Assembly: GCA_001784175.1 (NCBI GenBank)
Contig: MFPR01000001.1
Span: 62,001-126,000 of the forward strand
DNA length: 64,000 nt
Direction: 5' to 3'
Origin: Candidatus Lindowbacteria bacterium RIFCSPLOWO2_12_FULL_62_27
GTDB taxonomy: Bacteria; Lindowbacteria; 2-12-FULL-62-27
A model generated the notes under the pieces. It did not search any database. It saw nothing but the letters and a program-made list of their open reading frames with translations, and was not told the DNA's origin. Below, one piece after another: positions 1 through 64,000 of this stretch (position 1 is its first letter; each line of letters opens with the position of its first letter). The position numbers and the translations under genes were made by a program.

Positions 1-28
1 GCGCGCGCTCGAACGGGCCGCGCCGCCG

Positions 29-2260
29 ATGCGGGAAACGCTATTTTGGCCGGCCCTCGATACCTTTTCCGACCTCTGCCGGCTCGCGCTCCAGTCCGAC
101 ATCCAGTACCTGCCGGGCATCGGGCCGGCCCGGGCGGAGCACTTCAGGAAAAAAAATATCGACACCGTGCTCGACCTCCTGCTGACCCCGCCCAGAAATT
201 ATCAGGACCGCCGGTCGGTCTCGTGGGTCTCCGAGTCCCAGGTGGGAGAGCAGGTCACGCTGTTCGCGCTGGTGCGGCGGTTCAACGTCATCCGGTCGAG
301 ATACCGCCGGGGCGCAGCCCGGCTCGAAATGTCGGTCCAGAAATGCGCGGCGGAAGTCCGCCCGCAGGATTCCCTGCTCAACGATTCGCTCCTGCCGCCG
401 GACGACCGCGGGCCGGAGCCGCCGGCACAGGAAAGTTTGACGGTGATTTTTTTCGGCCAGCCGTATCTCGAAAAGGTTTTCAAGGCCGGCGACCGGGTCT
501 TTTTCAGTGGCCGCCTGGAGCTGTATCGGGGTCGGCTGCAGCTCATCAATCCGGAATTTGAAGTTGAGCGGGACGAGGAGGCCGCCGAGGCCGGGGAGGC
601 CGGGCCGCCACGATTGGGTGTCATTCCTATATATTCTCTCACGGAGGGCATCACGCAGCGGACGTACCGGCGCCTTGTGTTCCGCGCGGTTCACAACTAC
701 GCGGACCTGTTCGTCGAACACATCCCGCAAAAAATCCGGGACGCGCAGGCGCTGCCGGCGGTGTCCGACGCGATTCACGGCCTGCATTTTCCGGCGGAGC
801 CCGAGGACATCGGCCGCGCGAGGCGCCGGCTCCGCTTTGACGAGCTTTTCCTGTACCAGCTCGTCGTCCTCCACTTGCGGTCGGAGCTTGAGACCCTCTC
901 GAAAAACCGCGCGTACAGCTCCCGCGACCTGGAGGAGCGGTACTTGAAGGCGTTTCGAGGCGATCTGACGCGGGCGCAGAGCCGGGCCTGGGAGGAAATC
1001 CGCGCCGATCTGGACCGCCCGGCCGTGATGAACCGCCTGCTGTTCGGAGACGTCGGGTCGGGCAAGACGCTCGTGGCGGAGCTGGCATGCCTCCATGTGA
1101 TCGGTTCCGGCCATCAGGCGCTGATTCTGGCGCCGACCGAGGTCCTGGCCGAGCAGCATTTCTCGACGCTGCAGCGGGACCTCGAGCCGCTGGGCGTGCG
1201 GGCGGGGCTTTTGAAGGGCGGCATGAGCGCGGCCAAAAAACGGGAATTGAAATCCGGACTCGCCGATGGAACCATCCAGATCATGGTCGGGACGCATGCC
1301 CTGATTCAGGAGGACGTCGCCTTGCATTCGCCTGCCCTCTTCGTCATCGACGAGCAGCACCGCTTCGGCGTGCTCCAGCGCGCGGCGCTGCACGAAAAAG
1401 GATTGAACGCCGACCTTCTCATCATGAGCGCCACCCCGATCCCGCGGACGCTCCAGATGACGCTCTTCGGCGACCTCAATGTCTCCTTCCTCGACGAACG
1501 GCCGCCCGGCGCGCCGCCGCCGCCGAACACGGAGCTGATGCCGGATATCCCGGAGTCGCGCGCGGCCGCCAAAAAAATCATCCTGGCCGCGCTCGAGGCC
1601 GGCGACCGGGTCTACGTCATTTATCCGCTGATTGAGGAATCAGAGGTCATGGATGTCCGGGCCGCGACGGTGCAGAAGGACAGGATTGAAAAAGCGTTCC
1701 CAAAGGCCCGCGTGGGCCTTCTGCACGGCCGGATGGCAAGCGAGGAGAAGGAGTCGGCGTTCCGCAAATTCCGCGACGGCGACATGGACATCCTCGTGTC
1801 GACGACGGTCATCGAGGTCGGCATCGACGTTCCGAAGGCGAACCTGATCGTCATCGAAAACGCCGAGCGATTTGGCCTCTCCCAGCTCCATCAATTGCGC
1901 GGCCGCGTGGGCCGGCACACCCGGCAGGGGCTCTGTGTGGCGTTACACTCATCGAACGCGGGCGCTGAAACCATCGAACGGCTCAGGATTTTCGCCCGGA
2001 CGACCGACGGCGCCAAACTGGCGGAGGAAGACCTGCGCCTGCGCGGCGGCGGCGAATTGTTCGGCACGCGCCAGTGGGGCCTGCCCGATTTCCGTTTCGC
2101 GGACGTCCTCCGGGACACGGAACCGCTCATGGCGGCGCGCGCGGCGGCCGAATCGCTTCTGAAAGACGACCCGCACCTGTTGAAGCCCGAACACCAAATC
2201 CTGCGCAAGACGCTCCTCGACCGCTACCAGGGCCGCTTGCCGCTGGCGAAGGTTTCCTGA
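29..2260 (+). CDS. recG: ATP-dependent DNA helicase RecG
   Basis: RecG is the monomeric superfamily 2 helicase that regresses stalled replication forks and processes branched recombination intermediates. An N-terminal helix-hairpin-helix-like segment (LPGIGPARAEHF) leads into the wedge/OB domain (about residues 25-200). The helicase core carries Walker A GDVGSGKT near residue 339, the RecG-type DEQH box (VIDEQHRFGV) near residue 440 and motif VI QLRGRVGR. At 743 aa it is slightly longer than the usual 680-700. The reading frame stays open to base 2 of the window with no stop, so the real start could lie upstream; the ATG at 29 is only the first one visible. The rsmD start follows after 1 bp, so the two are probably co-transcribed. 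The family call is very secure. Confidence 0.96.
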   Translation: MRETLFWPALDTFSDLCRLALQSDIQYLPGIGPARAEHFRKKNIDTVLDLLLTPPRNYQDRRSVSWVSESQVGEQVTLFALVRRFNVIRSRYRRGAARLEMSVQKCAAEVRPQDSLLNDSLLPPDDRGPEPPAQESLTVIFFGQPYLEKVFKAGDRVFFSGRLELYRGRLQLINPEFEVERDEEAAEAGEAGPPRLGVIPIYSLTEGITQRTYRRLVFRAVHNYADLFVEHIPQKIRDAQALPAVSDAIHGLHFPAEPEDIGRARRRLRFDELFLYQLVVLHLRSELETLSKNRAYSSRDLEERYLKAFRGDLTRAQSRAWEEIRADLDRPAVMNRLLFGDVGSGKTLVAELACLHVIGSGHQALILAPTEVLAEQHFSTLQRDLEPLGVRAGLLKGGMSAAKKRELKSGLADGTIQIMVGTHALIQEDVALHSPALFVIDEQHRFGVLQRAALHEKGLNADLLIMSATPIPRTLQMTLFGDLNVSFLDERPPGAPPPPNTELMPDIPESRAAAKKIILAALEAGDRVYVIYPLIEESEVMDVRAATVQKDRIEKAFPKARVGLLHGRMASEEKESAFRKFRDGDMDILVSTTVIEVGIDVPKANLIVIENAERFGLSQLHQLRGRVGRHTRQGLCVALHSSNAGAETIERLRIFARTTDGAKLAEEDLRLRGGGELFGTRQWGLPDFRFADVLRDTEPLMAARAAAESLLKDDPHLLKPEHQILRKTLLDRYQGRLPLAKVS

Positions 2261-2261
2261 G

Positions 2262-2804
2262 ATGCGGGTACTGGCCGGCCAGTGGCAGGGGCGCGCGCTC
2301 GGCGCGCCCGAGGGGATCCGGCCGATGACGGAGATGGTCAAACAGGCCATCTTCAACGCGCTCGGCGACGTCTCCGGCGACGCCGTCCTCGATCTATTCG
2401 CCGGGTCCGGCCAGCTCGGGATCGAGGCCCTGAGCCGCGGCGCGACCTTTGTCGCCTTCGTCGAAAAAGAGCGCCGGAACGCCGACCACATCCGCGCGGC
2501 GATCAAGTCCCTCGGCGCGTCGGCCGTTTCCACCCGCGCGCTGGCCATCGACGCCCTCGCGTATATCCCGCAGACCGACTCCGCCTTTGACCTCATTTTC
2601 GCCGATCCACCCTACGAAGAGGGTCTGGTGAGTCCGTGCGTGACCGCGATCGTCCAAAGCCCCGCGATTCTGGCGCCGGGCGGCCGGCTGGTTCTCCGGC
2701 ACACCAAGCACGAGCCGCTCGACGAATCCCTCGTTGCCTCTCTTGAGGCCGGGTTTTCCAGAAGCTATGGTGACGACCGGGTCAGGATCTGGAGAAAAAA
2801 GTAG
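2262..2804 (+). CDS. rsmD: 16S rRNA (guanine(966)-N(2))-methyltransferase RsmD
   Basis: This is a SAM-dependent methyltransferase that modifies G966 of 16S rRNA during small-subunit assembly. The 180-aa protein has the family layout: MRVLAGQWQGRAL at the N-terminus, the RPMTEMVKQAIFNAL substrate/SAM region, motif I LDLFAGSGQLGIEALSRGA (about residues 45-63) and the catalytic DPPY (about 119-122). Length is typical. It starts 1 bp after the recG stop and is followed by coaD after 14 bp, a recG-rsmD-coaD order common in bacteria. No Shine-Dalgarno is obvious at the start, which fits translational coupling to recG. Confidence 0.95.
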   Translation: MRVLAGQWQGRALGAPEGIRPMTEMVKQAIFNALGDVSGDAVLDLFAGSGQLGIEALSRGATFVAFVEKERRNADHIRAAIKSLGASAVSTRALAIDALAYIPQTDSAFDLIFADPPYEEGLVSPCVTAIVQSPAILAPGGRLVLRHTKHEPLDESLVASLEAGFSRSYGDDRVRIWRKK

Positions 2805-2818
2805 AAGAGGCGCGAGAG

Positions 2819-3310
2819 ATGAAAGTACTTTACCCCGGCAGTTTTGATCCCATCACGTACGGCCACATCGACGTCATCCGCCGCCTGACCTGCCGGTTTC
2901 CGTTCGTTCACGTCGCGGTCCTCGCCAATCCCGGCAAACAGGAATGGTTCTCCGTGCGCGAGCGCATCGACATGATCCGCCGGTCTCTCAAGGGACTCCG
3001 CAAGGTTCGGATCGATTCCTACGAGGGCCTTCTGGTCGATTATGCCCGGCGGCTCGGCGTGTCGATCATCGTGCGCGGGCTGCGCGCCGTATCGGACTTC
3101 GACGCGGAATTCAAAATGTCCCTCGCCAACAAGGACATGGCGCCCCGCTTGGAAACGCTGTTCATGCTGACCGACAAGCGCTATGCGTTTCTATCGTCGA
3201 GCCTGGTGAAGGAAATCGCGCTCTACGGCGGCCGGCTCGGCAGTTTCGTGCCGCCGCCGGTCGAACGCGCGCTGCGCGCCAAAGTTGACAGCCTGAAACG
3301 CATCGGTTGA
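2819..3310 (+). CDS. coaD: Phosphopantetheine adenylyltransferase
   Basis: CoaD transfers AMP from ATP to 4'-phosphopantetheine, the penultimate step of coenzyme A synthesis in the cytosol. The 163-aa protein is typical of the family. The nucleotidyltransferase signature YPGSFDPITYGHID sits at residues 5-18, the substrate-binding segment IIVRGLRAVSDFDAEF lies mid-protein, and the C-terminal YAFLSSSLVKEIA corresponds to the ISSxxVR-type motif. A purine-rich stretch just upstream serves as a ribosome site. The downstream pta gene overlaps its stop codon, so CoA synthesis and a CoA-using enzyme are co-expressed. Confidence 0.96.
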   Translation: MKVLYPGSFDPITYGHIDVIRRLTCRFPFVHVAVLANPGKQEWFSVRERIDMIRRSLKGLRKVRIDSYEGLLVDYARRLGVSIIVRGLRAVSDFDAEFKMSLANKDMAPRLETLFMLTDKRYAFLSSSLVKEIALYGGRLGSFVPPPVERALRAKVDSLKRIG

Positions 3311-4317
3311 CTGAGCGCATGTTTCTCGAAACCGTCCGATGGCGCGCATCGACGCTGAAAAAGACGATCGTGATGCCGGAGGGAAGCGACGCCCGCGTCC
3401 TGAAAGCCGCCGCGATGGCGCGGGAACGCGGCACGGTGGCGCGGGTTCTGCTCGTGGGCGATCCCGACGCCGTCCGCGTGGCGGCACGGGACACGGGGGT
3501 GCGGATGGCGGACATGGAGGTCGCGGACCCCTTGAAAGACCCCCGGGCGGCCGGCCTCTCCTCCATATTATATATGCGCCGCCGGTCGAAGGGGATGACC
3601 GAGGCGGACGCGATTCAGGCCACGCGGGACCCGTTCATGTTTGGGGCGCTCCTGGTCGCGAGCGGCGCCGCGGACGGGATGGTCGGCGGCTGTTCCGTGC
3701 CGACCGCACATATGATCCGGGCCGGCCTGTGGTGCATCGGCTGTTCGGACGGCGTCCAGACGGTTTCGTCGTTTTTCGTCATGATTCATCCCGACCCGTC
3801 TTTGGGCCACAAGGGTATTTTTCTCTTTGCCGATTGCGCGGTGGTGGTCGATCCGACGCCGGACCAGCTCTGCGACATTGCCGTCTCGACGGTCCGGTCG
3901 GCGGCGTCCCTGATTTCCGATTTTCCTCCGCGCGTCGCGTTTCTGTCCTTCTCGACCAAAGGCTCGGCCGTTCACGACCGCGTGACCAAAGTCCAAAGCG
4001 CCTGCGACAAATTCAAATCCGCCCGGCCGGAGGTCCCGGCCGACGGCGAACTGCAACTGGATGCGGCGATCATCCCCGCCGTGGGCGCGTCGAAAGCGCC
4101 CGGCAGCGCAGTCGCGGGCCGCGCCACCGTCCTTGTGTTTCCCGATCTCGACAGCGGCAACATCGGCTACAAACTCACCCAGCGGCTGGCCGGCGCGCAG
4201 GCCTTCGGCCCGATCCTTCAGGGACTCGCCAAGCCCGTCAACGACCTCTCCCGCGGCGCCTCCGCCGAGGACATCGAAGCCGTCATCGCGCTCACGGCCT
4301 GCCAAGCACAAGGATGA
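3307..4317 (+). CDS. pta: Phosphate acetyl/butyryltransferase family protein (Pta)
   Basis: This is a PTA/PTB-family enzyme that interconverts an acyl-CoA and acyl-phosphate, most likely acetyl-CoA and acetyl-phosphate. The whole 336-aa protein matches the single-domain Pta fold: IVMPEGSDARVLKAA at the N-terminus, the central GAADGMVGGCSVPTAHMIRA, VSSFFVMIHPD, and the C-terminal DLDSGNIGYKLTQRLAGAQAFGPILQGL. The start is either a TTG at 3307 overlapping the coaD stop (TTGA) or an ATG at 3319. I favour the TTG because the same overlap recurs in this window, but the ATG protein would also be complete. No acetate kinase gene is adjacent. Whether the substrate is acetyl- or another acyl-CoA cannot be read from the sequence. 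Confidence 0.9.
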   Translation: MTERMFLETVRWRASTLKKTIVMPEGSDARVLKAAAMARERGTVARVLLVGDPDAVRVAARDTGVRMADMEVADPLKDPRAAGLSSILYMRRRSKGMTEADAIQATRDPFMFGALLVASGAADGMVGGCSVPTAHMIRAGLWCIGCSDGVQTVSSFFVMIHPDPSLGHKGIFLFADCAVVVDPTPDQLCDIAVSTVRSAASLISDFPPRVAFLSFSTKGSAVHDRVTKVQSACDKFKSARPEVPADGELQLDAAIIPAVGASKAPGSAVAGRATVLVFPDLDSGNIGYKLTQRLAGAQAFGPILQGLAKPVNDLSRGASAEDIEAVIALTACQAQG

Positions 4318-4790
4318 CCGTCCACCGCTGCGAGTGGTGCGGGGTCGCCCGCGCGGAAATGTCCGACTGCCCGGTCGAGACCGCGCGTGGGTGGCTGACG
4401 GATCCCTTCCAGAAACGGGAGGCGAAATTTTCCGCGTGTTCGGACGGATGCAGGGCGGCGGCGGAGAATTTTTACAAGGAATATCAGACCGGGGTTCGAA
4501 CGTGGGTCGCAGGATTCGCCGTCCTCTTTGGCGCCGCCTTCCTCACGCTGATCCCCTTCGGATATCCCGTCTTCCGGTGGGCCTTGCCCGCGGCGATCGG
4601 CCTTGGCGGGCTGTGGATGGCGCGGACGCCGTGCGCCAACAGTTTCCGGCGCGACGCCTCCGGCAGCCTCAAAACGCCGCTCCGGCGGTCGATCCGCGAC
4701 GTCCGGCTCGCAGGCCTCGTCTTTTTCGCCGTCGGCCTGGTCCTCTGCTGGCTCAACACGCTGCTCCCGCCGTTTCTTACGGCGCCCTGA
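4314..4790 (+). CDS. Small zinc-ribbon-like membrane protein, unknown function
   Basis: I do not recognise this 158-aa protein. Its start ATG overlaps the pta stop (ATGA), so it is translationally coupled. The N-terminal 50 residues contain five cysteines in a metal-site-like pattern: C6-x2-C9, C19 and C42-x3-C46. A basic/aromatic stretch follows, then two hydrophobic segments (about residues 63-97), a polar cytoplasmic-looking loop and a third hydrophobic stretch near 128-150. This suggests a small zinc-binding protein anchored in the inner membrane. It ends 8 bp from the stop of the convergent hook-like gene. The gene is clear; the function is not. Confidence 0.75.
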   Translation: MTVHRCEWCGVARAEMSDCPVETARGWLTDPFQKREAKFSACSDGCRAAAENFYKEYQTGVRTWVAGFAVLFGAAFLTLIPFGYPVFRWALPAAIGLGGLWMARTPCANSFRRDASGSLKTPLRRSIRDVRLAGLVFFAVGLVLCWLNTLLPPFLTAP

Positions 4791-4797
4791 GCGGGGG

Positions 4798-7263
4798 CTA
4801 ACCGCGCTTGAGGCCGATCGCGTTCTGAATGAGTTCGTCGGCCGCGCGGATGGCGCGGCTGCTGAATTGGAAGGCGCGCTGGAAAAAGATCAGGTCGGTC
4901 AGTTCATCATCCAGCTTTGAATTCGAATACTCCAGTTTGAAGGGTGAGAGGCGCGAAAGCCCCGCCGGCATCTGATCGATCGATTGGACCACCGGCGCGG
5001 CGGACGCTGCCGTTTCGATGAAGGCCGTGTCGCCCACGCGGCTCAGGCCGCCGGGATTGCGAAACGTGGCGAGGACGAATTGGGCCATGTTTTTCTGCCG
5101 CAGGTTGCTGAACCGGCCGATGACCAGCCCGTTCTCGGCGATCTCGAGCTGGAGGAGGTCCCCCTGGATGTTGCCGTCCACCGCTTCCACGATCGGCTCG
5201 GGCTGTCCCGCGACCTGTGCGAGGTTCGTCAGCGTCGGCGTGATGGTCAGCGCGTTCAACGAGGAATTGGGCGTGAACGTCACGTTCGGCACGCTCGAGT
5301 TGGTGGTGTCGAATTGCCGGTTTGCATCAAAGGCCGCCTTTCCCGAATAGAGATTGGTGGTGCCGGACGTTGCGGAGGCGTCGGTGAACCGGTCGGACGC
5401 GAATTTATAATCGACCAGAAACTTCGTGGTCGATGTGTTGATCTTGTTCGAAAACGACGGCGAAAACGTGATGAGGTTGTCCGACACGTTGTAATGGCCG
5501 ATGGTCGTCTCAAACGTCGCGATGCCCGCGGCGATCGACGAACCCGTCTTGAAGATCATTCCCGGAATGACCTCGTTGCCCGTGTGAATCCCGTACGTCG
5601 TGTCGGCCTTCAGTGTCCCCGCCGCGATCGTGCCGTTCGCGGTCGCCTGGACCTGCCCGACCGGCGTGAAGCTCCAGCTCCCGCTGCCGTCGGCGTTCAC
5701 CGTCAGCGACACGTTGCCGCTCTGGTCGATCGTCGACGTCCAGAACCCGCCGCGCACCGATTCCTTCCGGATGTTCCCGCCGGAGTCGGCGATCACCTGG
5801 GACGAGGCCATCCCCATCGTGGCGTTGTCCGAGGCGCGCTTCATGGTGATCTGATTGGGATCGATGTTCGCATAGGCCTTGATTTGTTTCTGGCCGCTCG
5901 TGATCGTGGCGATGCCGGAATCGGAAAAGGTCTCCTGCGTGAATCCGCTGACCATGTACCCGTAGTCATTCTGCCCGATGTGTTTGAACGTGGTGATCAT
6001 GGTGTGCTGGGTCGTGGGGCTGCTGTCGTCGAAGAGCCCGCCGATCGCCGCAGCCGCGTCGGACTCGTGGTCCGTTTTGAGGATCACCGTCCCGCCGGTG
6101 AGCGCGGTCCCGGCCGTTTTGCGGATCGTGATGCCCGGGATGATGGACGCGGTCGCGCTGTCGGCCGCCGCGAACGTTCCGCTCCCCGACTCGCTGATGA
6201 AACTCTTCCCGTCCGGCACGAACGACCAGGTCACGGCGCCGCTGGCGGCGGTGTTGATCGTCAGCGTGCCGTCCTCCCGGTTCCCGAGATACGCGCCTTC
6301 CACGCTGCTGACGGAACTCGAGTTCGACTGGATGCTGAACGGCCCGACAAGCCCTGTGAAGGACCCGGCCCGCAGGGTGGACACGTCCTGGGTTCGAAAG
6401 GCGACGCCCGGGATGAAATCATGAACTTTGTTCTTCTGGACCATGTTCGCGTCGAAATTGACGAAGTTCTGCGCGTCCGGGATCGTCTGGCCGACTTTCA
6501 AAAACGTCCACGTGCCCGATCCGTCCGCGTTCCATGCAACCTTCAGAATCCCACGGTCCTGATTCTCGTTGAATTTTCCGATCAGGGACTCAAGCTGCGT
6601 GCTGCTGCCGTCTTTCATGACCGTCAGATTGTAGTCCGGGACGTTGGCGTTCAGGCTGCCGCCGATCGAATAGGCTTTCGTCTCGTTGGCCTTGTCGACC
6701 GCCCTCGGGTCGATGGTCAGGTCCGTCACGCTCGTCTGGATGGTCCCATCGCTTTCGTCGGCCAGATATCCGCGCACCACCCATCCCGTGGAGGGGTCGA
6801 CCAGCCGCGGTTTGGTCGTGTACGTCGGGAAGTCGCGCAAAAAGAGCACGCGACCGCCGTCGGTGAACGGGTCGCCGGAGGTGCTGTCGGCCACGCCCGC
6901 GTCGAACACGAAGTGGCCGGCGCGCGTGTAAAAGGTATTGAGGGGCTCGGCCAGGCGCGGATCGCGCAGGACGAAAAATCCCTCGCCGACAATCGCAACG
7001 TCCGAAAACGCGGTCGACGCCTTCACTTCGCCCTGCCGGTGCATCGTATCGATGCTGCTGATGTCAACCCCGTGCCCGGTCTGGACGGGGTTGGCGATCT
7101 CCGTCGCGATGCGATCGGTTCGATTGAAGAGATCGGCAAACGTCGGGCGCTGGGCACGGTATCCCACCGTATTGATGTTCGCGATGTTGTGCCCCAGCAC
7201 GTCAATGCCCGTCTGCTGGGACACCGCCCCATTGTAGCCGATGTAAATGGCTCGATCCACCAT
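4798..7263 (-). CDS. Large flagellar hook/rod-family protein (FlgE/FlgF/FlgG-like) outside the flagellar operon
   Basis: This is an axial flagellar protein of about 821 aa. The N-terminus MVDRAIYIGYNGAVSQQTG plus the rod signature LGHNIANINTVGYRAQ, and the C-terminus LTDLIFFQRAFQFSSRAIRA with a terminal helix, are the paired helices shared by FlgE/F/G. Between them lie about 700 residues rich in Ser, Thr, Gly and Asp, like the surface domain of an oversized hook protein. The MDRAIYIGY-like start is closest to FlgF. The ATG at 7263 is preferred over 7269 because AAGG lies 6 nt upstream. The gene stands alone, 40 kb from the flagellar operon that already contains flgE. A sigma-28-like promoter precedes it. 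It could be a second hook, a rod extension or a secreted hook-like filament. Confidence 0.88.
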   Translation of the reverse strand: MVDRAIYIGYNGAVSQQTGIDVLGHNIANINTVGYRAQRPTFADLFNRTDRIATEIANPVQTGHGVDISSIDTMHRQGEVKASTAFSDVAIVGEGFFVLRDPRLAEPLNTFYTRAGHFVFDAGVADSTSGDPFTDGGRVLFLRDFPTYTTKPRLVDPSTGWVVRGYLADESDGTIQTSVTDLTIDPRAVDKANETKAYSIGGSLNANVPDYNLTVMKDGSSTQLESLIGKFNENQDRGILKVAWNADGSGTWTFLKVGQTIPDAQNFVNFDANMVQKNKVHDFIPGVAFRTQDVSTLRAGSFTGLVGPFSIQSNSSSVSSVEGAYLGNREDGTLTINTAASGAVTWSFVPDGKSFISESGSGTFAAADSATASIIPGITIRKTAGTALTGGTVILKTDHESDAAAAIGGLFDDSSPTTQHTMITTFKHIGQNDYGYMVSGFTQETFSDSGIATITSGQKQIKAYANIDPNQITMKRASDNATMGMASSQVIADSGGNIRKESVRGGFWTSTIDQSGNVSLTVNADGSGSWSFTPVGQVQATANGTIAAGTLKADTTYGIHTGNEVIPGMIFKTGSSIAAGIATFETTIGHYNVSDNLITFSPSFSNKINTSTTKFLVDYKFASDRFTDASATSGTTNLYSGKAAFDANRQFDTTNSSVPNVTFTPNSSLNALTITPTLTNLAQVAGQPEPIVEAVDGNIQGDLLQLEIAENGLVIGRFSNLRQKNMAQFVLATFRNPGGLSRVGDTAFIETAASAAPVVQSIDQMPAGLSRLSPFKLEYSNSKLDDELTDLIFFQRAFQFSSRAIRAADELIQNAIGLKRG

Positions 7264-7271
7264 ATCCATCC

Positions 7272-7299
7272 TTATCGGCGCCGGACAGATAAAACTTTT
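7272..7299 (-). promoter_or_regulatory. Sigma-28 (FliA)-like promoter of the hook-like gene
   Basis: Read on the minus strand, AAAAGTTT (7299-7292) matches seven of eight positions of the flagellar sigma-28 -35 box. After a 12-nt spacer comes a perfect GCCGATAA -10 box (7279-7272). Transcription would begin near 7265, only a few bases before the chosen ATG. The match is by eye; no other consensus promoter is seen in this gap. Confidence 0.6.
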
Positions 7300-7312
7300 G
7301 CTCAAGAAATCT

Positions 7313-7340
7313 TAAACCTGCCGGATGGGTCTGCCGAAAG
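7313..7340 (+). promoter_or_regulatory. Sigma-28-like promoter of the divergent small membrane protein gene
   Basis: TAAACCTG (7313-7320), a 12-nt spacer and GCCGAAAG (7333-7340) give a weaker sigma-28-like promoter. It has the same spacing as the one facing the other way and points into the 101-aa gene that starts at 7351. The -35 TAAA is exact and six of eight -10 positions match. Confidence 0.45.
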
Positions 7341-7350
7341 GATGTGAAGC

Positions 7351-7656
7351 ATGGAAAAGCGCTGGATGAACAAAGGCATCATCGCAATCTTGATTCTGAC
7401 GGGCATCTTCGCGTTCAACTATTTCGTGAAAGTGGATTTTGCGTGGCGCATCGGCAGCGCCGAAGCCCACGCCGACCGGCAGGCGCCCCAGACGACCATC
7501 CAGTTGGAGGAAACACGGCCGGTCGTCAACATGCAGGAGGAAACCTACATTCTCTACTCGGACCTGGACGGGGACGGCGACCTGGACATCGCGTACACCA
7601 CGAGCAGCCCCATCCGGTTCATCGAGAACAAGACGATCGAACGGCAGAAGCAGTAG
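7351..7656 (+). CDS. Small membrane-anchored protein with FG-GAP/VCBS-like motif
   Basis: This 101-aa protein of unknown function has an N-terminal signal anchor (about residues 8-27, GIIAILILTGIFAFNYFV) followed by a short extracytoplasmic domain. Near the C-terminus, YSDLDGDGDLDIAYTTSS resembles one calcium-binding blade of FG-GAP/VCBS repeats (DxDGDGxxDI). An AAGGATGTGAAGC stretch precedes the ATG. It is divergent from the hook-like gene and shares the sigma-28-like promoter arrangement, so a role at the cell surface connected with motility is an inference. A terminator-like hairpin follows. Confidence 0.7.
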   Translation: MEKRWMNKGIIAILILTGIFAFNYFVKVDFAWRIGSAEAHADRQAPQTTIQLEETRPVVNMQEETYILYSDLDGDGDLDIAYTTSSPIRFIENKTIERQKQ

Positions 7657-7712
7657 AGCAGCAGGACAGTCAGGGGCCGGCGGCCCCGACCAGAACAGAT
7701 ACCCCATCGTGT

Positions 7713-7771
7713 GGGTGGGCTACCGTACCGTCAGGCGATTCTGCCTCGTGGGGTGGCCCACCCTATTTTTT
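7713..7771 (+). terminator. Rho-independent terminator
   Basis: Arms 7713-7724 (GGGTGGGCTACC) and 7752-7763 (GGTGGCCCACCC) pair over 12 bp with one G-T wobble. The loop holds a small AGGC/GCCT stem, and the run TATTTTTT (7764-7771) follows at once. It would end transcription of the small membrane protein gene and isolate the next promoter at 7788. Confidence 0.75.
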
Positions 7772-7787
7772 GGGCGTTGCAGGCGCG

Positions 7788-7816
7788 TTGACTTGCCCCG
7801 CCTTTCCGGGTAGATT
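7788..7816 (+). promoter_or_regulatory. Sigma-70 type promoter placing the start site at the ATG (leaderless)
   Basis: TTGACT (7788-7793), a 17-bp spacer and TAGATT (7811-7816) form a near-consensus promoter. The -10 ends 6 nt before the ATG at 7823, so the transcription start should fall on or next to the start codon. No Shine-Dalgarno can fit. Confidence 0.7.
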
Positions 7817-7822
7817 CACTGC

Positions 7823-8854
7823 ATGAAGGCACTCGCGTTGTTGTCCGGGGGGCTCGATTCGGCGCTCGCGGTTCGCGTCCTGATGGATCAGGGGATCGAG
7901 GTCCAGGCCCTCCATTTTTATACCGGCTTTTGCATCACCGAGCGGAAGCGCCGGATGGGCGTGCTCGATGAGCAGGACCCCCGGCGGTACAAGAGCGATG
8001 CGCTGTCGACCGCGCGGTCGATCGGCGTGCCCGTGGAGGTGCTGGACATTTCGGAGGAGTACATCCGGATGGTAACGCAGCCGAAGCACGGCTACGGCGC
8101 GAACGCCAATCCCTGCATCGACTGCCGCGTCTTCATGCTTCGCGCGGCCGCCGAACATCTGGAGGAATTCGGCGCGTCGTTTGTGATCACGGGCGAGGTC
8201 CTCAACCAGCGGCCGATGAGCCAGCGCCGGCCGACGTTGGGGACGGTCGAGACCGAGGCCGGCCTGCAGGGGCTCCTGCTCCGGCCGCTGTCCGCGAAAC
8301 TTCTGCCTCCCACGATCCCGGAGGAGCGCGGCTGGGTCGACCGCGAGCGTCTCCTGGCGTTCGAGGGCAGAAGCCGCAAACCGCAACTGGAGCTGGCCGC
8401 CCGGTACGGGATCACGGGATTCGCCCAGCCCGCCGGCGGCTGCTGTTTTCTCGCCGACGAAACCTATGCGGAGCGATTCCACGAACTGCTGACGCACAAG
8501 CCCGACCGGACGCTCACGCAGGACGAGGTCATGCTCCTCGGCGCCGGGCGGCATTTCCGCCTGGGCGACGCCACCAAACTGATCGTCGGGCGCGACCGGC
8601 TCGAAAACAATCTGCTGGCCCGATACCGGGCCGGCCGGATTTATCTGACCTGCACCGCCGTCGGCGCCCCCTCGGCGCTCCTCGACGGCCCAGCGGACGA
8701 CGGCGCCGTCCGGCTGGCCGCCGCGGTGATCGCCCGGTACAGCGACGCGCCGCACGGCGAGAACATCCCGGTCGTGGTCGAAAAGGATTCCGTCTCCAGC
8801 GCGCTGTACGTCACGGCCGACAAGAACATGGATCTCGTTCCGCTCAGAATATAA
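7823..8854 (+). CDS. PP-loop ATPase, MnmA/TrmU-like (tRNA thiolation-type family)
   Basis: This is an adenylating PP-loop enzyme of 343 aa. The SGGLDS motif at residues 8-13 is the ATP pyrophosphatase loop used by MnmA, ThiI and related tRNA-modifying enzymes. NPCIDCRVFM (around residue 98) resembles the NPxxxCNxxIKF region of MnmA, and a GGCCF cysteine pair lies near residue 210. The C-terminal third differs from true MnmA and looks like the extra domain of TrmU-like paralogues found in several anaerobes. A tRNA or sulfur-transfer substrate is likely but not proven. It sits alone behind its own leaderless-type promoter. The 160-bp gap upstream holds the terminator and promoter. Confidence 0.75.
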   Translation: MKALALLSGGLDSALAVRVLMDQGIEVQALHFYTGFCITERKRRMGVLDEQDPRRYKSDALSTARSIGVPVEVLDISEEYIRMVTQPKHGYGANANPCIDCRVFMLRAAAEHLEEFGASFVITGEVLNQRPMSQRRPTLGTVETEAGLQGLLLRPLSAKLLPPTIPEERGWVDRERLLAFEGRSRKPQLELAARYGITGFAQPAGGCCFLADETYAERFHELLTHKPDRTLTQDEVMLLGAGRHFRLGDATKLIVGRDRLENNLLARYRAGRIYLTCTAVGAPSALLDGPADDGAVRLAAAVIARYSDAPHGENIPVVVEKDSVSSALYVTADKNMDLVPLRI

Positions 8855-8876
8855 TCCCTTCGCCGTTTTTTTGCCG

Positions 8877-9620
8877 ATGAAAATTGTCGCGATCATCCAG
8901 TCCCGGATGACTTCCACGCGCCTGCCCGGAAAAGCCCTCGTGGACATTGCGGGCAAACCGCTGACCGGATGGATCGTGGACCGCGCCCGGCAGTGCCGGC
9001 GGCTGGATGAGGTGGTGCTCGCCATCCCCGCCGAGCCGGAGGACGATCCGCTGGCGCGGCGGTTTTCGTCGAGTTGCCGGATCCATCGGGGATCCCTGCA
9101 CGACGTCCTCGACCGGTACTGGAGCGCGGCCAAAGACAGCGGCGCCGACGCGGTGGTGCGTGTCTGTGGCGACAATCCCCTCTTCGAGGCGCCCATCATG
9201 GACGCCGCCGTCGAACGGTTTCTCGCCGCCGGCGTCGACTACGCCAACACGCTCGGCTGTCCAATTGGAATCGGCGCGGAAGTCTTCCGGTACGACGCGC
9301 TGGACCGCGCGCATCGGGAGGCGACCGAGGCTTATCAACACGAGCACGTGACGCCCTACTTGTACGAATCTCCGGGCCGGTTTCGCACCACCGGATTCGA
9401 CATGAGCGATCTCACGCACGGCGTCGGCAAGTCCGGCGTCCGGCTCACGGTCGACACGCCGGAGGACCTGGAGGTCATCCGCGAGATTTTCAAACGGCTC
9501 CTGCCTCTGAATCTGCAGTTTGGGCTGAAGGAAATCGCGGACCTGATCCGGGCCGACGGCGCGCTCTTTAAAAAAAATCTGCACGTGCGCCAGAAATCGT
9601 TCAAGGAGTCCGAAACATGA
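8877..9620 (+). CDS. SpsF/NeuA-like cytidylyltransferase family protein
   Basis: This is a nucleotidyltransferase of the spore-coat polysaccharide protein F / CMP-sugar synthetase family, activating an acidic sugar with CTP. The N-terminus MKIVAIIQSRMTSTRLPGKAL is diagnostic, and VVRVCGDNPLFEAPIMD supplies the metal-binding Asp region. The 247-aa length is normal. The ATG at 8877 is chosen over an upstream TTG at 8871 because the conserved sequence begins there. A TATAAT (8850-8855) lies upstream, but I see no good -35. It overlaps the next gene by 4 bp; the pair is typical of nonulosonic-acid or surface glycan clusters. Confidence 0.85.
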   Translation: MKIVAIIQSRMTSTRLPGKALVDIAGKPLTGWIVDRARQCRRLDEVVLAIPAEPEDDPLARRFSSSCRIHRGSLHDVLDRYWSAAKDSGADAVVRVCGDNPLFEAPIMDAAVERFLAAGVDYANTLGCPIGIGAEVFRYDALDRAHREATEAYQHEHVTPYLYESPGRFRTTGFDMSDLTHGVGKSGVRLTVDTPEDLEVIREIFKRLLPLNLQFGLKEIADLIRADGALFKKNLHVRQKSFKESET

Positions 9621-10597
9621 GCAGAACGGCCGTCCTCCTTCGCGCGGACGGCGGGCCCGGCATCGGCGGCGGGCATGTGATGCGCGCGCGGACCCTGAGC
9701 GACGCGCTCCTGGACGAGGGCTTCGATGTCCATCTCTTCTCGAAAGACAATGCGTGGATCCGCTCCGTACAGCCGATGTTCCGGTGCCGCGTCCGGTTGC
9801 TCAAGGCCGCTGACAACGAATCTCTGATTCTGTTTCAATCCGCCCGCCGCCTCGGCGCGCGGCTCATCGTCCTCGACGTTCAGAGCACGTCCCCCGAATA
9901 CGTGAAATACCTCCAGGGGTCCGGCGCCACCGTGATCACCATCGACGACCCGGGCCTCGGCGCCGATGCCGCTGACGCGACGTTCCGGGCCGGACACAAA
10001 CTGCGCAGGGAAAATAATTATTATTACGGCTTTCCGTACGCGATTCTCCCGCCCGCGCTCCTGAAACTCAGGGACGGGTCACGCGAACCGGAGGCGGTCC
10101 GGTCCGCCGTCATTTTCCTGGGAACGTTTGACGCGCGCGGGTACGGCCGCTGGATCCCGGACATCGCCGGCCGGTTTCCGCAGATCGCATTTTCCTGGTT
10201 CACGGACTCGGCCGCCGCGCCACACGCCAACCTGCAAATTCTGGGCCTCTCGCAAAACCTCTTCTGGGAAAAACTCGCCGCGGCGGACCTCGCGATCATT
10301 TCCGGCGGCGTGACCTTGTATGAGACAACCACCCTCGGCCGGCCGGCGGTCGTTCTGCCCCAGGCGCCTCACGAAACCGAGCAGGCGAAGTTCTTCGCCG
10401 ACGCCGGCGCTGTCTGTCTTGTGGACCCGCCGTCTTTCGAACAGCTCGCCGGCGTCCTTTCGGCGCTGGCCGGCGCGAAGGACCGGCTGGCCGCCATGCA
10501 TGACCGATCGATGGAGCTGGCGGACGGCCGGGGATTGGAGAGATTTCTCGAAGCCGTCCGGCGGCTGCTCAGCCGGTCCACGATCGCGGCCGGTTGA
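9617..10597 (+). CDS. PseG-like nucleotide-sugar hydrolase / GT-B fold protein
   Basis: This 326-aa protein resembles PseG, the UDP-2,4-diacetamido-2,4,6-trideoxy-altropyranose hydrolase of pseudaminic acid synthesis. GIGGGHVMRARTL at residues 16-28 contains the catalytic-type GxGHxxR motif (His20). IISGGVTLYETTTLGRP is the MurG-like nucleotide-binding region in the second half. It is coupled to the SpsF-like gene by an ATGA overlap, which supports a joint role in making an activated sugar for flagellin or surface glycan. The other pseudaminate genes (pseB, C, H, I) are not in the window, so the exact sugar is unknown. Confidence 0.75.
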   Translation: MSRTAVLLRADGGPGIGGGHVMRARTLSDALLDEGFDVHLFSKDNAWIRSVQPMFRCRVRLLKAADNESLILFQSARRLGARLIVLDVQSTSPEYVKYLQGSGATVITIDDPGLGADAADATFRAGHKLRRENNYYYGFPYAILPPALLKLRDGSREPEAVRSAVIFLGTFDARGYGRWIPDIAGRFPQIAFSWFTDSAAAPHANLQILGLSQNLFWEKLAAADLAIISGGVTLYETTTLGRPAVVLPQAPHETEQAKFFADAGAVCLVDPPSFEQLAGVLSALAGAKDRLAAMHDRSMELADGRGLERFLEAVRRLLSRSTIAAG

Positions 10598-11919
10598 AGA
10601 CGATTCAGAGCGCCCTCGCCGGATTTCACCGGCACTGCCTTCGAGAGCCCGATCTGACGCGCCGGTCGTGCCGGGCCGCGCGCCAGGGGCTGCCGGGGTT
10701 GCACGCGCTGTTTGGCCGGCATCCCACGCCGTTTTCGCCGACGCCGTGGCTGCGGTCTCCGGAATTTTTCCGGGAAATGTCCGCGCTCTGCCGGAATCTG
10801 TCAGACATTCTCGAACAGGCCGGACGGATGGCGCTCGAAGACGAAGATCTATTGGACGCCTACCAATTCCCCGCAGTTTTCCAGGAAATTCTGCGCATCG
10901 ATCCCGGTTACCGGCGTCTTGCGCCCGTGCTGCGGCTCGACGGCCATTTCGTTCGCGGCGTCTTCCGGATCGTCGAAACCAACGCGGACGGATCGGCGGG
11001 GATGAACGACTCGAACGCCATCGAACGCGCGCTCCTCGCGACGCCCCTTTACTCGTACTTCGCCGATCGTGGACCTATCGAGTCTCTCGAGATGGTCGAC
11101 TCGCTGGCCCGGATGCTGGCCCGCTACTCGCGCGTATCCGGCGATCGCGGCGCAACATGCGTCGGGATTCTGGACCGGAGGGGAATCTCCACGGCCTCCG
11201 AATTTGTCGCCGTCCAACAGGCCCTTCGGCGCCTCGGCCAGAACGCCGTCCTCGTCACGCCGGAGGACCTGGCGGTTCGGGACGGACTGCGCGCGCGCGG
11301 GACACGCATCACGCTTGTTTACCGCCGGCTCGTCACGGCCGACGCGTTTCAGATGTGGAGCAGCCTCGGCCCGCTGCTCGAAGCCTATCGCGCCGGCGCC
11401 ATCCGAATGGTCGGATCATTCCGGTCGGAGCTTCTGCACAGCAAGGCCGTTCTCGCGATCATGCGTGATTCGCATGTCCGCGCCCGGATCGGCCCCGCCG
11501 GCCGGCGCCTCATCGATCGGCATGTGCCGCCGGCGTTTCTTCTGACGCCGGCATCCGCCGAACGGACGGTTTCGGCGCGGCGCCGATGGATTCTGAAGCC
11601 TTTGGACTCTTATGGCAGCCGTGGCGTGTTTGTCGGAAACACCCTGACGCGCAAAAGCTGGAAGAAAGCGCTGGCCCACGCGCTGGCCGCCGGCCGATAT
11701 CTTCTTCAGGAATATGTCCCCGCGCCGCGCGAGCCGGTTCTCAGGATCGTGGACAACCGGCCGAAAATTTCCATGGAAATGACGTCGGTCGGCTTTTTCA
11801 TCTACGACGGCGTGATGGCCGGCCCTTACGTCCGGTCCGGCCCGGCGCATCCGCTGTCCATTTCCTACGGCGCCGTGACCCGGCCGGGCTTCCGGTTCCG
11901 GGCCTGGAAGCGGGCTTGA
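10594..11919 (+). CDS. Circularly permuted ATP-grasp family protein
   Basis: This 441-aa protein has the signatures of the circularly permuted ATP-grasp/glutathionylspermidine-synthase-like group, which form amide bonds with ATP. FRIVETNADGSAGMNDSN (residues 128-145) and RRWILKPLDSYGSRGVFVG (near residue 330) match the family's substrate and ATP-binding segments; LLQEYVP follows. The start is a TTG overlapping the PseG-like stop (TTGA). No in-frame ATG occurs for about 60 codons, and the upstream residues look like real protein. Its position in a sugar cluster suggests it adds an amino acid or polyamine to a small molecule or glycan, but the substrate cannot be read. Confidence 0.75.
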   Translation: MKTIQSALAGFHRHCLREPDLTRRSCRAARQGLPGLHALFGRHPTPFSPTPWLRSPEFFREMSALCRNLSDILEQAGRMALEDEDLLDAYQFPAVFQEILRIDPGYRRLAPVLRLDGHFVRGVFRIVETNADGSAGMNDSNAIERALLATPLYSYFADRGPIESLEMVDSLARMLARYSRVSGDRGATCVGILDRRGISTASEFVAVQQALRRLGQNAVLVTPEDLAVRDGLRARGTRITLVYRRLVTADAFQMWSSLGPLLEAYRAGAIRMVGSFRSELLHSKAVLAIMRDSHVRARIGPAGRRLIDRHVPPAFLLTPASAERTVSARRRWILKPLDSYGSRGVFVGNTLTRKSWKKALAHALAAGRYLLQEYVPAPREPVLRIVDNRPKISMEMTSVGFFIYDGVMAGPYVRSGPAHPLSISYGAVTRPGFRFRAWKRA

Positions 11920-11944
11920 ATTGACCCACAAAGCGGGATAGCGT
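11916..11944 (+). promoter_or_regulatory. Possible leaderless-type promoter of rsmE
   Basis: TTGAAT (11916-11921), a 17-bp spacer and TAGCGT (11939-11944) end 6 nt before the GTG start of rsmE, the same geometry as the better promoters in this window. Only half of the -10 positions match, so this is a weak call. Confidence 0.35.
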
Positions 11945-11950
11945 GCCGCC

Positions 11951-12661
11951 GTGAAACTGATTTTCGCGCCTGCTCATCTTCAGTGCGGCGATCGTTTTTC
12001 TCCCTCGAAGACCGACCAGCGGCACCTTCTAAAGGTGCTGCGTCTGCAGAGGGGCGACGAAGTGGAAGGGAGCGACGGCGCCGTGCGATACCGCTGCAAG
12101 GTCGTGCGGGCCAATTCGAAAGTGGAGCTTGAAGTCGCCACGGCTGAGACGATGGAGGACTCCCGCAGGATCGCGCTCGCGCTTGCGCGAATCGAACCTG
12201 CCCGATTCGAGTTCGCCGTCTCGGCGGCCGCCCAGTTGTCGGTCAAAGAAATCATCGCCTTCGGCTGCGCACGCCAGGATCCGGGAAAGCTCCGGATGGA
12301 CCGCCTCCGGCGCGTGGCGGTCGAATCGGCCAAGCAGACCGGCTGTCCCTTCCTGCCGAGCCTGTCCGAACTGCCCGATGTGCCGTCCCTCGCCGCCTGC
12401 GTTCAGGACACATACGCGCTTCTGTTGGACCACGGCGCTCGTCTGTCTCTCATGGACGCCCTGACCGAGCGGGTGGACCCGTCCGCGGTTTTCCTGATCG
12501 TCGGTCCTCCGGGAGATTTGACTGAAGAGGAGAAGCAGTCGCTTCGGAACGCCGGCGCCGTCCCGGCGCGGCTGGGTGCGGAGCTTTTGCGCAGCGAAAC
12601 CGCAGCCGTTGTCGCCATGGGCGTCGCCGCCGTGACGCTTGCCCGGACCGCGCGGACATGA
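11951..12661 (+). CDS. rsmE: 16S rRNA (uracil(1498)-N(3))-methyltransferase RsmE
   Basis: RsmE is a SPOUT methyltransferase acting on U1498 of 16S rRNA. The 236-aa protein has the N-terminal PUA-like HLLKVLRLQRGDEV, RMDRLRRVAVESAKQTG (usually KxERWxxIxxEAxxQ) and the knotted SAM site VGPPGDLTEEE with LGAELLRSETAA at the C-terminus. The start is GTG at 11951. It overlaps the next glycosyltransferase by 4 bp. Its presence inside a glycan gene set is probably positional. Confidence 0.93.
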   Translation: MKLIFAPAHLQCGDRFSPSKTDQRHLLKVLRLQRGDEVEGSDGAVRYRCKVVRANSKVELEVATAETMEDSRRIALALARIEPARFEFAVSAAAQLSVKEIIAFGCARQDPGKLRMDRLRRVAVESAKQTGCPFLPSLSELPDVPSLAACVQDTYALLLDHGARLSLMDALTERVDPSAVFLIVGPPGDLTEEEKQSLRNAGAVPARLGAELLRSETAAVVAMGVAAVTLARTART

Positions 12662-13896
12662 GCGCCGAATTCAAACCCTCGAACCGGCCCATTAAAGTCC
12701 TTCGCGTGATCACCCGCCTCAATGTCGGCGGGCCCGCACAGCACGTCGCGTATCTCACGGCGGGTCTGGCGTCTCACGGGTTCGAAAGCGCGCTGGTCAG
12801 CGGCCGGATCGATCCGGCGGAGGGCGACATGGCGTACTTTTGCGAAAAACTCGGCGCGCAAGTCCGGTACGTTGACGCGCTCATCCGGCCGGTGAGTCCC
12901 CTTCAAGACCTGGCGGCATTTTTTCAGATTCTTCGTATCCTCCGCCGCGAAAAGCCGGATGTCCTGCACACGCATCTGGCCAAGGCCGGATTCCTCTCGC
13001 GCATGGCGGCGTTACTCCTCAAGCCATTCGGCGTGAACCCGGTCGTGATCCACACCTTTCACGGGCACGTGCTCCACAGCTATTTCTCGAACCGGCAAAA
13101 CTCGCTCCACCTTTTTCTTGAACGCTTCTCCGCGCGGTGGACGGATCGGATCGTCACCGTATCGGAGCGGCTCCGCCAGGAGTTGATCCATGTCTACGGC
13201 ATCGCTCCGGCGGAAAAGTTCCGCGTCGTGCCGCTCGGATTCGACCTCGCGCCGTTTCTTCAGATGCCCCGCCATCGCGGCGAATTCCGGAAAAAAATCG
13301 GCGTGGATGAAGTCACCCCGCTCATCGGCATCGTCGGCCGGCTCACGGCGGTGAAGGACCACGCGCTGTTTCTCGACAGCTTTCTGGAAACGTTGAAGGA
13401 AGTTCCGGCCGCCGTCGCGGTCATCATCGGCGACGGCGAGGAACAGGAACGCATCCGCGCGCACGCCGAGCGGCTCGGCATCCCGGGCCGGATCCGATGG
13501 ACGGGCTTTCTGAAAAATCTCCCGGAAGTCTACAGCGATCTCACCGCCCTTGCCCTGACGTCCAAAAACGAGGGCACGCCGGTGGCCGTCATCGAAGCGC
13601 AGGCGTCGGGATGCCCGGTGGTCGCGGCCGATGTCGGCGGCACCTCCGACGCGATGCCGCCGCGGCCCGGCGAACTCGTCCAGGACGGCCGCATCGAACG
13701 GGCCGGCGGCTTCCTGATCCGGCGCCGCACGCCCGTCGAATTCGCGAATGCGTATCTGGAAATCTTAAAAGGAAGGTTCTCCCCTCACCCGGACGCCCGG
13801 TCCCTGATGGCCGAAACGTTCGGCGTCGCGCGGCTCTGCGAGGACATCGCGCACCTCTACAAAAACACGCTCGCCGCCTGCCGACCGGCCGACTGA
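12658..13896 (+). CDS. Glycosyltransferase family 4
   Basis: This is a retaining GT-B glycosyltransferase of 412 aa that transfers a sugar from a nucleotide donor. The N-terminal acceptor domain has VLRVITRLNVGGPAQHV and the DVLHTHLAKAG histidine region. The C-terminal donor domain carries GIVGRLTAVKDHALFLDS and the EGTPVAVIEAQASG (E-x7-E-like) motif. It is coupled to rsmE by an ATGA overlap. Together with the SpsF/PseG-like genes upstream it probably decorates a surface polysaccharide or flagellin. Acceptor and donor are unknown. It ends 5 bp from the convergent DUF47 gene. Confidence 0.88.
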   Translation: MSAEFKPSNRPIKVLRVITRLNVGGPAQHVAYLTAGLASHGFESALVSGRIDPAEGDMAYFCEKLGAQVRYVDALIRPVSPLQDLAAFFQILRILRREKPDVLHTHLAKAGFLSRMAALLLKPFGVNPVVIHTFHGHVLHSYFSNRQNSLHLFLERFSARWTDRIVTVSERLRQELIHVYGIAPAEKFRVVPLGFDLAPFLQMPRHRGEFRKKIGVDEVTPLIGIVGRLTAVKDHALFLDSFLETLKEVPAAVAVIIGDGEEQERIRAHAERLGIPGRIRWTGFLKNLPEVYSDLTALALTSKNEGTPVAVIEAQASGCPVVAADVGGTSDAMPPRPGELVQDGRIERAGGFLIRRRTPVEFANAYLEILKGRFSPHPDARSLMAETFGVARLCEDIAHLYKNTLAACRPAD

Positions 13897-13901
13897 CGCG
13901 C

Positions 13902-14516
13902 TCACGTCATCTTGACGATGATGTCGCTGATGATGTCCGCCGAATGGTCTCCCCGGTCCGCCGCGTTCGACAGGTGGCGGTAGACCTCGCGGTGTTTGAG
14001 GACATAGGTGAAATCGTTTGAATTGAAGAGTTCCGCGAGCGCCTCGCGGTACCGGTGCTCGACGTAGTTTTCGGATTTTTTGGCGCGGATGATGTGTTCG
14101 TTGGCGTCGGCCATGTTGTTCCGGAGGGACTTGATCGCGAGCGTGATCTCCTTCGACATGGTGTAGAGGCCCTCGGAGATTTTCCTCAAATGCTCGTTGG
14201 ACCCGACCTTGAACAGCAGCATCTCCTCGACCGAGGTCTTCGCGTAGTCGACCATGTCGTCGACCGACCGCGACAGCGCAAAAATGTCCTCGCGGTCCAT
14301 CGGCGTCACGAAGGAATCGTTCAGTTCCAGAACGAGCCGGCGGCGGGCCTCGTCGGCCTCATTCTCCGCGTCCTCCACCCGCTTCCCCCGCTCCGCGGTG
14401 GGATCGGTGACGAACTCATGGAGGAGCCGCATGCCCTCCTCCGTCCGCTCCGCGTGATCGCTGAGCATCTTGTAGAAATCGCGTTTCTTCGGAAAAAACA
14501 GTTGCCTCAGTCCCAT
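13902..14516 (-). CDS. DUF47/PhoU-like phosphate transport accessory protein
   Basis: This all-helical 204-aa protein of the DUF47 (TIGR00153) family is distantly related to PhoU. The N-terminal FPKKRDFYKMLSDHAERTEEG and the LNDSFVTPMDREDIFALSRSVDDMVD segments are typical. Members nearly always sit next to Pit phosphate transporters and are thought to regulate them. Here it lies 19 bp downstream of pit on the same strand, with a GGAGGC-type ribosome site before the ATG. Confidence 0.92.
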   Translation of the reverse strand: MGLRQLFFPKKRDFYKMLSDHAERTEEGMRLLHEFVTDPTAERGKRVEDAENEADEARRRLVLELNDSFVTPMDREDIFALSRSVDDMVDYAKTSVEEMLLFKVGSNEHLRKISEGLYTMSKEITLAIKSLRNNMADANEHIIRAKKSENYVEHRYREALAELFNSNDFTYVLKHREVYRHLSNAADRGDHSADIISDIIVKMT

Positions 14517-14535
14517 CCGTTGCCTCCTTGGCTCA

Positions 14536-15543
14536 TTAGAGCATTTTACCCAGCAGATTCAATCCCAGATAGGTCAGCGCCGACACCAGCGCCGCCGCCG
14601 GGATGGTGACAAACCACGTCGTGACGATCTCGCCCGCGCGGTGCCACCGCACCGCCTTGATCCGCTCCGCCGAGCCCACGCCCATGATGCTCGACGACAC
14701 CACATGGGTCGTCGACACCGGCCCGCCGAGGAGCGCGGCGGTCAGGATGACCGATCCCGACGCGCTCTGCGCGCTGAAGGCGTGGATCGGCCGGAGGCGG
14801 TAGATGCCGCTGCCCACCGTCTTGATGATCGACCATCCGCCGAAGGCCGTGCCGAGGCCGATGGCCGACGCGCAGGCGAAAATCGCCCACACGGGCACCG
14901 TGAATTCCGGATAGTGTTCCGGAAACGCGGCGACGAGGACCATCGTGATGATCCCCATTGATTTTTGGGCGTCGTTCCCGCCATGCGACAGCGCCAGCGC
15001 GATGGAGGAAACGATCTGGGATCGTTTGAAAAAATGGTTCACGTGCGGCGTTGCGCCGCGGGTCAGAAAAACCGACAGCGACTGGAACGCGTATCCGATC
15101 AGAAATCCGACGATGGGCGACGTGATCAGCACCAGCACGATTTTGACGAAACCCGCGACTTTGAAATGCGCCACGCCCGTCGCCGCCAGGACGCTTCCGG
15201 CGATCCCTCCGACCAGCGCGTGGCTCGACGACGACGGCAGGCCGAACCACCACGTCAAAAGGTTCCAGAAGATCGCCCCGCTCAGGGCGCCCATGATCAC
15301 CCACGCATTGATCACGGTCGGATCGACAATGTCCTTCCCGATCGTCTTCGCGACCGCCGTGCCCAAAATAAAAGGCCCGAGGAACTCGCAGCTCGCCGCG
15401 ATGATCAGGGCCGCGGACGGCGACATCGACCGGGAGGCGATCATCGTCGCGACGACGTTCGAGGCGTCGTGGAATCCGTTCACGAAATCGAAGACGATGG
15501 CCATCCCGATCACGAGGACCACCAGATAAAGGGGGGACTCCAT
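14536..15543 (-). CDS. pit: Inorganic phosphate transporter, Pit family
   Basis: This is a low-affinity phosphate:cation symporter of the inner membrane, 335 aa and mostly hydrophobic. The duplicated PiT signatures are present: GFHDASNVVATMIASRS near the N-terminus and SHGGNDAQKSMGII in the second half, plus GPVSTTHVVSSSIMGVG. The ATG at 15543 is used; a GTG lies one codon upstream. It is followed by its DUF47 partner and preceded by the slipin gene, so nfeD-slipin-pit-DUF47 probably form one transcript. Confidence 0.93.
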   Translation of the reverse strand: MESPLYLVVLVIGMAIVFDFVNGFHDASNVVATMIASRSMSPSAALIIAASCEFLGPFILGTAVAKTIGKDIVDPTVINAWVIMGALSGAIFWNLLTWWFGLPSSSSHALVGGIAGSVLAATGVAHFKVAGFVKIVLVLITSPIVGFLIGYAFQSLSVFLTRGATPHVNHFFKRSQIVSSIALALSHGGNDAQKSMGIITMVLVAAFPEHYPEFTVPVWAIFACASAIGLGTAFGGWSIIKTVGSGIYRLRPIHAFSAQSASGSVILTAALLGGPVSTTHVVSSSIMGVGSAERIKAVRWHRAGEIVTTWFVTIPAAALVSALTYLGLNLLGKML

Positions 15544-15582
15544 CACGCGGTCAGTTCGTCACGCCGGGGCGGGGGGACAGGG

Positions 15583-16371
15583 CTAATTTTTTTTGGTGAA
15601 GGCGCTCAGCATGTCCAGCGGGATCGGAAAGACAATCGTGGTTTTTCCCTCCGTGGACATTTCCAGGAGCGTCTGCAGATACCGAAGCTGCAGGGCCTCG
15701 GGGTGGGCCGAGATGACCTTGGCCGCGTCCGTCAGCTTTTGCGACGCCTGAAACTCGCCCTCGGCCGCAATGATCTTCGCCCGGCGCTCGCGTTCGGCCT
15801 CGGCCTGCCGCGCCATCGCGCGCTGCATCCCCTGCGGAATCTCCACGTCCTTCACCTCGACCGCCTTGACCTTGATGCCCCACGAGTCGGTCTGCTCATC
15901 GATGATGACCTGAAGCTGCTGATTGATCTTGTCGCGGTTCGACAGAAGATCGTCCAGCTCGTGCTGGCCGAGGGTGCTGCGGAGCGTCGTCTGGGCGATC
16001 TGCGACGTCGCCATGTAGTAGTCGGCGATCTTCACGGTGGCGTCCTCCGGGTTGAGCACCCGGAAATAGACCACCGCGTTGACTTTGACCGGCACGTTGT
16101 CTTTCGTGATCACGTCCTGGGTCGGCACGTCCATGGTGACGATTCGAAGGTCCACCGTGACCATCTTGTCGACGAACGGGATGAGCAGAATCAGCCCGGG
16201 ACCGTTGCCCTGCCCGCCCGGGTTCCACAGCGCGCGCGCCAGCCGGCCGAACCGGAACACGATGGCGCGCTCATATTCGCGAAGCACATGGAACGAATTC
16301 CAGAAGGCGACGACCACGAAGAGTACGGCGGCGAGAAGAATCGGGTTCAACAGAAAAAAGTTCACTTTCAT
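15583..16371 (-). CDS. Slipin / stomatin-like SPFH-domain membrane protein
   Basis: This 262-aa SPFH (band 7) protein forms oligomeric rafts in the inner membrane. One N-terminal transmembrane segment (about residues 6-25) is followed by [35 protein letters not shown] and [31 protein letters not shown], the classic slipin order. A good ribosome site (AAAGGACGTGA) abuts the ATG. The neighbouring upstream gene encodes NfeD, the partner protease that cleaves stomatin C-termini in archaea, so the two act together. Confidence 0.93.
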
Positions 16372-16453
16372 TCACGTCCTTTCATATCGATCATCTATAC
16401 GGTATGGATTATCAGCGAACGCCAACGGTGTAAAGAGGAAGCGCCCAAATCGC

Positions 16454-17758
16454 TCAGAGCAGACGCCGCACGATCAGTTGAACGCCGTCCTTCCGGATCA
16501 CGCTGACCGCCGTGCCCGCATCCAGCGCGGCGCCGTCTTCCGTGTGGGCGCTCCAGAGTTCCCCGTCGACCAGAACGTGCCCCACGGGATTGAGCGGCGT
16601 GCGCACTTCGCCCCGCATGCCCGACAGGACTTCCTCCCCCACGCGGACTTTCGTGTGGAACGCGCGGACGGCGGCGCCGACCGCAAAAACGACGAAGGCG
16701 GCCGTCATCGCCGTGAAGAGCAGGATCACTTGAAAGGACACGCGAAACGCCTTGTCTTCAAACAGCATCAGCCCGCCGATGGCCATCGAGACGATGCCGC
16801 CCGCCGTGAGAATCCCGTGGCTGGCGACCTTGATGTCCAGGAGCATCAGGCCAATTCCGACGACCATGAGAATGAGGCCCACCGTGTTGACGGGGAGGAT
16901 CGACAGGCCGTACGCCGCGAGGATCAGCGACAGAACGCCCACCACGCCCGGCACGCCGACGCCCGGCGTCGAAAATTCAAAATAGATGCCGGCCATCGCC
17001 AGCAAGATCAGAACGTAGACGACATTCGGATCCGTCAAAAACGCCAGGACCTTCTCCTTGAGTTTCGGCTCCACCGTTCGGAGTTCGACGGACTTGATTT
17101 GAAGCGCAATCTGTTTTCGGCCCGGCCCGGCCACCGACGTGGTCTCGCCGGCGATCATCGCAAGGAACGAATCGATGCTGTCCGCGCGCAGGTCGATCGC
17201 GCCGCTGTCCAGCGCAACCTTGTCGGTCAGCGACGTGCTCTCGCGCACGGCGGACTCCGCAAAGACGACATTGCGGCGGCGCGTTTCGGCGATCGTCCGC
17301 GCCCACGCGGCCGCGTCGTTCTCCGCCTTCTGCTTCATCACCGCTTCCATCTTGTCGCCTCCGAGCATCACCGGGTGCGCCGCGCCGAGGTGCGTGCCGC
17401 CGGCCATGGCGGAGATGTGGGACGCATAGGTGATGAACACGCCCGCCGACGCCGCGCGCGCCCCGCTCGGCCCGATCCACACGAGAATCGGAATTTCCGA
17501 ATTCAAAAATTCCCGCACGATGTGCCGCGTCGATTCCATCAGGCCCCCCGGCGTGTCCAGCCGGAACAGGACCGCCTTCGCGTTCACCGCGCGCGCCTCG
17601 CGGATCACCCGCTCCACGTACGTCGCCGTCACCGGCGTGATCGCCTTGTCCAGGTCCGCAATGAGGACGACATCCGCGCCGGCGGGGATCAACCCCGGCG
17701 GGAGCAGGACCAGCGAAACCAAGGCGAGAACCAACGTGAGAAAGACACTCTGTCGCAT
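16454..17758 (-). CDS. nfeD: NfeD family membrane-bound ClpP-class serine protease
   Basis: This is a long-form NfeD of about 434 aa. It has a signal peptide (residues 1-29, ending PAGADV), a ClpP-like protease domain with FRLDTPGGLMEST and the nucleophile Ser104 in RAASAG, a likely catalytic Lys at 142-144, four or so transmembrane segments (about 235-345) and the C-terminal OB-fold NfeD domain (VRVGEEVLSGMRGEV, VLVDGELW). In archaeal homologues the protease cuts the stomatin partner, and a slipin gene is next here. ATG 17758 is chosen because it starts the signal peptide and is met by a near-consensus promoter; an upstream in-frame start at 17794 would overlap that promoter. Confidence 0.9.
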   Translation of the reverse strand: MRQSVFLTLVLALVSLVLLPPGLIPAGADVVLIADLDKAITPVTATYVERVIREARAVNAKAVLFRLDTPGGLMESTRHIVREFLNSEIPILVWIGPSGARAASAGVFITYASHISAMAGGTHLGAAHPVMLGGDKMEAVMKQKAENDAAAWARTIAETRRRNVVFAESAVRESTSLTDKVALDSGAIDLRADSIDSFLAMIAGETTSVAGPGRKQIALQIKSVELRTVEPKLKEKVLAFLTDPNVVYVLILLAMAGIYFEFSTPGVGVPGVVGVLSLILAAYGLSILPVNTVGLILMVVGIGLMLLDIKVASHGILTAGGIVSMAIGGLMLFEDKAFRVSFQVILLFTAMTAAFVVFAVGAAVRAFHTKVRVGEEVLSGMRGEVRTPLNPVGHVLVDGELWSAHTEDGAALDAGTAVSVIRKDGVQLIVRRLL

Positions 17759-17765
17759 AACACCG

Positions 17766-17794
17766 ATCATAGTCGCCGCCCCGCAAAAAATCAA
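17766..17794 (-). promoter_or_regulatory. Sigma-70 type promoter of the nfeD operon (leaderless geometry)
   Basis: On the minus strand, TTGATT (17794-17789), a 17-bp spacer and TATGAT (17771-17766, five of six consensus) end 7 nt before the ATG at 17758. No Shine-Dalgarno is present, so the mRNA is probably leaderless. Confidence 0.7.
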
Positions 17795-17803
17795 GCCGTG
17801 TCA

Positions 17804-17833
17804 TTGCAAGGCGGCCGGGGAATGAGATTAAAT
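17804..17833 (+). promoter_or_regulatory. Possible promoter of the sensor kinase gene
   Basis: TTGCAA (17804-17809), an 18-bp spacer and TTAAAT (17828-17833) precede the kinase ATG at 17844. GGGAG between the -10 and the ATG could act as a short ribosome site. The match is moderate. Confidence 0.4.
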
Positions 17834-17843
17834 TGGGAGACCA

Positions 17844-19661
17844 ATGGCGACATTGCCCAAACAGCGGCTGAGTTCCAGGGTCCTGCAGATTTCCCTGACC
17901 GTGGCGCTCGCCAGCGTGATTTTCTACGGTCTTTCTGTATTCGCGATCGAGTTCCAGTCCGGTCTCAAGGACGCGCGGATGGAGATGATCAACCGCCTGA
18001 AGGAACTGACGGCGGCGTTCAACCGCGAAGTCCAGCGGCGCCAGACCCGGGTCCGGCTCCTCACGGAAAATCCCCAGGCCTTCGACGCCGCCGTCCAGTC
18101 GATCCGCCGCAGCAAAAAGCCGGAGGCCTTTTTCGGCGACGGCGTCCGCTTCTATCAGATTCTGCATCAAACGGAACTCGAAGCCGGCGGCGCCACGTCC
18201 CTCGAGTTCGAGTCGCTGCTGACCGGGTCGCGCCACGGCGTCCTCAAATTGGTGGAGGGCGTCGACACCGACGCGCGGGCGGGACTGCTCTTTGAGGCCC
18301 ACGCCATGGCGGCCAACCGGGTCCAATCGATCCGGGTCCTCTGGAACGTCGACGCGCTCCTGCCGGCCGTCGATTGGATGTCGAGTCAGCGGGTGGAGGG
18401 GCTGGCGCTGGTCAGGGAAAATGGAAAACCCCTGTGGCTTGCCGGCCAATGGCCCCGGGGCGAGGCGGGGCTTGCGGTTTCAGCGGCGCCTTCGGAATTT
18501 TCCTGGGACGGAAAAACCTGGATCCTGGTAACCGAGGAAATTTCGATCTTCTCCGACCCGGTCCACCTTCGGGCGATCGCGCCCAAATCCCTCCTCTACG
18601 CCCAGGCTTGGCGAATGAGCCGGCGCTTCCTCAACCGCGTCTTCGTCCTCCTCGCCATCGGCCTCGCCCTCGCGGGCCTCCTCGTCGTCGCCACGCGGCA
18701 GGTCATGAAACCGCTCGATGAGGTCACCCGGGGCGTCAACCGCATCGCGGACGGCGATCTCGATACCGTGCTCGAAACATCCGGCGATGACGAGATCGCC
18801 TTTCTCTCGGGACAACTGAACGACCTCGTCCACCGGCTCAAGGTGAAGGAGCAGAGCGTCCAGGCGCATATCCAGCTTCTCAAGGAAAAAAACGACGAGC
18901 TTCAGGCGCTGAGCGACAAATTGAAGGAGGCCGACCGGCTTAAGGATCAGTTCCTGGCGATCCTCAGCCACGAGCTGCGCACCCCTCTGACCGCGATCCT
19001 CGGATACGCCGAGCTTTCCCTCGAAGGCATCTACGGCCCGTTGACGCAGAAACAGACGGAGATCGTCACCTTCATCCACTCCAACGGCCAAAAACTCCTG
19101 ACCCTCATGGAGGACCTCCTCGACATCGCCAAGATCCGCGCGGGAACCATCGAAATCAACATCGAGCCCCTCGATCCTTACGACCTCATGGCCGACATCC
19201 GCAAGTACGCCGAAAATTCGGTCCGGGCCAAATCGGACGTCCGGTTCGTCGAGGACATTCACGCCGGCCTGCCCGGGATTCGGACCGACCGCGTCAAACT
19301 CGAACAAATCCTGACCAACCTCCTGTCGAACGCGATCAAGTTCACCGAGCGCGGCCACGTGGCCCTGTCGGTGACGCGCGAGGGAGACAGCCGCGTGAAG
19401 TTTACGGTGGAGGACACCGGCATCGGAATCGCCCCGGCTCACCTGCCGAAAATTTTTGATCCCTTTGTCCAGCTCGACGCCGGCGTCCGCCGCCGGTACG
19501 GTGGAACCGGCCTGGGATTGACCATTTGCAAGAGTCTGGTCGATAAGTTGGGTGGGCGGATCGAAGTCGAAAGCATCCCGGGCAGCGGAAGCCGGTTTTC
19601 CGTGTGGATGCCCGTGGACAGCCGGCCGGCGCATGATTCTTCGGGAGGACAGGCTGCATGA
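17844..19661 (+). CDS. Membrane sensor histidine kinase (extracytoplasmic sensor, HAMP, HisKA, HATPase)
   Basis: This 605-aa two-component kinase has transmembrane segments at about residues 14-34 and 265-285 that bracket a periplasmic sensor domain of unknown type. The HAMP domain (RQVMKPLDEVTRGVNRIADGDLD) is followed by a coiled coil, the HisKA phosphoacceptor LSHELRTPLTAILGYAE with His376, and the HATPase N box (LTNLLSNAIKFT) with G boxes (DTGIGIAP, YGGTGLGLTICK). It overlaps the next gene, a response regulator, by 4 bp, so the pair forms one signalling module. The sensed signal is unknown. Confidence 0.93.
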   Translation: MATLPKQRLSSRVLQISLTVALASVIFYGLSVFAIEFQSGLKDARMEMINRLKELTAAFNREVQRRQTRVRLLTENPQAFDAAVQSIRRSKKPEAFFGDGVRFYQILHQTELEAGGATSLEFESLLTGSRHGVLKLVEGVDTDARAGLLFEAHAMAANRVQSIRVLWNVDALLPAVDWMSSQRVEGLALVRENGKPLWLAGQWPRGEAGLAVSAAPSEFSWDGKTWILVTEEISIFSDPVHLRAIAPKSLLYAQAWRMSRRFLNRVFVLLAIGLALAGLLVVATRQVMKPLDEVTRGVNRIADGDLDTVLETSGDDEIAFLSGQLNDLVHRLKVKEQSVQAHIQLLKEKNDELQALSDKLKEADRLKDQFLAILSHELRTPLTAILGYAELSLEGIYGPLTQKQTEIVTFIHSNGQKLLTLMEDLLDIAKIRAGTIEINIEPLDPYDLMADIRKYAENSVRAKSDVRFVEDIHAGLPGIRTDRVKLEQILTNLLSNAIKFTERGHVALSVTREGDSRVKFTVEDTGIGIAPAHLPKIFDPFVQLDAGVRRRYGGTGLGLTICKSLVDKLGGRIEVESIPGSGSRFSVWMPVDSRPAHDSSGGQAA

Positions 19662-20503
19662 GAGTGCTGGTGATCGACGACGATCTGCACATTCAGCGGA
19701 TCGTGGAGGACCGGTTGAAGGCGGAGAATTTTGAAATCCTGAAAGCCTCGGATGGAATCGAGGGCCTGCGGATGGTCTATGATTTCCATCCCGACGTCGT
19801 CCTCCTCGACATCATGATGCCCACCATCGACGGCACGGCCGTCCTTCACTGCATCAAGAAAGACGACAAGATCAAGAACATCCCCATCATCATGATGACC
19901 GCCAAACGCGAACGCGCCGACGTCATGCAGGCCGCCGCCGCCGGCGCCGCCGAATACATCGTCAAGCCGATCGATTTCAGGCAAATGGTCAAGAAAATCT
20001 ATGAGGTGACGCACGCCGCGCCGCCCAAACCCAGGGAAAAGGCCGGACCGCTCAACATCAAGGCCATGGCAACCGACCTCGCCAATCTCTCTTTCGAAAT
20101 GGAGGCCATCGCCGCATCCGCCGGCATCAAGGTCGAGCGACCCCTGCCGGAGACGAAGGGCAGCGGACTGAACATCAAGGTCGACACCGCCCCCGGCGGC
20201 GTGGCGTGCCTGCAATTCGGCGGCGCGCTTCACACAGAGGACGCGGATTCGATCCGCAGCGAGTTGACACGGCTCATTGCCGCCAACGTCTCCAAATTCG
20301 TGGTCGACATCAGCGACATCCAGAGCCTGGACCTCACCGAGGTCATGATCCTCAAGGACGTGATGAACCTCATCTCCCGCAACCAGTACGCCGCCCGGCT
20401 GGTCGAAACCGACGGCAAGCGCCGCCGGTTCCTCCGCCAGTGCAACCTGCATCTCGAGTATACCCTCTTTGACAGCCGCGACGAGGCCCTCCGCTCCTTT
20501 TAG
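19658..20503 (+). CDS. Response regulator with C-terminal STAS domain
   Basis: This 281-aa protein starts with a receiver domain (VIDDDLHIQRIV; phosphoacceptor Asp51 in LLDIMMP; conserved MTAKR and Lys in VKPID). A linker of about 45 residues leads to a STAS-like domain (about 165-275) with VACLQFGGALHTEDADSIRSEL and FVVDISDIQSLDLTEVMIL. STAS domains act in partner-switching cascades such as SpoIIAA/RsbV. The Ser/Thr usually phosphorylated in such antagonists appears to be within IQSLDL, but this is uncertain. There is no DNA-binding domain, so output is probably protein-protein. It is cognate with the upstream kinase. Confidence 0.88.
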   Translation: MRVLVIDDDLHIQRIVEDRLKAENFEILKASDGIEGLRMVYDFHPDVVLLDIMMPTIDGTAVLHCIKKDDKIKNIPIIMMTAKRERADVMQAAAAGAAEYIVKPIDFRQMVKKIYEVTHAAPPKPREKAGPLNIKAMATDLANLSFEMEAIAASAGIKVERPLPETKGSGLNIKVDTAPGGVACLQFGGALHTEDADSIRSELTRLIAANVSKFVVDISDIQSLDLTEVMILKDVMNLISRNQYAARLVETDGKRRRFLRQCNLHLEYTLFDSRDEALRSF

Positions 20504-20518
20504 ACCGCCGGCGCCTCT

Positions 20519-20561
20519 CCATATTATATATATGGACTTTTCCGGCCCCCTGTGGTATGGA
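20519..20561 (+). promoter_or_regulatory. AT-rich palindrome and possible promoter of the amidohydrolase operon
   Basis: The 93-bp gap holds an AT-rich palindrome (CCATAT..ATATGG, 20519-20535), unusual in this GC-rich DNA. It also holds TGGACT (20533-20538), a 17-bp spacer and TATGGA (20556-20561). An AAGGAGG ribosome site lies close before the ATG at 20597. Promoter assignment is tentative; the palindrome could be an operator. Confidence 0.4.
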
Positions 20562-20596
20562 AAATGGCTTAATTTCCAGAACAAGGAGGAACGCGA

Positions 20597-21475
20597 ATGG
20601 CCCGAATCGTAAGAGGCGGCTTGATCCAGGCCCGGGTGCCCATCCAGGCCGATGAGGGGTCGCCGGAAAAAATCAAGAAAGCCATGATTGAAAAGCACGT
20701 CAAGTTGATCGAACAGGCCGCCAAGCGGCGGGTCCAGATCCTGTGCCTGCAGGAATTGTTTTACGGCCCCTATTTTTGCGCCGAGCAGGACATCAAGTGG
20801 TACAACATCACCGAACCGGTTCCGAACGGCCCCACCACCCAGCTCATGCAGAAGCTCGCCAAGAAACATTCGATGGTCATCGTCGCCCCGCTCTACGAGG
20901 AGGCCATGACCGGCGTCTACTACAACACCGCCGTCGTCATCGACGCGGACGGCAAGTATCTCGGCAAGTTCCGGAAGATCCATATTCCGCACTGTCATCC
21001 GGGGTTCTGGGAGAAATTTTATTTCAAACCCGGCAACGCCGGCTGGCCGGTCTTCGAAACGGCCTACGCCAAAGTCGGCATTTTCATCTGTTACGACCGG
21101 CACTTTCCGGAATGCGCGCGCATTCTGGGCGTGAACGGCGCCGAGATCCTGTTTAACCCGTCGGCGACCGTCGCGGGCCTTTCGGAATATCTGTGGAAAC
21201 TCGAGCAGCCGGCGCAGGCGGTGGCCAACGCCGTCTTCATCGGCGCCATCAATCGCGTGGGCCGGGAGCGGCCCTGGAACATCGGCGAATTTTACGGCCA
21301 GAGCTATTTCGTGGACCCCCGCGGAAGTTTCGTGGCGAACGCCAGCCGCGACAAGGACGAGGTGCTGGTGGCGGACATGGACCTCGACAAGATCCGGGAG
21401 GTCCGCAACGTCTGGCAGTTCTACCGGGACCGCCGGCCGGAAACGTACGACGACTTTGTCAAACTGAAGCCTTAA
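20597..21475 (+). CDS. Nitrilase-superfamily amidohydrolase, beta-ureidopropionase-like
   Basis: This is a carbon-nitrogen hydrolase of 292 aa. The Glu-Lys-Cys triad is complete: Glu53 (CLQELFYG), Lys127 (KFRKIHIPH) and Cys165 (FICYDRHFPE). The sequence around GFWEKFYFKPGNAGWPVF and NRVGRERPW is characteristic of N-carbamoyl-beta-alanine and N-carbamoylputrescine amidohydrolases. With a class III aminotransferase 20 bp downstream, the likely pathway is N-carbamoyl-beta-alanine to beta-alanine to malonate semialdehyde (reductive pyrimidine breakdown). The dihydropyrimidinase and dihydropyrimidine dehydrogenase are not in the window. A strong ribosome site (AAGGAGG) precedes the ATG. Confidence 0.85.
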   Translation: MARIVRGGLIQARVPIQADEGSPEKIKKAMIEKHVKLIEQAAKRRVQILCLQELFYGPYFCAEQDIKWYNITEPVPNGPTTQLMQKLAKKHSMVIVAPLYEEAMTGVYYNTAVVIDADGKYLGKFRKIHIPHCHPGFWEKFYFKPGNAGWPVFETAYAKVGIFICYDRHFPECARILGVNGAEILFNPSATVAGLSEYLWKLEQPAQAVANAVFIGAINRVGRERPWNIGEFYGQSYFVDPRGSFVANASRDKDEVLVADMDLDKIREVRNVWQFYRDRRPETYDDFVKLKP

Positions 21476-21495
21476 CCCGCAGGAGGAGAATTCAT

Positions 21496-22839
21496 ATGGC
21501 GGCGCCAACCGTTGATCAGATCAAGAAAATGCGGGAGGAGTATCTCCTCCCGTCGACCATGACCTACTTTGAGCGGCCGGTCAACATCGTCCGCGGGCAG
21601 ATGCAGTACGTGTACGACGACCAGGGCAGGAAGTACATGGACGCCTTCAGCGCCGTCGTGACCATCAGCGTCGGCCACTGCCATCCCGATGTTGTATCCA
21701 AAATCCAGAGGCAGGTCGGCCAGCTCCAGCATATGACCACGCTTTACTATCATCCCAACATTGTGCAGTACGCGAAGAAAATGCACGAGATGGCCGGCGG
21801 CGGCGACCTCAAGGTCAGCTTCTTCACCAATTCCGGCTGCGAGGCCAATGAACTGGCGGCCATACTCGCCAAGAACCACACCAAGCAGCAGGAATTCATC
21901 GCCCTCCGCCATTCCTTTCACGGCCGCACCCTCATGGCCATGACCCTGACCGGCCAGTCCTCCTGGCGCCACTCCATGCCCTACGTCTTCGGCGTGACCC
22001 ACGCGCCCAACGCCTACTGCTATCGCTGTCCGCTCAAGCTCAAGTACCCGTCGTGCGGCGTCGCCTGCGCCACGCAGGTCGAGGACATCATCAAGTACAA
22101 CACGTCCGGCCGCATCGCCGGATTCATCGCTGAGCCCATCGCCGGATTCGGCGGCGTCATCCATCCGCCCAAGGAATATTTTCCCATCATCGCCGACATC
22201 GTCAAAAAACACGGCGGCGTATACATCTCCGACGAGGTCCAGACCGGATTCGGCAGAACCGGGAAACACTTTTTCGGCATCAGCCACTGGGGCGTCAAGC
22301 CCGACATCGTGACGATGGCCAAAGGCATCGGCAACGGCGTGCCCCTCGGCGGCATCATCACCACGCGGGCCATCGCCGAGTCGATGCGCGGCAAGGTCCA
22401 TTTCAACACGTATGGCGGCAACCCCGTTTCGATGGCCGCCGGACTGGCCGTCCTCGAGGTCATCGAGCGGTACAACATGGTCCGCAACGCCGACTCGGTC
22501 GGGACCTACCTCAAGTCCCGGCTGCTCTCGATTTCAAACCGCCACCCTGTGATCGGCGATGTGCGCGGGCTGGGACTCATGCTGGGCGTGGAACTCGTGA
22601 AAAACCGGAAGACCAAGGAAGTCGCCCCGAAGGAAACTTTGCGGCTCATGGAGCTGTGCAAGGACCGGGGTCTTTTGATCGGCAAGGGCGGGATGGCCGG
22701 CAACGTCGTCCGGATCAAACCTCCGATGTGCGTCACGCGGAGAGACGCCGACTTCATCGTCGGCGTCCTGGACGAGTCTCTCGGCGTCATGGAAAAGGAA
22801 TTTCGGATCCGACGCCCCGCCGCTTCGCGAAAACGATAA
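21496..22839 (+). CDS. Class III PLP aminotransferase (AGXT2/beta-alanine type)
   Basis: This 447-aa fold type I aminotransferase has FFTNSGCEANELA (phosphate-binding region), ISDEVQTGFGRTGKHFFG with the PLP ring Asp, and the Schiff-base Lys276 in TMAKGIGNG. Overall the sequence follows the alanine-glyoxylate aminotransferase 2 / beta-alanine-pyruvate group. It most likely moves the amino group of beta-alanine or a related omega-amino acid to pyruvate or glyoxylate. The ATG at 21496 is chosen for its GGAGGAG ribosome site; the frame stays open further upstream inside the amidohydrolase gene, but that part is not homologous. Confidence 0.87.
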   Translation: MAAPTVDQIKKMREEYLLPSTMTYFERPVNIVRGQMQYVYDDQGRKYMDAFSAVVTISVGHCHPDVVSKIQRQVGQLQHMTTLYYHPNIVQYAKKMHEMAGGGDLKVSFFTNSGCEANELAAILAKNHTKQQEFIALRHSFHGRTLMAMTLTGQSSWRHSMPYVFGVTHAPNAYCYRCPLKLKYPSCGVACATQVEDIIKYNTSGRIAGFIAEPIAGFGGVIHPPKEYFPIIADIVKKHGGVYISDEVQTGFGRTGKHFFGISHWGVKPDIVTMAKGIGNGVPLGGIITTRAIAESMRGKVHFNTYGGNPVSMAAGLAVLEVIERYNMVRNADSVGTYLKSRLLSISNRHPVIGDVRGLGLMLGVELVKNRKTKEVAPKETLRLMELCKDRGLLIGKGGMAGNVVRIKPPMCVTRRDADFIVGVLDESLGVMEKEFRIRRPAASRKR

Positions 22840-23351
22840 ACCGGAGTCTCCCCCTGGCCTTCTGCCTCGCCCTCGCGGCTGCCGGGTGCGAGGCCGAGCC
22901 TCCATCGGGCGGTGTCGGCGCTGGCGCCCCCGCGCCGGCCACGGCCCGTGGCGCCGCATCCTCGACCGGCCACGAGCCCGCGCTTTCGGTCCGCGCGGAC
23001 GGGGCGGCCAGAAAAATGTTCCTCCAAGGTCTGCGCGCCATCCAGCGGCGTGATTACCCGGCGGCCACCGCATTCTTTCAGCAGGCGGAAGAACGCCACA
23101 GCCGGCGCTCAGGCGCGCCGGACGAATTCATCTACGGATGCCTCTATTACATCGGCCGGTGCCGTGAAGGCACACTCAGTTTCGAGGAAGCTCGCGACAT
23201 CTACGCGCATGTCCCGGCCGAAAGCGCCTACCGGCCGTGGGTGGAACTCCGCATGTCCGCCATGTCCCAGGATTCCGACGGCGACGGCTACATCGACGCA
23301 TGGGAAGACGCCGAGGGAACCAATCCGATGAACCCACTGGCGCACCCCTAG
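22728..23351 (+). CDS. Lipoprotein with C-terminal thrombospondin-type-3-like calcium motif
   Basis: This is a secreted lipoprotein. LPLAFCLALAAAGC is a clear lipobox, with the lipidated Cys about 43 codons from the GTG chosen here. The mature part has an Ala/Pro-rich linker, a helical TPR-like middle (FLQGLRAIQRRDYPAATAFFQQAEE) and DSDGDGYIDAWEDAEGTNP at the end, a TSP3-like Ca2+ loop. The start is uncertain: GTG 22728 lies inside the aminotransferase gene and gives a long basic n-region, and no ATG or TTG occurs nearer the lipobox. Its stop TAG is followed directly by the ATG of the first cyclase gene, so it belongs to the cyclase operon and could be an envelope partner. Confidence 0.65.
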   Translation: MRHAERRRLHRRRPGRVSRRHGKGISDPTPRRFAKTINRSLPLAFCLALAAAGCEAEPPSGGVGAGAPAPATARGAASSTGHEPALSVRADGAARKMFLQGLRAIQRRDYPAATAFFQQAEERHSRRSGAPDEFIYGCLYYIGRCREGTLSFEEARDIYAHVPAESAYRPWVELRMSAMSQDSDGDGYIDAWEDAEGTNPMNPLAHP

Positions 23352-26300
23352 ATGGCCCGGCGCCCCGCGCTCCCGGGACAGCGCGCCGCACAGATCGCGG
23401 CCCTTAAAAAGCATCTTCGCACCCTCCTCATCGGACTTGCCATCGGCGTGGTCAGTGGTGTGATGGTGATGGTCCTGGGATCCTTCGAGGAGGGATTTGT
23501 TGCGCGCACGGAACTCTTGCTCCTGGATGTCCGCTATCGAACGCGGCCCCACATTCCCGTCCATCCGGACGTCGCCCTGATCAACTACGACGACGCCTCC
23601 CTCGCGCTCTTCGGAGGCTGGCCATGGCCGCGGCACCGGCAGGTCGCGCTCGTGACCGTGCTCGATCTCTACGACGCCCGGGCTGCCGGCTACGACGTGT
23701 TTTTCTCGGAACGAAATGACATCATCGTCATGGATGAGCGGCTCCGCCAGTTTGTCCGCAGCGACGAGGTCGCCAAGGGTCGGCCGGCGCCCGAACGCGT
23801 GTCCCGTGTGCTCCGGACCGCCATCCGCGACTACGACCGCGAGTTCGAACGGGCCATCGCGAAGTCCGGGAACATCTATCTCGGATATTTTGTCCAGGAG
23901 CCCGACAAGACCGTCGCCGTCGGGGGACTTCCGGCGATCCAGAAATATGTCGAGGAAGACAAGAAATCGCCCACCTATCCCCACGAGGCCCTGGAATCGC
24001 TCGCGCCCCACACCATCGCGGCCACACCCGACTTGGAAAAACATATTTTCAAAATGAGCCGCGTCGTCCCGCCGCTGTCCTTCCATACGCGCGCGGCCCG
24101 CAGCGCGGGATTCGCGCAGATCGTCAAGGACCTCGACCACACGGTGCGGCTCTACCCCATGTTCATGTACTACGACGGCAAAATCCATCCGTCGATCGGG
24201 TGCGTCATGGTGGCCAGCGTCACCGGCGTTCCGCTCGACCGCTGGGTCATCAAGCCCGGCGAATACGTGGAACTGCCCGACGCCAAAGTCCCGGGCGAGA
24301 CCAACCCCGTCACCATCCGCATTCCCGTCAACGAAAACGGGCAGATGCTCATGAACTGGGCCGCCAAATTCGACGACGTCTTCCTCCACGTGTCCTTCCG
24401 GCTCATCTCCGAATACTATGCCTATCACACCGCCAAGGGCCTGGCGCGAAATTATCCGGCGGACCCCGCGGCCTTCGGGGCGATCTACGCGGACATCGTC
24501 AGTTCCATCGATGAGGAGCAGATGGTGACCGAAGAGGAATCCCGGCGCATCGCGGGCGAAATTGCCCTCGCGCACATCGCAACGCCCATGTTGAAAGCCG
24601 GCGCGACGCACGCCGACATCCTCTCCCGGCTCAAACTTCCCGACGGGGTCGCGGCGCCGGAGCAGGTCCTCCAGGCCGTCGACATCGCGTTGCAAAAATC
24701 CGGCGGCGCGGCCTTCGACGCCGCGTGGCAGGCCGAGATCGAGCGGAATGTGAGCTGGTTTGTGGCCAAAAATCGGTTGAACGAAGTCGAGCCTCTCTTT
24801 TTTCCGCCCGCACGCACCGCGCTCTGGCAGGGCAAACAGACGGCATTCTCTCCACTCGACCTCGAGAACAAGATTTTCATGATCGGACTCACCGGCGTCG
24901 GGACCATCGACCTCAACCCCATGCCGTTCGAAAGCGTTTCGCCCATGGTCGGCATGCACTCCAATGCGCTCAACACCATGCTGGCCCACACCTTTCTCAA
25001 GTTCCCCAAGGACTCATGGCGCTATCCGCTCGACATGGTCTTCGCGATCGTGACCGCCGTCGTCGGAGCCCTCACGTCGCCCTTCATCGGGTTTCTCGTC
25101 GTGACCCTCATCGTCGCCGGATACAGCTACGCCGTCTGGTGGGCCTTTGCCGCGCACGGCCAGTGGATCCAGTGGCTGGAGCCCGTCATGGCGATCTCGC
25201 TGACCTACATCGGCGTCGTCGTCTACCATTTCATCCAGGCCCGGCGCGAAAAGGGCAAGGTCCGGGCCATCTTCGCCGCCATGGTCTCGCCCGACGTCCT
25301 GAAATACATGGAGGAACATCCGGAAAGCTTTTCGCTCACGGGTGTCCGGAAGGCCGGCACGACCTTTTTCTCGTCCGTCGAGCGTTTCGGAAAGGTCACC
25401 GCGGGCGTCGCGCCGGACGAACTCGGGGGAATTCTCAGTTATTATCTGACGCCGACCAGCGAGATCATCATGGACTATCAGGGGTACATCGACAAGTATG
25501 AAGGCCACGTCATCATGGCCGATTTCGGCGTCCCCATCGACGACCCCGGGCACGCCTGGAAGTGCTGCTACGCCGCGATCGAGCAGCAGCAGGACATCCT
25601 GCCGTTCCAGTTTTTCGTCAAGGCGCGCTACGGCGTCGACGTCTTCGTCGCCATGGGCATCAATTCCGGTTACGTCTCGGCCGGAAACATGGGATCGGAA
25701 AAGAAAATGCAGTACACCGTCATGGGTGACGCCGTCAATATGTCGGCCCGGTTCAGGCCCGCCAACAACATCTACGACACGCGCATCATCGCCGGCGAAC
25801 CGACGCTCCCCTTCGCCGGTGACTGCCTGGAACTCCGGCTCCTCGACAAACTGCTGGCCAAGGGCAAAACCAAGCCGGCCACCATCTACGAAATCCAGGG
25901 ATGGAATCCCAAGTCCTACCTCGAACTCAAAAAGGACGCGCCCGTTCCGCCGTCCCTCTTGTCACGATGGTCCAAGTGCCCGGCGGAAAAGATATTCGGC
26001 TATCACCGGTTCTGGCAGCAGAAGGAAAAGGATTTCGCGCATCCGCTGATTCCGAAAATCCGCGAGTTCTTCGAGTCCCAGCTTGCGGTCGCCGAGGAAA
26101 TGATCAAGGTGGAGGGGCGGTCGGAAGTGCGGAAATACTGCACGGAACTCTACGGCGTCCGCGACGAGGCCGCCATCGTGCTCGGCAAGAAGGTGGACGG
26201 GATGGCGGCGCCCGGAAAACCCTGGGATGTGATTCTGGACAAATGGATTTCGACCGCGTCGGAGATCCACCGCGCGCTCGAGGAAAGCCGGCAACTGGCC

Positions 26301-26831
26301 GGGCAGAGCCCCGAGATTTACAAGGCCTACGTGTCCTCGTTTTCCCGCGCCGCGACCTTGACCAACAAGCTCGAGACCCTGAAGGCCCGGCTGGCGTTTC
26401 ATGCCGAAACGGAATCGGTGATGGAACGATTCATCGTCGACATGCACGAATCCATTGAGAAAACCGCCGAAGCCGGCGAATCAGCGCCCGCCCCGGACGG
26501 GACCGAACTCGAAACCAAACGCGCCGCCTACCGCTCCGCCGTCCAGGGCATCTACGACAGCCTGGCGGCCAAACCCGCCGAGTACCATGAGATGATGTCG
26601 CAGGTGGGCTCGGTCACCGAATCCCAGAAAAAGGCCCGTGAGATTTTCGTTGAGGGCGTGAACCTCCACTGGGAGCGAAAATGGGACGAATCGATCGAGA
26701 AGTTCCGCGCCGTGCTGGACATCATGCCGGCGGATGGCCCGTCCAAATCCTACATCGAACGCGTCCACGGATACAAAACCGACCCGCCCGGCGACAAGTG
26801 GCAGGGCGAATTCGTGCAGAAGAAGAAATAG
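23352..26831 (+). CDS. CHASE2 class III cyclase subunit A, lacking both metal-binding aspartates
   Basis: This 1159-aa membrane protein has an N-terminal transmembrane helix (about 22-44), a large extracytoplasmic CHASE2 sensor (VALINYDDASLALFGGWPWPR), about three transmembrane helices (560-635), a class III nucleotide cyclase domain (about 650-840) and a helical TPR-like tail. Both catalytic Asp positions are lost: Ser675 replaces the first (FFSSVERF) and His719 the second (DKYEGHVI). The transition-state residues are intact: Asn796 and Arg800 in GDAVNMSAR. The adenine-recognition pair Lys715/Thr789 is also present. Alone it should be inactive. It resembles the C2 half of mammalian adenylate cyclase and is probably completed by the next gene, 2 bp downstream. 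Confidence 0.92.
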   Translation: MARRPALPGQRAAQIAALKKHLRTLLIGLAIGVVSGVMVMVLGSFEEGFVARTELLLLDVRYRTRPHIPVHPDVALINYDDASLALFGGWPWPRHRQVALVTVLDLYDARAAGYDVFFSERNDIIVMDERLRQFVRSDEVAKGRPAPERVSRVLRTAIRDYDREFERAIAKSGNIYLGYFVQEPDKTVAVGGLPAIQKYVEEDKKSPTYPHEALESLAPHTIAATPDLEKHIFKMSRVVPPLSFHTRAARSAGFAQIVKDLDHTVRLYPMFMYYDGKIHPSIGCVMVASVTGVPLDRWVIKPGEYVELPDAKVPGETNPVTIRIPVNENGQMLMNWAAKFDDVFLHVSFRLISEYYAYHTAKGLARNYPADPAAFGAIYADIVSSIDEEQMVTEEESRRIAGEIALAHIATPMLKAGATHADILSRLKLPDGVAAPEQVLQAVDIALQKSGGAAFDAAWQAEIERNVSWFVAKNRLNEVEPLFFPPARTALWQGKQTAFSPLDLENKIFMIGLTGVGTIDLNPMPFESVSPMVGMHSNALNTMLAHTFLKFPKDSWRYPLDMVFAIVTAVVGALTSPFIGFLVVTLIVAGYSYAVWWAFAAHGQWIQWLEPVMAISLTYIGVVVYHFIQARREKGKVRAIFAAMVSPDVLKYMEEHPESFSLTGVRKAGTTFFSSVERFGKVTAGVAPDELGGILSYYLTPTSEIIMDYQGYIDKYEGHVIMADFGVPIDDPGHAWKCCYAAIEQQQDILPFQFFVKARYGVDVFVAMGINSGYVSAGNMGSEKKMQYTVMGDAVNMSARFRPANNIYDTRIIAGEPTLPFAGDCLELRLLDKLLAKGKTKPATIYEIQGWNPKSYLELKKDAPVPPSLLSRWSKCPAEKIFGYHRFWQQKEKDFAHPLIPKIREFFESQLAVAEEMIKVEGRSEVRKYCTELYGVRDEAAIVLGKKVDGMAAPGKPWDVILDKWISTASEIHRALEESRQLAGQSPEIYKAYVSSFSRAATLTNKLETLKARLAFHAETESVMERFIVDMHESIEKTAEAGESAPAPDGTELETKRAAYRSAVQGIYDSLAAKPAEYHEMMSQVGSVTESQKKAREIFVEGVNLHWERKWDESIEKFRAVLDIMPADGPSKSYIERVHGYKTDPPGDKWQGEFVQKKK

Positions 26832-26833
26832 AG

Positions 26834-29800
26834 ATGGCCGAAAAAGAGAAGGCGCGGAAAGTTCCGCCGGTCAAGGTCGCGATCATTGGTCTTACCTGCG
26901 CCGCCGCCGTCGGCGTCCTCACTTGGCTCGGCGTCTTTCAGAAGGTCGAACTTGAGCTGAACAAGCAGCGGTACGTTCACCGGCCGGCCATCGACATCGA
27001 CACGACCATCTTCACGATCGACATCGACGATCCCTCCATCGACCAGATCGGACGCTGGCCCTGGACTTGGGACCGGCACGCCGTCATCCTCGACCTCGCG
27101 TGGCTCTACGACTCCCGCCGCGTCGCATTCGTCGAACCCTATTTCAGCGAGCCCGGCCCCATCACTGTCCAGACCCCGCAGGCCCGGCAGATCGCGCTCA
27201 GCCTCTCGCAGTTGGCCCAGGGCAAGACCGACGTGGACTACCGGACGGAGCTGGAAGGGCAGATCCCCGACTTCAACCGCCGGTTCCTCAAGGCGGTCGA
27301 GCGGTTTCCCGCCACCTTCATCGGAAACAGCTTTGCCATTCCTGAAGGCCCGGCCGCGGAGGATGTGCGGAAGATCCGGCAGATGTCCGAGTCCTACAAG
27401 GCGCATTACTCGCTCGCGAAAAAACAGGCCATCGCCTCACTCGACTCCTGTTCCATTCTCCGGCCCGATCCCGCCTCCCTCCTCGTCGCGGCGGACATCG
27501 TGCCCGTCACGGCCGACCTCTCTCGCCGCATCGCCGGCGCGGGATTCATGCGCATCATCCAGGACGTCGACGGCGTCGTCCGCCGCACGCCCCTCCTCGT
27601 CTGGTACGACGGCCGCGCGCATCCGAGCATCGCGCTCTCCATGGCCGCCGATTATTTTGGATGCCCTCTGGACAGGATTCGCATCCATCCCGGAAAATAC
27701 GTCGAGATCCCCGGCCGGGACCGCACCGTCCGCGTGCCCATCGACCGCAAGGGCAACCTGCTGATCAACTGGGCCGGAAAATATCAGGACACCTTCTTCC
27801 ATCTCCCCTACATCGTCATCGCCCACCATTACGCGCATCGGCTGGCCAAGAGATTCGTCCGGCAGTTCACCCTGGGGCTCGACAACCCGCAGGACGTCAT
27901 GCAAAAAATGGCCGAGTTCCTCACGCGCCAGCGCCTCGTCCCGGCCGAGGACGTGGAGCGTACCACGCAGGAGATCATTCTCGTGTGGCTGATGGATTTC
28001 TTCATCGACCGAAACGCCCCCTACGAGGCCTTTCTGGCCAACACCGGGATTGAGCACAGTGACGGCCTGAGGTTCTGGTGGGACCAGTTGTCCGTCAACA
28101 AGCGCACCGAGGACATGCTGCGGTCCGGCCAGGACCCCAACTACTCCGCCATTCTGGTCAGCCTCGGCCTCAAGGACACGGACATCTACCGGGACGGCGT
28201 CCGGCAGACGGCGTTTTTCTTCCGCAACGGCAAGATCAACGACGTGCGGCCCCTGATGTTCATGGAGCCGAGCACGATCGACGTGAGCGGCGTCGAGATG
28301 AAATTCAGCCCGATGGACCTCACCGGCAAAACCGTCTTTGTCGGGCTCACCGCCACCGGCCTGAACGCCTTCAACCCGATCCCCTACCAGCAGCGATACC
28401 AGATGTTCGGCATGATCCCCAACGTGTACAACACCATCGTCACAGAGCAATTCTTGCGCGCCCAGTCGCCCTGGATGCAGTACCTCTACATCATCCTCTA
28501 CGCGCTCGCCGTGACCTGGATCGTCCTCCATGTGCGGCCCCTCATGGGATTCGGCGTGACGGTCCTGACCTCGGCCGTCCACATCGGCGCGGCGTGGCTT
28601 CTCTTCATCTTCGCCGGCGTCGCCATCCCGGTCTTCGCGCCAGTCCTGACCGTCGTGATCTGTTACGTGTCGGCCATGCTGTACCGCTACGTGCAGGAGC
28701 AGCGGGAGCGGCAGAAGGTGCGGAACATGTTCGGCGCGATGGTGTCGCCAGAGGTATTGAAGATGATGGAGACGAAGGGCGTGGCGCTGACGGGCGAGAA
28801 GCACGAGGCGACGATGTTTTCCTCGGACGTGTCCGGATTCACGACCATCTCCGAGGGCGTCACCGCGCAGGAGCTGGCCGACATCCTGAACATCTACCTC
28901 ACGCCGATGAGCAACATCATCATGAACTTCGACGGCTTCGTCGACAAGTACGAGGGCGACGCCATCAAGGCCGATTACGGCATCCCCATCATCGACCCCA
29001 ACCACGCCTGGAAAGGGTGCCTCTCCGCGCTCCTTCAGCAGGAGGACCTCCGCGTCATCCAGCGGCTGCTCCTCCTCAAGTACGGCGTCAAGATCACCGC
29101 GCGGATGGGCGTCAACACCGGCGTCGTCGCCGCCGGCAACATGGGCTCCGAGAAAAAAATGCAGTACACCGTCATGGGCGAAGCCGTCACCCTCGCCGAG
29201 GAACTCGAGCCGATCAACAAACTCTACGAAAGCTGGATCGCCATCGGCCCGCTCACCTACGAGAAGGCGAGGGACTACGTCGAGGTCCGGTACTTGGACC
29301 GCGCCCTCATGGGTCCCTCCGCGCACCCGACCGAAGTGTATGAGCTCATGGGCTGGAGGCGGGAAAAGTTTCTCGAGCACTGGAACGGCAGGCCGGTCCC
29401 GCCGCTGTTCATCGAGGCCTGGCGGAAACTGACGCCGGAAAAAATTCTCGGATACATCTATTACTGGGACGAAAAAAAATTCAATGACACGCCCTTTTAC
29501 CGCGACCTCCGCGGGCTCTTTGACAAACTCGCGCCTTTGTCGATCGAAACCGTCAAGATGAACGACATCGCCGGGGTCCACTCCCTGCGGGTGGAACTCG
29601 CCGAGCTCGACAAGGCGATCCAGGCCTACGACAATCTTCTCTCCGGTATGACGCTCGACCGCATCTCGCAGTCGGAACTGGACGACTTCAAGGCCCAGGA
29701 GGCGAAGGCGGCCGAGGACTGGCTGAAAACGCTGTGGGGGTGGAAAGTCAAACTCAAACAGAACCAGTTCGCCGTTCAGTACCTGCAGGGCAAAATCCCG

Positions 29801-30301
29801 CACGAGAATTACGAGGAACTCCTCCGGTTCGTCGATACGCACCAGAAGCGTGTCGAGTGCTGCATCAAGCGCAGCTCGTTTCCCAAGCCCGAAGACACCG
29901 TCGGATGGGAGTTTGCCGTTCACCTCAAGTCCCTCGTGGTCGACGGGAAATCCGGCGTGGACCCCGCAGCCGCCAAGGCCAAATCCGAGGAGCTGCTCGG
30001 GAAAAGCCGGGAACTGGTCGCGGCCTTTCTCGAAAAACTCCCGAAACGCGCCGCCGAATTCCACGAGTTCATCGCCGACCACTGCATCGTTCCCGCCTAC
30101 AAGTTCAAGGTCCGGGACCGGTTCGACGAGGCGCGCAAGCTCTATCTGAAAATGGACTGGGACGCCGCCGAAAAGGCCTTCCAGGCGGTCCTCGAGATCG
30201 ATCCCAAGGACGGCCCGGCGACCAAATTCATCGAACGCATCGGCCACCTGCGCAAACACCCGCCGGCGCCCGATTGGAACGGAGACTGGGCGGAGGAATA
30301 G
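26834..30301 (+). CDS. CHASE2 class III cyclase subunit B, lacking the transition-state Asn/Arg
   Basis: This 1155-aa paralogue of subunit A has the same layout: transmembrane helix (13-33), CHASE2 domain (FTIDIDDPSIDQIGRWPWTW), three transmembrane helices (about 549-621), cyclase domain and TPR-like tail ending DWNGDWAEE. It keeps both metal Asps, Asp665 (FSSDVSGF) and Asp709 (DKYEGDAI). The transition-state positions are substituted: Thr786 for Asn and Glu790 for Arg (GEAVTLAEELE). This is the exact complement of subunit A, as in the C1 half of mammalian adenylate cyclase. An A-B heterodimer would hold one complete active site, with ATP the likely substrate. ATG 26834 is 2 bp after the subunit A stop; an earlier in-frame ATG lies inside the preceding gene. 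Confidence 0.92.
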   Translation: MAEKEKARKVPPVKVAIIGLTCAAAVGVLTWLGVFQKVELELNKQRYVHRPAIDIDTTIFTIDIDDPSIDQIGRWPWTWDRHAVILDLAWLYDSRRVAFVEPYFSEPGPITVQTPQARQIALSLSQLAQGKTDVDYRTELEGQIPDFNRRFLKAVERFPATFIGNSFAIPEGPAAEDVRKIRQMSESYKAHYSLAKKQAIASLDSCSILRPDPASLLVAADIVPVTADLSRRIAGAGFMRIIQDVDGVVRRTPLLVWYDGRAHPSIALSMAADYFGCPLDRIRIHPGKYVEIPGRDRTVRVPIDRKGNLLINWAGKYQDTFFHLPYIVIAHHYAHRLAKRFVRQFTLGLDNPQDVMQKMAEFLTRQRLVPAEDVERTTQEIILVWLMDFFIDRNAPYEAFLANTGIEHSDGLRFWWDQLSVNKRTEDMLRSGQDPNYSAILVSLGLKDTDIYRDGVRQTAFFFRNGKINDVRPLMFMEPSTIDVSGVEMKFSPMDLTGKTVFVGLTATGLNAFNPIPYQQRYQMFGMIPNVYNTIVTEQFLRAQSPWMQYLYIILYALAVTWIVLHVRPLMGFGVTVLTSAVHIGAAWLLFIFAGVAIPVFAPVLTVVICYVSAMLYRYVQEQRERQKVRNMFGAMVSPEVLKMMETKGVALTGEKHEATMFSSDVSGFTTISEGVTAQELADILNIYLTPMSNIIMNFDGFVDKYEGDAIKADYGIPIIDPNHAWKGCLSALLQQEDLRVIQRLLLLKYGVKITARMGVNTGVVAAGNMGSEKKMQYTVMGEAVTLAEELEPINKLYESWIAIGPLTYEKARDYVEVRYLDRALMGPSAHPTEVYELMGWRREKFLEHWNGRPVPPLFIEAWRKLTPEKILGYIYYWDEKKFNDTPFYRDLRGLFDKLAPLSIETVKMNDIAGVHSLRVELAELDKAIQAYDNLLSGMTLDRISQSELDDFKAQEAKAAEDWLKTLWGWKVKLKQNQFAVQYLQGKIPHENYEELLRFVDTHQKRVECCIKRSSFPKPEDTVGWEFAVHLKSLVVDGKSGVDPAAAKAKSEELLGKSRELVAAFLEKLPKRAAEFHEFIADHCIVPAYKFKVRDRFDEARKLYLKMDWDAAEKAFQAVLEIDPKDGPATKFIERIGHLRKHPPAPDWNGDWAEE

Positions 30302-30328
30302 GAAGGAGGGAGAAAAGGAGGAGAAAGT

Positions 30329-30351
30329 GCCGCTCTTGACTTTTTGACTTT
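30329..30351. repeat. Solo copy of the 23-bp transposase-associated repeat
   Basis: These 23 bases (GCCGCTCTTGAC followed by TTTTTGACTTT) are identical to the core of the repeats that flank the transposase gene at 36.3-37.3 kb. It lies between two convergent genes, a typical REP position. The 50-bp gap holds nothing else except a purine-rich run. Confidence 0.8.
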
Positions 30352-30918
30352 TTACAGGATTTCCCGGTAAACTTCCTCCCGTGGATTCGGAATCACAACC
30401 TTGTTGACCAGCAGGCCCTTCTCGGCGATGATCTCCGCGCCCGCGTCGATCGCCGCGTTGACGTCGTCCAGCGAGCCGCACATCGTGACGAAGGCCTTTC
30501 CGCCCAAGGCCATCGCAAGGCGGATTTCAATGAGGTCGACGTCCGCCGCCTTCACGCTCGCGTCCGCTGCCTCGATCAGGGACGCGACGCTGAAACTCTC
30601 CAATATCCCCAGCGCCTCCGTGTCCCGAACGCTCGACATGCCCCGGATCGCCGGCACGACCTTGTCGTGGACGTTCGGAATGATGAAATCGTCGATCAGC
30701 GTGTAGTCGGCCGTTTCCCGGCCCGCACCCACCGCGCGCTCCACCGCGCCGGTCGAGCCCGTCACCAGGACCATGTACTTGCCGGAACAGATGGTCCGCG
30801 ACAGCAGAAGCTCCACGTTCCCGCTCTTGAGCATCGTGTCCGCCGTCTTGAAGCCGGACGCGATGCTCGATAGTTCAATGATGCCGATCGCCTCCCGCAT
30901 GGGAGATGTCTCAGCCAT
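30352..30918 (-). CDS. pduT: PduT-like tandem-BMC shell protein with iron-sulfur site
   Basis: This 188-aa microcompartment shell protein contains two BMC domains (about residues 8-90 and 100-185) and forms a pseudohexameric trimer. It matches PduT closely: LSSIASGFKTADTMLKSGNVELL, SRTICSGKYMVLVTG and MALGGKAFVTMCGSLDDVNAAI. Cys44 in TICSGK corresponds to the PduT cysteine that holds a [4Fe-4S] cluster at the pore; counted from the alternative start Met7 it is Cys38, the PduT numbering. PduT is thought to pass electrons through the shell to PduS, encoded 2 bp upstream. No other shell protein gene is in the window. Confidence 0.92.
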   Translation of the reverse strand: MAETSPMREAIGIIELSSIASGFKTADTMLKSGNVELLLSRTICSGKYMVLVTGSTGAVERAVGAGRETADYTLIDDFIIPNVHDKVVPAIRGMSSVRDTEALGILESFSVASLIEAADASVKAADVDLIEIRLAMALGGKAFVTMCGSLDDVNAAIDAGAEIIAEKGLLVNKVVIPNPREEVYREIL

Positions 30919-30920
30919 GG

Positions 30921-32249
30921 CTACTCCCTCTCAATCACAATATCGCCGTTCACGGATGTGACCCGGCCCGAAATCGACGCGTGGATCGGCGCGCCCATCT
31001 GCCCTTCCGGCATCACCGCCACCGCCTGCCCCCGCTTCACGCGGTCGCCCGGCCGCACCGCCGGCGCCGCGGCTTGGCCGACATGCTGCTTGAGCGGCAA
31101 CGTCACGCGGTCCGGCTGATAGTTCGTCTCGACGTACGGCGCGGGCACGTCCCATTCCGTAAGGCCGAGCCGCCGCGTCAGGCGATCCAGCGGCAGCCGG
31201 CGAAACTGGAACATCGGATGCGGCTTGTATCCTTTGCGTGGGTTGAAGTCCTGCGGTTTCGCGCCTTCCTTGATTTTTTCGGCCCTCGTTGACCAACTGA
31301 TGATGTGCGGGTCCAGATCCTCGGGGCACGCAAAAAGCCCGCAGACGCCGCAGTGCACGCAGGCCAGCGCAAAATCGCTCTCGAGCTTCCAGCCGCTGCC
31401 GGTCAGCCCGAGCGTCCGCATCACGCGGTGCGGCTCGATCGGGTGGCCGATCAGATATCGCGGACAGAACTCCGTGCAGTAGGAACACTGGTCGCACGCC
31501 GATTTGCCGATGCGATTAAAGGCCTGCGGCTTTCTCGATTTTTTTTGTTCAAGGTAATGCCCGATGGGCACCGCGATATACCCCCCGCAGGATTTGGTCA
31601 CAATGTCTTCAAGATCGTACGTGAGCTTGCCCATCATCGCGCCGCCGTTCAAAAACGCGCATTCCGGAAACGTCAGCCCCCCCGCAAGATCCACGATCTC
31701 GCGCAGCCGCACCCCCACGGGCACTTTCACCGTCATCGGCCGCCGCACCGCGCCGGCAATCGTCAGATATTTTTCCGTGACCGGCTCGCCGCTCGCGTCG
31801 GCCCGATAGACGTTGAGCAGTGTCTCCACGTTCGAAACGACGCAGCCGACCTGGAGCGGAATTCCGCCGGGCGGAATCACGCGGCCGGTGACCTCATACA
31901 CGAGCACAAACTCGTCCCCGGCGGGATAGTAGGAGCCCATGAGAAACAGCTCCACGCCCGGACGCCCGCGCAGAACCTTCTCGAACGCCTCGACCGCGTC
32001 GTGCGCCTTCTTCTTGAGCGCAATCACGCCCTTGTCCGCCCCGACCTGCCGCATCACCAGCTCCACGCCCTTGACGATCTCCTCCGCCTTCAGGCGCATG
32101 ACCTCCTTGTCCTTGTACAGAAGCGGCTCGCACTCGGCTCCGTTGGCGATCACATATTCGGCCTTCGCGTTGTATTTCACGTAAGCCGGAAACCCGGCCC
32201 CGCCGGCCCCGACCACCCCGGCGGTCTTCACTTGATCAACGAGCGCCAT
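30921..32249 (-). CDS. pduS: PduS-like (RnfC-type) iron-sulfur flavoprotein
   Basis: PduS is a corrin/electron-transfer oxidoreductase related to RnfC, associated with microcompartments. The 442-aa protein has VVGAGGAGFPAYVKYNAKAE (NAD/FMN-binding glycine-rich segment), NGAECEPLLYKDKEVM, and two [4Fe-4S] motifs: CDQCSYCTEFCPR and CVHCGVCGLFACPE. The C-terminus (GDRVKRGQAVAVMPEG..ASISGRV) is a lipoyl-like sandwich hybrid motif. It is tightly coupled to pduT and has its own leaderless-type promoter. It could recycle cobalamin or feed electrons into a compartment whose enzymes are encoded elsewhere. Confidence 0.92.
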   Translation of the reverse strand: MALVDQVKTAGVVGAGGAGFPAYVKYNAKAEYVIANGAECEPLLYKDKEVMRLKAEEIVKGVELVMRQVGADKGVIALKKKAHDAVEAFEKVLRGRPGVELFLMGSYYPAGDEFVLVYEVTGRVIPPGGIPLQVGCVVSNVETLLNVYRADASGEPVTEKYLTIAGAVRRPMTVKVPVGVRLREIVDLAGGLTFPECAFLNGGAMMGKLTYDLEDIVTKSCGGYIAVPIGHYLEQKKSRKPQAFNRIGKSACDQCSYCTEFCPRYLIGHPIEPHRVMRTLGLTGSGWKLESDFALACVHCGVCGLFACPEDLDPHIISWSTRAEKIKEGAKPQDFNPRKGYKPHPMFQFRRLPLDRLTRRLGLTEWDVPAPYVETNYQPDRVTLPLKQHVGQAAAPAVRPGDRVKRGQAVAVMPEGQMGAPIHASISGRVTSVNGDIVIERE

Positions 32250-32255
32250 ATCCCG

Positions 32256-32284
32256 AGCCTACCCGAAATCTATTGGTTTGACAA
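32256..32284 (-). promoter_or_regulatory. Promoter of pduS-pduT (leaderless geometry)
   Basis: On the minus strand, TTGTCA (32284-32279), a 17-bp spacer and TAGGCT (32261-32256) end 6 nt before the pduS ATG at 32249. No ribosome site is present between them. The -35 is good, the -10 partial. Confidence 0.5.
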
Positions 32285-32303
32285 GGAACAGAACAAGGAG
32301 CAT

Positions 32304-33587
32304 TCACGTCATCGCCAGATTGATCAGGAACAGCGCGCAGATCGCGTACATCATTGGATGGATGTCGCGCGCGCGGCCCATGCAAAGATGGAGAAGCAGG
32401 TGCGACATGAAGCCGAATCCGATGCCGATGGAGATGGAGTAGGTCAGCGGCATGAGCAGCATCGTCACGAACACCGGCAGGCCCTCCGCGATGTCCGAGA
32501 AATTGATTCGGGTGATCTCGGCCATCATCAATAATCCGACCAGCACCAGGACCGGCGCCGTGGCGAATCCCGGCACGGCCGTGACCAGCGGCGCGATGAA
32601 CAGGCCGAGGAGAAAGAGCCCGCCGCACACGACCGCCGTAAGACCCGTCCGGCCCCCGCTCTCCACGCCCGCCGCGGACTCGATGTAGCTGGTCGTGTTG
32701 CTCGTCCCCAGAATCGAGCCGATCGGCGTGGCCAGCGAGTCGGCCTGGAGCGCCTCGCGAATCCTCGGGAATTCGCCGTCCTCCCTCACCAGCTTTGCGG
32801 CGTACCCGACCGCGAGAAGCGTTCCCAGGGTGTCGAAGAGGTCGACGAACATCGACGCGACGATCACCCCCCACAGCCGGGGTTCACGGAGGGGCGCGAG
32901 AATGTCGAGCTGCAGAAACGTCGGCGCGAGCGACGGAGGCGGGCCGACGAGCGCGGCCGGTTTGGGCGCCAGGCCCGTCACGAAGGCCACGGCGGATACG
33001 GACAGGATTCCGATGAGAAACGCCGCGCGGATTTTCTGCGCCATCAACACCGCCATGACCACCAGACCCGCCAGGGACATGAGCACGGCGGGTTTCGAGA
33101 GATCTCCGACCGTCACCAGCGTCACCGGATGCGCGGCGACGAGTCCCATGTTCTGAAATCCGATGAACGCCAAAAAGAGCCCTATGCCGATCGCGATCGC
33201 CCGCTTGAGCGCCGTCGGAATCGCTCGCACGATCATCTCGCGCACGTTCGTCCACGTGAGCGCCACATTGAGCGCCCCGGACCAGAACACCACGCCGAGC
33301 GCCTGCGGCCACGGGACCTTCATCGAGAGACATATCGTGTAGGTGAAAAACGCGTTCAGCCCCATCCCCGGCGCCAGGGCCACCGGAAGGTTCGCCCACA
33401 GGCCCATCGACAGCGACGCGAGCGCCGCCGCCAGACACGTCGCCGCCGTCACCGCGCCCTTGTCCATGCCGGACGCGGCCAGAATCTGGGGGTTGACGAA
33501 GATGATGTACGACATCGTGAGAAACGTCGTCACGCCGGCAAGACTCTCGGTCCGCGCGTCCGTTCCGTGCTCCTCAAGCTTGAACAT
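32304..33587 (-). CDS. AzgA-type purine permease (NCS2 family)
   Basis: This 427-aa polytopic permease for hypoxanthine, guanine or adenine has the AzgA signatures: FKLEEHGTDARTESLAGVTTFLTMSYIIFVNP at the N-terminus (in two hydrophobic blocks), LAPGMGLNAFFTY, FVDLFDTLGTLLAVG and GTSNTTSYIESAAGVESGGRTGL. ATG 33587 is chosen because it begins the conserved FKLEEHGT block and is met by a promoter; the frame remains open for 27 more codons upstream across that promoter. It diverges from the GYF-PilZ gene and lies 54 bp upstream of pduS on the same strand. Confidence 0.9.
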   Translation of the reverse strand: MFKLEEHGTDARTESLAGVTTFLTMSYIIFVNPQILAASGMDKGAVTAATCLAAALASLSMGLWANLPVALAPGMGLNAFFTYTICLSMKVPWPQALGVVFWSGALNVALTWTNVREMIVRAIPTALKRAIAIGIGLFLAFIGFQNMGLVAAHPVTLVTVGDLSKPAVLMSLAGLVVMAVLMAQKIRAAFLIGILSVSAVAFVTGLAPKPAALVGPPPSLAPTFLQLDILAPLREPRLWGVIVASMFVDLFDTLGTLLAVGYAAKLVREDGEFPRIREALQADSLATPIGSILGTSNTTSYIESAAGVESGGRTGLTAVVCGGLFLLGLFIAPLVTAVPGFATAPVLVLVGLLMMAEITRINFSDIAEGLPVFVTMLLMPLTYSISIGIGFGFMSHLLLHLCMGRARDIHPMMYAICALFLINLAMT

Positions 33588-33595
33588 GGCGGTGG

Positions 33596-33646
33596 ATGGT
33601 AAGTGCAACCGCGCAATTTGACAAGCGGCGGTCCCGCCGATACAGT
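33596..33646. promoter_or_regulatory. Divergent promoters with overlapping -35 boxes (azgA and PilZ gene)
   Basis: Plus strand: TTGACA (33618-33623), 17 bp, TACAGT (33641-33646), then 9 nt to ATG 33656. Minus strand: TTGTCA (33624-33619), 17 bp, TACCAT (33601-33596), then 8 nt to ATG 33587. The two -35 hexamers share five base pairs, so polymerase can hold only one promoter at a time. GCCGATAC (33635-33642) also resembles a sigma-28 -10 box for the PilZ gene, but no matching -35 is seen. Confidence 0.65.
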
Positions 33647-33655
33647 GGTAACGCC

Positions 33656-34372
33656 ATGAGCCGATCAACGAATCCCTCCCGGCGCGGCCGGGACGACGCG
33701 ATTACGCCGCTTTCGGGCGACGCTGCCCAGTATTATCTGTGCCAAGCGGGCCGAATCTTCGGCCCGATCGAACTCACCGCCATTGCGACTTGGATCGGCG
33801 AAAATCGGGTGACGCCGAGGGATTGGGTCTTCGTGCCGTCCCTCTGCGACTGGGCGCCGATTCTGGAAGTCCCGGAAATGGCCGGATGCTTTTACAACCC
33901 GTCCGACAAGCCGATCGGCCCGCCGCCGGGAATGCCGGTGGAGGCGTATCTCAAGTATTATCGCGCCCAGCAGGAGGCCGCACCGGAGGCGGAGGCGCCG
34001 CAACGGGTCGAAAAGCGCCAGTGGGTCCGTATCCCGCTCCACACCACGATGACGTTCCGGGAAATCAGGGACGGCGCGGCCAAACCCGCCGAGCGGCATC
34101 AGGCCTATACGGTAAACATTTCAGAAGGAGGACTCGCGTTTGAGTGGTCGGCTGCGATTGCGACAAAAACAGCCATCGAAGTGAGAGTCGACTTCTATCC
34201 AACGACACTCCGCGCCGATGCCGCGGTGGCGCACTGTGACCCCAAGGAGGCCGGCACGTATCAGATCGGCGCCGCGTTCAAGAATCTGCCGCAGACCGAA
34301 CGCGACAAGATCCGCCACTTCGTCCGGGCCTGCATCCGCACCGCCTCGAACGCCACACCGCCGCCTGTGTAA
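33656..34372 (+). CDS. GYF-like (DUF4339) plus PilZ domain protein
   Basis: This 238-aa protein has an N-terminal GYF_2-like domain (about residues 20-75; YYLCQAGRIFGPIELTAIATWIGENRV..DWVFVPSLCDWAP, split by a turn) followed by a PilZ domain (about 118-230). PilZ binds cyclic di-GMP through RxxxR and D/NxSxxG; here RQWVR and NISEGGLAF supply both. Such proteins link c-di-GMP to motility, export or polymer synthesis. The GYF part suggests a protein-binding module. The ATG at 33656 follows its promoter by 9 nt, with no ribosome site. It converges on aroB', 11 bp away. Confidence 0.8.
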   Translation: MSRSTNPSRRGRDDAITPLSGDAAQYYLCQAGRIFGPIELTAIATWIGENRVTPRDWVFVPSLCDWAPILEVPEMAGCFYNPSDKPIGPPPGMPVEAYLKYYRAQQEAAPEAEAPQRVEKRQWVRIPLHTTMTFREIRDGAAKPAERHQAYTVNISEGGLAFEWSAAIATKTAIEVRVDFYPTTLRADAAVAHCDPKEAGTYQIGAAFKNLPQTERDKIRHFVRACIRTASNATPPPV

Positions 34373-34383
34373 TCTTCCGGCGG

Positions 34384-35385
34384 CTATTTTTCGACGATTG
34401 TTTCCTTGACCTTCATCCCAAAGTGCCGGCCCGCCTCCTCGGTCAGCCCGAGGACCCGGTCGCCTTCCTTGACATCGACCACTGACTTTGGCCGGCCGCC
34501 TTCGAGCGTGAGCTTGATGGTTTCGGCGTTTTGCAGAACGAGGGCCACCGTCTCGCCTGCTTCCGTCCGGCCCTCGATCAGGAGCATCGGGCGGCGTTCG
34601 ATCTTGGCGCGGCCGACCACGGCGCGCTGGGTGCGGCCGTCGTGCCGGACGATCAGGACCTCGACGCCGGATTCGATTTCGGAAAGATATTTTGTTTTGC
34701 CGTCCGGGACCTTGCAGTAGGCGTGGAGGGCGCCGGCGTTGACGCGGAACGGCCGCGAGGCGACATACTCGCTCTCCTCGACCTCGGCATGCACGAGGAA
34801 AAATCCGGACGAGCTGTTGCCCACCAGCAGCCCCTCGCCCATCGACATCTTCGTGCAGGTGTCGACGCAGACCCGGTCGCCCATCCCGAGCTGCCGGACC
34901 TTGGTCAGGGTCACCGGCACGAGCCGGACCGGCTCCTCCATGGCCCGGAGCGCCTCGGCGACGGCGCGCACGTTTTTCGCGTCGCCGTTACGCAGCACGA
35001 CGCCGCGAACGCCCTTTTCGAGTATGCCCGCCGCCAGGCGCGCCTCCTCGGCGTTCGATACGTAGGTGTACAATGCGTCGGACTGAGCCACGAGATTTTC
35101 GAGCGGGATGATCGTCCAGTCCTTTGTGTCGACGATGACGTTGCGGTGGGCGGCCAGCCCCGCGGCCCGGACCTCGTCGCCCTTGCTCCGGATCTCGACG
35201 ATCACGGCCTGCTCGCCGAGCTTGACGTCGCCGTCCGGCGCCACGATCTTGATCTTGCCGAGCTTGCGAATCGTTTCGGCCTGGCCGGCCTGCAGGAGCA
35301 GGAGCGCGTCAACGCCGGCCTCCAAGCAGGCGGCCACCAGCGGCTTGTCCGGCCGGTCAATCTGGACCCACAGCTCTTTTTTCAT
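34384..35385 (-). CDS. aroB': 3-dehydroquinate synthase II (archaeal type)
   Basis: This enzyme makes 3-dehydroquinate by NAD-dependent oxidative deamination and cyclisation of 2-amino-3,7-dideoxy-D-threo-hept-6-ulosonate, the alternative entry into the shikimate pathway first described in Methanocaldococcus. The 333-aa protein has KELWVQIDRPDKP, the internal IPLENLVAQ, VCVDTCTKMSMGEGLLVGNSSSGFFLVHAE and PFRVNAGALHAY, all diagnostic. It is unrelated to bacterial AroB. The enzyme for the preceding step is encoded 1 bp upstream, so the two form an operon. Confidence 0.93.
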   Translation of the reverse strand: MKKELWVQIDRPDKPLVAACLEAGVDALLLLQAGQAETIRKLGKIKIVAPDGDVKLGEQAVIVEIRSKGDEVRAAGLAAHRNVIVDTKDWTIIPLENLVAQSDALYTYVSNAEEARLAAGILEKGVRGVVLRNGDAKNVRAVAEALRAMEEPVRLVPVTLTKVRQLGMGDRVCVDTCTKMSMGEGLLVGNSSSGFFLVHAEVEESEYVASRPFRVNAGALHAYCKVPDGKTKYLSEIESGVEVLIVRHDGRTQRAVVGRAKIERRPMLLIEGRTEAGETVALVLQNAETIKLTLEGGRPKSVVDVKEGDRVLGLTEEAGRHFGMKVKETIVEK

Positions 35386-35386
35386 T

Positions 35387-36190
35387 CTACTTGCCGCGCA
35401 GACTCTTCTCGGCCTCTTTCACCGACTTTTTGTCATGGACGATCGCGGAAATCGCACGGATCATCTTGACCGGGTCCTTGTGCTGGAACACGTTCCGCCC
35501 GATCGAGGCCCCGCGCGCGCCGGCCTGCATCGCGCCGTGCATCATTTCCAGAACCTCCGTGTCCGTCTCCATCTTCTCGCCGCCCGCAATCAGCACCGGA
35601 ATCGGACAGCCCTGGACCACCTTGCGGAACGTCTCGACACTGCCGGTGTACTGCACCTTCACGATGTCCGCGCCCATCTCGGCGGCCACCCGCGCCGCGT
35701 GCGACACGATCAGCGGGTCGTACGCGTCCTTCACTTTCTCTCCGCGCGTGTACATCATCGCCAGAAGCGGCATGCCCCAGGCTCGGGCCTGGGCCGACAC
35801 CTGGCCGAGTTGCTCCAGCATCTGCGGCTCTTCGTCGGCCGCCAGATTGATGTGGACCGACACGCCGTCCGCCCCGCGCCGGATGGCCTCCTCGACAGTG
35901 CAGACCATGACTTTGTAGTTGGGGGTGGGCGACAACGACGTCGAGGCCGACATGTGAATGATGAGCCCCACGTCCCGCCCGCCGCCACGGTAGCCGGATT
36001 CGACGATGCCCTTGTGCAACAGAACCGCGTCCGCGCCTCCTTCGACGCATTTCGACACGGTGTCCTTCATGTTCTCGAGACCCTTGATCGGACCGAGGGT
36101 CAGCCCATGGTCCATCGGAATGACCACGCAGTTGCCGGTCCGCCGATTCATGATCCGCTCCATCCGGATGGCCTTGCCGATCAGCAGCAT
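35387..36190 (-). CDS. aroA': 2-amino-3,7-dideoxy-D-threo-hept-6-ulosonate synthase
   Basis: This class I aldolase-fold enzyme condenses L-aspartate semialdehyde with a 6-deoxy-5-ketofructose phosphate to give the C7 precursor of 3-dehydroquinate. The 267-aa protein matches the family: [11 protein letters not shown] (Asp27), MMYTRG (Tyr147), the Schiff-base Lys178 in [10 protein letters not shown], and [10 protein letters not shown] near the end. A strong ribosome site (AGGAGG, 7 nt spacing) precedes ATG 36190. It is the first gene of the aroA'-aroB' operon. The 137-bp region between it and the transposase gene holds only its leader and one repeat copy. Confidence 0.93.
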
Positions 36191-36293
36191 GTTCTTGTCC
36201 TCCTGACGCCAATGTGACCCAACGCCACGCGCAAACCCTGATTTTTCAACATCGGCATGGGAAAGTCAACAAACGAGGATGGGACCAAAGGAT

Positions 36294-36319
36294 GGGGCCG
36301 CTCTTGACTTTTTGACTTT
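36294..36319. repeat. Inverted repeat, left copy of the transposase unit
   Basis: The 26 bases starting GGGGCCGCTCTTGAC and ending TTTTTGACTTT lie 8 bp beyond the 3' end of the transposase gene. They are the exact reverse complement of 37290-37315 on the other side. The inner 23 bases equal the solo copy at 30329. Confidence 0.85.
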
Positions 36320-36327
36320 TGGGCTTT

Positions 36328-37269
36328 TCATGACTCCAGAAGCGCCAAAACCTCTTGTTCCATTGCCGGATATTTCCGACTCAGAAGGTGGAACCGGCGG
36401 TAACAACGGGTGACGCCGGATGGACTGATCTTCAGAAAAGATGCGATCTTGGAAGGTTTGATTTCGCAAAAATGCATCGCGGCGTATACGATTTTACTCC
36501 GAATATCCGATATCTCACGTGGCCGGTGCATGGCTGTAATCTGCGCAACGAAAATTCCACTGGCCTTGCAAATTCGCCGGCAGATTTCATCCAACGATCT
36601 TCTCACGATACCCTTGTGAATCACCCTTCGGCGTGGTTCATGTTCATGCTTGATGGCACGCATAAAATCCGGCTCTCCCAATACGGGGTATCGTTCCGAC
36701 GGATACATCCCGCGCTCGAACCGCCTGGCATCTTTTGAGCCATCATGCTCCAAATGAAACCGGATGAAACTCCGCGTGTCACGAAACTGGGCCTTGATCA
36801 GACCCGTCGTCAAAAAGGCATGCCTCCGACCGTGTACATAATCTCGATAACTGCTCCACCTCCATTTTTCAGGCCTGCTGACAAGGCCCGCACGCACCGG
36901 ATTCATGTGGATGTAGCGCATCAGTTCCAATAGATAAGCTTCCTTTTGGCATAATATGGCCCGGTATCGGCCCTGAAACACATGCCCGACTTTGTGATAC
37001 TTCCGGTTAAAGTACTGCGCGTACCTCGTCAAAAGCGATCTCATGATCGTCGACAAAGGGACATGCCCGACCTCGATGATCAGATGGAAGTGGTTCGGCA
37101 TCAGGCAAAATGCATATACGCGAAAGGCGTATCGTTTCTGCACGAGGACGATCGATTCGAGGAAGTACTGATAGTCCCGGGACTCAAGAAATAGTGGTTC
37201 CCGTCGGTTCCCGCGATTGAGAGCATGGTAACACGCTCCGGGGAAATGGATCCGGTGTTTTCTGGGCAT
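36328..37269 (-). mobile_element. REP-associated tyrosine transposase (RAYT, TnpA_REP)
   Basis: This 313-aa IS200-like Y1 transposase of the RAYT group is a single-strand DNA nuclease that acts on REP palindromes. HUH motif NHFHLI holds His60 and His62, and the catalytic tyrosine lies in the helix RYIHMNPVRAGLV (Tyr119). GHVFQGRYRAIL and WSSYRDY are standard. Unlike short RAYTs it has a C-terminal extension of about 100 residues ending in a DnaA-like helix-turn-helix (IASFLKISPSGVTRCYRR). The gene looks intact. It is bounded by a perfect 26-bp inverted repeat. Confidence 0.92.
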
Positions 37270-37289
37270 AGAAAGAGAATAGTTGCAAC

Positions 37290-37315
37290 AAAGTCAAAAA
37301 GTCAAGAGCGGCCCC
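37290..37315. repeat. Inverted repeat, right copy of the transposase unit
   Basis: This is the exact reverse complement of 36294-36319, located 20 bp upstream of the transposase start codon. The short gap to the degraded gene at 37332 contains a T-rich tract only. Confidence 0.85.
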
Positions 37316-37331
37316 TTTTTCCTTTTTTTCT

Positions 37332-40116
37332 TTACTGCCACCGCTTGGCGGGGCGCGTGAGGGGGCTGTTCTTCGCGATGTACCGGGTCACCGCCTCTCG
37401 GATGGAAACGCCGGTTGAATGTCTGGATGCGGCCATGGACAACGCCGTGTAGTTTGCCCGATCCGCCACATAATCGCTTGCCGCGAGTGTATAGGTTCGG
37501 TCCATCGGAATGACCTCGTCGCGTTCGCCGGTGAGCGTTACGGCCGGCGAATCGGAAGCTGTGGTGGACGCGTGGACCTTGATCTGCAGTCCCGAAACGT
37601 AGAGTGAACCGGTTCGGCTGGGCGGCTTCCTGAAAGAGGGCGGCGAGATCAGCGTCGGTCATTCGGAGAAGGACGAGTTCGTCGTCGTAGGGCAGCGCGT
37701 ATTCGATCATCCCAGCCGAAATGCCGCCCTTCGGAAAATTTCCGCACAGGCCGCTTGGGTTATAGATCCCGATGTCAGCGCCGGTGGCGGCGCGCGCCGC
37801 GTCGGCGACGACGTTGCCGACGCCGCCCTCATCCCACGGCGCCACCCATAGAAGGTTGTCACGGGTTTTTCCAACGTTTTTCCTCTCGTTGGATTCACGA
37901 AGGGCGTCGTATTGGACGAAAAGAGGCGATGGTCCGCCCTCATGCAACTGCAATTTCAGAACACCTTCGGGGTCGAACGCCAAAAACGTGTAGCTCCGAC
38001 GGCCGGGCGTGGGAACGTAGGTCCACGTCCCTCCGTAGGGCGAGAGTGGGAGCCGCGTCAGGTTCAATTTCCGGAGAAGCTCCGGCAACGGGGGCGGCTG
38101 GTCGGGTTCGACATGCTCGCGAACGTTCCTCAACCACTTGACAGACTCACGTGCCCGCGGGTCTTGAATTCGGTCATCTCGTATATCCCCGTGCATCTCA
38201 ACCCGCCCTTCGGCAAAATCTCCGACAACGCCATTCGCCACTCGCGCGATCCGCACGATGTCCGGACACGTCGAGCCGGACGGAAGCTCCGTGAACCAGA
38301 CGTCCTTGTCAGACGCATGCGTTTCAAATTTGAGCTCGGCGCGGGATTCCCATCGGACGATGACAACGCAGCGTTCACCGGCGGCAATTCCTTCGCCGGC
38401 AATGAGGAGTGACCCTCGTTTGAGTTCGACGGTATCACTCAGTCGATACGGCCTTGAGATGAATCTGGCGTCCCGAATGACCGGCGCCGGAGGCTTGCTC
38501 AGAATCTCAAAAGACTCCCCACGATCCACCTCCAGATGCCAGACATCCCCCTGCAGGTGGGCGCATGGGAGTGTGACGTAGCCGATCGGCCAGTTTGACG
38601 GGATTCGCCAAAGGCCGGGTGTATTCTGGTCAGCAGCAGAAGGTCCGCGTTCGGCAACCCAAGGAATGATCGTCCCGTCCGGGAATTCGGCCAGCAGCCG
38701 GTAGGCGTCGGCCGGAGCGCCCGCCGTGATCTCCTTCAGCTCGCCATGCAGACCCTTACGCTCCCGTACGTGTACTGAAGCGTACGGGTCGGGAAGGTAG
38801 TATCCGTCGACGATGCAGAGATCAGCGGGTTCCGAGGCCAGACCGCGTTGAACCACCTTCAGCGTCGCCCGGCCCTCCTGCGCATCCTTCGGGACGCACA
38901 CGGCCAGGCCTGCTTCGTAGTCCCGGCTCTTGGCGGGCGCCAGAAACCACTCGAGCTGCCAGCTTCTTCCACCCTGCTCCAGAATCAGTTTAATATCGGG
39001 ATCATACTGATTTTTACCATACCGGATGAGTTGCCGGGCCTGCACGATCATCCACCAGCCATGTGCCGTCAGGCGCGGCAGGTCAGTGATGAGAGGCGGA
39101 ACCTCGCGCGAAACGATGCGGATCGGAATGACGCCGGTGTCCACATGAAGTTTCGCAGGACCATATTCCAGATCATGTGGAAGGAAGACATAATGTCTCA
39201 CCCATGTCATGTTCTGTTTGAAATCGCCAATCGCGTGATCGCTGCCGATCTCAACATCGTCGAATTTCTTCGCGCCTTGTTCAATCCACACGTATTCCCA
39301 CGAAAACGACCGTTTCAACTTCATCCCTGGTCGGCGGACGACCAGCGTCTGTCCCGGCATTCCCTCGGCCGCGTCGATGCTCCATGCGGTCACGCGCGGT
39401 TCGAGATCGTACCGGTACCAGTATAACTGCTTGCCCGCATCCTTCATTCTGCGCCATAAATCCTCAAGTACCGGGTCGGCAGAGGTTGGAGACGCCGGAT
39501 CACGGGGTGTATCCCGGAGAGGTGCGGTCCTGCCGACGTAGGCTAGTGGAAACGCGCACAGACGATAAAAATCCGGGTATGCATGGAAGACCGCATCCGG
39601 ATTTCTGTTGAATTGCTGAATCAGTCAGCGGGCGGGATCGGCCAGTGGCCGTTCGAGCGCCTCGTCAATAATGAACTGTATCATTAGCCGCCGCGTCTCA
39701 TTCAAGGCGACCTCACCACGATGCAGCGACTGGTCAGCCAGTTCGAACTCTCCGAGGCTCATCAGCAGGTACGTCAGATCGATCCAACCATCGAGCGAGG
39801 GCGGCATGCCTGCCAGACGCGAGAGGTCGACGGTTGAATCGCCCGGCTCAATGGTGGCCGCCGTCTGATAGGCCCAGACACGGCTGGACATTCGGGTGAC
39901 CATCGCGGCGCCGGTTGCAGTGTCCTTTTCCACCGATTCCAAAAGAACGTCGTACCTCACGGCCGCTTCTTTCAGACGCCGCCGGGCCTCCTCTCTCTGG
40001 CGACTGGCGCGGTCCGCATAAGAAGTCATGTGTGCTGGTTCCTTCCATGCGGCGACTTCGAGCGCGTTCAGAGCGACACAAATCGCCGCCACCAGCACGA
40101 ACGCCCGACAGCACAT
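37332..40116 (-). pseudogene. Degraded gene for a large secreted protein with 5'-nucleotidase C-terminal domain
   Basis: One continuous protein can be traced from ATG 40116 (signal peptide MCCRAFVLVAAICVALNA) to TAA 37332, broken twice. A TGA at 39625-39627 interrupts it in frame after ERPLADPAR, and the same frame then continues LIQQFNRNPDAVFHAYPDF without a good start until ATG 39447. Near 37620-37622 an extra C in a CCC run shifts the frame. In the other frame the sequence continues RTGSLYVSGLQIKV, then YTLAASDYVADRANYTAL, as a 5'-nucleotidase C-terminal domain should. That domain (GNVVADAARAATGADIGIYN) is present, but no metallophosphoesterase domain is seen. Two separate genes plus one frameshift is an alternative reading. 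Confidence 0.65.
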
Positions 40117-40127
40117 GGACGCGCGAA

Positions 40128-41666
40128 TCAGTGCTCCTGAAGCGATCGCGGCGGGCACGGCGTGAGGCCGAGCGCGTCCCGGACCTGGCACACGATCCCG
40201 CGCCACTTCGCGCTCAGCACACGCCAGTCGGACGGGTCCATGACGCTCTCGCGGGTCTGCAGGCAGAACACCGGCACGTTCTCGTCGCCGTACCGCGGGT
40301 GCCCCAGCACGAGGTCCTCCCACGGCACGCCACTCGTCACCACAAACTCGGCGCTCGATTTCGACTCCGACAGCGATAGCGCAGGCCCGCGCCATTCGAG
40401 GCGGCCGTCCGCCAGCGTGTACCGGCCGGCCCGCAGCGTGCCCGGACTTCGGAAAATTCCCTTGCGGTTGTTGCACACGATGATGTTCGATCCCTCGATG
40501 TCGGTAAGCGATTCGTTGTATCGCCGGATATCCTCCGGCGGAAGGTCCAAGCCCATGAATTCGGCGACATGAAAAAACGGCAGCGGCACGATGCCCTGCA
40601 TCGCCTCGAAATCCGCCATGTACTGCGACTCGCCCACCAGGCGCGCGTTGATCTCGCTCACGTACACCGCGTCCGGCCGGCCCTGGCGGTCGACCGTGGT
40701 GAGGAAATCGATCCCGAAGTTCCCGCGATAGCAGTTGTGGCCCATCCAGCGCCCGACCCGGACCATGATCTCAAGGACCTGCCGGCGAAGCTCCGGCGGC
40801 ATGCCTCGGAGCGAGAAATCGGAGCCGCTGTACTGCGTGGCGCTCGTGGTCACGGCCGGATCGCCCACGATCTGGATGCAGGGCGGCGACAGCACAATCT
40901 CGCCGTTGCACACGGCCGCCGTGCAGTTGAAACTCGGGCCGGACAAGAATCTCGTGATCTTGACCTGCGTATGCGCGAAGGCCGCGCCGAGACTGCGCCG
41001 CTTGCCCTCCATCATCCGCATAAAATCCTCGTCGGTCCGGATGATGTGCGTGCCCTGGCCCGCAGCCGACAGCGGCACCTGCACCACAAACGCGCCGCCG
41101 TACTTGTCGGCCAGCTCCCGGTACTCGATCTGGCCGAAAAATCCTAGCGAGCTTTCCGGCGGGATCGGAATGCCGAGCTGTTCGGCCCGCCAGGCCAGCC
41201 GTGCCTTGTAATCGAAATAATTCTGCACAATGACGGGATTTTGAAGCAGATGGACCTTGCGACCCTTCCGGAACAGAAACTCCTGCAAATCGAGCGTTGT
41301 GCTGAACGCCACGAAATGGATTTCGCCCGCCGCCGCGCGCTCCGCCAGCGCTTTCGATATCTCATCGCCGTGGTCCTTGCAGAAGTAGTGGTCGAAGGAG
41401 TCGCTCGAGCCTGGCCGGACCCGCTTGTATTTCTCGTACGAAAACACCTGCGCGCCCCAGCCCTTCTCAATTCCCTCCCGGATGTCGTCGCCGTAATCGT
41501 CGCAGAGGACCATCGACACCTTCAGAAAATGCGAGAGCATGTGCGCGTCCGCGCCCGACCCGCCGTAATAGACGAAGCGTTTGTCCCGAAACCATCCCCG
41601 CCGCGCGGCCTCCTCCTGCAATGCGCTCAGGCTCTCCAGCGGCGAGCGGCGGATCGCGGGCGACAT
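40128..41666 (-). CDS. ATP-grasp ligase-like protein
   Basis: This 512-aa protein has ATP-grasp features. The N-terminal Rossmann-like part contains FVYYGGSGADAHML. A central ATP-binding region has GGAFVVQVPLSAAGQGTHII (the lysine-loop position), and a C-terminal metal site lies in YRGNFGIDFLTT..VYVSEINARLVGESQ (the conserved Glu and Asn of ATP-grasp). Such enzymes join a carboxylate to an amine, thiol or phosphate with ATP. It starts 1 bp after the acyltransferase-like gene stop, so the two are translationally coupled and likely act on one small molecule. Substrates are unknown. Confidence 0.72.
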   Translation of the reverse strand: MSPAIRRSPLESLSALQEEAARRGWFRDKRFVYYGGSGADAHMLSHFLKVSMVLCDDYGDDIREGIEKGWGAQVFSYEKYKRVRPGSSDSFDHYFCKDHGDEISKALAERAAAGEIHFVAFSTTLDLQEFLFRKGRKVHLLQNPVIVQNYFDYKARLAWRAEQLGIPIPPESSLGFFGQIEYRELADKYGGAFVVQVPLSAAGQGTHIIRTDEDFMRMMEGKRRSLGAAFAHTQVKITRFLSGPSFNCTAAVCNGEIVLSPPCIQIVGDPAVTTSATQYSGSDFSLRGMPPELRRQVLEIMVRVGRWMGHNCYRGNFGIDFLTTVDRQGRPDAVYVSEINARLVGESQYMADFEAMQGIVPLPFFHVAEFMGLDLPPEDIRRYNESLTDIEGSNIIVCNNRKGIFRSPGTLRAGRYTLADGRLEWRGPALSLSESKSSAEFVVTSGVPWEDLVLGHPRYGDENVPVFCLQTRESVMDPSDWRVLSAKWRGIVCQVRDALGLTPCPPRSLQEH

Positions 41667-41667
41667 C

Positions 41668-42711
41668 TCAGCCCCTCAGCCGGTAGGTCCGGCCGCGGCT
41701 GCGCGCGGGATTGCCCCGGATGACCCGAAGCGCGAGCCGGCGCGTGTCGAAGATCGCCGTGGCGAGCGTCGCGTGTTCGTTGCGGGGTTCGGGGATGCAG
41801 AAGAAGCAGAAAGGCGCGCCGTCCCGTGACCCCAGCAGGCGGCGAATGTCGCGCGCGCCAAATCTCGGATGCCGCGCGATGTAGTCCCGGCCCATCCCGT
41901 ACCGCGTCAGCGTCCACTGCATGTGGCCCGGACTTTCCATGTCGATCAGGTCCGGATGCAAATAGTGGTTGGTGTGCAGGAAAACCCCCCGGGGCCGGCT
42001 GAACGCCACGCGCTTCGCCGACGTCTCGATGTTCACAAACTGCCCGTACCGGAAGAGATTGATGCTCTGCCCGAACGACCGGTAATGCGCCCGCGCGATG
42101 TGGATGGCCGTCTTGAAGTCCGGCGCGTCCAGGATGGCCCGCGTGATGAACGTCCGCGGGATGCCCACCCGCCGGTCGCGCGGCGAGAGATAGTTGATCG
42201 CGTGAAAAATCCCATGCGAATTCAGCCCGACGCTCATCCCCGGCAGATACCCGAAATACGCCAGCGCCAGAAACCCGCCGCCGGTCGGATACCGCGCCCG
42301 CAGCACATACACGTCGTTCTGCCCCGACGTCCAGTCCTCGTTGTGCCCCACGACGTAGTGAGAATTGCACGGAACCGCCACGGTCGAACAATTGTCCGAC
42401 CCGCGCGTGTACGGCGCGTCGATCTCAAGCAGTTCAATGTAGTTCAGCGCATAGATGTCGCGGAACGGCACGCCCGCCCCCTGCGCCACGCCGTCCAGCT
42501 CCTCCACATACCTCGGAAACGCCCGCGCGCTCCTTGCCAGCGACTCGTCCAGCGCCTCCTGCACCGTCCCGATCCGGCCGGTCCAGTGCGTCGCGAGCTG
42601 CGCGTTGTTGTGCCGGACATAATGGCGGATCTCCCGCCGGAACGCGCGGCCGATCGCAAGGCCGATGTCATAATTGAATCCGGAAACTTCAAATTCGATC
42701 AAAGATCCCAT
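41668..42711 (-). CDS. C45 / acyl-CoA:6-APA acyltransferase family Ntn-hydrolase
   Basis: This 347-aa protein belongs to the penicillin acyltransferase-like Ntn-hydrolases, which self-cleave to expose an N-terminal Cys. GSDNCSTVAV places the nucleophile at Cys108, next to the family pattern VVGHNEDW (the conserved N-x-D-W) and a LPGMSVGLNSHGI block. Members hydrolyse or transfer acyl groups on small amides and peptides. There is no signal peptide, so it acts in the cytoplasm. It is the first gene of a two-gene operon with an ATP-grasp ligase, a make-and-modify pairing that hints at an undescribed peptide-like metabolite. Confidence 0.82.
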   Translation of the reverse strand: MGSLIEFEVSGFNYDIGLAIGRAFRREIRHYVRHNNAQLATHWTGRIGTVQEALDESLARSARAFPRYVEELDGVAQGAGVPFRDIYALNYIELLEIDAPYTRGSDNCSTVAVPCNSHYVVGHNEDWTSGQNDVYVLRARYPTGGGFLALAYFGYLPGMSVGLNSHGIFHAINYLSPRDRRVGIPRTFITRAILDAPDFKTAIHIARAHYRSFGQSINLFRYGQFVNIETSAKRVAFSRPRGVFLHTNHYLHPDLIDMESPGHMQWTLTRYGMGRDYIARHPRFGARDIRRLLGSRDGAPFCFFCIPEPRNEHATLATAIFDTRRLALRVIRGNPARSRGRTYRLRG

Positions 42712-42720
42712 GAGCGCGAA

Positions 42721-42749
42721 ACACTACCCTGCGTCCGCCGCTTTGTCCA
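42721..42749 (-). promoter_or_regulatory. Promoter of the acyltransferase/ATP-grasp operon
   Basis: On the minus strand, TGGACA (42749-42744), a 17-bp spacer and TAGTGT (42726-42721) end 9 nt before ATG 42711. It has the same geometry as the other leaderless-type promoters. The rest of the 93-bp divergent gap shows TTGATA (42767) facing the other way, with no convincing -10. Confidence 0.5.
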
Positions 42750-42804
42750 GTTTTCCCGCATCCAATTGATACTGCCTCCGGAACCTGATACCTGTTGTCT
42801 GTCA

Positions 42805-43491
42805 ATGAACCAAGACAGGGCCGTGCTGGAGGGCATGAATCTGCAAAAGCGTTTCCAAACCGGCGGCGAAGTCCGCGCCGTGCTGGACGGCGTATCGATC
42901 CGGCTGGCCACCGGCGAATGGCTGGCGGTCCTCGGACCGTCCGGCGTCGGCAAAACGACGCTGCTCCACATCCTCGCCGGCCTCCTCCCGCCGGACGCCG
43001 GGCAGGTCCTCTGGGATCAAACGGATCTCTACGCGATGGATGAGACCGCAAGGGACCACCAGCGGGCGGCCCAGGCCGGCCTCGTGTTCCAGTTTCATCA
43101 CCTGCTCCCCGACCTGACCGTCGAAGAGAATGTCCGGCTCGCGCTGCAGTTGGCGCGCCGCAATCACAGGGACACGGACGCCCGGAAGTCCGTGACCGAT
43201 CTACTCGACCGCCTCCATCTTCGTAACCTCGCCGGCGCGCGGATCGACAAGCTCTCAGGCGGCGAGCGCCAGCGCGTCGCCGTCGCCCGCGCGCTCGTCC
43301 ACCACCCCAGATTCATCTTCGCCGACGAGCCGACCGGCAACTTGGACGAATCGGCGGCCGGCGCGGTCCTCGACCTCCTCGACACCGCCCGCCGCACCGA
43401 GGGCGTCGCGATCCTCCTCTCGACCCACAACCCCGCCGCCGCCGCCCGCGCCGACCGACGCCTCACGCTGCACGCGGGGAAAATCATGTGA
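42805..43491 (+). CDS. LolD-like ABC transporter ATP-binding protein
   Basis: This 228-aa ABC ATPase of the LolD/MacB group has Walker A GPSGVGKTTLLHILAG, the Q loop in FQFHHLLPDLTVEENV, signature LSGGERQRVAVARAL, Walker B FIFADEPTGNLD and H loop STHN. LolD works with LolC/E to extract lipoproteins from the inner membrane, but no permease gene is beside it here. The HLLPDLTVEENV sequence is typical of LolD, so the permease may be elsewhere. ATG 42805 is chosen by length and homology. The stop overlaps the GTG of the next gene (GTGA). Confidence 0.85.
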   Translation: MNQDRAVLEGMNLQKRFQTGGEVRAVLDGVSIRLATGEWLAVLGPSGVGKTTLLHILAGLLPPDAGQVLWDQTDLYAMDETARDHQRAAQAGLVFQFHHLLPDLTVEENVRLALQLARRNHRDTDARKSVTDLLDRLHLRNLAGARIDKLSGGERQRVAVARALVHHPRFIFADEPTGNLDESAAGAVLDLLDTARRTEGVAILLSTHNPAAAARADRRLTLHAGKIM

Positions 43492-44624
43492 GCATGCCGC
43501 GCTCGTCCATGGCCCGCCGGATCGCATGGCTTCCGGGCGACGGCATCGGACCCGAGGTGCTGTCGGCGGCGCGGCTCGTTCTCGACCGGCTCGGGTTCGA
43601 CGCCGAATACATTCACGGCGACATCGGCTGGGAGTGCTGGCGAAGGGAGGGAGATCCTCTTCCGCCGCGGACGATCGATCTGTTGAAAACCGTCGACGCG
43701 GCCATGTTCGGCGCCATCACCTCCAAACCGGCCGGGCAGGCGGAAAGGGAACTCGACGCACCTCTGCGCGGCAAAGGATTGGCATACCGTTCGCCCATTG
43801 TGCGGCTGCGACAGATGTTCGATCTCTACATCTGCCTGAGACCCTGCACGGCGTATCCGGGCAATCCGATGAATTACAAAGAAGGGATCGATCTGGTGAT
43901 ATTTCGGGAAAACACCGAGGACCTTTACGCGGGCGTGGAATTTCATCCGGCGCCGACCGCCCTGTCTGCCGTGCTGTCCGATCTCTCGCTGTCGTTCTCT
44001 CCATACAAACATCTGCGCCCCGATCAGTATGCCGTGTCCTGCAAGATCAACACGCGCGCCGGATCGGAACGGATCGCCCGCGCGGCCTTCGATTTCGCCC
44101 GCGCGCGCGGCCGGAAGAAAGTCACGATCGTGCACAAAGCCAATGTGGTGCGGGCCTCCGACGGCCTGTTCCTGGAAACGGCGCGGGAGGTGGCCGCAGC
44201 CTATCCCGAAATTCTTGTGGAAGACGCCAACGTGGACGCCGCCGCAATGTGGCTGCTCAAAAATCCCCTCAATTACGACGTCCTCCTCGCCCCCAACCTC
44301 TACGGCGACATTCTCTCCGATATTTGCGCGCAGATGGTGGGCGGGTTGGGATTCGGCTGTTCGGGAAATATCGGCGACCGATTGGCGGTCTTTGAGCCGA
44401 CGCACGGTTCCGCCCCCAAATACGCCGGCCAGAACAAGGTCAATCCGATCGCGGCCATACTTGCGGCGAAAATGATGCTGGATCATCTGGGCGAACCCGA
44501 AATGGCAAAACGGCTTGAGTCGGCCGTCGCGAGGGTGATCCGCGAGGGGAAAGTTCGGACGTACGACATGGGCGGATCGCACACGACAACGGAAATGGCC
44601 CGGGCCATCGCCGGGAAGGTATAG
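43488..44624 (+). CDS. Isocitrate/isopropylmalate dehydrogenase family enzyme, isocitrate-like
   Basis: This 378-aa beta-decarboxylating dehydrogenase has IAWLPGDGIGPEVL at the N-terminus, the substrate motif VIFRENTEDLYAGVEF (isocitrate type rather than isopropylmalate type), catalytic Lys in VSCKINTR and the Asp cluster NLYGDILSDICAQMVGGLG. The cofactor loop EPTHGSAPKYAGQNKVNP has Lys-Tyr, which in isocitrate dehydrogenases favours NADP. Possible starts are GTG 43488 (overlapping the ABC gene), ATG 43494 and ATG 43509. It leads a run of carboxylic-acid genes (lyase, LeuC- and LeuD-like), so the true substrate could be isocitrate or a homologue. Confidence 0.82.
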   Translation: MSMPRSSMARRIAWLPGDGIGPEVLSAARLVLDRLGFDAEYIHGDIGWECWRREGDPLPPRTIDLLKTVDAAMFGAITSKPAGQAERELDAPLRGKGLAYRSPIVRLRQMFDLYICLRPCTAYPGNPMNYKEGIDLVIFRENTEDLYAGVEFHPAPTALSAVLSDLSLSFSPYKHLRPDQYAVSCKINTRAGSERIARAAFDFARARGRKKVTIVHKANVVRASDGLFLETAREVAAAYPEILVEDANVDAAAMWLLKNPLNYDVLLAPNLYGDILSDICAQMVGGLGFGCSGNIGDRLAVFEPTHGSAPKYAGQNKVNPIAAILAAKMMLDHLGEPEMAKRLESAVARVIREGKVRTYDMGGSHTTTEMARAIAGKV

Positions 44625-44628
44625 GGAA

Positions 44629-45540
44629 ATGAAAAAAAGCGAAACGCTCCGCGCCGCCATCCTCGCCCGCCGCGCCATGGTGGTTCCCGGCTGTCACGAC
44701 GCGCTGAGCGCGAAGGTGATCGAATCGTGCGGGTTCGAAGCCGTTCAGATTTCCGGGTTCGGCCTCGCGGCAGCGCTTCTCGGAAAACCCGATGTGGGGC
44801 TTGTTCAGATGAAGGACGTGCTCGACCTCACTTGGAACATCGCGCAAGCGGTGTCGATCCCCGTGATGGCGGACATCGACACCGGCGGCGGCAACGCCGT
44901 CAACGCGGCCGCCGTCACCGACCGGCTGATCGCCATGGGCGTGGCCGGGATGAACATCGAGGACCAGGTCTTCCCCAAACGATGCGGCCACATGGCGGGC
45001 AAGGAAGTGATCCCGGCGGAGGAGATGGGGGGAAAAATCCGGGCGTGCGTTCAGGCGCGGGACCGGCTGGACCGGGACTTCGTCATCAACGCCCGCACCG
45101 ACGTCTATTCGGTCCGCGGCCTGGATGAAGCGATCCGCCGGTGCAACCTCTATTTCGACGCCGGCGCCGATCTCGCCTTCATCGACGGCATCGGAACGAA
45201 AAAGGAAATCGCGCAGGCGGTCCGGACGCTCAAGGGTCCGCTGTCGGTCAATCTCATGGACGCCGTCACCGGCGTCAAGACGGAACTGGTACCGATTCCG
45301 GAACTGGCGGCGATGGGCGTCGGCCGCGTGTCGATCCCCGTGGCGTCGATTCTCGCCGAGCACAAATCGCTGACTGATTTTTTCCGCGACCTGAAAGCGT
45401 CGCCGTCCGGACTTCTGGAAGGGCAGACACGCCGGGTCACGCCATTCGCCGAATTTCTCGAATTCGTCGGCCTGAAGGAATACCGCCAAATGGAACAGGA
45501 ATTCCTCCCGAAAGAAAACGTGGACCGGAAATACAAATGA
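44629..45540 (+). CDS. Isocitrate lyase/PEP mutase family lyase
   Basis: This 303-aa (beta-alpha)8 enzyme resembles 2-methylisocitrate lyase (PrpB), 2,3-dimethylmalate lyase and oxaloacetate decarboxylases. The metal-binding MADIDTGGGNAVN and the catalytic loop EDQVFPKRCGHMAGKEVI with Cys119 show it is a true C-C lyase rather than a PEP mutase. NARTDVYSVRGLDEAI is typical. It would split a substituted malate or citrate-type acid into two acids. Its stop overlaps the start of the LeuC-like gene (ATGA), so hydratase and lyase are coupled. The substrate is undecided. Confidence 0.83.
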   Translation: MKKSETLRAAILARRAMVVPGCHDALSAKVIESCGFEAVQISGFGLAAALLGKPDVGLVQMKDVLDLTWNIAQAVSIPVMADIDTGGGNAVNAAAVTDRLIAMGVAGMNIEDQVFPKRCGHMAGKEVIPAEEMGGKIRACVQARDRLDRDFVINARTDVYSVRGLDEAIRRCNLYFDAGADLAFIDGIGTKKEIAQAVRTLKGPLSVNLMDAVTGVKTELVPIPELAAMGVGRVSIPVASILAEHKSLTDFFRDLKASPSGLLEGQTRRVTPFAEFLEFVGLKEYRQMEQEFLPKENVDRKYK

Positions 45541-46826
45541 TCCGGACGGTGGTCGAAAAAATTCTGGCCCGCGCGTCGGGCCGCTCCGGCGTGACGGCGG
45601 GAGACGTGGTGGAGCCCAGGGTGGATCTGGCGATGTCCCACGAAAACGCCGCGCTGGTCATCCACCAGTTTTCGGAAATTTACAGGGGAACGGGATTGGA
45701 CATGCGCGTGTGGGATCCTTCCCGGATCACCATTATCTTCGACCATCGCACGCCCGCCGAAAGCGCCAAAACGGCGACCAACCAGAAAAAGGTTCGGGCG
45801 TTTGTGGGGGAACAGCGCATCGACAAATTTCACGACATCCGGGGCGACCGTGGTGGAATCTGCCACCAGATCCTGCCGGAATACGGCTATGTCCGCCCGG
45901 GTCAGGTGGTGGTCGGCACCGACAGCCACACGACGACCCATGGCGCGCTGGGGGCGTTCGCGTTCGGCATCGGCGCGACGGAAATGGCGGCCGTCTGGGC
46001 GCTGGGGACGGCGTTGAACGTGGAAGTTCCCGGCACGATCAAGGTGATCTTGCGCGGGCGATTTGCCGCGCGAGTTTGCGCCAAAGATGCGATCCTTCAT
46101 CTGATCGGCCAAATTTCAGCCGAGGGTGCCAACTTCAGGGTCATCGAGTTTCACGGCGACGCGGTGGACCGGATGCCGACTTCCGGCCGGCTCGTGCTCT
46201 GCAACATGGCGATGGAAGCCGGAGCGACGTCGGGGATTGTTCCGGCGGACGAAGAAACGCGCCGGTACTTGCGGGAGGAGGCGGGAGTGTCCGACGACAT
46301 CGAATGCGTTCGGCCGGACGAGGACGCAAGCTACGAGCGCTCGATCGAGATCGACGTCTCGGACCTTTCGCCGCAGATCGCCTGTCCGCACCGGGTGGAC
46401 AACGTGAAAAGCGTGGATGCCGTGGAAGGCGTCAAGGTCGATCAGATCGTCATCGGGTCCTGCACCAACGGCCGGCTTGACGACCTCGCCATCGCAGCCG
46501 GCATTTTGCGGGGCCGGAAAGTTGCGGCGAGCACGAGGCTCCTGGTATTCCCGGCGTCATGGAGAGTTTACCAGGCGGCGTTAAAGGAGGGGTATCTGTC
46601 CGATCTTGCGGAGTCGGGCGCGACGATCCTGAACGCCGGCTGCGGCTGTTGTCTGGGCGTGCATCAGGGCGCGCTGGGCGACGGCGAAGTTGCGCTGTCG
46701 ACCACGAACCGAAATTTTCAGGGACGGATGGGCAATCCCGACTCTGAAGTGTATCTCTGTTCGCCGGCCGTCGCCGCGGCCAGCGCGATCGCCGGCGCCA
46801 TCGCCGATCCGAGAAAGGCGGGCTGA
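45537..46826 (+). CDS. leuC-like: LeuC-type aconitase-family large subunit (3-isopropylmalate dehydratase/homoaconitase-like)
   Basis: This is the large subunit of a heterodimeric [4Fe-4S] hydro-lyase, 429 aa, of the short LeuC2/homoaconitase type. Cluster ligands lie in IGSCTNGRLDD and LNAGCGCCLGVH, and substrate/catalytic residues in GTDSHTTTHGALGAFAFGIGATEMA. It would move a hydroxyl group on a malate- or citrate-like acid. The small subunit follows after 5 bp. Coupling to an ICL/PEP-mutase-family lyase, not to leuA, argues against a plain leucine role; dimethylmaleate hydratase, methylaconitase or aconitase activities are alternatives. Confidence 0.85.
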   Translation: MIRTVVEKILARASGRSGVTAGDVVEPRVDLAMSHENAALVIHQFSEIYRGTGLDMRVWDPSRITIIFDHRTPAESAKTATNQKKVRAFVGEQRIDKFHDIRGDRGGICHQILPEYGYVRPGQVVVGTDSHTTTHGALGAFAFGIGATEMAAVWALGTALNVEVPGTIKVILRGRFAARVCAKDAILHLIGQISAEGANFRVIEFHGDAVDRMPTSGRLVLCNMAMEAGATSGIVPADEETRRYLREEAGVSDDIECVRPDEDASYERSIEIDVSDLSPQIACPHRVDNVKSVDAVEGVKVDQIVIGSCTNGRLDDLAIAAGILRGRKVAASTRLLVFPASWRVYQAALKEGYLSDLAESGATILNAGCGCCLGVHQGALGDGEVALSTTNRNFQGRMGNPDSEVYLCSPAVAAASAIAGAIADPRKAG

Positions 46827-46831
46827 GGCCG

Positions 46832-47410
46832 GTGTCGAAGGTCGTGTTGAAACTCGGCGACGACGTTTCGACCGACATCATTTACCCCGGCCGGTTCATG
46901 GCCACCGTCCTGCCGGCCGAAACTCCCCGGCATGCCTTCGCCGACATCCCCCAATTCAACTCGCGCCTGCTGAAAAAAGAAATCGCCCCGGGCAGTGTGA
47001 TCGTGGCCGGCAAAAACTTCGGCTGCGGCTCATCCCGCGAACAGGCGGTGTCGGCCCTGAAAGGACATGAGCTCGTGGTGGCGGCCAAAAGTTTCGCGAG
47101 AATCTTTCTTCAAAATGCCGTCAACCTGGGGTTGAAAACAGTTGCCTGTCCCGGCATCGAAGCGTCGGAAGGAGACGAAGTGGAGTTGACCGTCGGACAG
47201 GGATGTCCTGTCCCAAACGCTTCAGACTCGGAAAATTCCAGGAGGGAATTTTCCCCAGTACGCGTTGGGGGCGGGCATGTCATCAATCATTCGACCGGCG
47301 GGAGGTTCGACCTCATACCGCTTCCCCGACCCCGGCAGGAAATCATGGACGCCGGCGGGTTGATCCCGTATGCGCGGGTCAGGCTGCTGAAACGTCCTAA
47401 AATTATTTAA
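46832..47410 (+). CDS. leuD-like: LeuD-type aconitase-family small subunit with a palindromic insertion
   Basis: This 192-aa small subunit begins at GTG 46832. The catalytic [16 protein letters not shown] is intact. The substrate loop after DIIYPGRF reads MATVLP, different from the YLRT-type loop of isopropylmalate isomerases, so specificity is open. Family members normally run straight from the strand EVELTV to the loop GxxxNxTTG. Here about 20 extra residues (about 120-145: [18 protein letters not shown]) are inserted, encoded by two DNA palindromes. The frame is kept and conserved sequence resumes ([11 protein letters not shown]), so the gene is probably still active. Its stop overlaps the flagellar operon promoter region. 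Confidence 0.85.
47195..47254. repeat. Two palindromes inserted in frame in the leuD-like gene
   Basis: GGACAGG/CCTGTCC (47195-47201 with 47207-47213, 5-nt loop) is followed by GGAAAATTCC/GGAATTTTCC (47230-47239 with 47245-47254, loop AGGAG). Both are perfect. They encode residues not found in LeuD relatives, so they look like a small palindromic element that has entered a coding region without breaking the frame. Confidence 0.7.
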
Positions 47411-47474
47411 ATTTCCCTTGCTTTTGGCCGACAAGTGTAATAGAAGGCCTTTTAGTGGTGAGGGGTGGCCTTCT
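47408..47474 (+). promoter_or_regulatory. Sigma-28-like promoter and 5' stem-loop of the flagellar operon
   Basis: TAAATTTC (47408-47415), an 11-nt spacer and GCCGACAA (47427-47434) match the flagellar sigma-28 consensus at six and seven of eight positions. The -35 overlaps the leuD-like stop codon. Transcription would start near 47441. AGAAGGCC (47442-47449) pairs perfectly with GGCCTTCT (47467-47474), so the mRNA would begin with an 8-bp stem-loop, ahead of the GGGGGAGG ribosome site of flgB. Confidence 0.5.
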
Positions 47475-47490
47475 GGAGAGGGGGAGGCCG

Positions 47491-47910
47491 GTGGAATTAT
47501 TCGGCAGCAGTTACAGCTTTCAGACACGGAATATTCTGGCTACCTCTATGTCTGCCCATTCGATCCGCCATTCCGCGATTTCCCAAAACATCGCCAACGC
47601 TGACACGCCGTATTACAAGCGCAAGGAAGTACTATTTGAGGGCTACCTCCGGCGCGTCCTGTACGACGGGCCGAAGGTCCGCTCGTCCCGGCCGGACGGG
47701 CGGCACATTCCATTTTCGACCGAGATCCTCAAGATCCGGCCGACCATCCACGCTGAAACCGACTCGCGGTACCGGAACGACTACAACAACGTCGACATCG
47801 ACCGCGAGATGTCCATCCTAGCCAAGAATCAGCTATCGTACAATGCCATCGTCAGTTTCGCGCAGAGCCTCAACCAGACCGTCCAGTCGGTCTTGCAGGC
47901 CGCCCGGTAA
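47491..47910 (+). CDS. flgB: Flagellar basal-body rod protein FlgB
   Basis: FlgB is the proximal rod subunit, exported by the flagellar type III system. The 139-aa protein has SISQNIANADTPYYKRKEV-like sequence (HSAISQNIANADTPYYK) and the C-terminal helix DIDREMSILAKNQLSYNAIV. GTG 47491 (VELFGSSYSFQ) is preferred because GGGGGAGG lies just upstream; the frame is open to 47455. It is the first gene of a long flagellar operon and overlaps flgC by 1 bp. Confidence 0.93.
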   Translation: MELFGSSYSFQTRNILATSMSAHSIRHSAISQNIANADTPYYKRKEVLFEGYLRRVLYDGPKVRSSRPDGRHIPFSTEILKIRPTIHAETDSRYRNDYNNVDIDREMSILAKNQLSYNAIVSFAQSLNQTVQSVLQAAR

Positions 47911-48347
47911 TGTCTCTCTTCTCCTCCATCAACGCCTCCTCGACGGGGCTCACCGCACAGCGCACGCGCATGGACGTCATCGCCAACAACATTGCCAACG
48001 TCGACACGCCGAACTACAAACGCCAGCTTGTCATTTTCCGGCCCAAGGGCGAAGAGGGATTCATTTTCAACATTCCGCTGCCCAAGGCCAGCATCGGGAT
48101 CGGCAACACGATCGGCGAGGGCGTCATCATCGACCGCATCAAGGACGACCTGAAAACGCCGAAACGCCTGGCCTACATGCCCGGCCATCCCGACGCCGAC
48201 GAAAAAGGATACGTGCATCTGCCCAACGTCAACGTCGTGACCGAGATGGTCGACCTCATCGACGCCTCGCGCGCCTACGAGGCGAACGTCTCCGCCATTC
48301 GCGCCGCCAAGGGCATGCACTCAAAAGCGCTGGACCTTCTGCGGTGA
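47910..48347 (+). CDS. flgC: Flagellar basal-body rod protein FlgC
   Basis: This 145-aa rod protein has SSTGLTAQRTRMDVIANNIANVDTP at the N-terminus and the C-terminal VNVVTEMVDLIDASRAYEANV, a textbook FlgC pattern. The ATG shares one base with the flgB stop (TAATG), and the fliE GTG overlaps its stop (GTGA), so the three are translated as a coupled set. Confidence 0.96.
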   Translation: MSLFSSINASSTGLTAQRTRMDVIANNIANVDTPNYKRQLVIFRPKGEEGFIFNIPLPKASIGIGNTIGEGVIIDRIKDDLKTPKRLAYMPGHPDADEKGYVHLPNVNVVTEMVDLIDASRAYEANVSAIRAAKGMHSKALDLLR

Positions 48348-48661
48348 GCAGCATCTTTGCTCTTTTGCCGAAGCCCAGGCTCCTGACGGACGAATTTTTC
48401 GCCCAGTCAGCGCCCAAGGCGGAGGGCGGAGCCGGCGCGCTCGCGGATTCAATGCTCTCGACCTTCAAGGAGGTCATGGGCGAAGTCAACCGGCAGCAGT
48501 TTCACGCGGAGGACATGACGCGCGCCTTCGCCGCCGGCGACGTCCAGGACGTCCACGACGTGGCCCTGGCGATCAACAAGGCCAAATTCGCGCTCGATTT
48601 CACCGTCCGGGTGCGCGACAGAATGCTGGAGGCATACAGGGAACTTTCGATGATGAGATAG
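48344..48661 (+). CDS. fliE: Flagellar hook-basal body complex protein FliE
   Basis: This 105-aa adaptor joins the MS ring to the rod. The family core STFKEVMGEVNRQQ, DVHDVALAINKAKFALDFTVRVRDRMLEAY is present. Start GTG 48344 overlaps the flgC stop. A 63-bp gap follows, containing CTTGC/GCAAG (48689-48704) as a small hairpin, then the fliF ribosome site. Confidence 0.93.
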   Translation: MSSIFALLPKPRLLTDEFFAQSAPKAEGGAGALADSMLSTFKEVMGEVNRQQFHAEDMTRAFAAGDVQDVHDVALAINKAKFALDFTVRVRDRMLEAYRELSMMR

Positions 48662-48724
48662 CGGCCCACCGGGGGGTGAGGCCGATCTCTTGCGTGCAGG
48701 CAAGTGGAGTGGGGGGAAAGTAGA

Positions 48725-50317
48725 ATGCCGGAATTTCTGCGCCGGATCGGCAGGCAGGTCGGCGATGTGTGGAAGGGCCTGGATCCGACCAAGAAGATCA
48801 TGTTCGCCGCCGCGCTGCTCATGGTGGTCGCGGGGGTCAGTGTCTCCCTCTTCTGGGCGTCCCGCCCTCACTATGTCCCCCTCTACGCGAAAATATCAGA
48901 AAAAGACGCCGCGACCGTCATCGCAAGGCTCAAGGAATGGCGCATCGAGCACCAGTTCGACGCCGGCCAGATCCTGGTGCCGAGCAAGGTCCGGGACGAG
49001 GTCAAGATCCGGCTCGCCGGCGAGGACATCACGCCCCAGGACGTGCTCGGGTTCAAAGCCTTCGCCGAGGCCAAATTCGGCGGCACTGACTTTGACCGCA
49101 AAGTCCAGTTTCGCACAGCCATGGAGGAGGAGATCAAGCGGATGCTCCGGACCATCAAGGGCGTCGAGGACGTGGACGTCAACATCGCATGGCCGGAGAA
49201 GACCATTTACATCGAGGAGCAGCTTCCCGTCACCGCCTCCATCACCCTCACCCTCGCGCCGGGCACCAACCTCGAGGAAAAGCAGGTCCGGGCCATCGTC
49301 AATCTCGTGTCGCATTCCGTCGAGGGTCTCAAGTCCGACAACGTCTTCATCACCGACAACTACGGCCAGCCCCTGACCCTGCCCGACGGCGAGGACCGGG
49401 ACGAGGAGATGAAGATGGCGCACCAGATGTGGGTCCGCAACAAAATCATCCGCCAGTTCGAAAACAAGGTCCTCGTCAATCTCGGCAGCATCCTCGCCTT
49501 CGACCGCGTCCGCGTCATGGCCGACGTCGCGATGGATTTTGACTTGCTCGAAAGAACGATGGAGAATTACCGTAAGCCGGGATTCGAGCAGCTCAAAGTC
49601 TCGGACGAGGAAAAAGAAATTCACATGGAAGGCTTGGGCATCCGGCCCGGCGGACAACCCGGCGTCGCGTCCAACGTCGCCTCCTACCAGGAGGTCCTGC
49701 AGCATCCGATCAAGTATGACGAAAAGGAGCGGCGGACGAACTGGATCACCGACAAGGAAATCACCCGGATGGTGAAATCCCCGGCCATCAAGCGACTCAC
49801 CACCTCGGTCGTCGTCGACGGCATGTGGGAGATCGAGAAAGAGAAGACCGGCAAAGTCGGCAAGCGAAAGTACAGTCCGGTCTCGAAGGAGGAGCTGGAG
49901 ACCATCCAGAGCATCGTCCAGAGCGCCATCGGATTTGACGTCGCCCGCAACGACGCCGTGACCGTGCGCAACATCCAGTTCAACCGGGAGGCGCAGTTCA
50001 AGGCCGAGGACGAGGCGTGGGAGCGCGCCCGGAACAAGCGCAACGCGGTCATGATCATTGCGCTCCTGGTTCTGTTTTCGATCTTCTTCATCGCCGTGAT
50101 CTACTACATCCGCGAGTACCGCCGCCGCAAGGCGGAGGAGCTGGCGCGGCGGCGCGAGGAGGCGATGGCGAAGGCGGCCCCGGCCCTCATCGAGGCGGAG
50201 CTGGCGGCCGAGGAGCGGCAGCGCCGCGAGATGATCGAGCGGATCCGCCGCACGGCGCTCGAAAAGCCCGAGCTGGTTGCATCCGTCATGCGAACGTGGT
50301 TATTTGAGGGTGAGTAA
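48725..50317 (+). CDS. fliF: Flagellar MS-ring protein FliF
   Basis: FliF forms the inner-membrane MS ring. The 530-aa protein has transmembrane segments at about 24-45 and 440-462. Between them lie the ring-building motifs YAKISEKDAATVIARLKEW and GVEDVDVNIAWPEK, and NLVSHSVEGLKSDNVFITDNYG. The charged C-terminal tail (ELARRREEAMAKAAP, then LEKPELVASVMRTWL) binds FliG. ATG 48725 is chosen over GTG 48704 because a GGGGGGAAAG ribosome site lies before it. Confidence 0.95.
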   Translation: MPEFLRRIGRQVGDVWKGLDPTKKIMFAAALLMVVAGVSVSLFWASRPHYVPLYAKISEKDAATVIARLKEWRIEHQFDAGQILVPSKVRDEVKIRLAGEDITPQDVLGFKAFAEAKFGGTDFDRKVQFRTAMEEEIKRMLRTIKGVEDVDVNIAWPEKTIYIEEQLPVTASITLTLAPGTNLEEKQVRAIVNLVSHSVEGLKSDNVFITDNYGQPLTLPDGEDRDEEMKMAHQMWVRNKIIRQFENKVLVNLGSILAFDRVRVMADVAMDFDLLERTMENYRKPGFEQLKVSDEEKEIHMEGLGIRPGGQPGVASNVASYQEVLQHPIKYDEKERRTNWITDKEITRMVKSPAIKRLTTSVVVDGMWEIEKEKTGKVGKRKYSPVSKEELETIQSIVQSAIGFDVARNDAVTVRNIQFNREAQFKAEDEAWERARNKRNAVMIIALLVLFSIFFIAVIYYIREYRRRKAEELARRREEAMAKAAPALIEAELAAEERQRREMIERIRRTALEKPELVASVMRTWLFEGE

Positions 50318-50338
50318 CCGGGGAATGGGGGAACCGTA

Positions 50339-51346
50339 ATGGCCGAAGAAAAAATGGCCGGCCGCACCAAGGCGGCTGTGCTGCTCATCACGCTGGGCGA
50401 CGAGCCAAGTTCAAAAATATTGAAGTATCTCAACGAAAAGGAAATCGAAGGCGTGACCTTCGAGATCGCGCGGCACCCGCGCATCGATCCGGGCGAGCGC
50501 GACAAGGTCGTCAGCGAGTTTTCCGAGATGCTGATGGCCCAGGAGGTCATCCAGCAGGGCGGCATCGACTACGCCCGGGCGATGCTCGAAAAATCCCTCG
50601 GCAGCCAGCGCGCCATGCAGATCATTGAAAAACTCACCGCCTCCATCCAGGTCAAGCCCTTTGACTTCATCAAAAAAGCCGAGCCCAGCCACATCATGAA
50701 CTTCATCCAGGGCGAGCACCCGCAGACCATCGCCCTCATCCTCTCCTACCTGGACCCCAAGATGGCCTCCGCGATCGTCTCGCAGCTTCCGCTCGAAACC
50801 CAGGCCGACGTCGCCAAACGCATCGCCACCATGGACCGCACCAGCCCCGACGTCCTCCGGGAGGTCGAGCGCGTCCTGGAGCGCAAGCTCTCCTCGCTCG
50901 TCAACGAGGAATACGCCTTCGCCGGCGGCATCCAGACCGTGGTCGACATCCTGAACAACGTCGACCGCGCGACGGAGAAGGGCATCATGGAGACCCTCGA
51001 AGAGGAGGACCCGGAACTGGCGGAGGAGATCAAGAAGCGCCTCTTCGTGTTCGAGGACGTCGTCATGCTCGACGACCGCGCCATCCAGCAGGTCCTCCGC
51101 GAGGTCGACACCAAGGAGCTGGCGCTGGCGCTCAAGTCCGTCGATGAAAACGTCAAGACAAAAATATTCGCCAACATGTCCAAACGCGCCGCTTCCATGC
51201 TCGCCGAGGACATGGAATACATGGGCCCGGTGCGCTTGAGGGACGTTGAGGAGGCCCAGCAGCGGGTGGTCGGGATCATCCGCCGGCTGGAGGAGGAGGG
51301 CGAGATCGTGGTCGCGCGCGGAGGCGAAGAGGAACTCGTTGTCTAA
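50339..51346 (+). CDS. fliG: Flagellar motor switch protein FliG
   Basis: This 335-aa rotor protein links the MS ring to FliM and contacts the stator. AAVLLITLGDEPSSKILKYLNEKEI begins the N-terminal domain, GEHPQTIALILSYL is the EHPQ motif of the middle domain, and the C-terminal torque helix contains RDVEEAQQRVVGIIRRLEEEGEI with charged residues. Length and order are standard. The fliH TTG overlaps its end by 8 bp. Confidence 0.97.
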   Translation: MAEEKMAGRTKAAVLLITLGDEPSSKILKYLNEKEIEGVTFEIARHPRIDPGERDKVVSEFSEMLMAQEVIQQGGIDYARAMLEKSLGSQRAMQIIEKLTASIQVKPFDFIKKAEPSHIMNFIQGEHPQTIALILSYLDPKMASAIVSQLPLETQADVAKRIATMDRTSPDVLREVERVLERKLSSLVNEEYAFAGGIQTVVDILNNVDRATEKGIMETLEEEDPELAEEIKKRLFVFEDVVMLDDRAIQQVLREVDTKELALALKSVDENVKTKIFANMSKRAASMLAEDMEYMGPVRLRDVEEAQQRVVGIIRRLEEEGEIVVARGGEEELVV

Positions 51347-52139
51347 AAACATCTATCGGGCGGGGGAGCTCCGCTACGGCGGCAGTGACGTGCTTCTCGG
51401 CGAGCGCCCCGGCATCACCAGCCTCCGCTCGCGGTATCTGCGCGACATCGAGGACGAGATCAGCCGGGTCAAGACGGAACTCGCCGAGCTTCGGGCCACC
51501 TACGAGCGGGAGGCCAAGGAGATGGCCGACGCCTACGGGCAGAAGAAGACGGCGCTCGAGGCGGACCTGGCGCAGGTCCGCGCCGGGTCCGAGGAGGAGG
51601 CGCGACGCATCCGCGACTCGGCGCAGGCGCAGCTCGACGGCGAAAAAAAACGCGGCTATGACGAGGGCCTGGCCTCTGGGCGCCAGGAAGGGTTGGAAAC
51701 CGCCGCGAAGTCCATCGCCGACGAGCTGGCACGGATGCGCCAGAAAATTCATGAGGCCCGCGAGGCCTTTCTCGACCACATCGCCGCCTCCGAGTCCAAG
51801 CTCATCGAGACGGCCCTCGCCGTCGCCGAACGCGTCGTCCGGCAGAAAATCCGGATCGACCCCGCCGTTGTCCGCGAGGCGGTCCGGGAGGCGCTCGCGC
51901 AGGTCCGGGATGCCCACCCGCTCCGCATCCGCGTCCATCCCGATGACGTCGCGCATCTCGAGGAATTTCGAAAACTTTCCCCGGACGCCTTCCGCGACAT
52001 GCCCGCGACCTTTCTGGCCGACGAAACGCTTCAGCCCGGCGACGCGGTCGTCGAAACGGGTCTGGAATTCATCGATGCGACTGTCGCCAAAAAACTGGAG
52101 ACCCTCCGCGACCGGCTGATCCCTCGATCCGTTCTTTGA
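51339..52139 (+). CDS. fliH: Flagellar assembly protein FliH
   Basis: FliH is the stalk-like regulator of the FliI export ATPase. The 266-aa protein has a long coiled coil (about residues 35-125, rich in Glu/Arg/Ala), GYDEGLASGRQEGLETA and a C-terminal FliH/SctL domain (LAVAERVVRQKIRIDPAVVREAVREAL, LRIRVHPDDV). The start is a TTG at 51339 inside the end of fliG (LSKNIYRAGELRYGG). No ATG occurs before the conserved part, so the TTG is likely. Confidence 0.9.
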   Translation: MSKNIYRAGELRYGGSDVLLGERPGITSLRSRYLRDIEDEISRVKTELAELRATYEREAKEMADAYGQKKTALEADLAQVRAGSEEEARRIRDSAQAQLDGEKKRGYDEGLASGRQEGLETAAKSIADELARMRQKIHEAREAFLDHIAASESKLIETALAVAERVVRQKIRIDPAVVREAVREALAQVRDAHPLRIRVHPDDVAHLEEFRKLSPDAFRDMPATFLADETLQPGDAVVETGLEFIDATVAKKLETLRDRLIPRSVL

Positions 52140-52142
52140 TCC

Positions 52143-53453
52143 ATGCCTGACCTCCTCGACCGGGCGCTGGAGCAGTCCCGGGAGCCAATGACGCGGCCCT
52201 TCGGCCGGGTCAGCCGCGTCGTGGGCCTCTTGATCGAATCGACTGGGCCGCCGGCCAAAGTCGGCGAGTTGTGCGAAATCGTCCTCGAGGACAGGACCCG
52301 CCGGCCGGCCGAGGTCGTCGGCTTTCGCGACGGGAAACTGATGCTCATGCCCATCGGCGAAATCCACGGGATCTCGGCCGGATGCACCGTCTACGCCTCG
52401 GGATCGAGCCTGTCGGTCCCCGTCGGCCCCGAGCTTCTCGGCAGGATCGTCGACGGATTCGGCCGCCCGCTCGACGGCGCAGGCCCGATTCCGCCAACGG
52501 CCGACCGATGCGCCGTCCATCGCCTCCCGCCCAACGCCCTCGACCGCCCGGTCATCCGCCGCACCCTCGAAACCGGCATCCGCGCCATCGACGGCCTTCT
52601 GACGATCGGCCGCGGCCAGCGGATCGGAATCTTTTCCGGCAGCGGCGTCGGCAAGAGCACCCTGCTCGGCATGCTCGCGCGATACGCCCGGGCCGACGTG
52701 AACGTCATCGCGCTGATCGGCGAACGCGGCCGCGAGGTGCGCGAGTTTCTGGAGAGAGACCTCGGGCAGGAGGGGCGGAAACGGTCGGTGGTGGTGATCG
52801 CCACCAGCGATCAGGCGCCGCTCATCCGCATGCGGTCGGCCTTCACAGCCACCGCCTTCGCCGAGTATTTCCGCGACCAGGGCAAGGACGTCCTCCTCCT
52901 CATGGACTCGGTCACGCGGTTCGCGCGGGCCCAGCGCGAGGTGGGCCTCGCGGTCGGCGAGCCGGCGGCCACGCGCGGATTTCCGCCGAGCGTCTTTGAA
53001 ATGCTCCCCAAATTCCTCGAGCGCACCGGCACCTCCGTGACCGGCAGCATCACCGGCCTCTACACCATCCTCGTCGAGGCCGACGACATGAACGAGCCCA
53101 TCGCCGACACCGTCCGCGCCATCCTCGACGGCCACATCGTCCTCTCCCGCGACATCGCCGCGCGCAACCACTATCCCGCCATCGACGTCTTGAACAGCAT
53201 CAGCCGCGTCATGACGCACCTCGTGGCCCAGGAACAGAAGGACCTCGCGGGCCGGATGCGCCAGACGCTTGCCGTCTATCGCGACGCGGAGGACATGGTC
53301 AACATCGGCGCCTACGTCGCCGGGCAGAACGCCGACATCGACGCGGCCCTCCGGCACATCGGACCCGCCCGGGCCTTCCTCCAGCAGGCGGTGGAGGAAA
53401 ACGAGCCTTACGGCGCGATGCTCGAAAAAATGCGCGCGGTCTTTCAAGGCTGA
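52143..53453 (+). CDS. fliI: Flagellar export ATPase FliI
   Basis: This 436-aa hexameric ATPase of the type III export apparatus is related to F1-beta. Walker A is GSGVGKST near residue 167, Walker B lies in VLLLMDSVTRFARAQREVGLAVGE, and ALIGERGREVREFLERDLG and LPKFLERTGTSVTGSITGLYTILVE are diagnostic. It starts 3 bp after fliH and shares one base with fliJ. Confidence 0.97.
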   Translation: MPDLLDRALEQSREPMTRPFGRVSRVVGLLIESTGPPAKVGELCEIVLEDRTRRPAEVVGFRDGKLMLMPIGEIHGISAGCTVYASGSSLSVPVGPELLGRIVDGFGRPLDGAGPIPPTADRCAVHRLPPNALDRPVIRRTLETGIRAIDGLLTIGRGQRIGIFSGSGVGKSTLLGMLARYARADVNVIALIGERGREVREFLERDLGQEGRKRSVVVIATSDQAPLIRMRSAFTATAFAEYFRDQGKDVLLLMDSVTRFARAQREVGLAVGEPAATRGFPPSVFEMLPKFLERTGTSVTGSITGLYTILVEADDMNEPIADTVRAILDGHIVLSRDIAARNHYPAIDVLNSISRVMTHLVAQEQKDLAGRMRQTLAVYRDAEDMVNIGAYVAGQNADIDAALRHIGPARAFLQQAVEENEPYGAMLEKMRAVFQG

Positions 53454-53917
53454 TGGCCGGCTTCAAATTCAAGCTTCAGCGCATCCTTGACATCCGAGCC
53501 ACGCAGGAGCGAATGAAGCAGAACGAGCTGGCCGTCGAGCGCAAGAAAGAGTGGAACATCCTTCAAAAAATTTCCAATCTCGAAAAGGCCCAGTCCGATG
53601 AGTATCTCCGCGGCCGCTCGATCCTCTCCGAGCCCGTGGCCGACATCCGCATCTTCGTCGCGCATCAGCGGTATTTCGAGGCGCTCGAAATGGAACTCGT
53701 GCGCGCCGCGGTGGATCTCGACCGCCAGCGAGAGGCCGTCGAAGCCGCCCGGCAGGCGCTCATCGAGGCCGCGCGGAAACGCAAGCTGCTGGAAAAATTG
53801 AAGGATAAACGATATCACGCATTCAAGAAAGAGGAGGAGACGGCCGAACAGAAGACCATTGATGAAGTCGGCGGGGCCGTCCGCGAAGCGGCCCGGCGCG
53901 GGTCTCTGGACAGATGA
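53453..53917 (+). CDS. fliJ: Flagellar export chaperone FliJ
   Basis: This 154-aa, almost wholly coiled-coil protein starts FKFKLQRILDIRATQERMKQNELA, the usual FliJ opening. It sits in the FliI ring as a central stalk and escorts export chaperones. It is coupled to fliI (TGATG) and overlaps the next gene by 4 bp (ATGA). Confidence 0.92.
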   Translation: MAGFKFKLQRILDIRATQERMKQNELAVERKKEWNILQKISNLEKAQSDEYLRGRSILSEPVADIRIFVAHQRYFEALEMELVRAAVDLDRQREAVEAARQALIEAARKRKLLEKLKDKRYHAFKKEEETAEQKTIDEVGGAVREAARRGSLDR

Positions 53918-54609
53918 TCGGTCCCGTCGGCTACACGGGCTTTTCAGGGCTCGAGCGAGTCCTGAAAAAGATGATGGAGATCTCGGAACGATTCGAGTCG
54001 ATTCAGCAGCACGTCTCGGAAATGCAGCCGGATCCGGCCATCGAGAAAAATCCCCGGCAGGACGCCGGCTCCTTCCGTTCCGCGCTCAACCGCGCACAGG
54101 AACGGCAACCCACGGATGGAAAAAAAACAGAGTCGTTGGCCGAAACTGATTCGGCCCCGGACGCGCGCCGCCGCGCGGTGCCTTCCGCGACTACGACGGA
54201 GAAAGAGTTGATGGACGTCTTGCGACAGGAATTGCCCAAATACAATGTGCCCCCGGACCTGGCCCTGTCGGTCATGCAGGTCGAATCCAATTTCAACCCG
54301 GGCGCGCGGTCGCCCAAAGGGGCGCTCGGGCTCATGCAGCTTATGCCCCACACCGCCGCGTCTCTGGGGGTGGAGGACGAAAACGACCTCTTCGAGCCGC
54401 AGGTCAATCTCCAGGCCGGGCTCACCCATCTGTCGAACCTGCTCTCGAAATACAACGGCAATGAACAGCTCGCGCTCGCCGCCTACAACGCGGGCGCCGG
54501 CGCGGTGACCCGGTACGGCGGCGTTCCGCCGTTCGCGGAAACGCAGGAATACATCCGCAAGGTGTTTGACATCCGGCGGCGGCTGAATGAAGGGGCGCCG
54601 CAATCTTGA
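53914..54609 (+). CDS. SLT-family lytic transglycosylase in the flagellar operon
   Basis: This 231-aa protein has a low-complexity N-terminal half and a soluble lytic transglycosylase domain at about residues 100-225. The catalytic Glu is in LSVMQVESNFNPGARSPKG, followed by ALGLMQLMPHTAASLG and LAAYNAGAGAVTRYGG. No signal peptide or membrane anchor is visible, so if it works on peptidoglycan it may be exported through the flagellar system, as FlgJ is. Its place between fliJ and motE suggests it opens the wall for the rod, replacing FlgJ's enzymatic domain. Confidence 0.88.
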   Translation: MIGPVGYTGFSGLERVLKKMMEISERFESIQQHVSEMQPDPAIEKNPRQDAGSFRSALNRAQERQPTDGKKTESLAETDSAPDARRRAVPSATTTEKELMDVLRQELPKYNVPPDLALSVMQVESNFNPGARSPKGALGLMQLMPHTAASLGVEDENDLFEPQVNLQAGLTHLSNLLSKYNGNEQLALAAYNAGAGAVTRYGGVPPFAETQEYIRKVFDIRRRLNEGAPQS

Positions 54610-55190
54610 GGAAGATGGCCTTTCTCGGATATCTCGGCGTCTTTCTGTCCAGCGTCTTTCTCCTGCTTTGGTCCGTGCAGTATGCGGGAATCTATGACGT
54701 CAAAGGCGCGGTGCAGCCGCTCCTGGCCCGGCTGCCCTTTGTCGGCTACACGGTGGCGGAGGAGCGGCTGACGCCGGCGGAACTGCAGAAACGGGAACTC
54801 GAGCGGATTCAGGAGGCGATCGCGGAGAAGGAACAGGTCCTGGCGAACAAGGAGCTGGAGCTGTCGGAACGCGAGAAATCGCTGATGCACGAAAGCGAGA
54901 TGCTCGAGCAGCGGCGGCGGCAGATCCGCGAGATTGAAAACAAGCTCGCCGAGCAGGCCCGGCTCGAGGAGAGCCGCGACCGGCGGCTCAACCGGCTCGT
55001 CGAAATTTACACGGCCATGCCGCCCGACGCCGCCGCCAAACAACTGGAGGGCCAGGAGGACGGACTCGTCGTGGACCTCCTCCAGCGCATGAGGGCCGAC
55101 ATCGTCGCCATCATCCTGGCGCAGATGCCGAGGGAGCGCGCCACGGCGCTCACGCTCAAAATGGGAAGGCCGGAAACGGTGACGCAATAA
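54606..55190 (+). CDS. motE: MotE-like coiled-coil membrane protein (MgtE_N-like end)
   Basis: This 194-aa protein has an N-terminal transmembrane helix (about 6-26), a long Glu/Arg-rich coiled coil (55-125) and a C-terminal domain of the MgtE N-domain type (YTAMPPDAAAKQLEG, VVDLLQRMRADIVAIILAQMPRERA). This is the MotE layout; MotE is a periplasmic stator chaperone encoded after fliJ in several groups. The start is TTG 54606 overlapping the previous stop (TTGA), or ATG 54615. Confidence 0.82.
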   Translation: MRKMAFLGYLGVFLSSVFLLLWSVQYAGIYDVKGAVQPLLARLPFVGYTVAEERLTPAELQKRELERIQEAIAEKEQVLANKELELSEREKSLMHESEMLEQRRRQIREIENKLAEQARLEESRDRRLNRLVEIYTAMPPDAAAKQLEGQEDGLVVDLLQRMRADIVAIILAQMPRERATALTLKMGRPETVTQ

Positions 55191-55205
55191 ATATTTGATA
55201 TGCCG

Positions 55206-55252
55206 TAAGGAGGTGAGAGGGAACCCGAAAACCGCGGCCCCGCGTGGCGGGG
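55206..55252 (+). promoter_or_regulatory. Orphan perfect Shine-Dalgarno and hairpin in the fliK leader
   Basis: TAAGGAGGTGA (55206-55216) is complementary to the whole anti-Shine-Dalgarno end of 16S rRNA, but no start codon lies 5-10 nt downstream. CCCCGC/GCGGGG (55238-55243 with 55247-55252) forms a hairpin after it. The fliK ATG is 29 nt further on. Confidence 0.5.
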
Positions 55253-55280
55253 ACGCACACAACTGAGAGGACAGGACACG

Positions 55281-56918
55281 ATGCAGGACTTGCAGAACGT
55301 CCACCTCGAATCGAGAGAATCGGCCGAACGGAATTCGGAACTCAAGCGCGCCGCGCTGGAGAACGACCTGCGTCGAAGAAAAAATCACGCGGGCAGCGGC
55401 GACGGCGTGCGGTTCTCCTCGATCTTCGCCATGGTCGACAACAGCCTGGAACTCGGCTCGGATTCGCTGAAACGAATCCCGAAACGCGCCGACCCCAGGG
55501 ACTCGGACGCCGGAAAAAACGCGGACTTCGCGGGACCGGCGGCGGTGGATCCCAAGTCCCAGGCGGCTGAATCGGCGAAGGAAACGGCGAAATCGAGGGT
55601 CGAACCTGAGCAAAAACCGAAGCCTCCGAAGGAGACGGCCCGGAAGGCGGATGCGCACGAAAATCTCATCGTGCACGCAGCCGCCCTCCAGGTCAAGGCT
55701 GATCCCCAGGCCAGGCCAACGGTCCGGCCGGCGGAACGGGCGGAAATCAAGATCGAGCGGCGCGAGGGAACGCTCGCGGAGAAATCCAGAGCGCCGCAAA
55801 GAGAGATCCGCCGATCCGACGACAAGGATCGACCGACCGAATCGGCGGCCGGCCGGCGCGAGACGCAGGCGCCGGAGCGCGGCCCCGCGGTTCAACAGGA
55901 ACGCGGGCCGGAGCGCAAGGCGCGGAAGAAAGAGAAAGACGACGCGCCTGTTGCGGCAAAGGAAGCGCCGAAAGCCCCCGAATCCCAGAAGGGACCCCGC
56001 CCGGAAGACGCCGAGGCAAGGACGCCGAAAGTTCGCGAAAGGGCCGAGGAAAGACCCAACGGCCCTGAGCGGACGGACGGCAGGGAACAGCGGCCGACGT
56101 TTCGTCGCTCGGATGAGAACGACATCTCGATTCTGAAGGACAGTCATGAGGCGTATGACGCCGGCAGGAAGAAACGGAGCATCGGAGATCTTGAGAAGCT
56201 GACAGGCCTCCAGGCCAGGAGCGCGGTGGAACTCGCGCCGCCGCTCGTCCCGATCCTTCCCGCGCCCGAGATCGCCTTGAAGGCGATGCAGGACACGGGC
56301 GGACGGGGAGGGGCCGTCGATGCGGTTCGAGCGCCGGCCCGGATGACAGCGGCGGCCGGCAACGCCGGCGCGCAGCAGCACGCGGGCGGCGGCCACGCCG
56401 AATCGCAGTCGGCCCGGGCGCAGGACAAACTGGCGCAGTCGGCCCGCAGGCTCGCGAGCTATCTGAGCGGGCGGCCGGAAACGGTGGTCAAACCCGAAGC
56501 GACGTTTTCGGACATGGTCGCGAAGGCCAAACTCTTCGTGGATCAGGGCCGGTCGGAAATGACCCTTCAGCTCAAGCCCGAACAGCTCGGCAGCCTGAAC
56601 ATCAAGATCGTGGTCGAAGACGGCAAGATGCAGGCGCAGTTCGTGACGGACCGGCCCGAAGTCAGGGATATGATCGAGCGGAACGAGGGCCTGCTGAAGG
56701 ACAAGATGGCGGAGGTCGGCATTGAAATCAGCTCGCTCTCCGTTGAAGTTCGCAGCGACGCCGGCCGGCCGCAGCCCCGGGACGGACAGTCCGGGGGACT
56801 AAGGCGGGTCGTGGAGTTTGGAAGCGGCGACGAACCGGAGCTTCCGATGGATTCAAGCGGCGCGCAGGTCGCCTATGCGCTCGCAGGTATGGGACTGCAC
56901 TTATCTTTGGTTGCATGA
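55281..56918 (+). CDS. fliK: Flagellar hook-length control protein FliK
   Basis: FliK is the secreted ruler that sets hook length and switches export specificity. The 545-aa protein has a long disordered, charged N-terminal region (Lys/Glu/Arg/Pro-rich, about residues 1-390) and the conserved C-terminal Flg_hook domain: MTLQLKPEQLGSLNIKIVVE followed by VRDMIERNEGLLKDKMAEVGIEISSLSVEV. Disorder and length are normal for FliK. The ribosome site is the weak GAGAGGACAGG. Confidence 0.93.
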   Translation: MQDLQNVHLESRESAERNSELKRAALENDLRRRKNHAGSGDGVRFSSIFAMVDNSLELGSDSLKRIPKRADPRDSDAGKNADFAGPAAVDPKSQAAESAKETAKSRVEPEQKPKPPKETARKADAHENLIVHAAALQVKADPQARPTVRPAERAEIKIERREGTLAEKSRAPQREIRRSDDKDRPTESAAGRRETQAPERGPAVQQERGPERKARKKEKDDAPVAAKEAPKAPESQKGPRPEDAEARTPKVRERAEERPNGPERTDGREQRPTFRRSDENDISILKDSHEAYDAGRKKRSIGDLEKLTGLQARSAVELAPPLVPILPAPEIALKAMQDTGGRGGAVDAVRAPARMTAAAGNAGAQQHAGGGHAESQSARAQDKLAQSARRLASYLSGRPETVVKPEATFSDMVAKAKLFVDQGRSEMTLQLKPEQLGSLNIKIVVEDGKMQAQFVTDRPEVRDMIERNEGLLKDKMAEVGIEISSLSVEVRSDAGRPQPRDGQSGGLRRVVEFGSGDEPELPMDSSGAQVAYALAGMGLHLSLVA

Positions 56919-56930
56919 TCGCTTGTCTCT

Positions 56931-56978
56931 GTTCGCTATTCTCTGTTCGCTCTGTTGGGCGAACGGCGAATGGCGAAC
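56931..56978 (+). repeat. Long imperfect hairpin in the flgD leader
   Basis: GTTCGCTATTC (56931-56941) pairs with GAATGGCGAAC (56968-56978) over 11 bp with one wobble. An inner GTTCGC/GCGAAC stem (56945-56950 with 56959-56964) lies inside. The sequence is a mosaic of TTCGC and GCGAA units. It is followed by the strong AGGAGGAAGGAC ribosome site of flgD. Confidence 0.65.
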
Positions 56979-57006
56979 GGCGAAAAGCGAAAACAGGAGG
57001 AAGGAC

Positions 57007-57462
57007 ATGCCGATAACGTCAGGCATTGCAGCGCAGACGGATATTTTCAGAAAGGAATCGCCGAAGGCCCTCGAGGGAACCGGGGGGAACGCCTTCGGGC
57101 AGGACGCCTTTTTGAAATTGCTGGTCACCCAGCTCCGGTTTCAGGACCCGAGCGAGCCGGTCAACAACGAGGAGTTCCTCGGCCAGATGGCCCAGTTCAC
57201 CGGACTGGAGCAGATGGTCAAGCTCAACACGACGATGGAGAAACTCCTCGGATCGTCTTCCAAGACCGACGCCGTGGCGATCCTCGGCGCCGAAGTCACG
57301 GTCCGGCCGACCGACCAGCTTCTCGATGAGGGCCAGGCGCCGCTCGAAGTGACCGGTACGGTGGGCCAGATCCGGTTCGAGGGCGATGTGGCGATGCTGC
57401 AAGTCAACGGAATAGAATATACGATGGACGAGGTGGTCAAGGTGAGGATGCCGGAACGCTGA
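57007..57462 (+). CDS. flgD: Flagellar hook-capping protein FlgD
   Basis: FlgD is the scaffold that caps the growing hook. The 151-aa protein has the conserved FGQDAFLKLLVTQLRFQDPSEPVNNEEFLGQMAQFTGLEQM (in two blocks) and a short C-terminal part (GAEVTVRPTDQLL). It lacks the FlgD Tudor/Fn3-like domain of the 220-230-aa enterobacterial form, as in several other phyla. ATG 57007 has a strong AGGAGGAAGGAC ribosome site. Confidence 0.93.
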   Translation: MPITSGIAAQTDIFRKESPKALEGTGGNAFGQDAFLKLLVTQLRFQDPSEPVNNEEFLGQMAQFTGLEQMVKLNTTMEKLLGSSSKTDAVAILGAEVTVRPTDQLLDEGQAPLEVTGTVGQIRFEGDVAMLQVNGIEYTMDEVVKVRMPER

Positions 57463-57504
57463 TTGTTCGAGGGAACCATTCAGCCGCACAAATAGTCGCA
57501 GCCG

Positions 57505-57519
57505 TCCCGCAGCGCGGGA
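57505..57519 (+). repeat. Small hairpin in the flgE leader
   Basis: TCCCGC/GCGGGA (57505-57510 with 57514-57519) with an AGC loop lies in the 86-bp gap before flgE. It is the last of the stem-loops seen at the non-overlapping junctions of this operon. A GAGGTGG ribosome site follows. Confidence 0.45.
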
Positions 57520-57548
57520 TAAACGTAGAAGAAGAGGTGGTCCATTAA

Positions 57549-60500
57549 ATGGTTCGATCGTTCTTTTCAGGCGTGTCGGGTCTCCAGGCTCATCTGGAGC
57601 GGATGGACGTCATTGGCGACAACCTCGCCAATACCAACACCATCGGCTTCAAAAAGAGCAACATGACCTTCAAGGACTTTCTGTCCCAGACCCTGTTCAT
57701 TTCGCAGGCCCCCACCGCCACGCTCGGCGGCGTCAATCCCAAACAAATTGGCCTGGGCGTCAAGGTCGGCGCCATCACCGTCGATTTCTCCCAGGGACAG
57801 CTTCAGCGCACGGGGAGAACCACCGACGTCGCCGTCGAAGGCACGGGGTTTTTCGTCATGAAGGGCCAGGGCGGCGTGTCCGACCTCCACTACACGCGGG
57901 CGGGCGCGTTTGATTTCGACAGCGGCGGCAATCTGGTCGATCCCGGGACCGGGAATTTTGTCCAGGGCTGGAATGCGGCGGTCGACGCCACCACCGGCCA
58001 GCTCGTCATCAGCCCCAACGTCAATCCCATCGAAAACGTCAAGGTCAAAATCGGCCAGACCGCCGCCGCCAAGGCCAGCGCCTCCGTTACCTTCAACGGC
58101 AACCTCGACGCCACCAACGCGATCGCCATCGACCCCATCGAACTGTCGTACGTCCAGAACGGAGTGACGCGGTCTTTCCAGATGTCCTTCCGGCACACGC
58201 ATCCTACCAAGCGAACCTATTTTTATTCGGCCGAGTGGCTGACCAATCCGCCGGCGGGCTTCGAGGTCGGCGATACCGTCATCGACTCCAACACAGGCAA
58301 GGCGGTCGCCGGCATCCTCGAACTTAATTCCGACGGCACCGTCAAACAGAATTTCATCAACACCGACGACAGCGAGATCGCCAATGTCACCCGCACCTCG
58401 TACCTCGATGATCTGAAAACCGGCAGCACCGTCAAGCTCAACGCCATTCGCACCGTTGAGCACGGCACCACCGACCCCGACACTTCCCTCAACAGCATCT
58501 TCCCGGGCGACATGGCCGGCTACTGGCGGGTCACGTTCAACAATGCCAACAACCTGAACCGCTACAAGCTTGAATTCTCCCAGGATTTCGATCCCGGCAC
58601 GTCCTCCACCGCCACTTGGAACACCATCGCCGCCAGCGCCGACCGCAGCTCCGATTTCCAGATCAAGGACGACACCAAGCAGAGTTTCGCCGGACAGCTC
58701 GTCATCCGGTCGACCGACTGGGCCGGGACGGCGGTCACCGGCGACACACTCTATTTCCGGACCAAGCGCGGCAACGGCAATTTGATATTTGATTTCCCGA
58801 TGGAACAGCCCAAGACCACCGAAGACGACTGGCCGTCTCTTCGGCCCTCCGATCCGCTCAACAAAAATTCCAGCGGCGCGGGAACGCTCAGCAACGTCTA
58901 CGTCAATCAGGTCCGCGACGTCGACGGCCCCTCCGTCGCCGGCGGAACCGCCGACAGCGCGACCTCCAGGCCCAATCTTTCCCAGGGCCTTTCTCAGACC
59001 GTCTGGCGCGCCGTCTTCGGCAGCAGCACCTCCGACGCGGAATTCGCGCTCTTCTATTCAAAATCTTTCCCGTCCGGACTCAACAGCATCAGCAAGGTCA
59101 CATGGCTGGACGAAACCAGCACCCGGTACTTCACGACCGACACCGACTCCATCGCGAGTTTCTACACAGCCCTGAGAACCGCCACGGTGCGCGTCGTCTC
59201 CTCTGGCGCCTCCACGGGAACCGCGGGCGGATATGCCAACAAAGTCATCACGCGCAAAACCTCCTGGGACAGCATCAGCGGCAAGCTGGACGCCAACAAC
59301 GACGGCGATTTCGTGGACGCGGCCGCGGGAGATGTCAACACCGCCAACACCGGCGAACTCTTCATCCAGTCCGAAAACTGGAACTCCACCAAGGGCGGCG
59401 ACCTGAATTCCTCCACCAGCGGATACGACGGCGACATCTACGAATGGAAAACGTCCTACTCCCGGTCGTCGACCCTGAACCGCGACTTCTTCACGGTTGA
59501 GGAAACCAGCACGCGCCTCGCGGCCAGCCCCACGTTTCCACAGAGCACCACGAGCGGATCCAACACCCTCACCCTCTCGACGGTGACCGTCGAAGGCACC
59601 GCGCCGGTCGACAGTTGGACCATCACCTTCAACACCGGGACCACCTTCACCATCAAGGGCTCCGCATTCGGCACGCTCGGCAACGGCAACACCGGGGCGA
59701 CCTTCAGCTCCAACGGCATCAAAATCGATCCGAGCTTCTGGGCCGGCACCGGGTTCGCCGGCGCCTCCTTTACCTTCAACACGGCCGCCACCAAAATCCT
59801 CAGCGACTTCGTCATCCCCAGCGGCAACTCCGGCAGCGAGGCGCTCACCTTCGCGCCCAACACCAACGACACGACCTTCAACGAGGTCTCCTCCGGCCAG
59901 CCGGTCAAGGCCAAGCTGAAAACGGCGAATGAATTCCAGTTCGCCGCCAGCGCCAACGTCTTCGACTCCCTCGGCACGCCGCACGTCCTCAAAACCGTCT
60001 TCGAACGCGTCGATCAGAACACCTGGCTCTGGTCCGTCGACGACCCGACGCCCAACAACAAAAACAACGTGGGCCTCGCGGGATTCGGCAAGCTCGTCTT
60101 CGACAAGGACGGCAAGTTCGACGCATCCAATTCGGAAATTTTCGAGTCCGAAGTCGGACAGCAGATGAAGGACACCAACCGGCCCTCCAGCCTGCTCCAG
60201 ATCATCTTTGACCCCGCCGACGACGGCGGCGCGCCGCCGCCCGCCGAAGGCGCCGCGCGCGTCGATATCGCACCCGATTTCACCTCCGTCGTTCAATTCG
60301 CAGCGCCCAACGACAGCCAGATCTCCGGGCAGGACGGGTTCGGCAAGGGCACCCTCAAGGAACTCAACGTCAACCTGGCCGGCATCATCGTCGGTCTCTT
60401 TGACAACGGCCAGGCCCAGGACCTCGCGCAGGTCGCCCTTGCGCAATTCGTCAACCCGGCGGGACTTTTGAAGGAAGGCAACAGCTATTACCGCACCACC

Positions 60501-60704
60501 GGCAACTCCGGCACGGCCATCGTCGGCGTCGCCCAGCGGGCCGGCCGAGGCAACGTCATCGGCGGCGCCCTCGAAGGCTCCAATGTCGACTTGACCGTCG
60601 AGTTCACCGAAATGATCATCACCCAGCGCGGATTTCAGGCCAGCTCCCGAACCATCCGGACCGCCGACCAGATGATTCAGGAAGTGCTGGCGCTGAAGCA
60701 GTGA
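57549..60704 (+). CDS. flgE: Flagellar hook protein FlgE (oversized)
   Basis: This is the structural subunit of the hook. The N-terminus [36 protein letters not shown] and the C-terminus [37 protein letters not shown] (each in shorter blocks) are the FlgE D0 helices, and [20 protein letters not shown] is the usual C-terminal segment. At 1051 aa it is more than twice the enterobacterial length. The extra sequence is Ser/Thr/Asp-rich outer-domain material. The downstream flbD GTG overlaps its stop. Confidence 0.95.
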   Translation: [1051 protein letters not shown]

Positions 60705-60898
60705 TCGAGGTGATGCGATTGAACGGCGAAAAATTCTTCGTGAATCCGCACCAGATCGAGTTCATCGAGAAGACGCCGGATACCATCATCAGTCTTGCGT
60801 CCGGGCGGAAGATCGTCGTCAAGGATACGGTCGAAACCGTCATGGACCGCATTCTGCGCTATCGCCGGCAACTCGGGTCCATCGCCCAGGAGCTTTGA
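60701..60898 (+). CDS. flbD: Flagellar protein FlbD
   Basis: This short 65-aa protein of the FlbD family is found after flgE in many bacteria: IEVMRLNGEKFFVNPHQIEFIEKTPDT..LASGRKIVVKDTVE. Its function is poorly defined; it is associated with motility. Start GTG 60701 overlaps the flgE stop (GTGA). Its own stop codon lies inside the -35 box of the next promoter. Confidence 0.93.
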   Translation: MIEVMRLNGEKFFVNPHQIEFIEKTPDTIISLASGRKIVVKDTVETVMDRILRYRRQLGSIAQEL

Positions 60899-60923
60899 CA
60901 CCCCGGCCCATGCGCGATAGAAT
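60895..60923 (+). promoter_or_regulatory. Consensus sigma-70 promoter of fliL-fliM-fliY
   Basis: Perfect TTGACA (60895-60900), a 17-bp spacer and TAGAAT (60918-60923, five of six) precede fliL. They are followed by a 29-nt leader with GAAGGAG before ATG 60953. This is an internal housekeeping-type promoter in the flagellar operon. Confidence 0.7.
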
Positions 60924-60952
60924 GTCCTTAACGCTGAAGGAGTGATCGAAAA

Positions 60953-61546
60953 ATGGCTGAAGAGAAAGGGAAGAAAGAGGAGAAGAAGGACGACAAGGGG
61001 AAAGGAGCGCCGCCGGCGGAGGGCGCCGAGGGGGAAGAAGGCGAGAAGAAGAAAAAACCGATGGTCTTCAAGATCATCATCATTTCTTCGATCGCGCTCG
61101 TCCTTCTCGCCATCGTCGTCTTCGTGTCCTGGAAAGTCGCGCAGATGACCCAGGACCCCTATTCCGGCGGCAAACCCGAAAAGAAGGACGAGGAGCGCAA
61201 ATCGACGCTCAAGGCCCTCAAGCCCTTCCGGCTGGGCAGCAAGGAGATGCCGGACTTCAAGATGGTCGTCACCGACCGCGGGGAGCAGCACAATCTGAAG
61301 TGCGTCATCTGGCTGGGATACTCCAAGGACTATGACAAAAAGGGCCAGGACTTCTTCAACGAGCTGACCGACCGGATCCCGATGCTGCGGGAGATCGTCT
61401 ATCGCGTCATCGGCAGCAAGGACCTGGAGGCGCTGCAGATCAAAAACCTCGACCATGTCGAGGAGGAACTCCTCTCGCGCATGAACGAGGTCCTCGAAAA
61501 CGGCTCCATCGTCGACATCATGTTCGAGGAGTACATCATCCAGTAA
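60953..61546 (+). CDS. fliL: Flagellar basal body-associated protein FliL
   Basis: FliL is a single-pass inner-membrane protein that surrounds or supports the stator. The 197-aa protein has an unusually charged N-terminus of 36 residues (Lys/Glu runs), a transmembrane helix (about 37-62) and a periplasmic domain (LKCVIWLGYSKDYDKKGQDF, then VIGSKDLEALQIKNLDHVEEELLSRMNEVL). Its stop overlaps the fliM ATG (TAATG). motA and motB, often found just before fliL, are absent here. Confidence 0.92.
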   Translation: MAEEKGKKEEKKDDKGKGAPPAEGAEGEEGEKKKKPMVFKIIIISSIALVLLAIVVFVSWKVAQMTQDPYSGGKPEKKDEERKSTLKALKPFRLGSKEMPDFKMVVTDRGEQHNLKCVIWLGYSKDYDKKGQDFFNELTDRIPMLREIVYRVIGSKDLEALQIKNLDHVEEELLSRMNEVLENGSIVDIMFEEYIIQ

Positions 61547-62715
61547 TGGCTGAAGTACTGTCGCAGGACGAGATCGACCAGCTTCTGGCCGCGATCTCCG
61601 CGCCGGCCGAGGCCGCGCCCGCCGGCGCCGCGGCCGCCGCGCCCGCCGCACCTGCCGCCGCGACGCTCGTCGAGCCCGCCCTCGGCGGATTCGCGCCCGC
61701 GCCATCCCTCGCGCCGTCGCGGGCGGAGCACGCCCCCTCGCAGATCACCGGCGTGCCCGGCGAACCCAGAATCTATTCGCAGCAGAAGCGCAAGAAACCC
61801 AAAATCAAGCCGTACGATTTCAAGCGGCCGGACAAGTTTTCCAAGGACCAGATCCGGACCCTCCAGATGATCCACGAGACCTTCGCGCGTTTCGTCACCA
61901 CCTCCCTCTCCGCACAGCTTCGCGCGCTCGTCCACGTCCACGTCGCCAGCGTCGACCAGCTCACCTACGAGGAGTTCGTGAAATCCCTTCCGAATCCCTC
62001 GACCCTCGCCATCGTCGAGATGCAGCCGCTCGAAGGATCGAGCGTGTTCGAGATCGACCCCAGCATCGTCTTTACCATCATCGACCGCATCCTCGGCGGC
62101 AAGGGCTATTCGACAAACCTGTCCCGGGAGCTGACCGACATCGAGATTTCGGTGATGGAGCGGATCGTCCAAAAAATACTCGCGTCCCTGCGCGAATCCT
62201 GGGCCAACGTCGTCGATCTGAAACCCAAGCTCGACAAGATCGAGGCCAATCCCCAGTTCGTCCAGATCGTGCCGCCCAACGACATGGTCGTGCTCGTGAC
62301 CCTGGAAACCAAGGTCTCCGAGGTCGAGGGCATGATCAACCTCTGCATCCCCTACATCGTTCTGGAGCCGATCGTCAACAAGCTCTCGGCCCAGTTCTGG
62401 TATTCGTCCATCCGCAAGCGCTCGACCGAGGAGCAGATCGAAAACCTCAAGCAGCGCATCGGTGAAATCTATGTGCCGCTCAAGGTCGAAATCGGCAAGA
62501 CGCGCCTCACGGTCGGCGATATTCTCCGGCTCCAGCGCGGCGACGTCGTCAAGCTGGACCTGCACGCGGACGAGCAGTTCATGCTGAAGGTCCGCGACAA
62601 TCCGAAATTCTTCTGCATCCCGGGGGTCCACAAAATGAAGCTGGCGGCGAAGATCACCAAGGCGGTCGGGGAGATGGACAAGATTCGGGAGCGCGGGGAA
62701 CAAGCGGATCAATGA
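61546..62715 (+). CDS. fliM: Flagellar motor switch protein FliM
   Basis: This C-ring protein binds CheY-P and sets rotation direction. Residues 5-17 LSQDEIDQLLAAI form the CheY-P-binding helix. An Ala/Pro-rich linker of about 50 residues follows, then the middle domain (YDFKRPDKFSKDQIRTLQMIHETFAR) and the C-terminal SpoA domain (VGDILRLQRGDVVKLD). The 389-aa length reflects the long linker. Confidence 0.96.
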   Translation: MAEVLSQDEIDQLLAAISAPAEAAPAGAAAAAPAAPAAATLVEPALGGFAPAPSLAPSRAEHAPSQITGVPGEPRIYSQQKRKKPKIKPYDFKRPDKFSKDQIRTLQMIHETFARFVTTSLSAQLRALVHVHVASVDQLTYEEFVKSLPNPSTLAIVEMQPLEGSSVFEIDPSIVFTIIDRILGGKGYSTNLSRELTDIEISVMERIVQKILASLRESWANVVDLKPKLDKIEANPQFVQIVPPNDMVVLVTLETKVSEVEGMINLCIPYIVLEPIVNKLSAQFWYSSIRKRSTEEQIENLKQRIGEIYVPLKVEIGKTRLTVGDILRLQRGDVVKLDLHADEQFMLKVRDNPKFFCIPGVHKMKLAAKITKAVGEMDKIRERGEQADQ

Positions 62716-62733
62716 CACTTAGAAGGAGGAACC

Positions 62734-63741
62734 ATGGGAGAAGATCTCTTATCACAGGGTGACATCGACGCCCTTCTCCAAGGGCTGGAGGCCAGCGCGC
62801 CCCCCGCGGCAGCCGCGCCGCCTCCGCCGCCGGCCGCGGCCGCGCCCGCGCCCGGACCGGCCGCGCCTCCGCCCGGCGCAGCGGCCCACGTGCTTCGCGC
62901 CGCCGCCGCCATCGCTGATACCGCCACCGCGGATCTTGGCCGGAAAGTCGAACTCAGCCAGGTCGCGGTATCGTCCCGGCCGGGTTCCACGGCCACGGCC
63001 GCGGTCAAGGTCCCGGCCGTCATTTTTTACGGCGGGTCGCCCGGCGGCGGGTTTCTCCTGGCGATCCCGAAGGACATGGGCGGGCGGATCAGCGACATCA
63101 AGATGGGCGGAGACGGATCGAAACCGCCGGAAACTTTCAGTGACCTTTATATATCGGCCGTTACAGAATTCGCCAATTTGATTACCGGCAGTTTCTTCAC
63201 CGCCCTTGGGACCGGAGGGGTCACCAACCCGCAGACGCTTATCGCCGAAACAGCGGCCGACCTGGCCAATCTTCCGCTGGCGCGGCTTCCGGGCTGTTCG
63301 GTCATCACCGGCACAGCCTCAATTCAGAATCTGATGGAGGGAGAATGGATCATGATCATGGGTGAGCAACCCGCGGCGCCCGCTCACGCGGCGCAGCCCG
63401 CTCCCGTTTCGCCGGCCGAGACGCGGCCCGTGCAAAAGGTGGAATTCGGATCCTTTGAAACGGCGCCCGCGCCTGAGATGCCGGCCAATCTGAATCTGCT
63501 CCTCGATGTTCCGATGAACATCACCGTGGAGCTTGGCCGAACCAAAATGACGGTGCATGACGTCTTGAACCTCGGCTCCGGATCGATCGTCGAACTCGAC
63601 AAACTCGCCGGCGAGCCCGTTGATTTCATGGTCAACGGCAAACTCATCGCCAAGGGCGAAGTCGTGGTCATCGACGAGAATTTCGGCCTCCGCATCACGG
63701 ACATCGTTTCGCCCATGGAGCGATTCCGGGGCGTCATTTAG
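62734..63741 (+). CDS. fliY: Flagellar motor switch phosphatase FliY/FliN
   Basis: This 335-aa protein is the long, FliY-like form of FliN. It has an N-terminal [16 protein letters not shown] helix like that of FliM, an Ala/Pro linker, a CheC-like middle region (about 50-215; [39 protein letters not shown]) and a C-terminal SpoA domain ([39 protein letters not shown], in two blocks). FliY dephosphorylates CheY-P in Bacillus and Thermotoga. A GGAGGA ribosome site lies before the ATG. Confidence 0.9.
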
Positions 63742-63772
63742 ACCGGAACGGCGCGAGGGGGGAGCAAGGCCG

Positions 63773-64000
63773 CTGAGCGCCTTTCTGGTCACCGATACGC
63801 CCCGGGCGGTGGGTCCCCACCACCGGGTCGTGGTCTGGTTTGGCCGCGACCACGGCCCGCTGCCGGGCAAAGTGGTCATCCACGCCTCCAGCCCTGCCGA
63901 GTTCCTCCATGTCGCCGTCGAGCACGTCCAGCCGGGACTGCTCGAAAATTTCGAATGCGTCCTCGCAGGCGACCGCGCCCGCGTCCAGGCCCTCGCGACC
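63773..64000 (+). CDS. Partial open frame after fliY, unknown
   Basis: A coding-like frame runs off the end of the window (SAFLVTDTPRAVGPHHRVVV, then WFGRDHGPLPGKVVIHASS, to the last base). I do not recognise it. No ATG, GTG or TTG suits the beginning; a CTG at 63773, 8 nt after a GGGGGGAG ribosome-like site, is the best candidate, with a GTG further in as the alternative. Its place directly after fliY suggests a flagellar or chemotaxis protein, but this is position only. Confidence 0.35.
   Translation, partial: MSAFLVTDTPRAVGPHHRVVVWFGRDHGPLPGKVVIHASSPAEFLHVAVEHVQPGLLENFECVLAGDRARVQALAT

Follow-up and report, generated by a model that had tools for sequence, protein, structure and literature searches.

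Two tandem CHASE2 receptor cyclases with complementary half-sites: a probable obligate heterodimeric adenylate cyclase in Candidatus Lindowbacteria

Heteromeric class III cyclases and their bacterial relatives

Heterodimeric cyclases have been described for higher eukaryotes (PMC8815786). In the mammalian transmembrane adenylate cyclases the C1 half supplies the metal-binding Asp residues and the C2 half the substrate and transition-state residues, leaving one site active and the other degenerate (PMC4174876). The two genes described here, A and B, show the same distribution of residues; however, the mammalian halves are joined in a single chain that also has two six-helix membrane domains, whereas A and B are separate and each codes for a CHASE2 domain of its own. 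Soluble guanylate cyclase (sGC) resembles the pair in that separately encoded homologous receptor subunits share one site, the Asp residues being on alpha and the beta homodimer being inactive (PMC3591389), but it is a cytosolic, GTP-specific, eukaryotic enzyme with a haem-NO sensor. In chytrids, RGC1 and NeoR are two full receptors that form an obligate heterodimer; the catalytic domains of RGC1 and RGC2, unlike those of A and B, retain all catalytic residues, and heterodimerisation is thought to be enforced elsewhere (PMC8815786).

Bacterial class III cyclases are considered to homodimerise, and a fused dimer was unknown in bacteria according to a 2022 review (PMC9552081). CyaB, Cya2, Rv1625c and the single-gene CHASE2 cyclases have the same fold as A and B, and the single-gene CHASE2 enzymes also the same domain order, but each chain carries a complete residue set and each homodimer two sites. 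The nearest bacterial case found in our literature search is GcyB/GcyC of Rhodospirillum centenum, also encoded by adjacent genes and called putative guanylyl cyclase subunits; they are described as non-catalytic, and a reciprocal half-site pattern is not reported in the part of that source available to us (PMC4681086). No bacterial heterodimeric class III cyclase or complementary CHASE2 cyclase pair was found in the open-access literature, a search that leaves out most subscription papers. The half-site heterodimer as such is known, while its bacterial, two-receptor and repeatedly evolved form appears to be new.

The locus and the allocation of catalytic residues to A and B

Gene A (23352..26831, + strand, 1159 aa) and gene B (26834..30301 from the ATG at 26834, + strand, 1155 aa) are separated by 2 bp in the window, by which we mean the whole 64,000-nucleotide stretch of Candidatus Lindowbacteria DNA that was analysed. 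An earlier note on this DNA had described them as tandem CHASE2 cyclases, and the open reading frame coordinates together with matches above cut-off to both CHASE2 (PF05226) and Guanylate_cyc (PF00211) in each protein bear this out; no NCBIfam model matched either one. Both have an N-terminal hydrophobic helix followed by CHASE2, further hydrophobic segments and a class III cyclase domain, after which each continues for a long C-terminal stretch, the hydrophobic segments being found near residues 25-43 and 570-630 of A and 17-35 and 553-620 of B. Both thereby show the order that defines a CHASE2 receptor cyclase, namely a helix, an extracytoplasmic CHASE2 domain, helices and a cytoplasmic catalytic domain. 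CHASE2 is interrupted by an insertion in each subunit: in A its first part (23463..24407, +; residues 38-352) is separated by about 140 residues from its second (24837..25070, +), and in B the two parts lie at 26903..27793 (+; residues 24-320) and 28274..28510 (+). The catalytic domains (A, 25251..25907, +; B, 28709..29359, +) were both modelled in the class III cyclase fold with a pLDDT of 83; the folds nearest to both models are 6fht, 3r5g and 2w01, and superposition on 3r5g gave Z 25.0 for A (187 aligned residues, 1.9 A) and Z 24.8 for B (188 aligned residues, 1.7 A). On the PF00211 matches and the predicted fold, A and B are both class III nucleotidyl cyclases. The two models resemble human AC5 C1 to a similar degree, and the matches listed include no C2 chain; the fold search therefore cannot separate a C1-like from a C2-like subunit.

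It is the catalytic residues that distinguish the subunits. A has lost both metal-binding Asp residues, with Ser675 (25374..25376, +) at the first position (D1) and His719 (25506..25508, +) at the second (D2), as well as the phosphate-binding Arg, replaced by Ala767 (25650..25652, +). It keeps the transition-state residues Asn796 to Arg800 (25737..25751, +), the KGK motif Lys837-Gly-Lys839 (25860..25868, +) and, from the alignment, Lys715 and Thr789. B is the reverse: Asp665 (28826..28828, +), Asp709 (28958..28960, +) and the phosphate-binding Arg757 (29102..29104, +) are kept, whereas the Asn and Arg positions are occupied by Thr786 and Glu790 (29189..29203, +) and the KGK lysines are absent. 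Lys705 and Thr779 also remain in B, so that its unused substrate pocket has decayed only in part, a point against the heterodimer reading given below. HMMER alignments with the solved cyclases CyaB (3r5g) and Cya2 (2w01, 6fht) place the same columns opposite their catalytic residues. All eight residues on which the earlier note had based its proposal of complementary losses are confirmed by the alignment, and none is supplied from a shifted position, which would have refuted it. Moreover, the split is clean for four residue classes and not merely for the two then considered (the metal Asp residues and Asn/Arg), the phosphate Arg and the KGK lysines being divided likewise. In the AC5/AC2 structure the phosphate Arg is Arg484 of C1 and the phosphate-binding lysine is Lys1065 of C2, and the allocation of the Arg to B and of the lysine to A agrees with this. 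Thus the residue pattern of a C1/C2-type heterodimer, with one half having the Asp residues without Asn/Arg and the other the opposite, is met, and the full set of metal, substrate and transition-state residues at a dimer interface is found only in the A-B pair, not in A or B alone.

We consider it very likely that A and B together make up a membrane-bound class III adenylate cyclase that is an obligate heterodimer, with one active site and a degenerate second one. B would take the C1 role, with the two metal-binding Asp residues and the phosphate-binding Arg, and A the C2 role, with the substrate-specifying Lys715/Thr789, the transition-state Asn796/Arg800 and the KGK lysines. Because these half-sites are complementary, the interface would hold one complete ATP site and one degenerate site, in which His719 of A would face Glu790 of B. 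In class IIIb enzymes specificity of the ATP type goes with a Lys/Thr pair, and we take Lys715/Thr789 of A to be such a pair; it is on this account that the product is inferred to be cAMP. Mammalian adenylate cyclases have an Asp at the base-specifying partner position, where A has Thr. Two eukaryotic assignments were also tried and are not met: A/B is not a transmembrane adenylate cyclase of that type, consisting as it does of two genes with one catalytic domain each, nor a soluble guanylate cyclase, which would call for an HNOX sensor and guanylate-specific residues, as only CHASE2 and cyclase domains were found and Lys/Thr are at the specificity positions. The physical heterodimer, its catalytic activity, the cAMP product and the control of one site by two CHASE2 domains all remain inferences, since there is neither a model of the complex nor an assay. 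Weak activity of A or B homodimers is not excluded, as catalysis with non-canonical residues is known among class III cyclases.

The source genome, a draft in 44 contigs that shares its family with a genome carrying the label Candidatus Lindowbacteria nzgw232, codes for 13 cyclase domains (11 besides those of A and B) and 30 cyclic-nucleotide-binding domains; no CHASE2 proteins other than A and B were detected in it. Another of its contigs (C30; L051:6651-10550, +) carries a 1300-aa open reading frame in which AAA and TPR regions come after two class III cyclase domains, a layout resembling that of mammalian soluble adenylate cyclase. Its first cyclase domain has both Asp residues and Glu at the Arg position, whereas in its second D1 is Asn, and Asn, Arg and KGK are retained; the protein is thus a bacterial example of a fused and partly complementary pair. 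Immediately upstream of A is a lipoprotein-like open reading frame with a TSP3 repeat (22656..23351, +, start uncertain), whose stop codon directly adjoins the ATG of A and which is therefore probably co-transcribed with it. A homologue of this reading frame precedes A in one other genome (L053) but was not found at the more distant pairs. Homologues of a HAMP histidine kinase and of the response regulator fused to a STAS domain that follows it (17844-20503, +) are also near the pair in L053. Downstream, two adjacent open reading frames (30352-32249, -) look microcompartment-shell-like and PduS/RnfC-like by eye from their translations. Outside its own family the pair has no conserved neighbours, and the surrounding genes therefore give no clue to the signal that is sensed.

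Conservation and origin of the pair

Eight genomes, that of the window and seven others (L053, L054, L055, L056, L057, L058 and L059), were found to carry adjacent homologous pairs, always in the order A then B and with gaps of less than about 30 bp. The split is identical in all eight: A is without D1, D2 and the phosphate Arg, and B without Asn, Arg and KGK. The search for adjacent CHASE2 pairs that the earlier note had proposed thus gave complementary ones in all eight genomes, the opposite of the fully catalytic, randomly changed relatives that would have told against it. The residue at D1 of A varies over the eight genomes (S/A/A/W/M/M/M/A), as does that at the phosphate-Arg position (A/T/A/S/T/S/M/T), but D2 is His throughout, and there is no variation at the Lys, Thr, Asn and Arg positions or at either KGK lysine. 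The B subunits all retain the two Asp residues and the phosphate Arg; their Asn position is Thr or Ala, and their transition-state Arg position is Glu in every case. That each subunit has its own half-site fixed while the other half drifts is the mark of selection acting on the pair. The likeness to mammalian C1/C2 drawn in the earlier note therefore holds for the half-site split, while the Ser it had singled out at the first Asp position, as in mammalian C2, is not conserved and must be regarded as incidental. As the window comes from a draft assembly in 44 contigs, random drift or an assembly error in one genome could in principle have produced the changes; this can practically be dismissed, being refuted by the recurrence of the pattern in eight genomes whose proteins are about 37-72% identical to those of the window, with both frames intact. 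Genomes with pairs are mostly metagenome-assembled drafts, and labels such as Nitrospirae and Dependentiae, which two of them bear, are those of the submitters; the Dependentiae label is doubtful, because that genome (G276) falls in the same family (f133) as another, G134. In one genome (G002) the assembly breaks within gene B, whose parts lie at the ends of two contigs (L043 and L048; C16 and C69).

Single-gene relatives in Verrucomicrobiota, Lentisphaerota, Planctomycetota and other groups retain the full residue set; 72 of the 109 distinct catalytic domains retrieved keep D, D, N and R, and nearly all the exceptions are members of pairs. In a tree built with the diagnostic columns excluded, A and B form clades (support 100/100 and 100/99, respectively) that are sisters (100/97), with intact single genes outside. 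This topology is accounted for by one tandem event in which an intact homodimeric CHASE2 cyclase was duplicated, with half-sites then lost reciprocally and the two copies inherited jointly. Identities among the A proteins track those among the B proteins (r = 0.88), as expected under co-inheritance.

Within a subunit class the CHASE2 halves share 32-41% identity, against 22-29% between A and B of one genome, which is compatible with two different inputs. An AND-gate formed by the two CHASE2 sensors is possible, but it is an untested inference. A variant compatible with the heterodimer does without the gate, one CHASE2 domain being a mere scaffold or a regulator binding at the degenerate site instead, and we hold it to be a serious possibility, if not the one we would choose: the sensor function of CHASE2 is unknown here, His719 and Glu790 are invariant in the eight pairs as if the second site had kept a role of its own, being perhaps locked or binding something, and the degenerate sites of heteromeric cyclases have been proposed to be regulatory (PMC3591389). 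The lower identity of CHASE2 between A and B, however, speaks against this variant, as it fits two distinct sensors.

Complementary pairs in other bacterial families

Three more complementary tandem families, two with CHASE2 (seven and five genomes) and one with GAF domains, are found elsewhere in the tree. Family 2 comprises adjacent CHASE2 cyclases in seven genomes of a phylum different from that of the window pair (family 1). Its first gene has M or L at D1 and A, S or H at D2, has lost the phosphate Arg and keeps Asn and Arg; its second keeps D, D and R, with D or E at the Asn position, His at the Arg position and KGK lost or altered. Family 3 consists of CHASE2 pairs in five genomes with gaps of 0-11 bp. 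Its A-type subunits have S or A at D1, E or still D at D2, and keep Asn, Arg and KGK, and its B-type subunits keep D and D, with I or T for Asn and E or D for Arg; close relatives of family 3 occur in four genomes from a neighbouring family, where one gene carries a full residue set. Family 4, in the same phylum as family 2, includes at least eight pairs of GAF-domain cyclases 0.9-1.7 kb apart and in reversed order. Here the A-type has Glu at D1 with D2 mostly kept, and the B-type has E or D for Asn, has mostly lost KGK and has K, E or S for Arg, which is retained in two; judged by these residues the split of family 4 is partial. Families 3 and 4 are both less completely split, in that some A-type subunits keep D2 and some B-type subunits keep Arg, which weighs against the heterodimer reading. 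Such tandem GAF-cyclase pairs, with the B-type first, several copies per genome and partly complementary, were seen at L159, L160, L161, L162, L163, L164 and L165, and A-type subunits without D1 but with D2, a possible intermediate of the split, at L199 and L200. Among the pairs examined there was no clean example of adjacent CHASE2 genes with both copies complete; one pair taken as an ordinary-tandem control (G019, L156) proved to be complementary too.

In a joint tree A and B are sisters within each of the four families (99/96, 96/70, 99/83 and 95/65), with intact genes between families; the pairing is only moderately supported for families 2 and 4 in this shorter alignment, and for family 2 it reaches 100/98 in a longer one. 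A single clade for the A-type subunits of families 1 and 2 was rejected (p-AU 3e-160), as was one for all A-type subunits of the four families (p-AU 2.4e-5). The earlier note, which supposed that the asymmetry had been reached independently in a bacterium, was right but too modest, since the tree and these tests indicate at least four such events. If each of six sites (D1, D2, phosphate Arg, Asn, Arg and KGK) survives in one copy only, 2 of the 64 possible allocations follow the half-sites, and by this crude estimate two fully split families would arise by chance with a probability of about 0.001.

These repeats bear on the view that A, B or both are dead cyclases kept as regulators, binding ATP or titrating other cyclases. 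Each subunit does lack residues for homodimer catalysis, and the 11 other cyclase domains of the genome are possible partners; decay, however, would not fix complementary half-sites in eight of eight genomes and in independent families, always adjacent, and we regard such pseudoenzymes as improbable. The heterodimer first proposed in the earlier note is instead supported, within the limits of sequence evidence, by the aligned columns, the two additional residue classes, the eight concordant pairs, the duplication tree and the independent repeats.

More broadly, we think it probable that bacteria have repeatedly arrived at obligate heterodimeric class III cyclases, by at least four separate tandem duplications with CHASE2 and GAF sensors, with the same division of the site and with two sensors jointly controlling it. 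An asymmetric design so far known mainly from animals would then have arisen repeatedly in bacteria as two receptor genes, and these families would be natural replicates of the step behind eukaryotic C1/C2 and sGC alpha/beta. Intact single genes lie immediately outside the families and a stage with a partial split is preserved, so that the transition from a homodimer to an obligate heterodimer can be traced and tested. In the source organism, the A/B pair would represent a natural two-receptor, one-output design, and the 30 cyclic-nucleotide-binding domains of its genome are possible receivers of the A-B signal.
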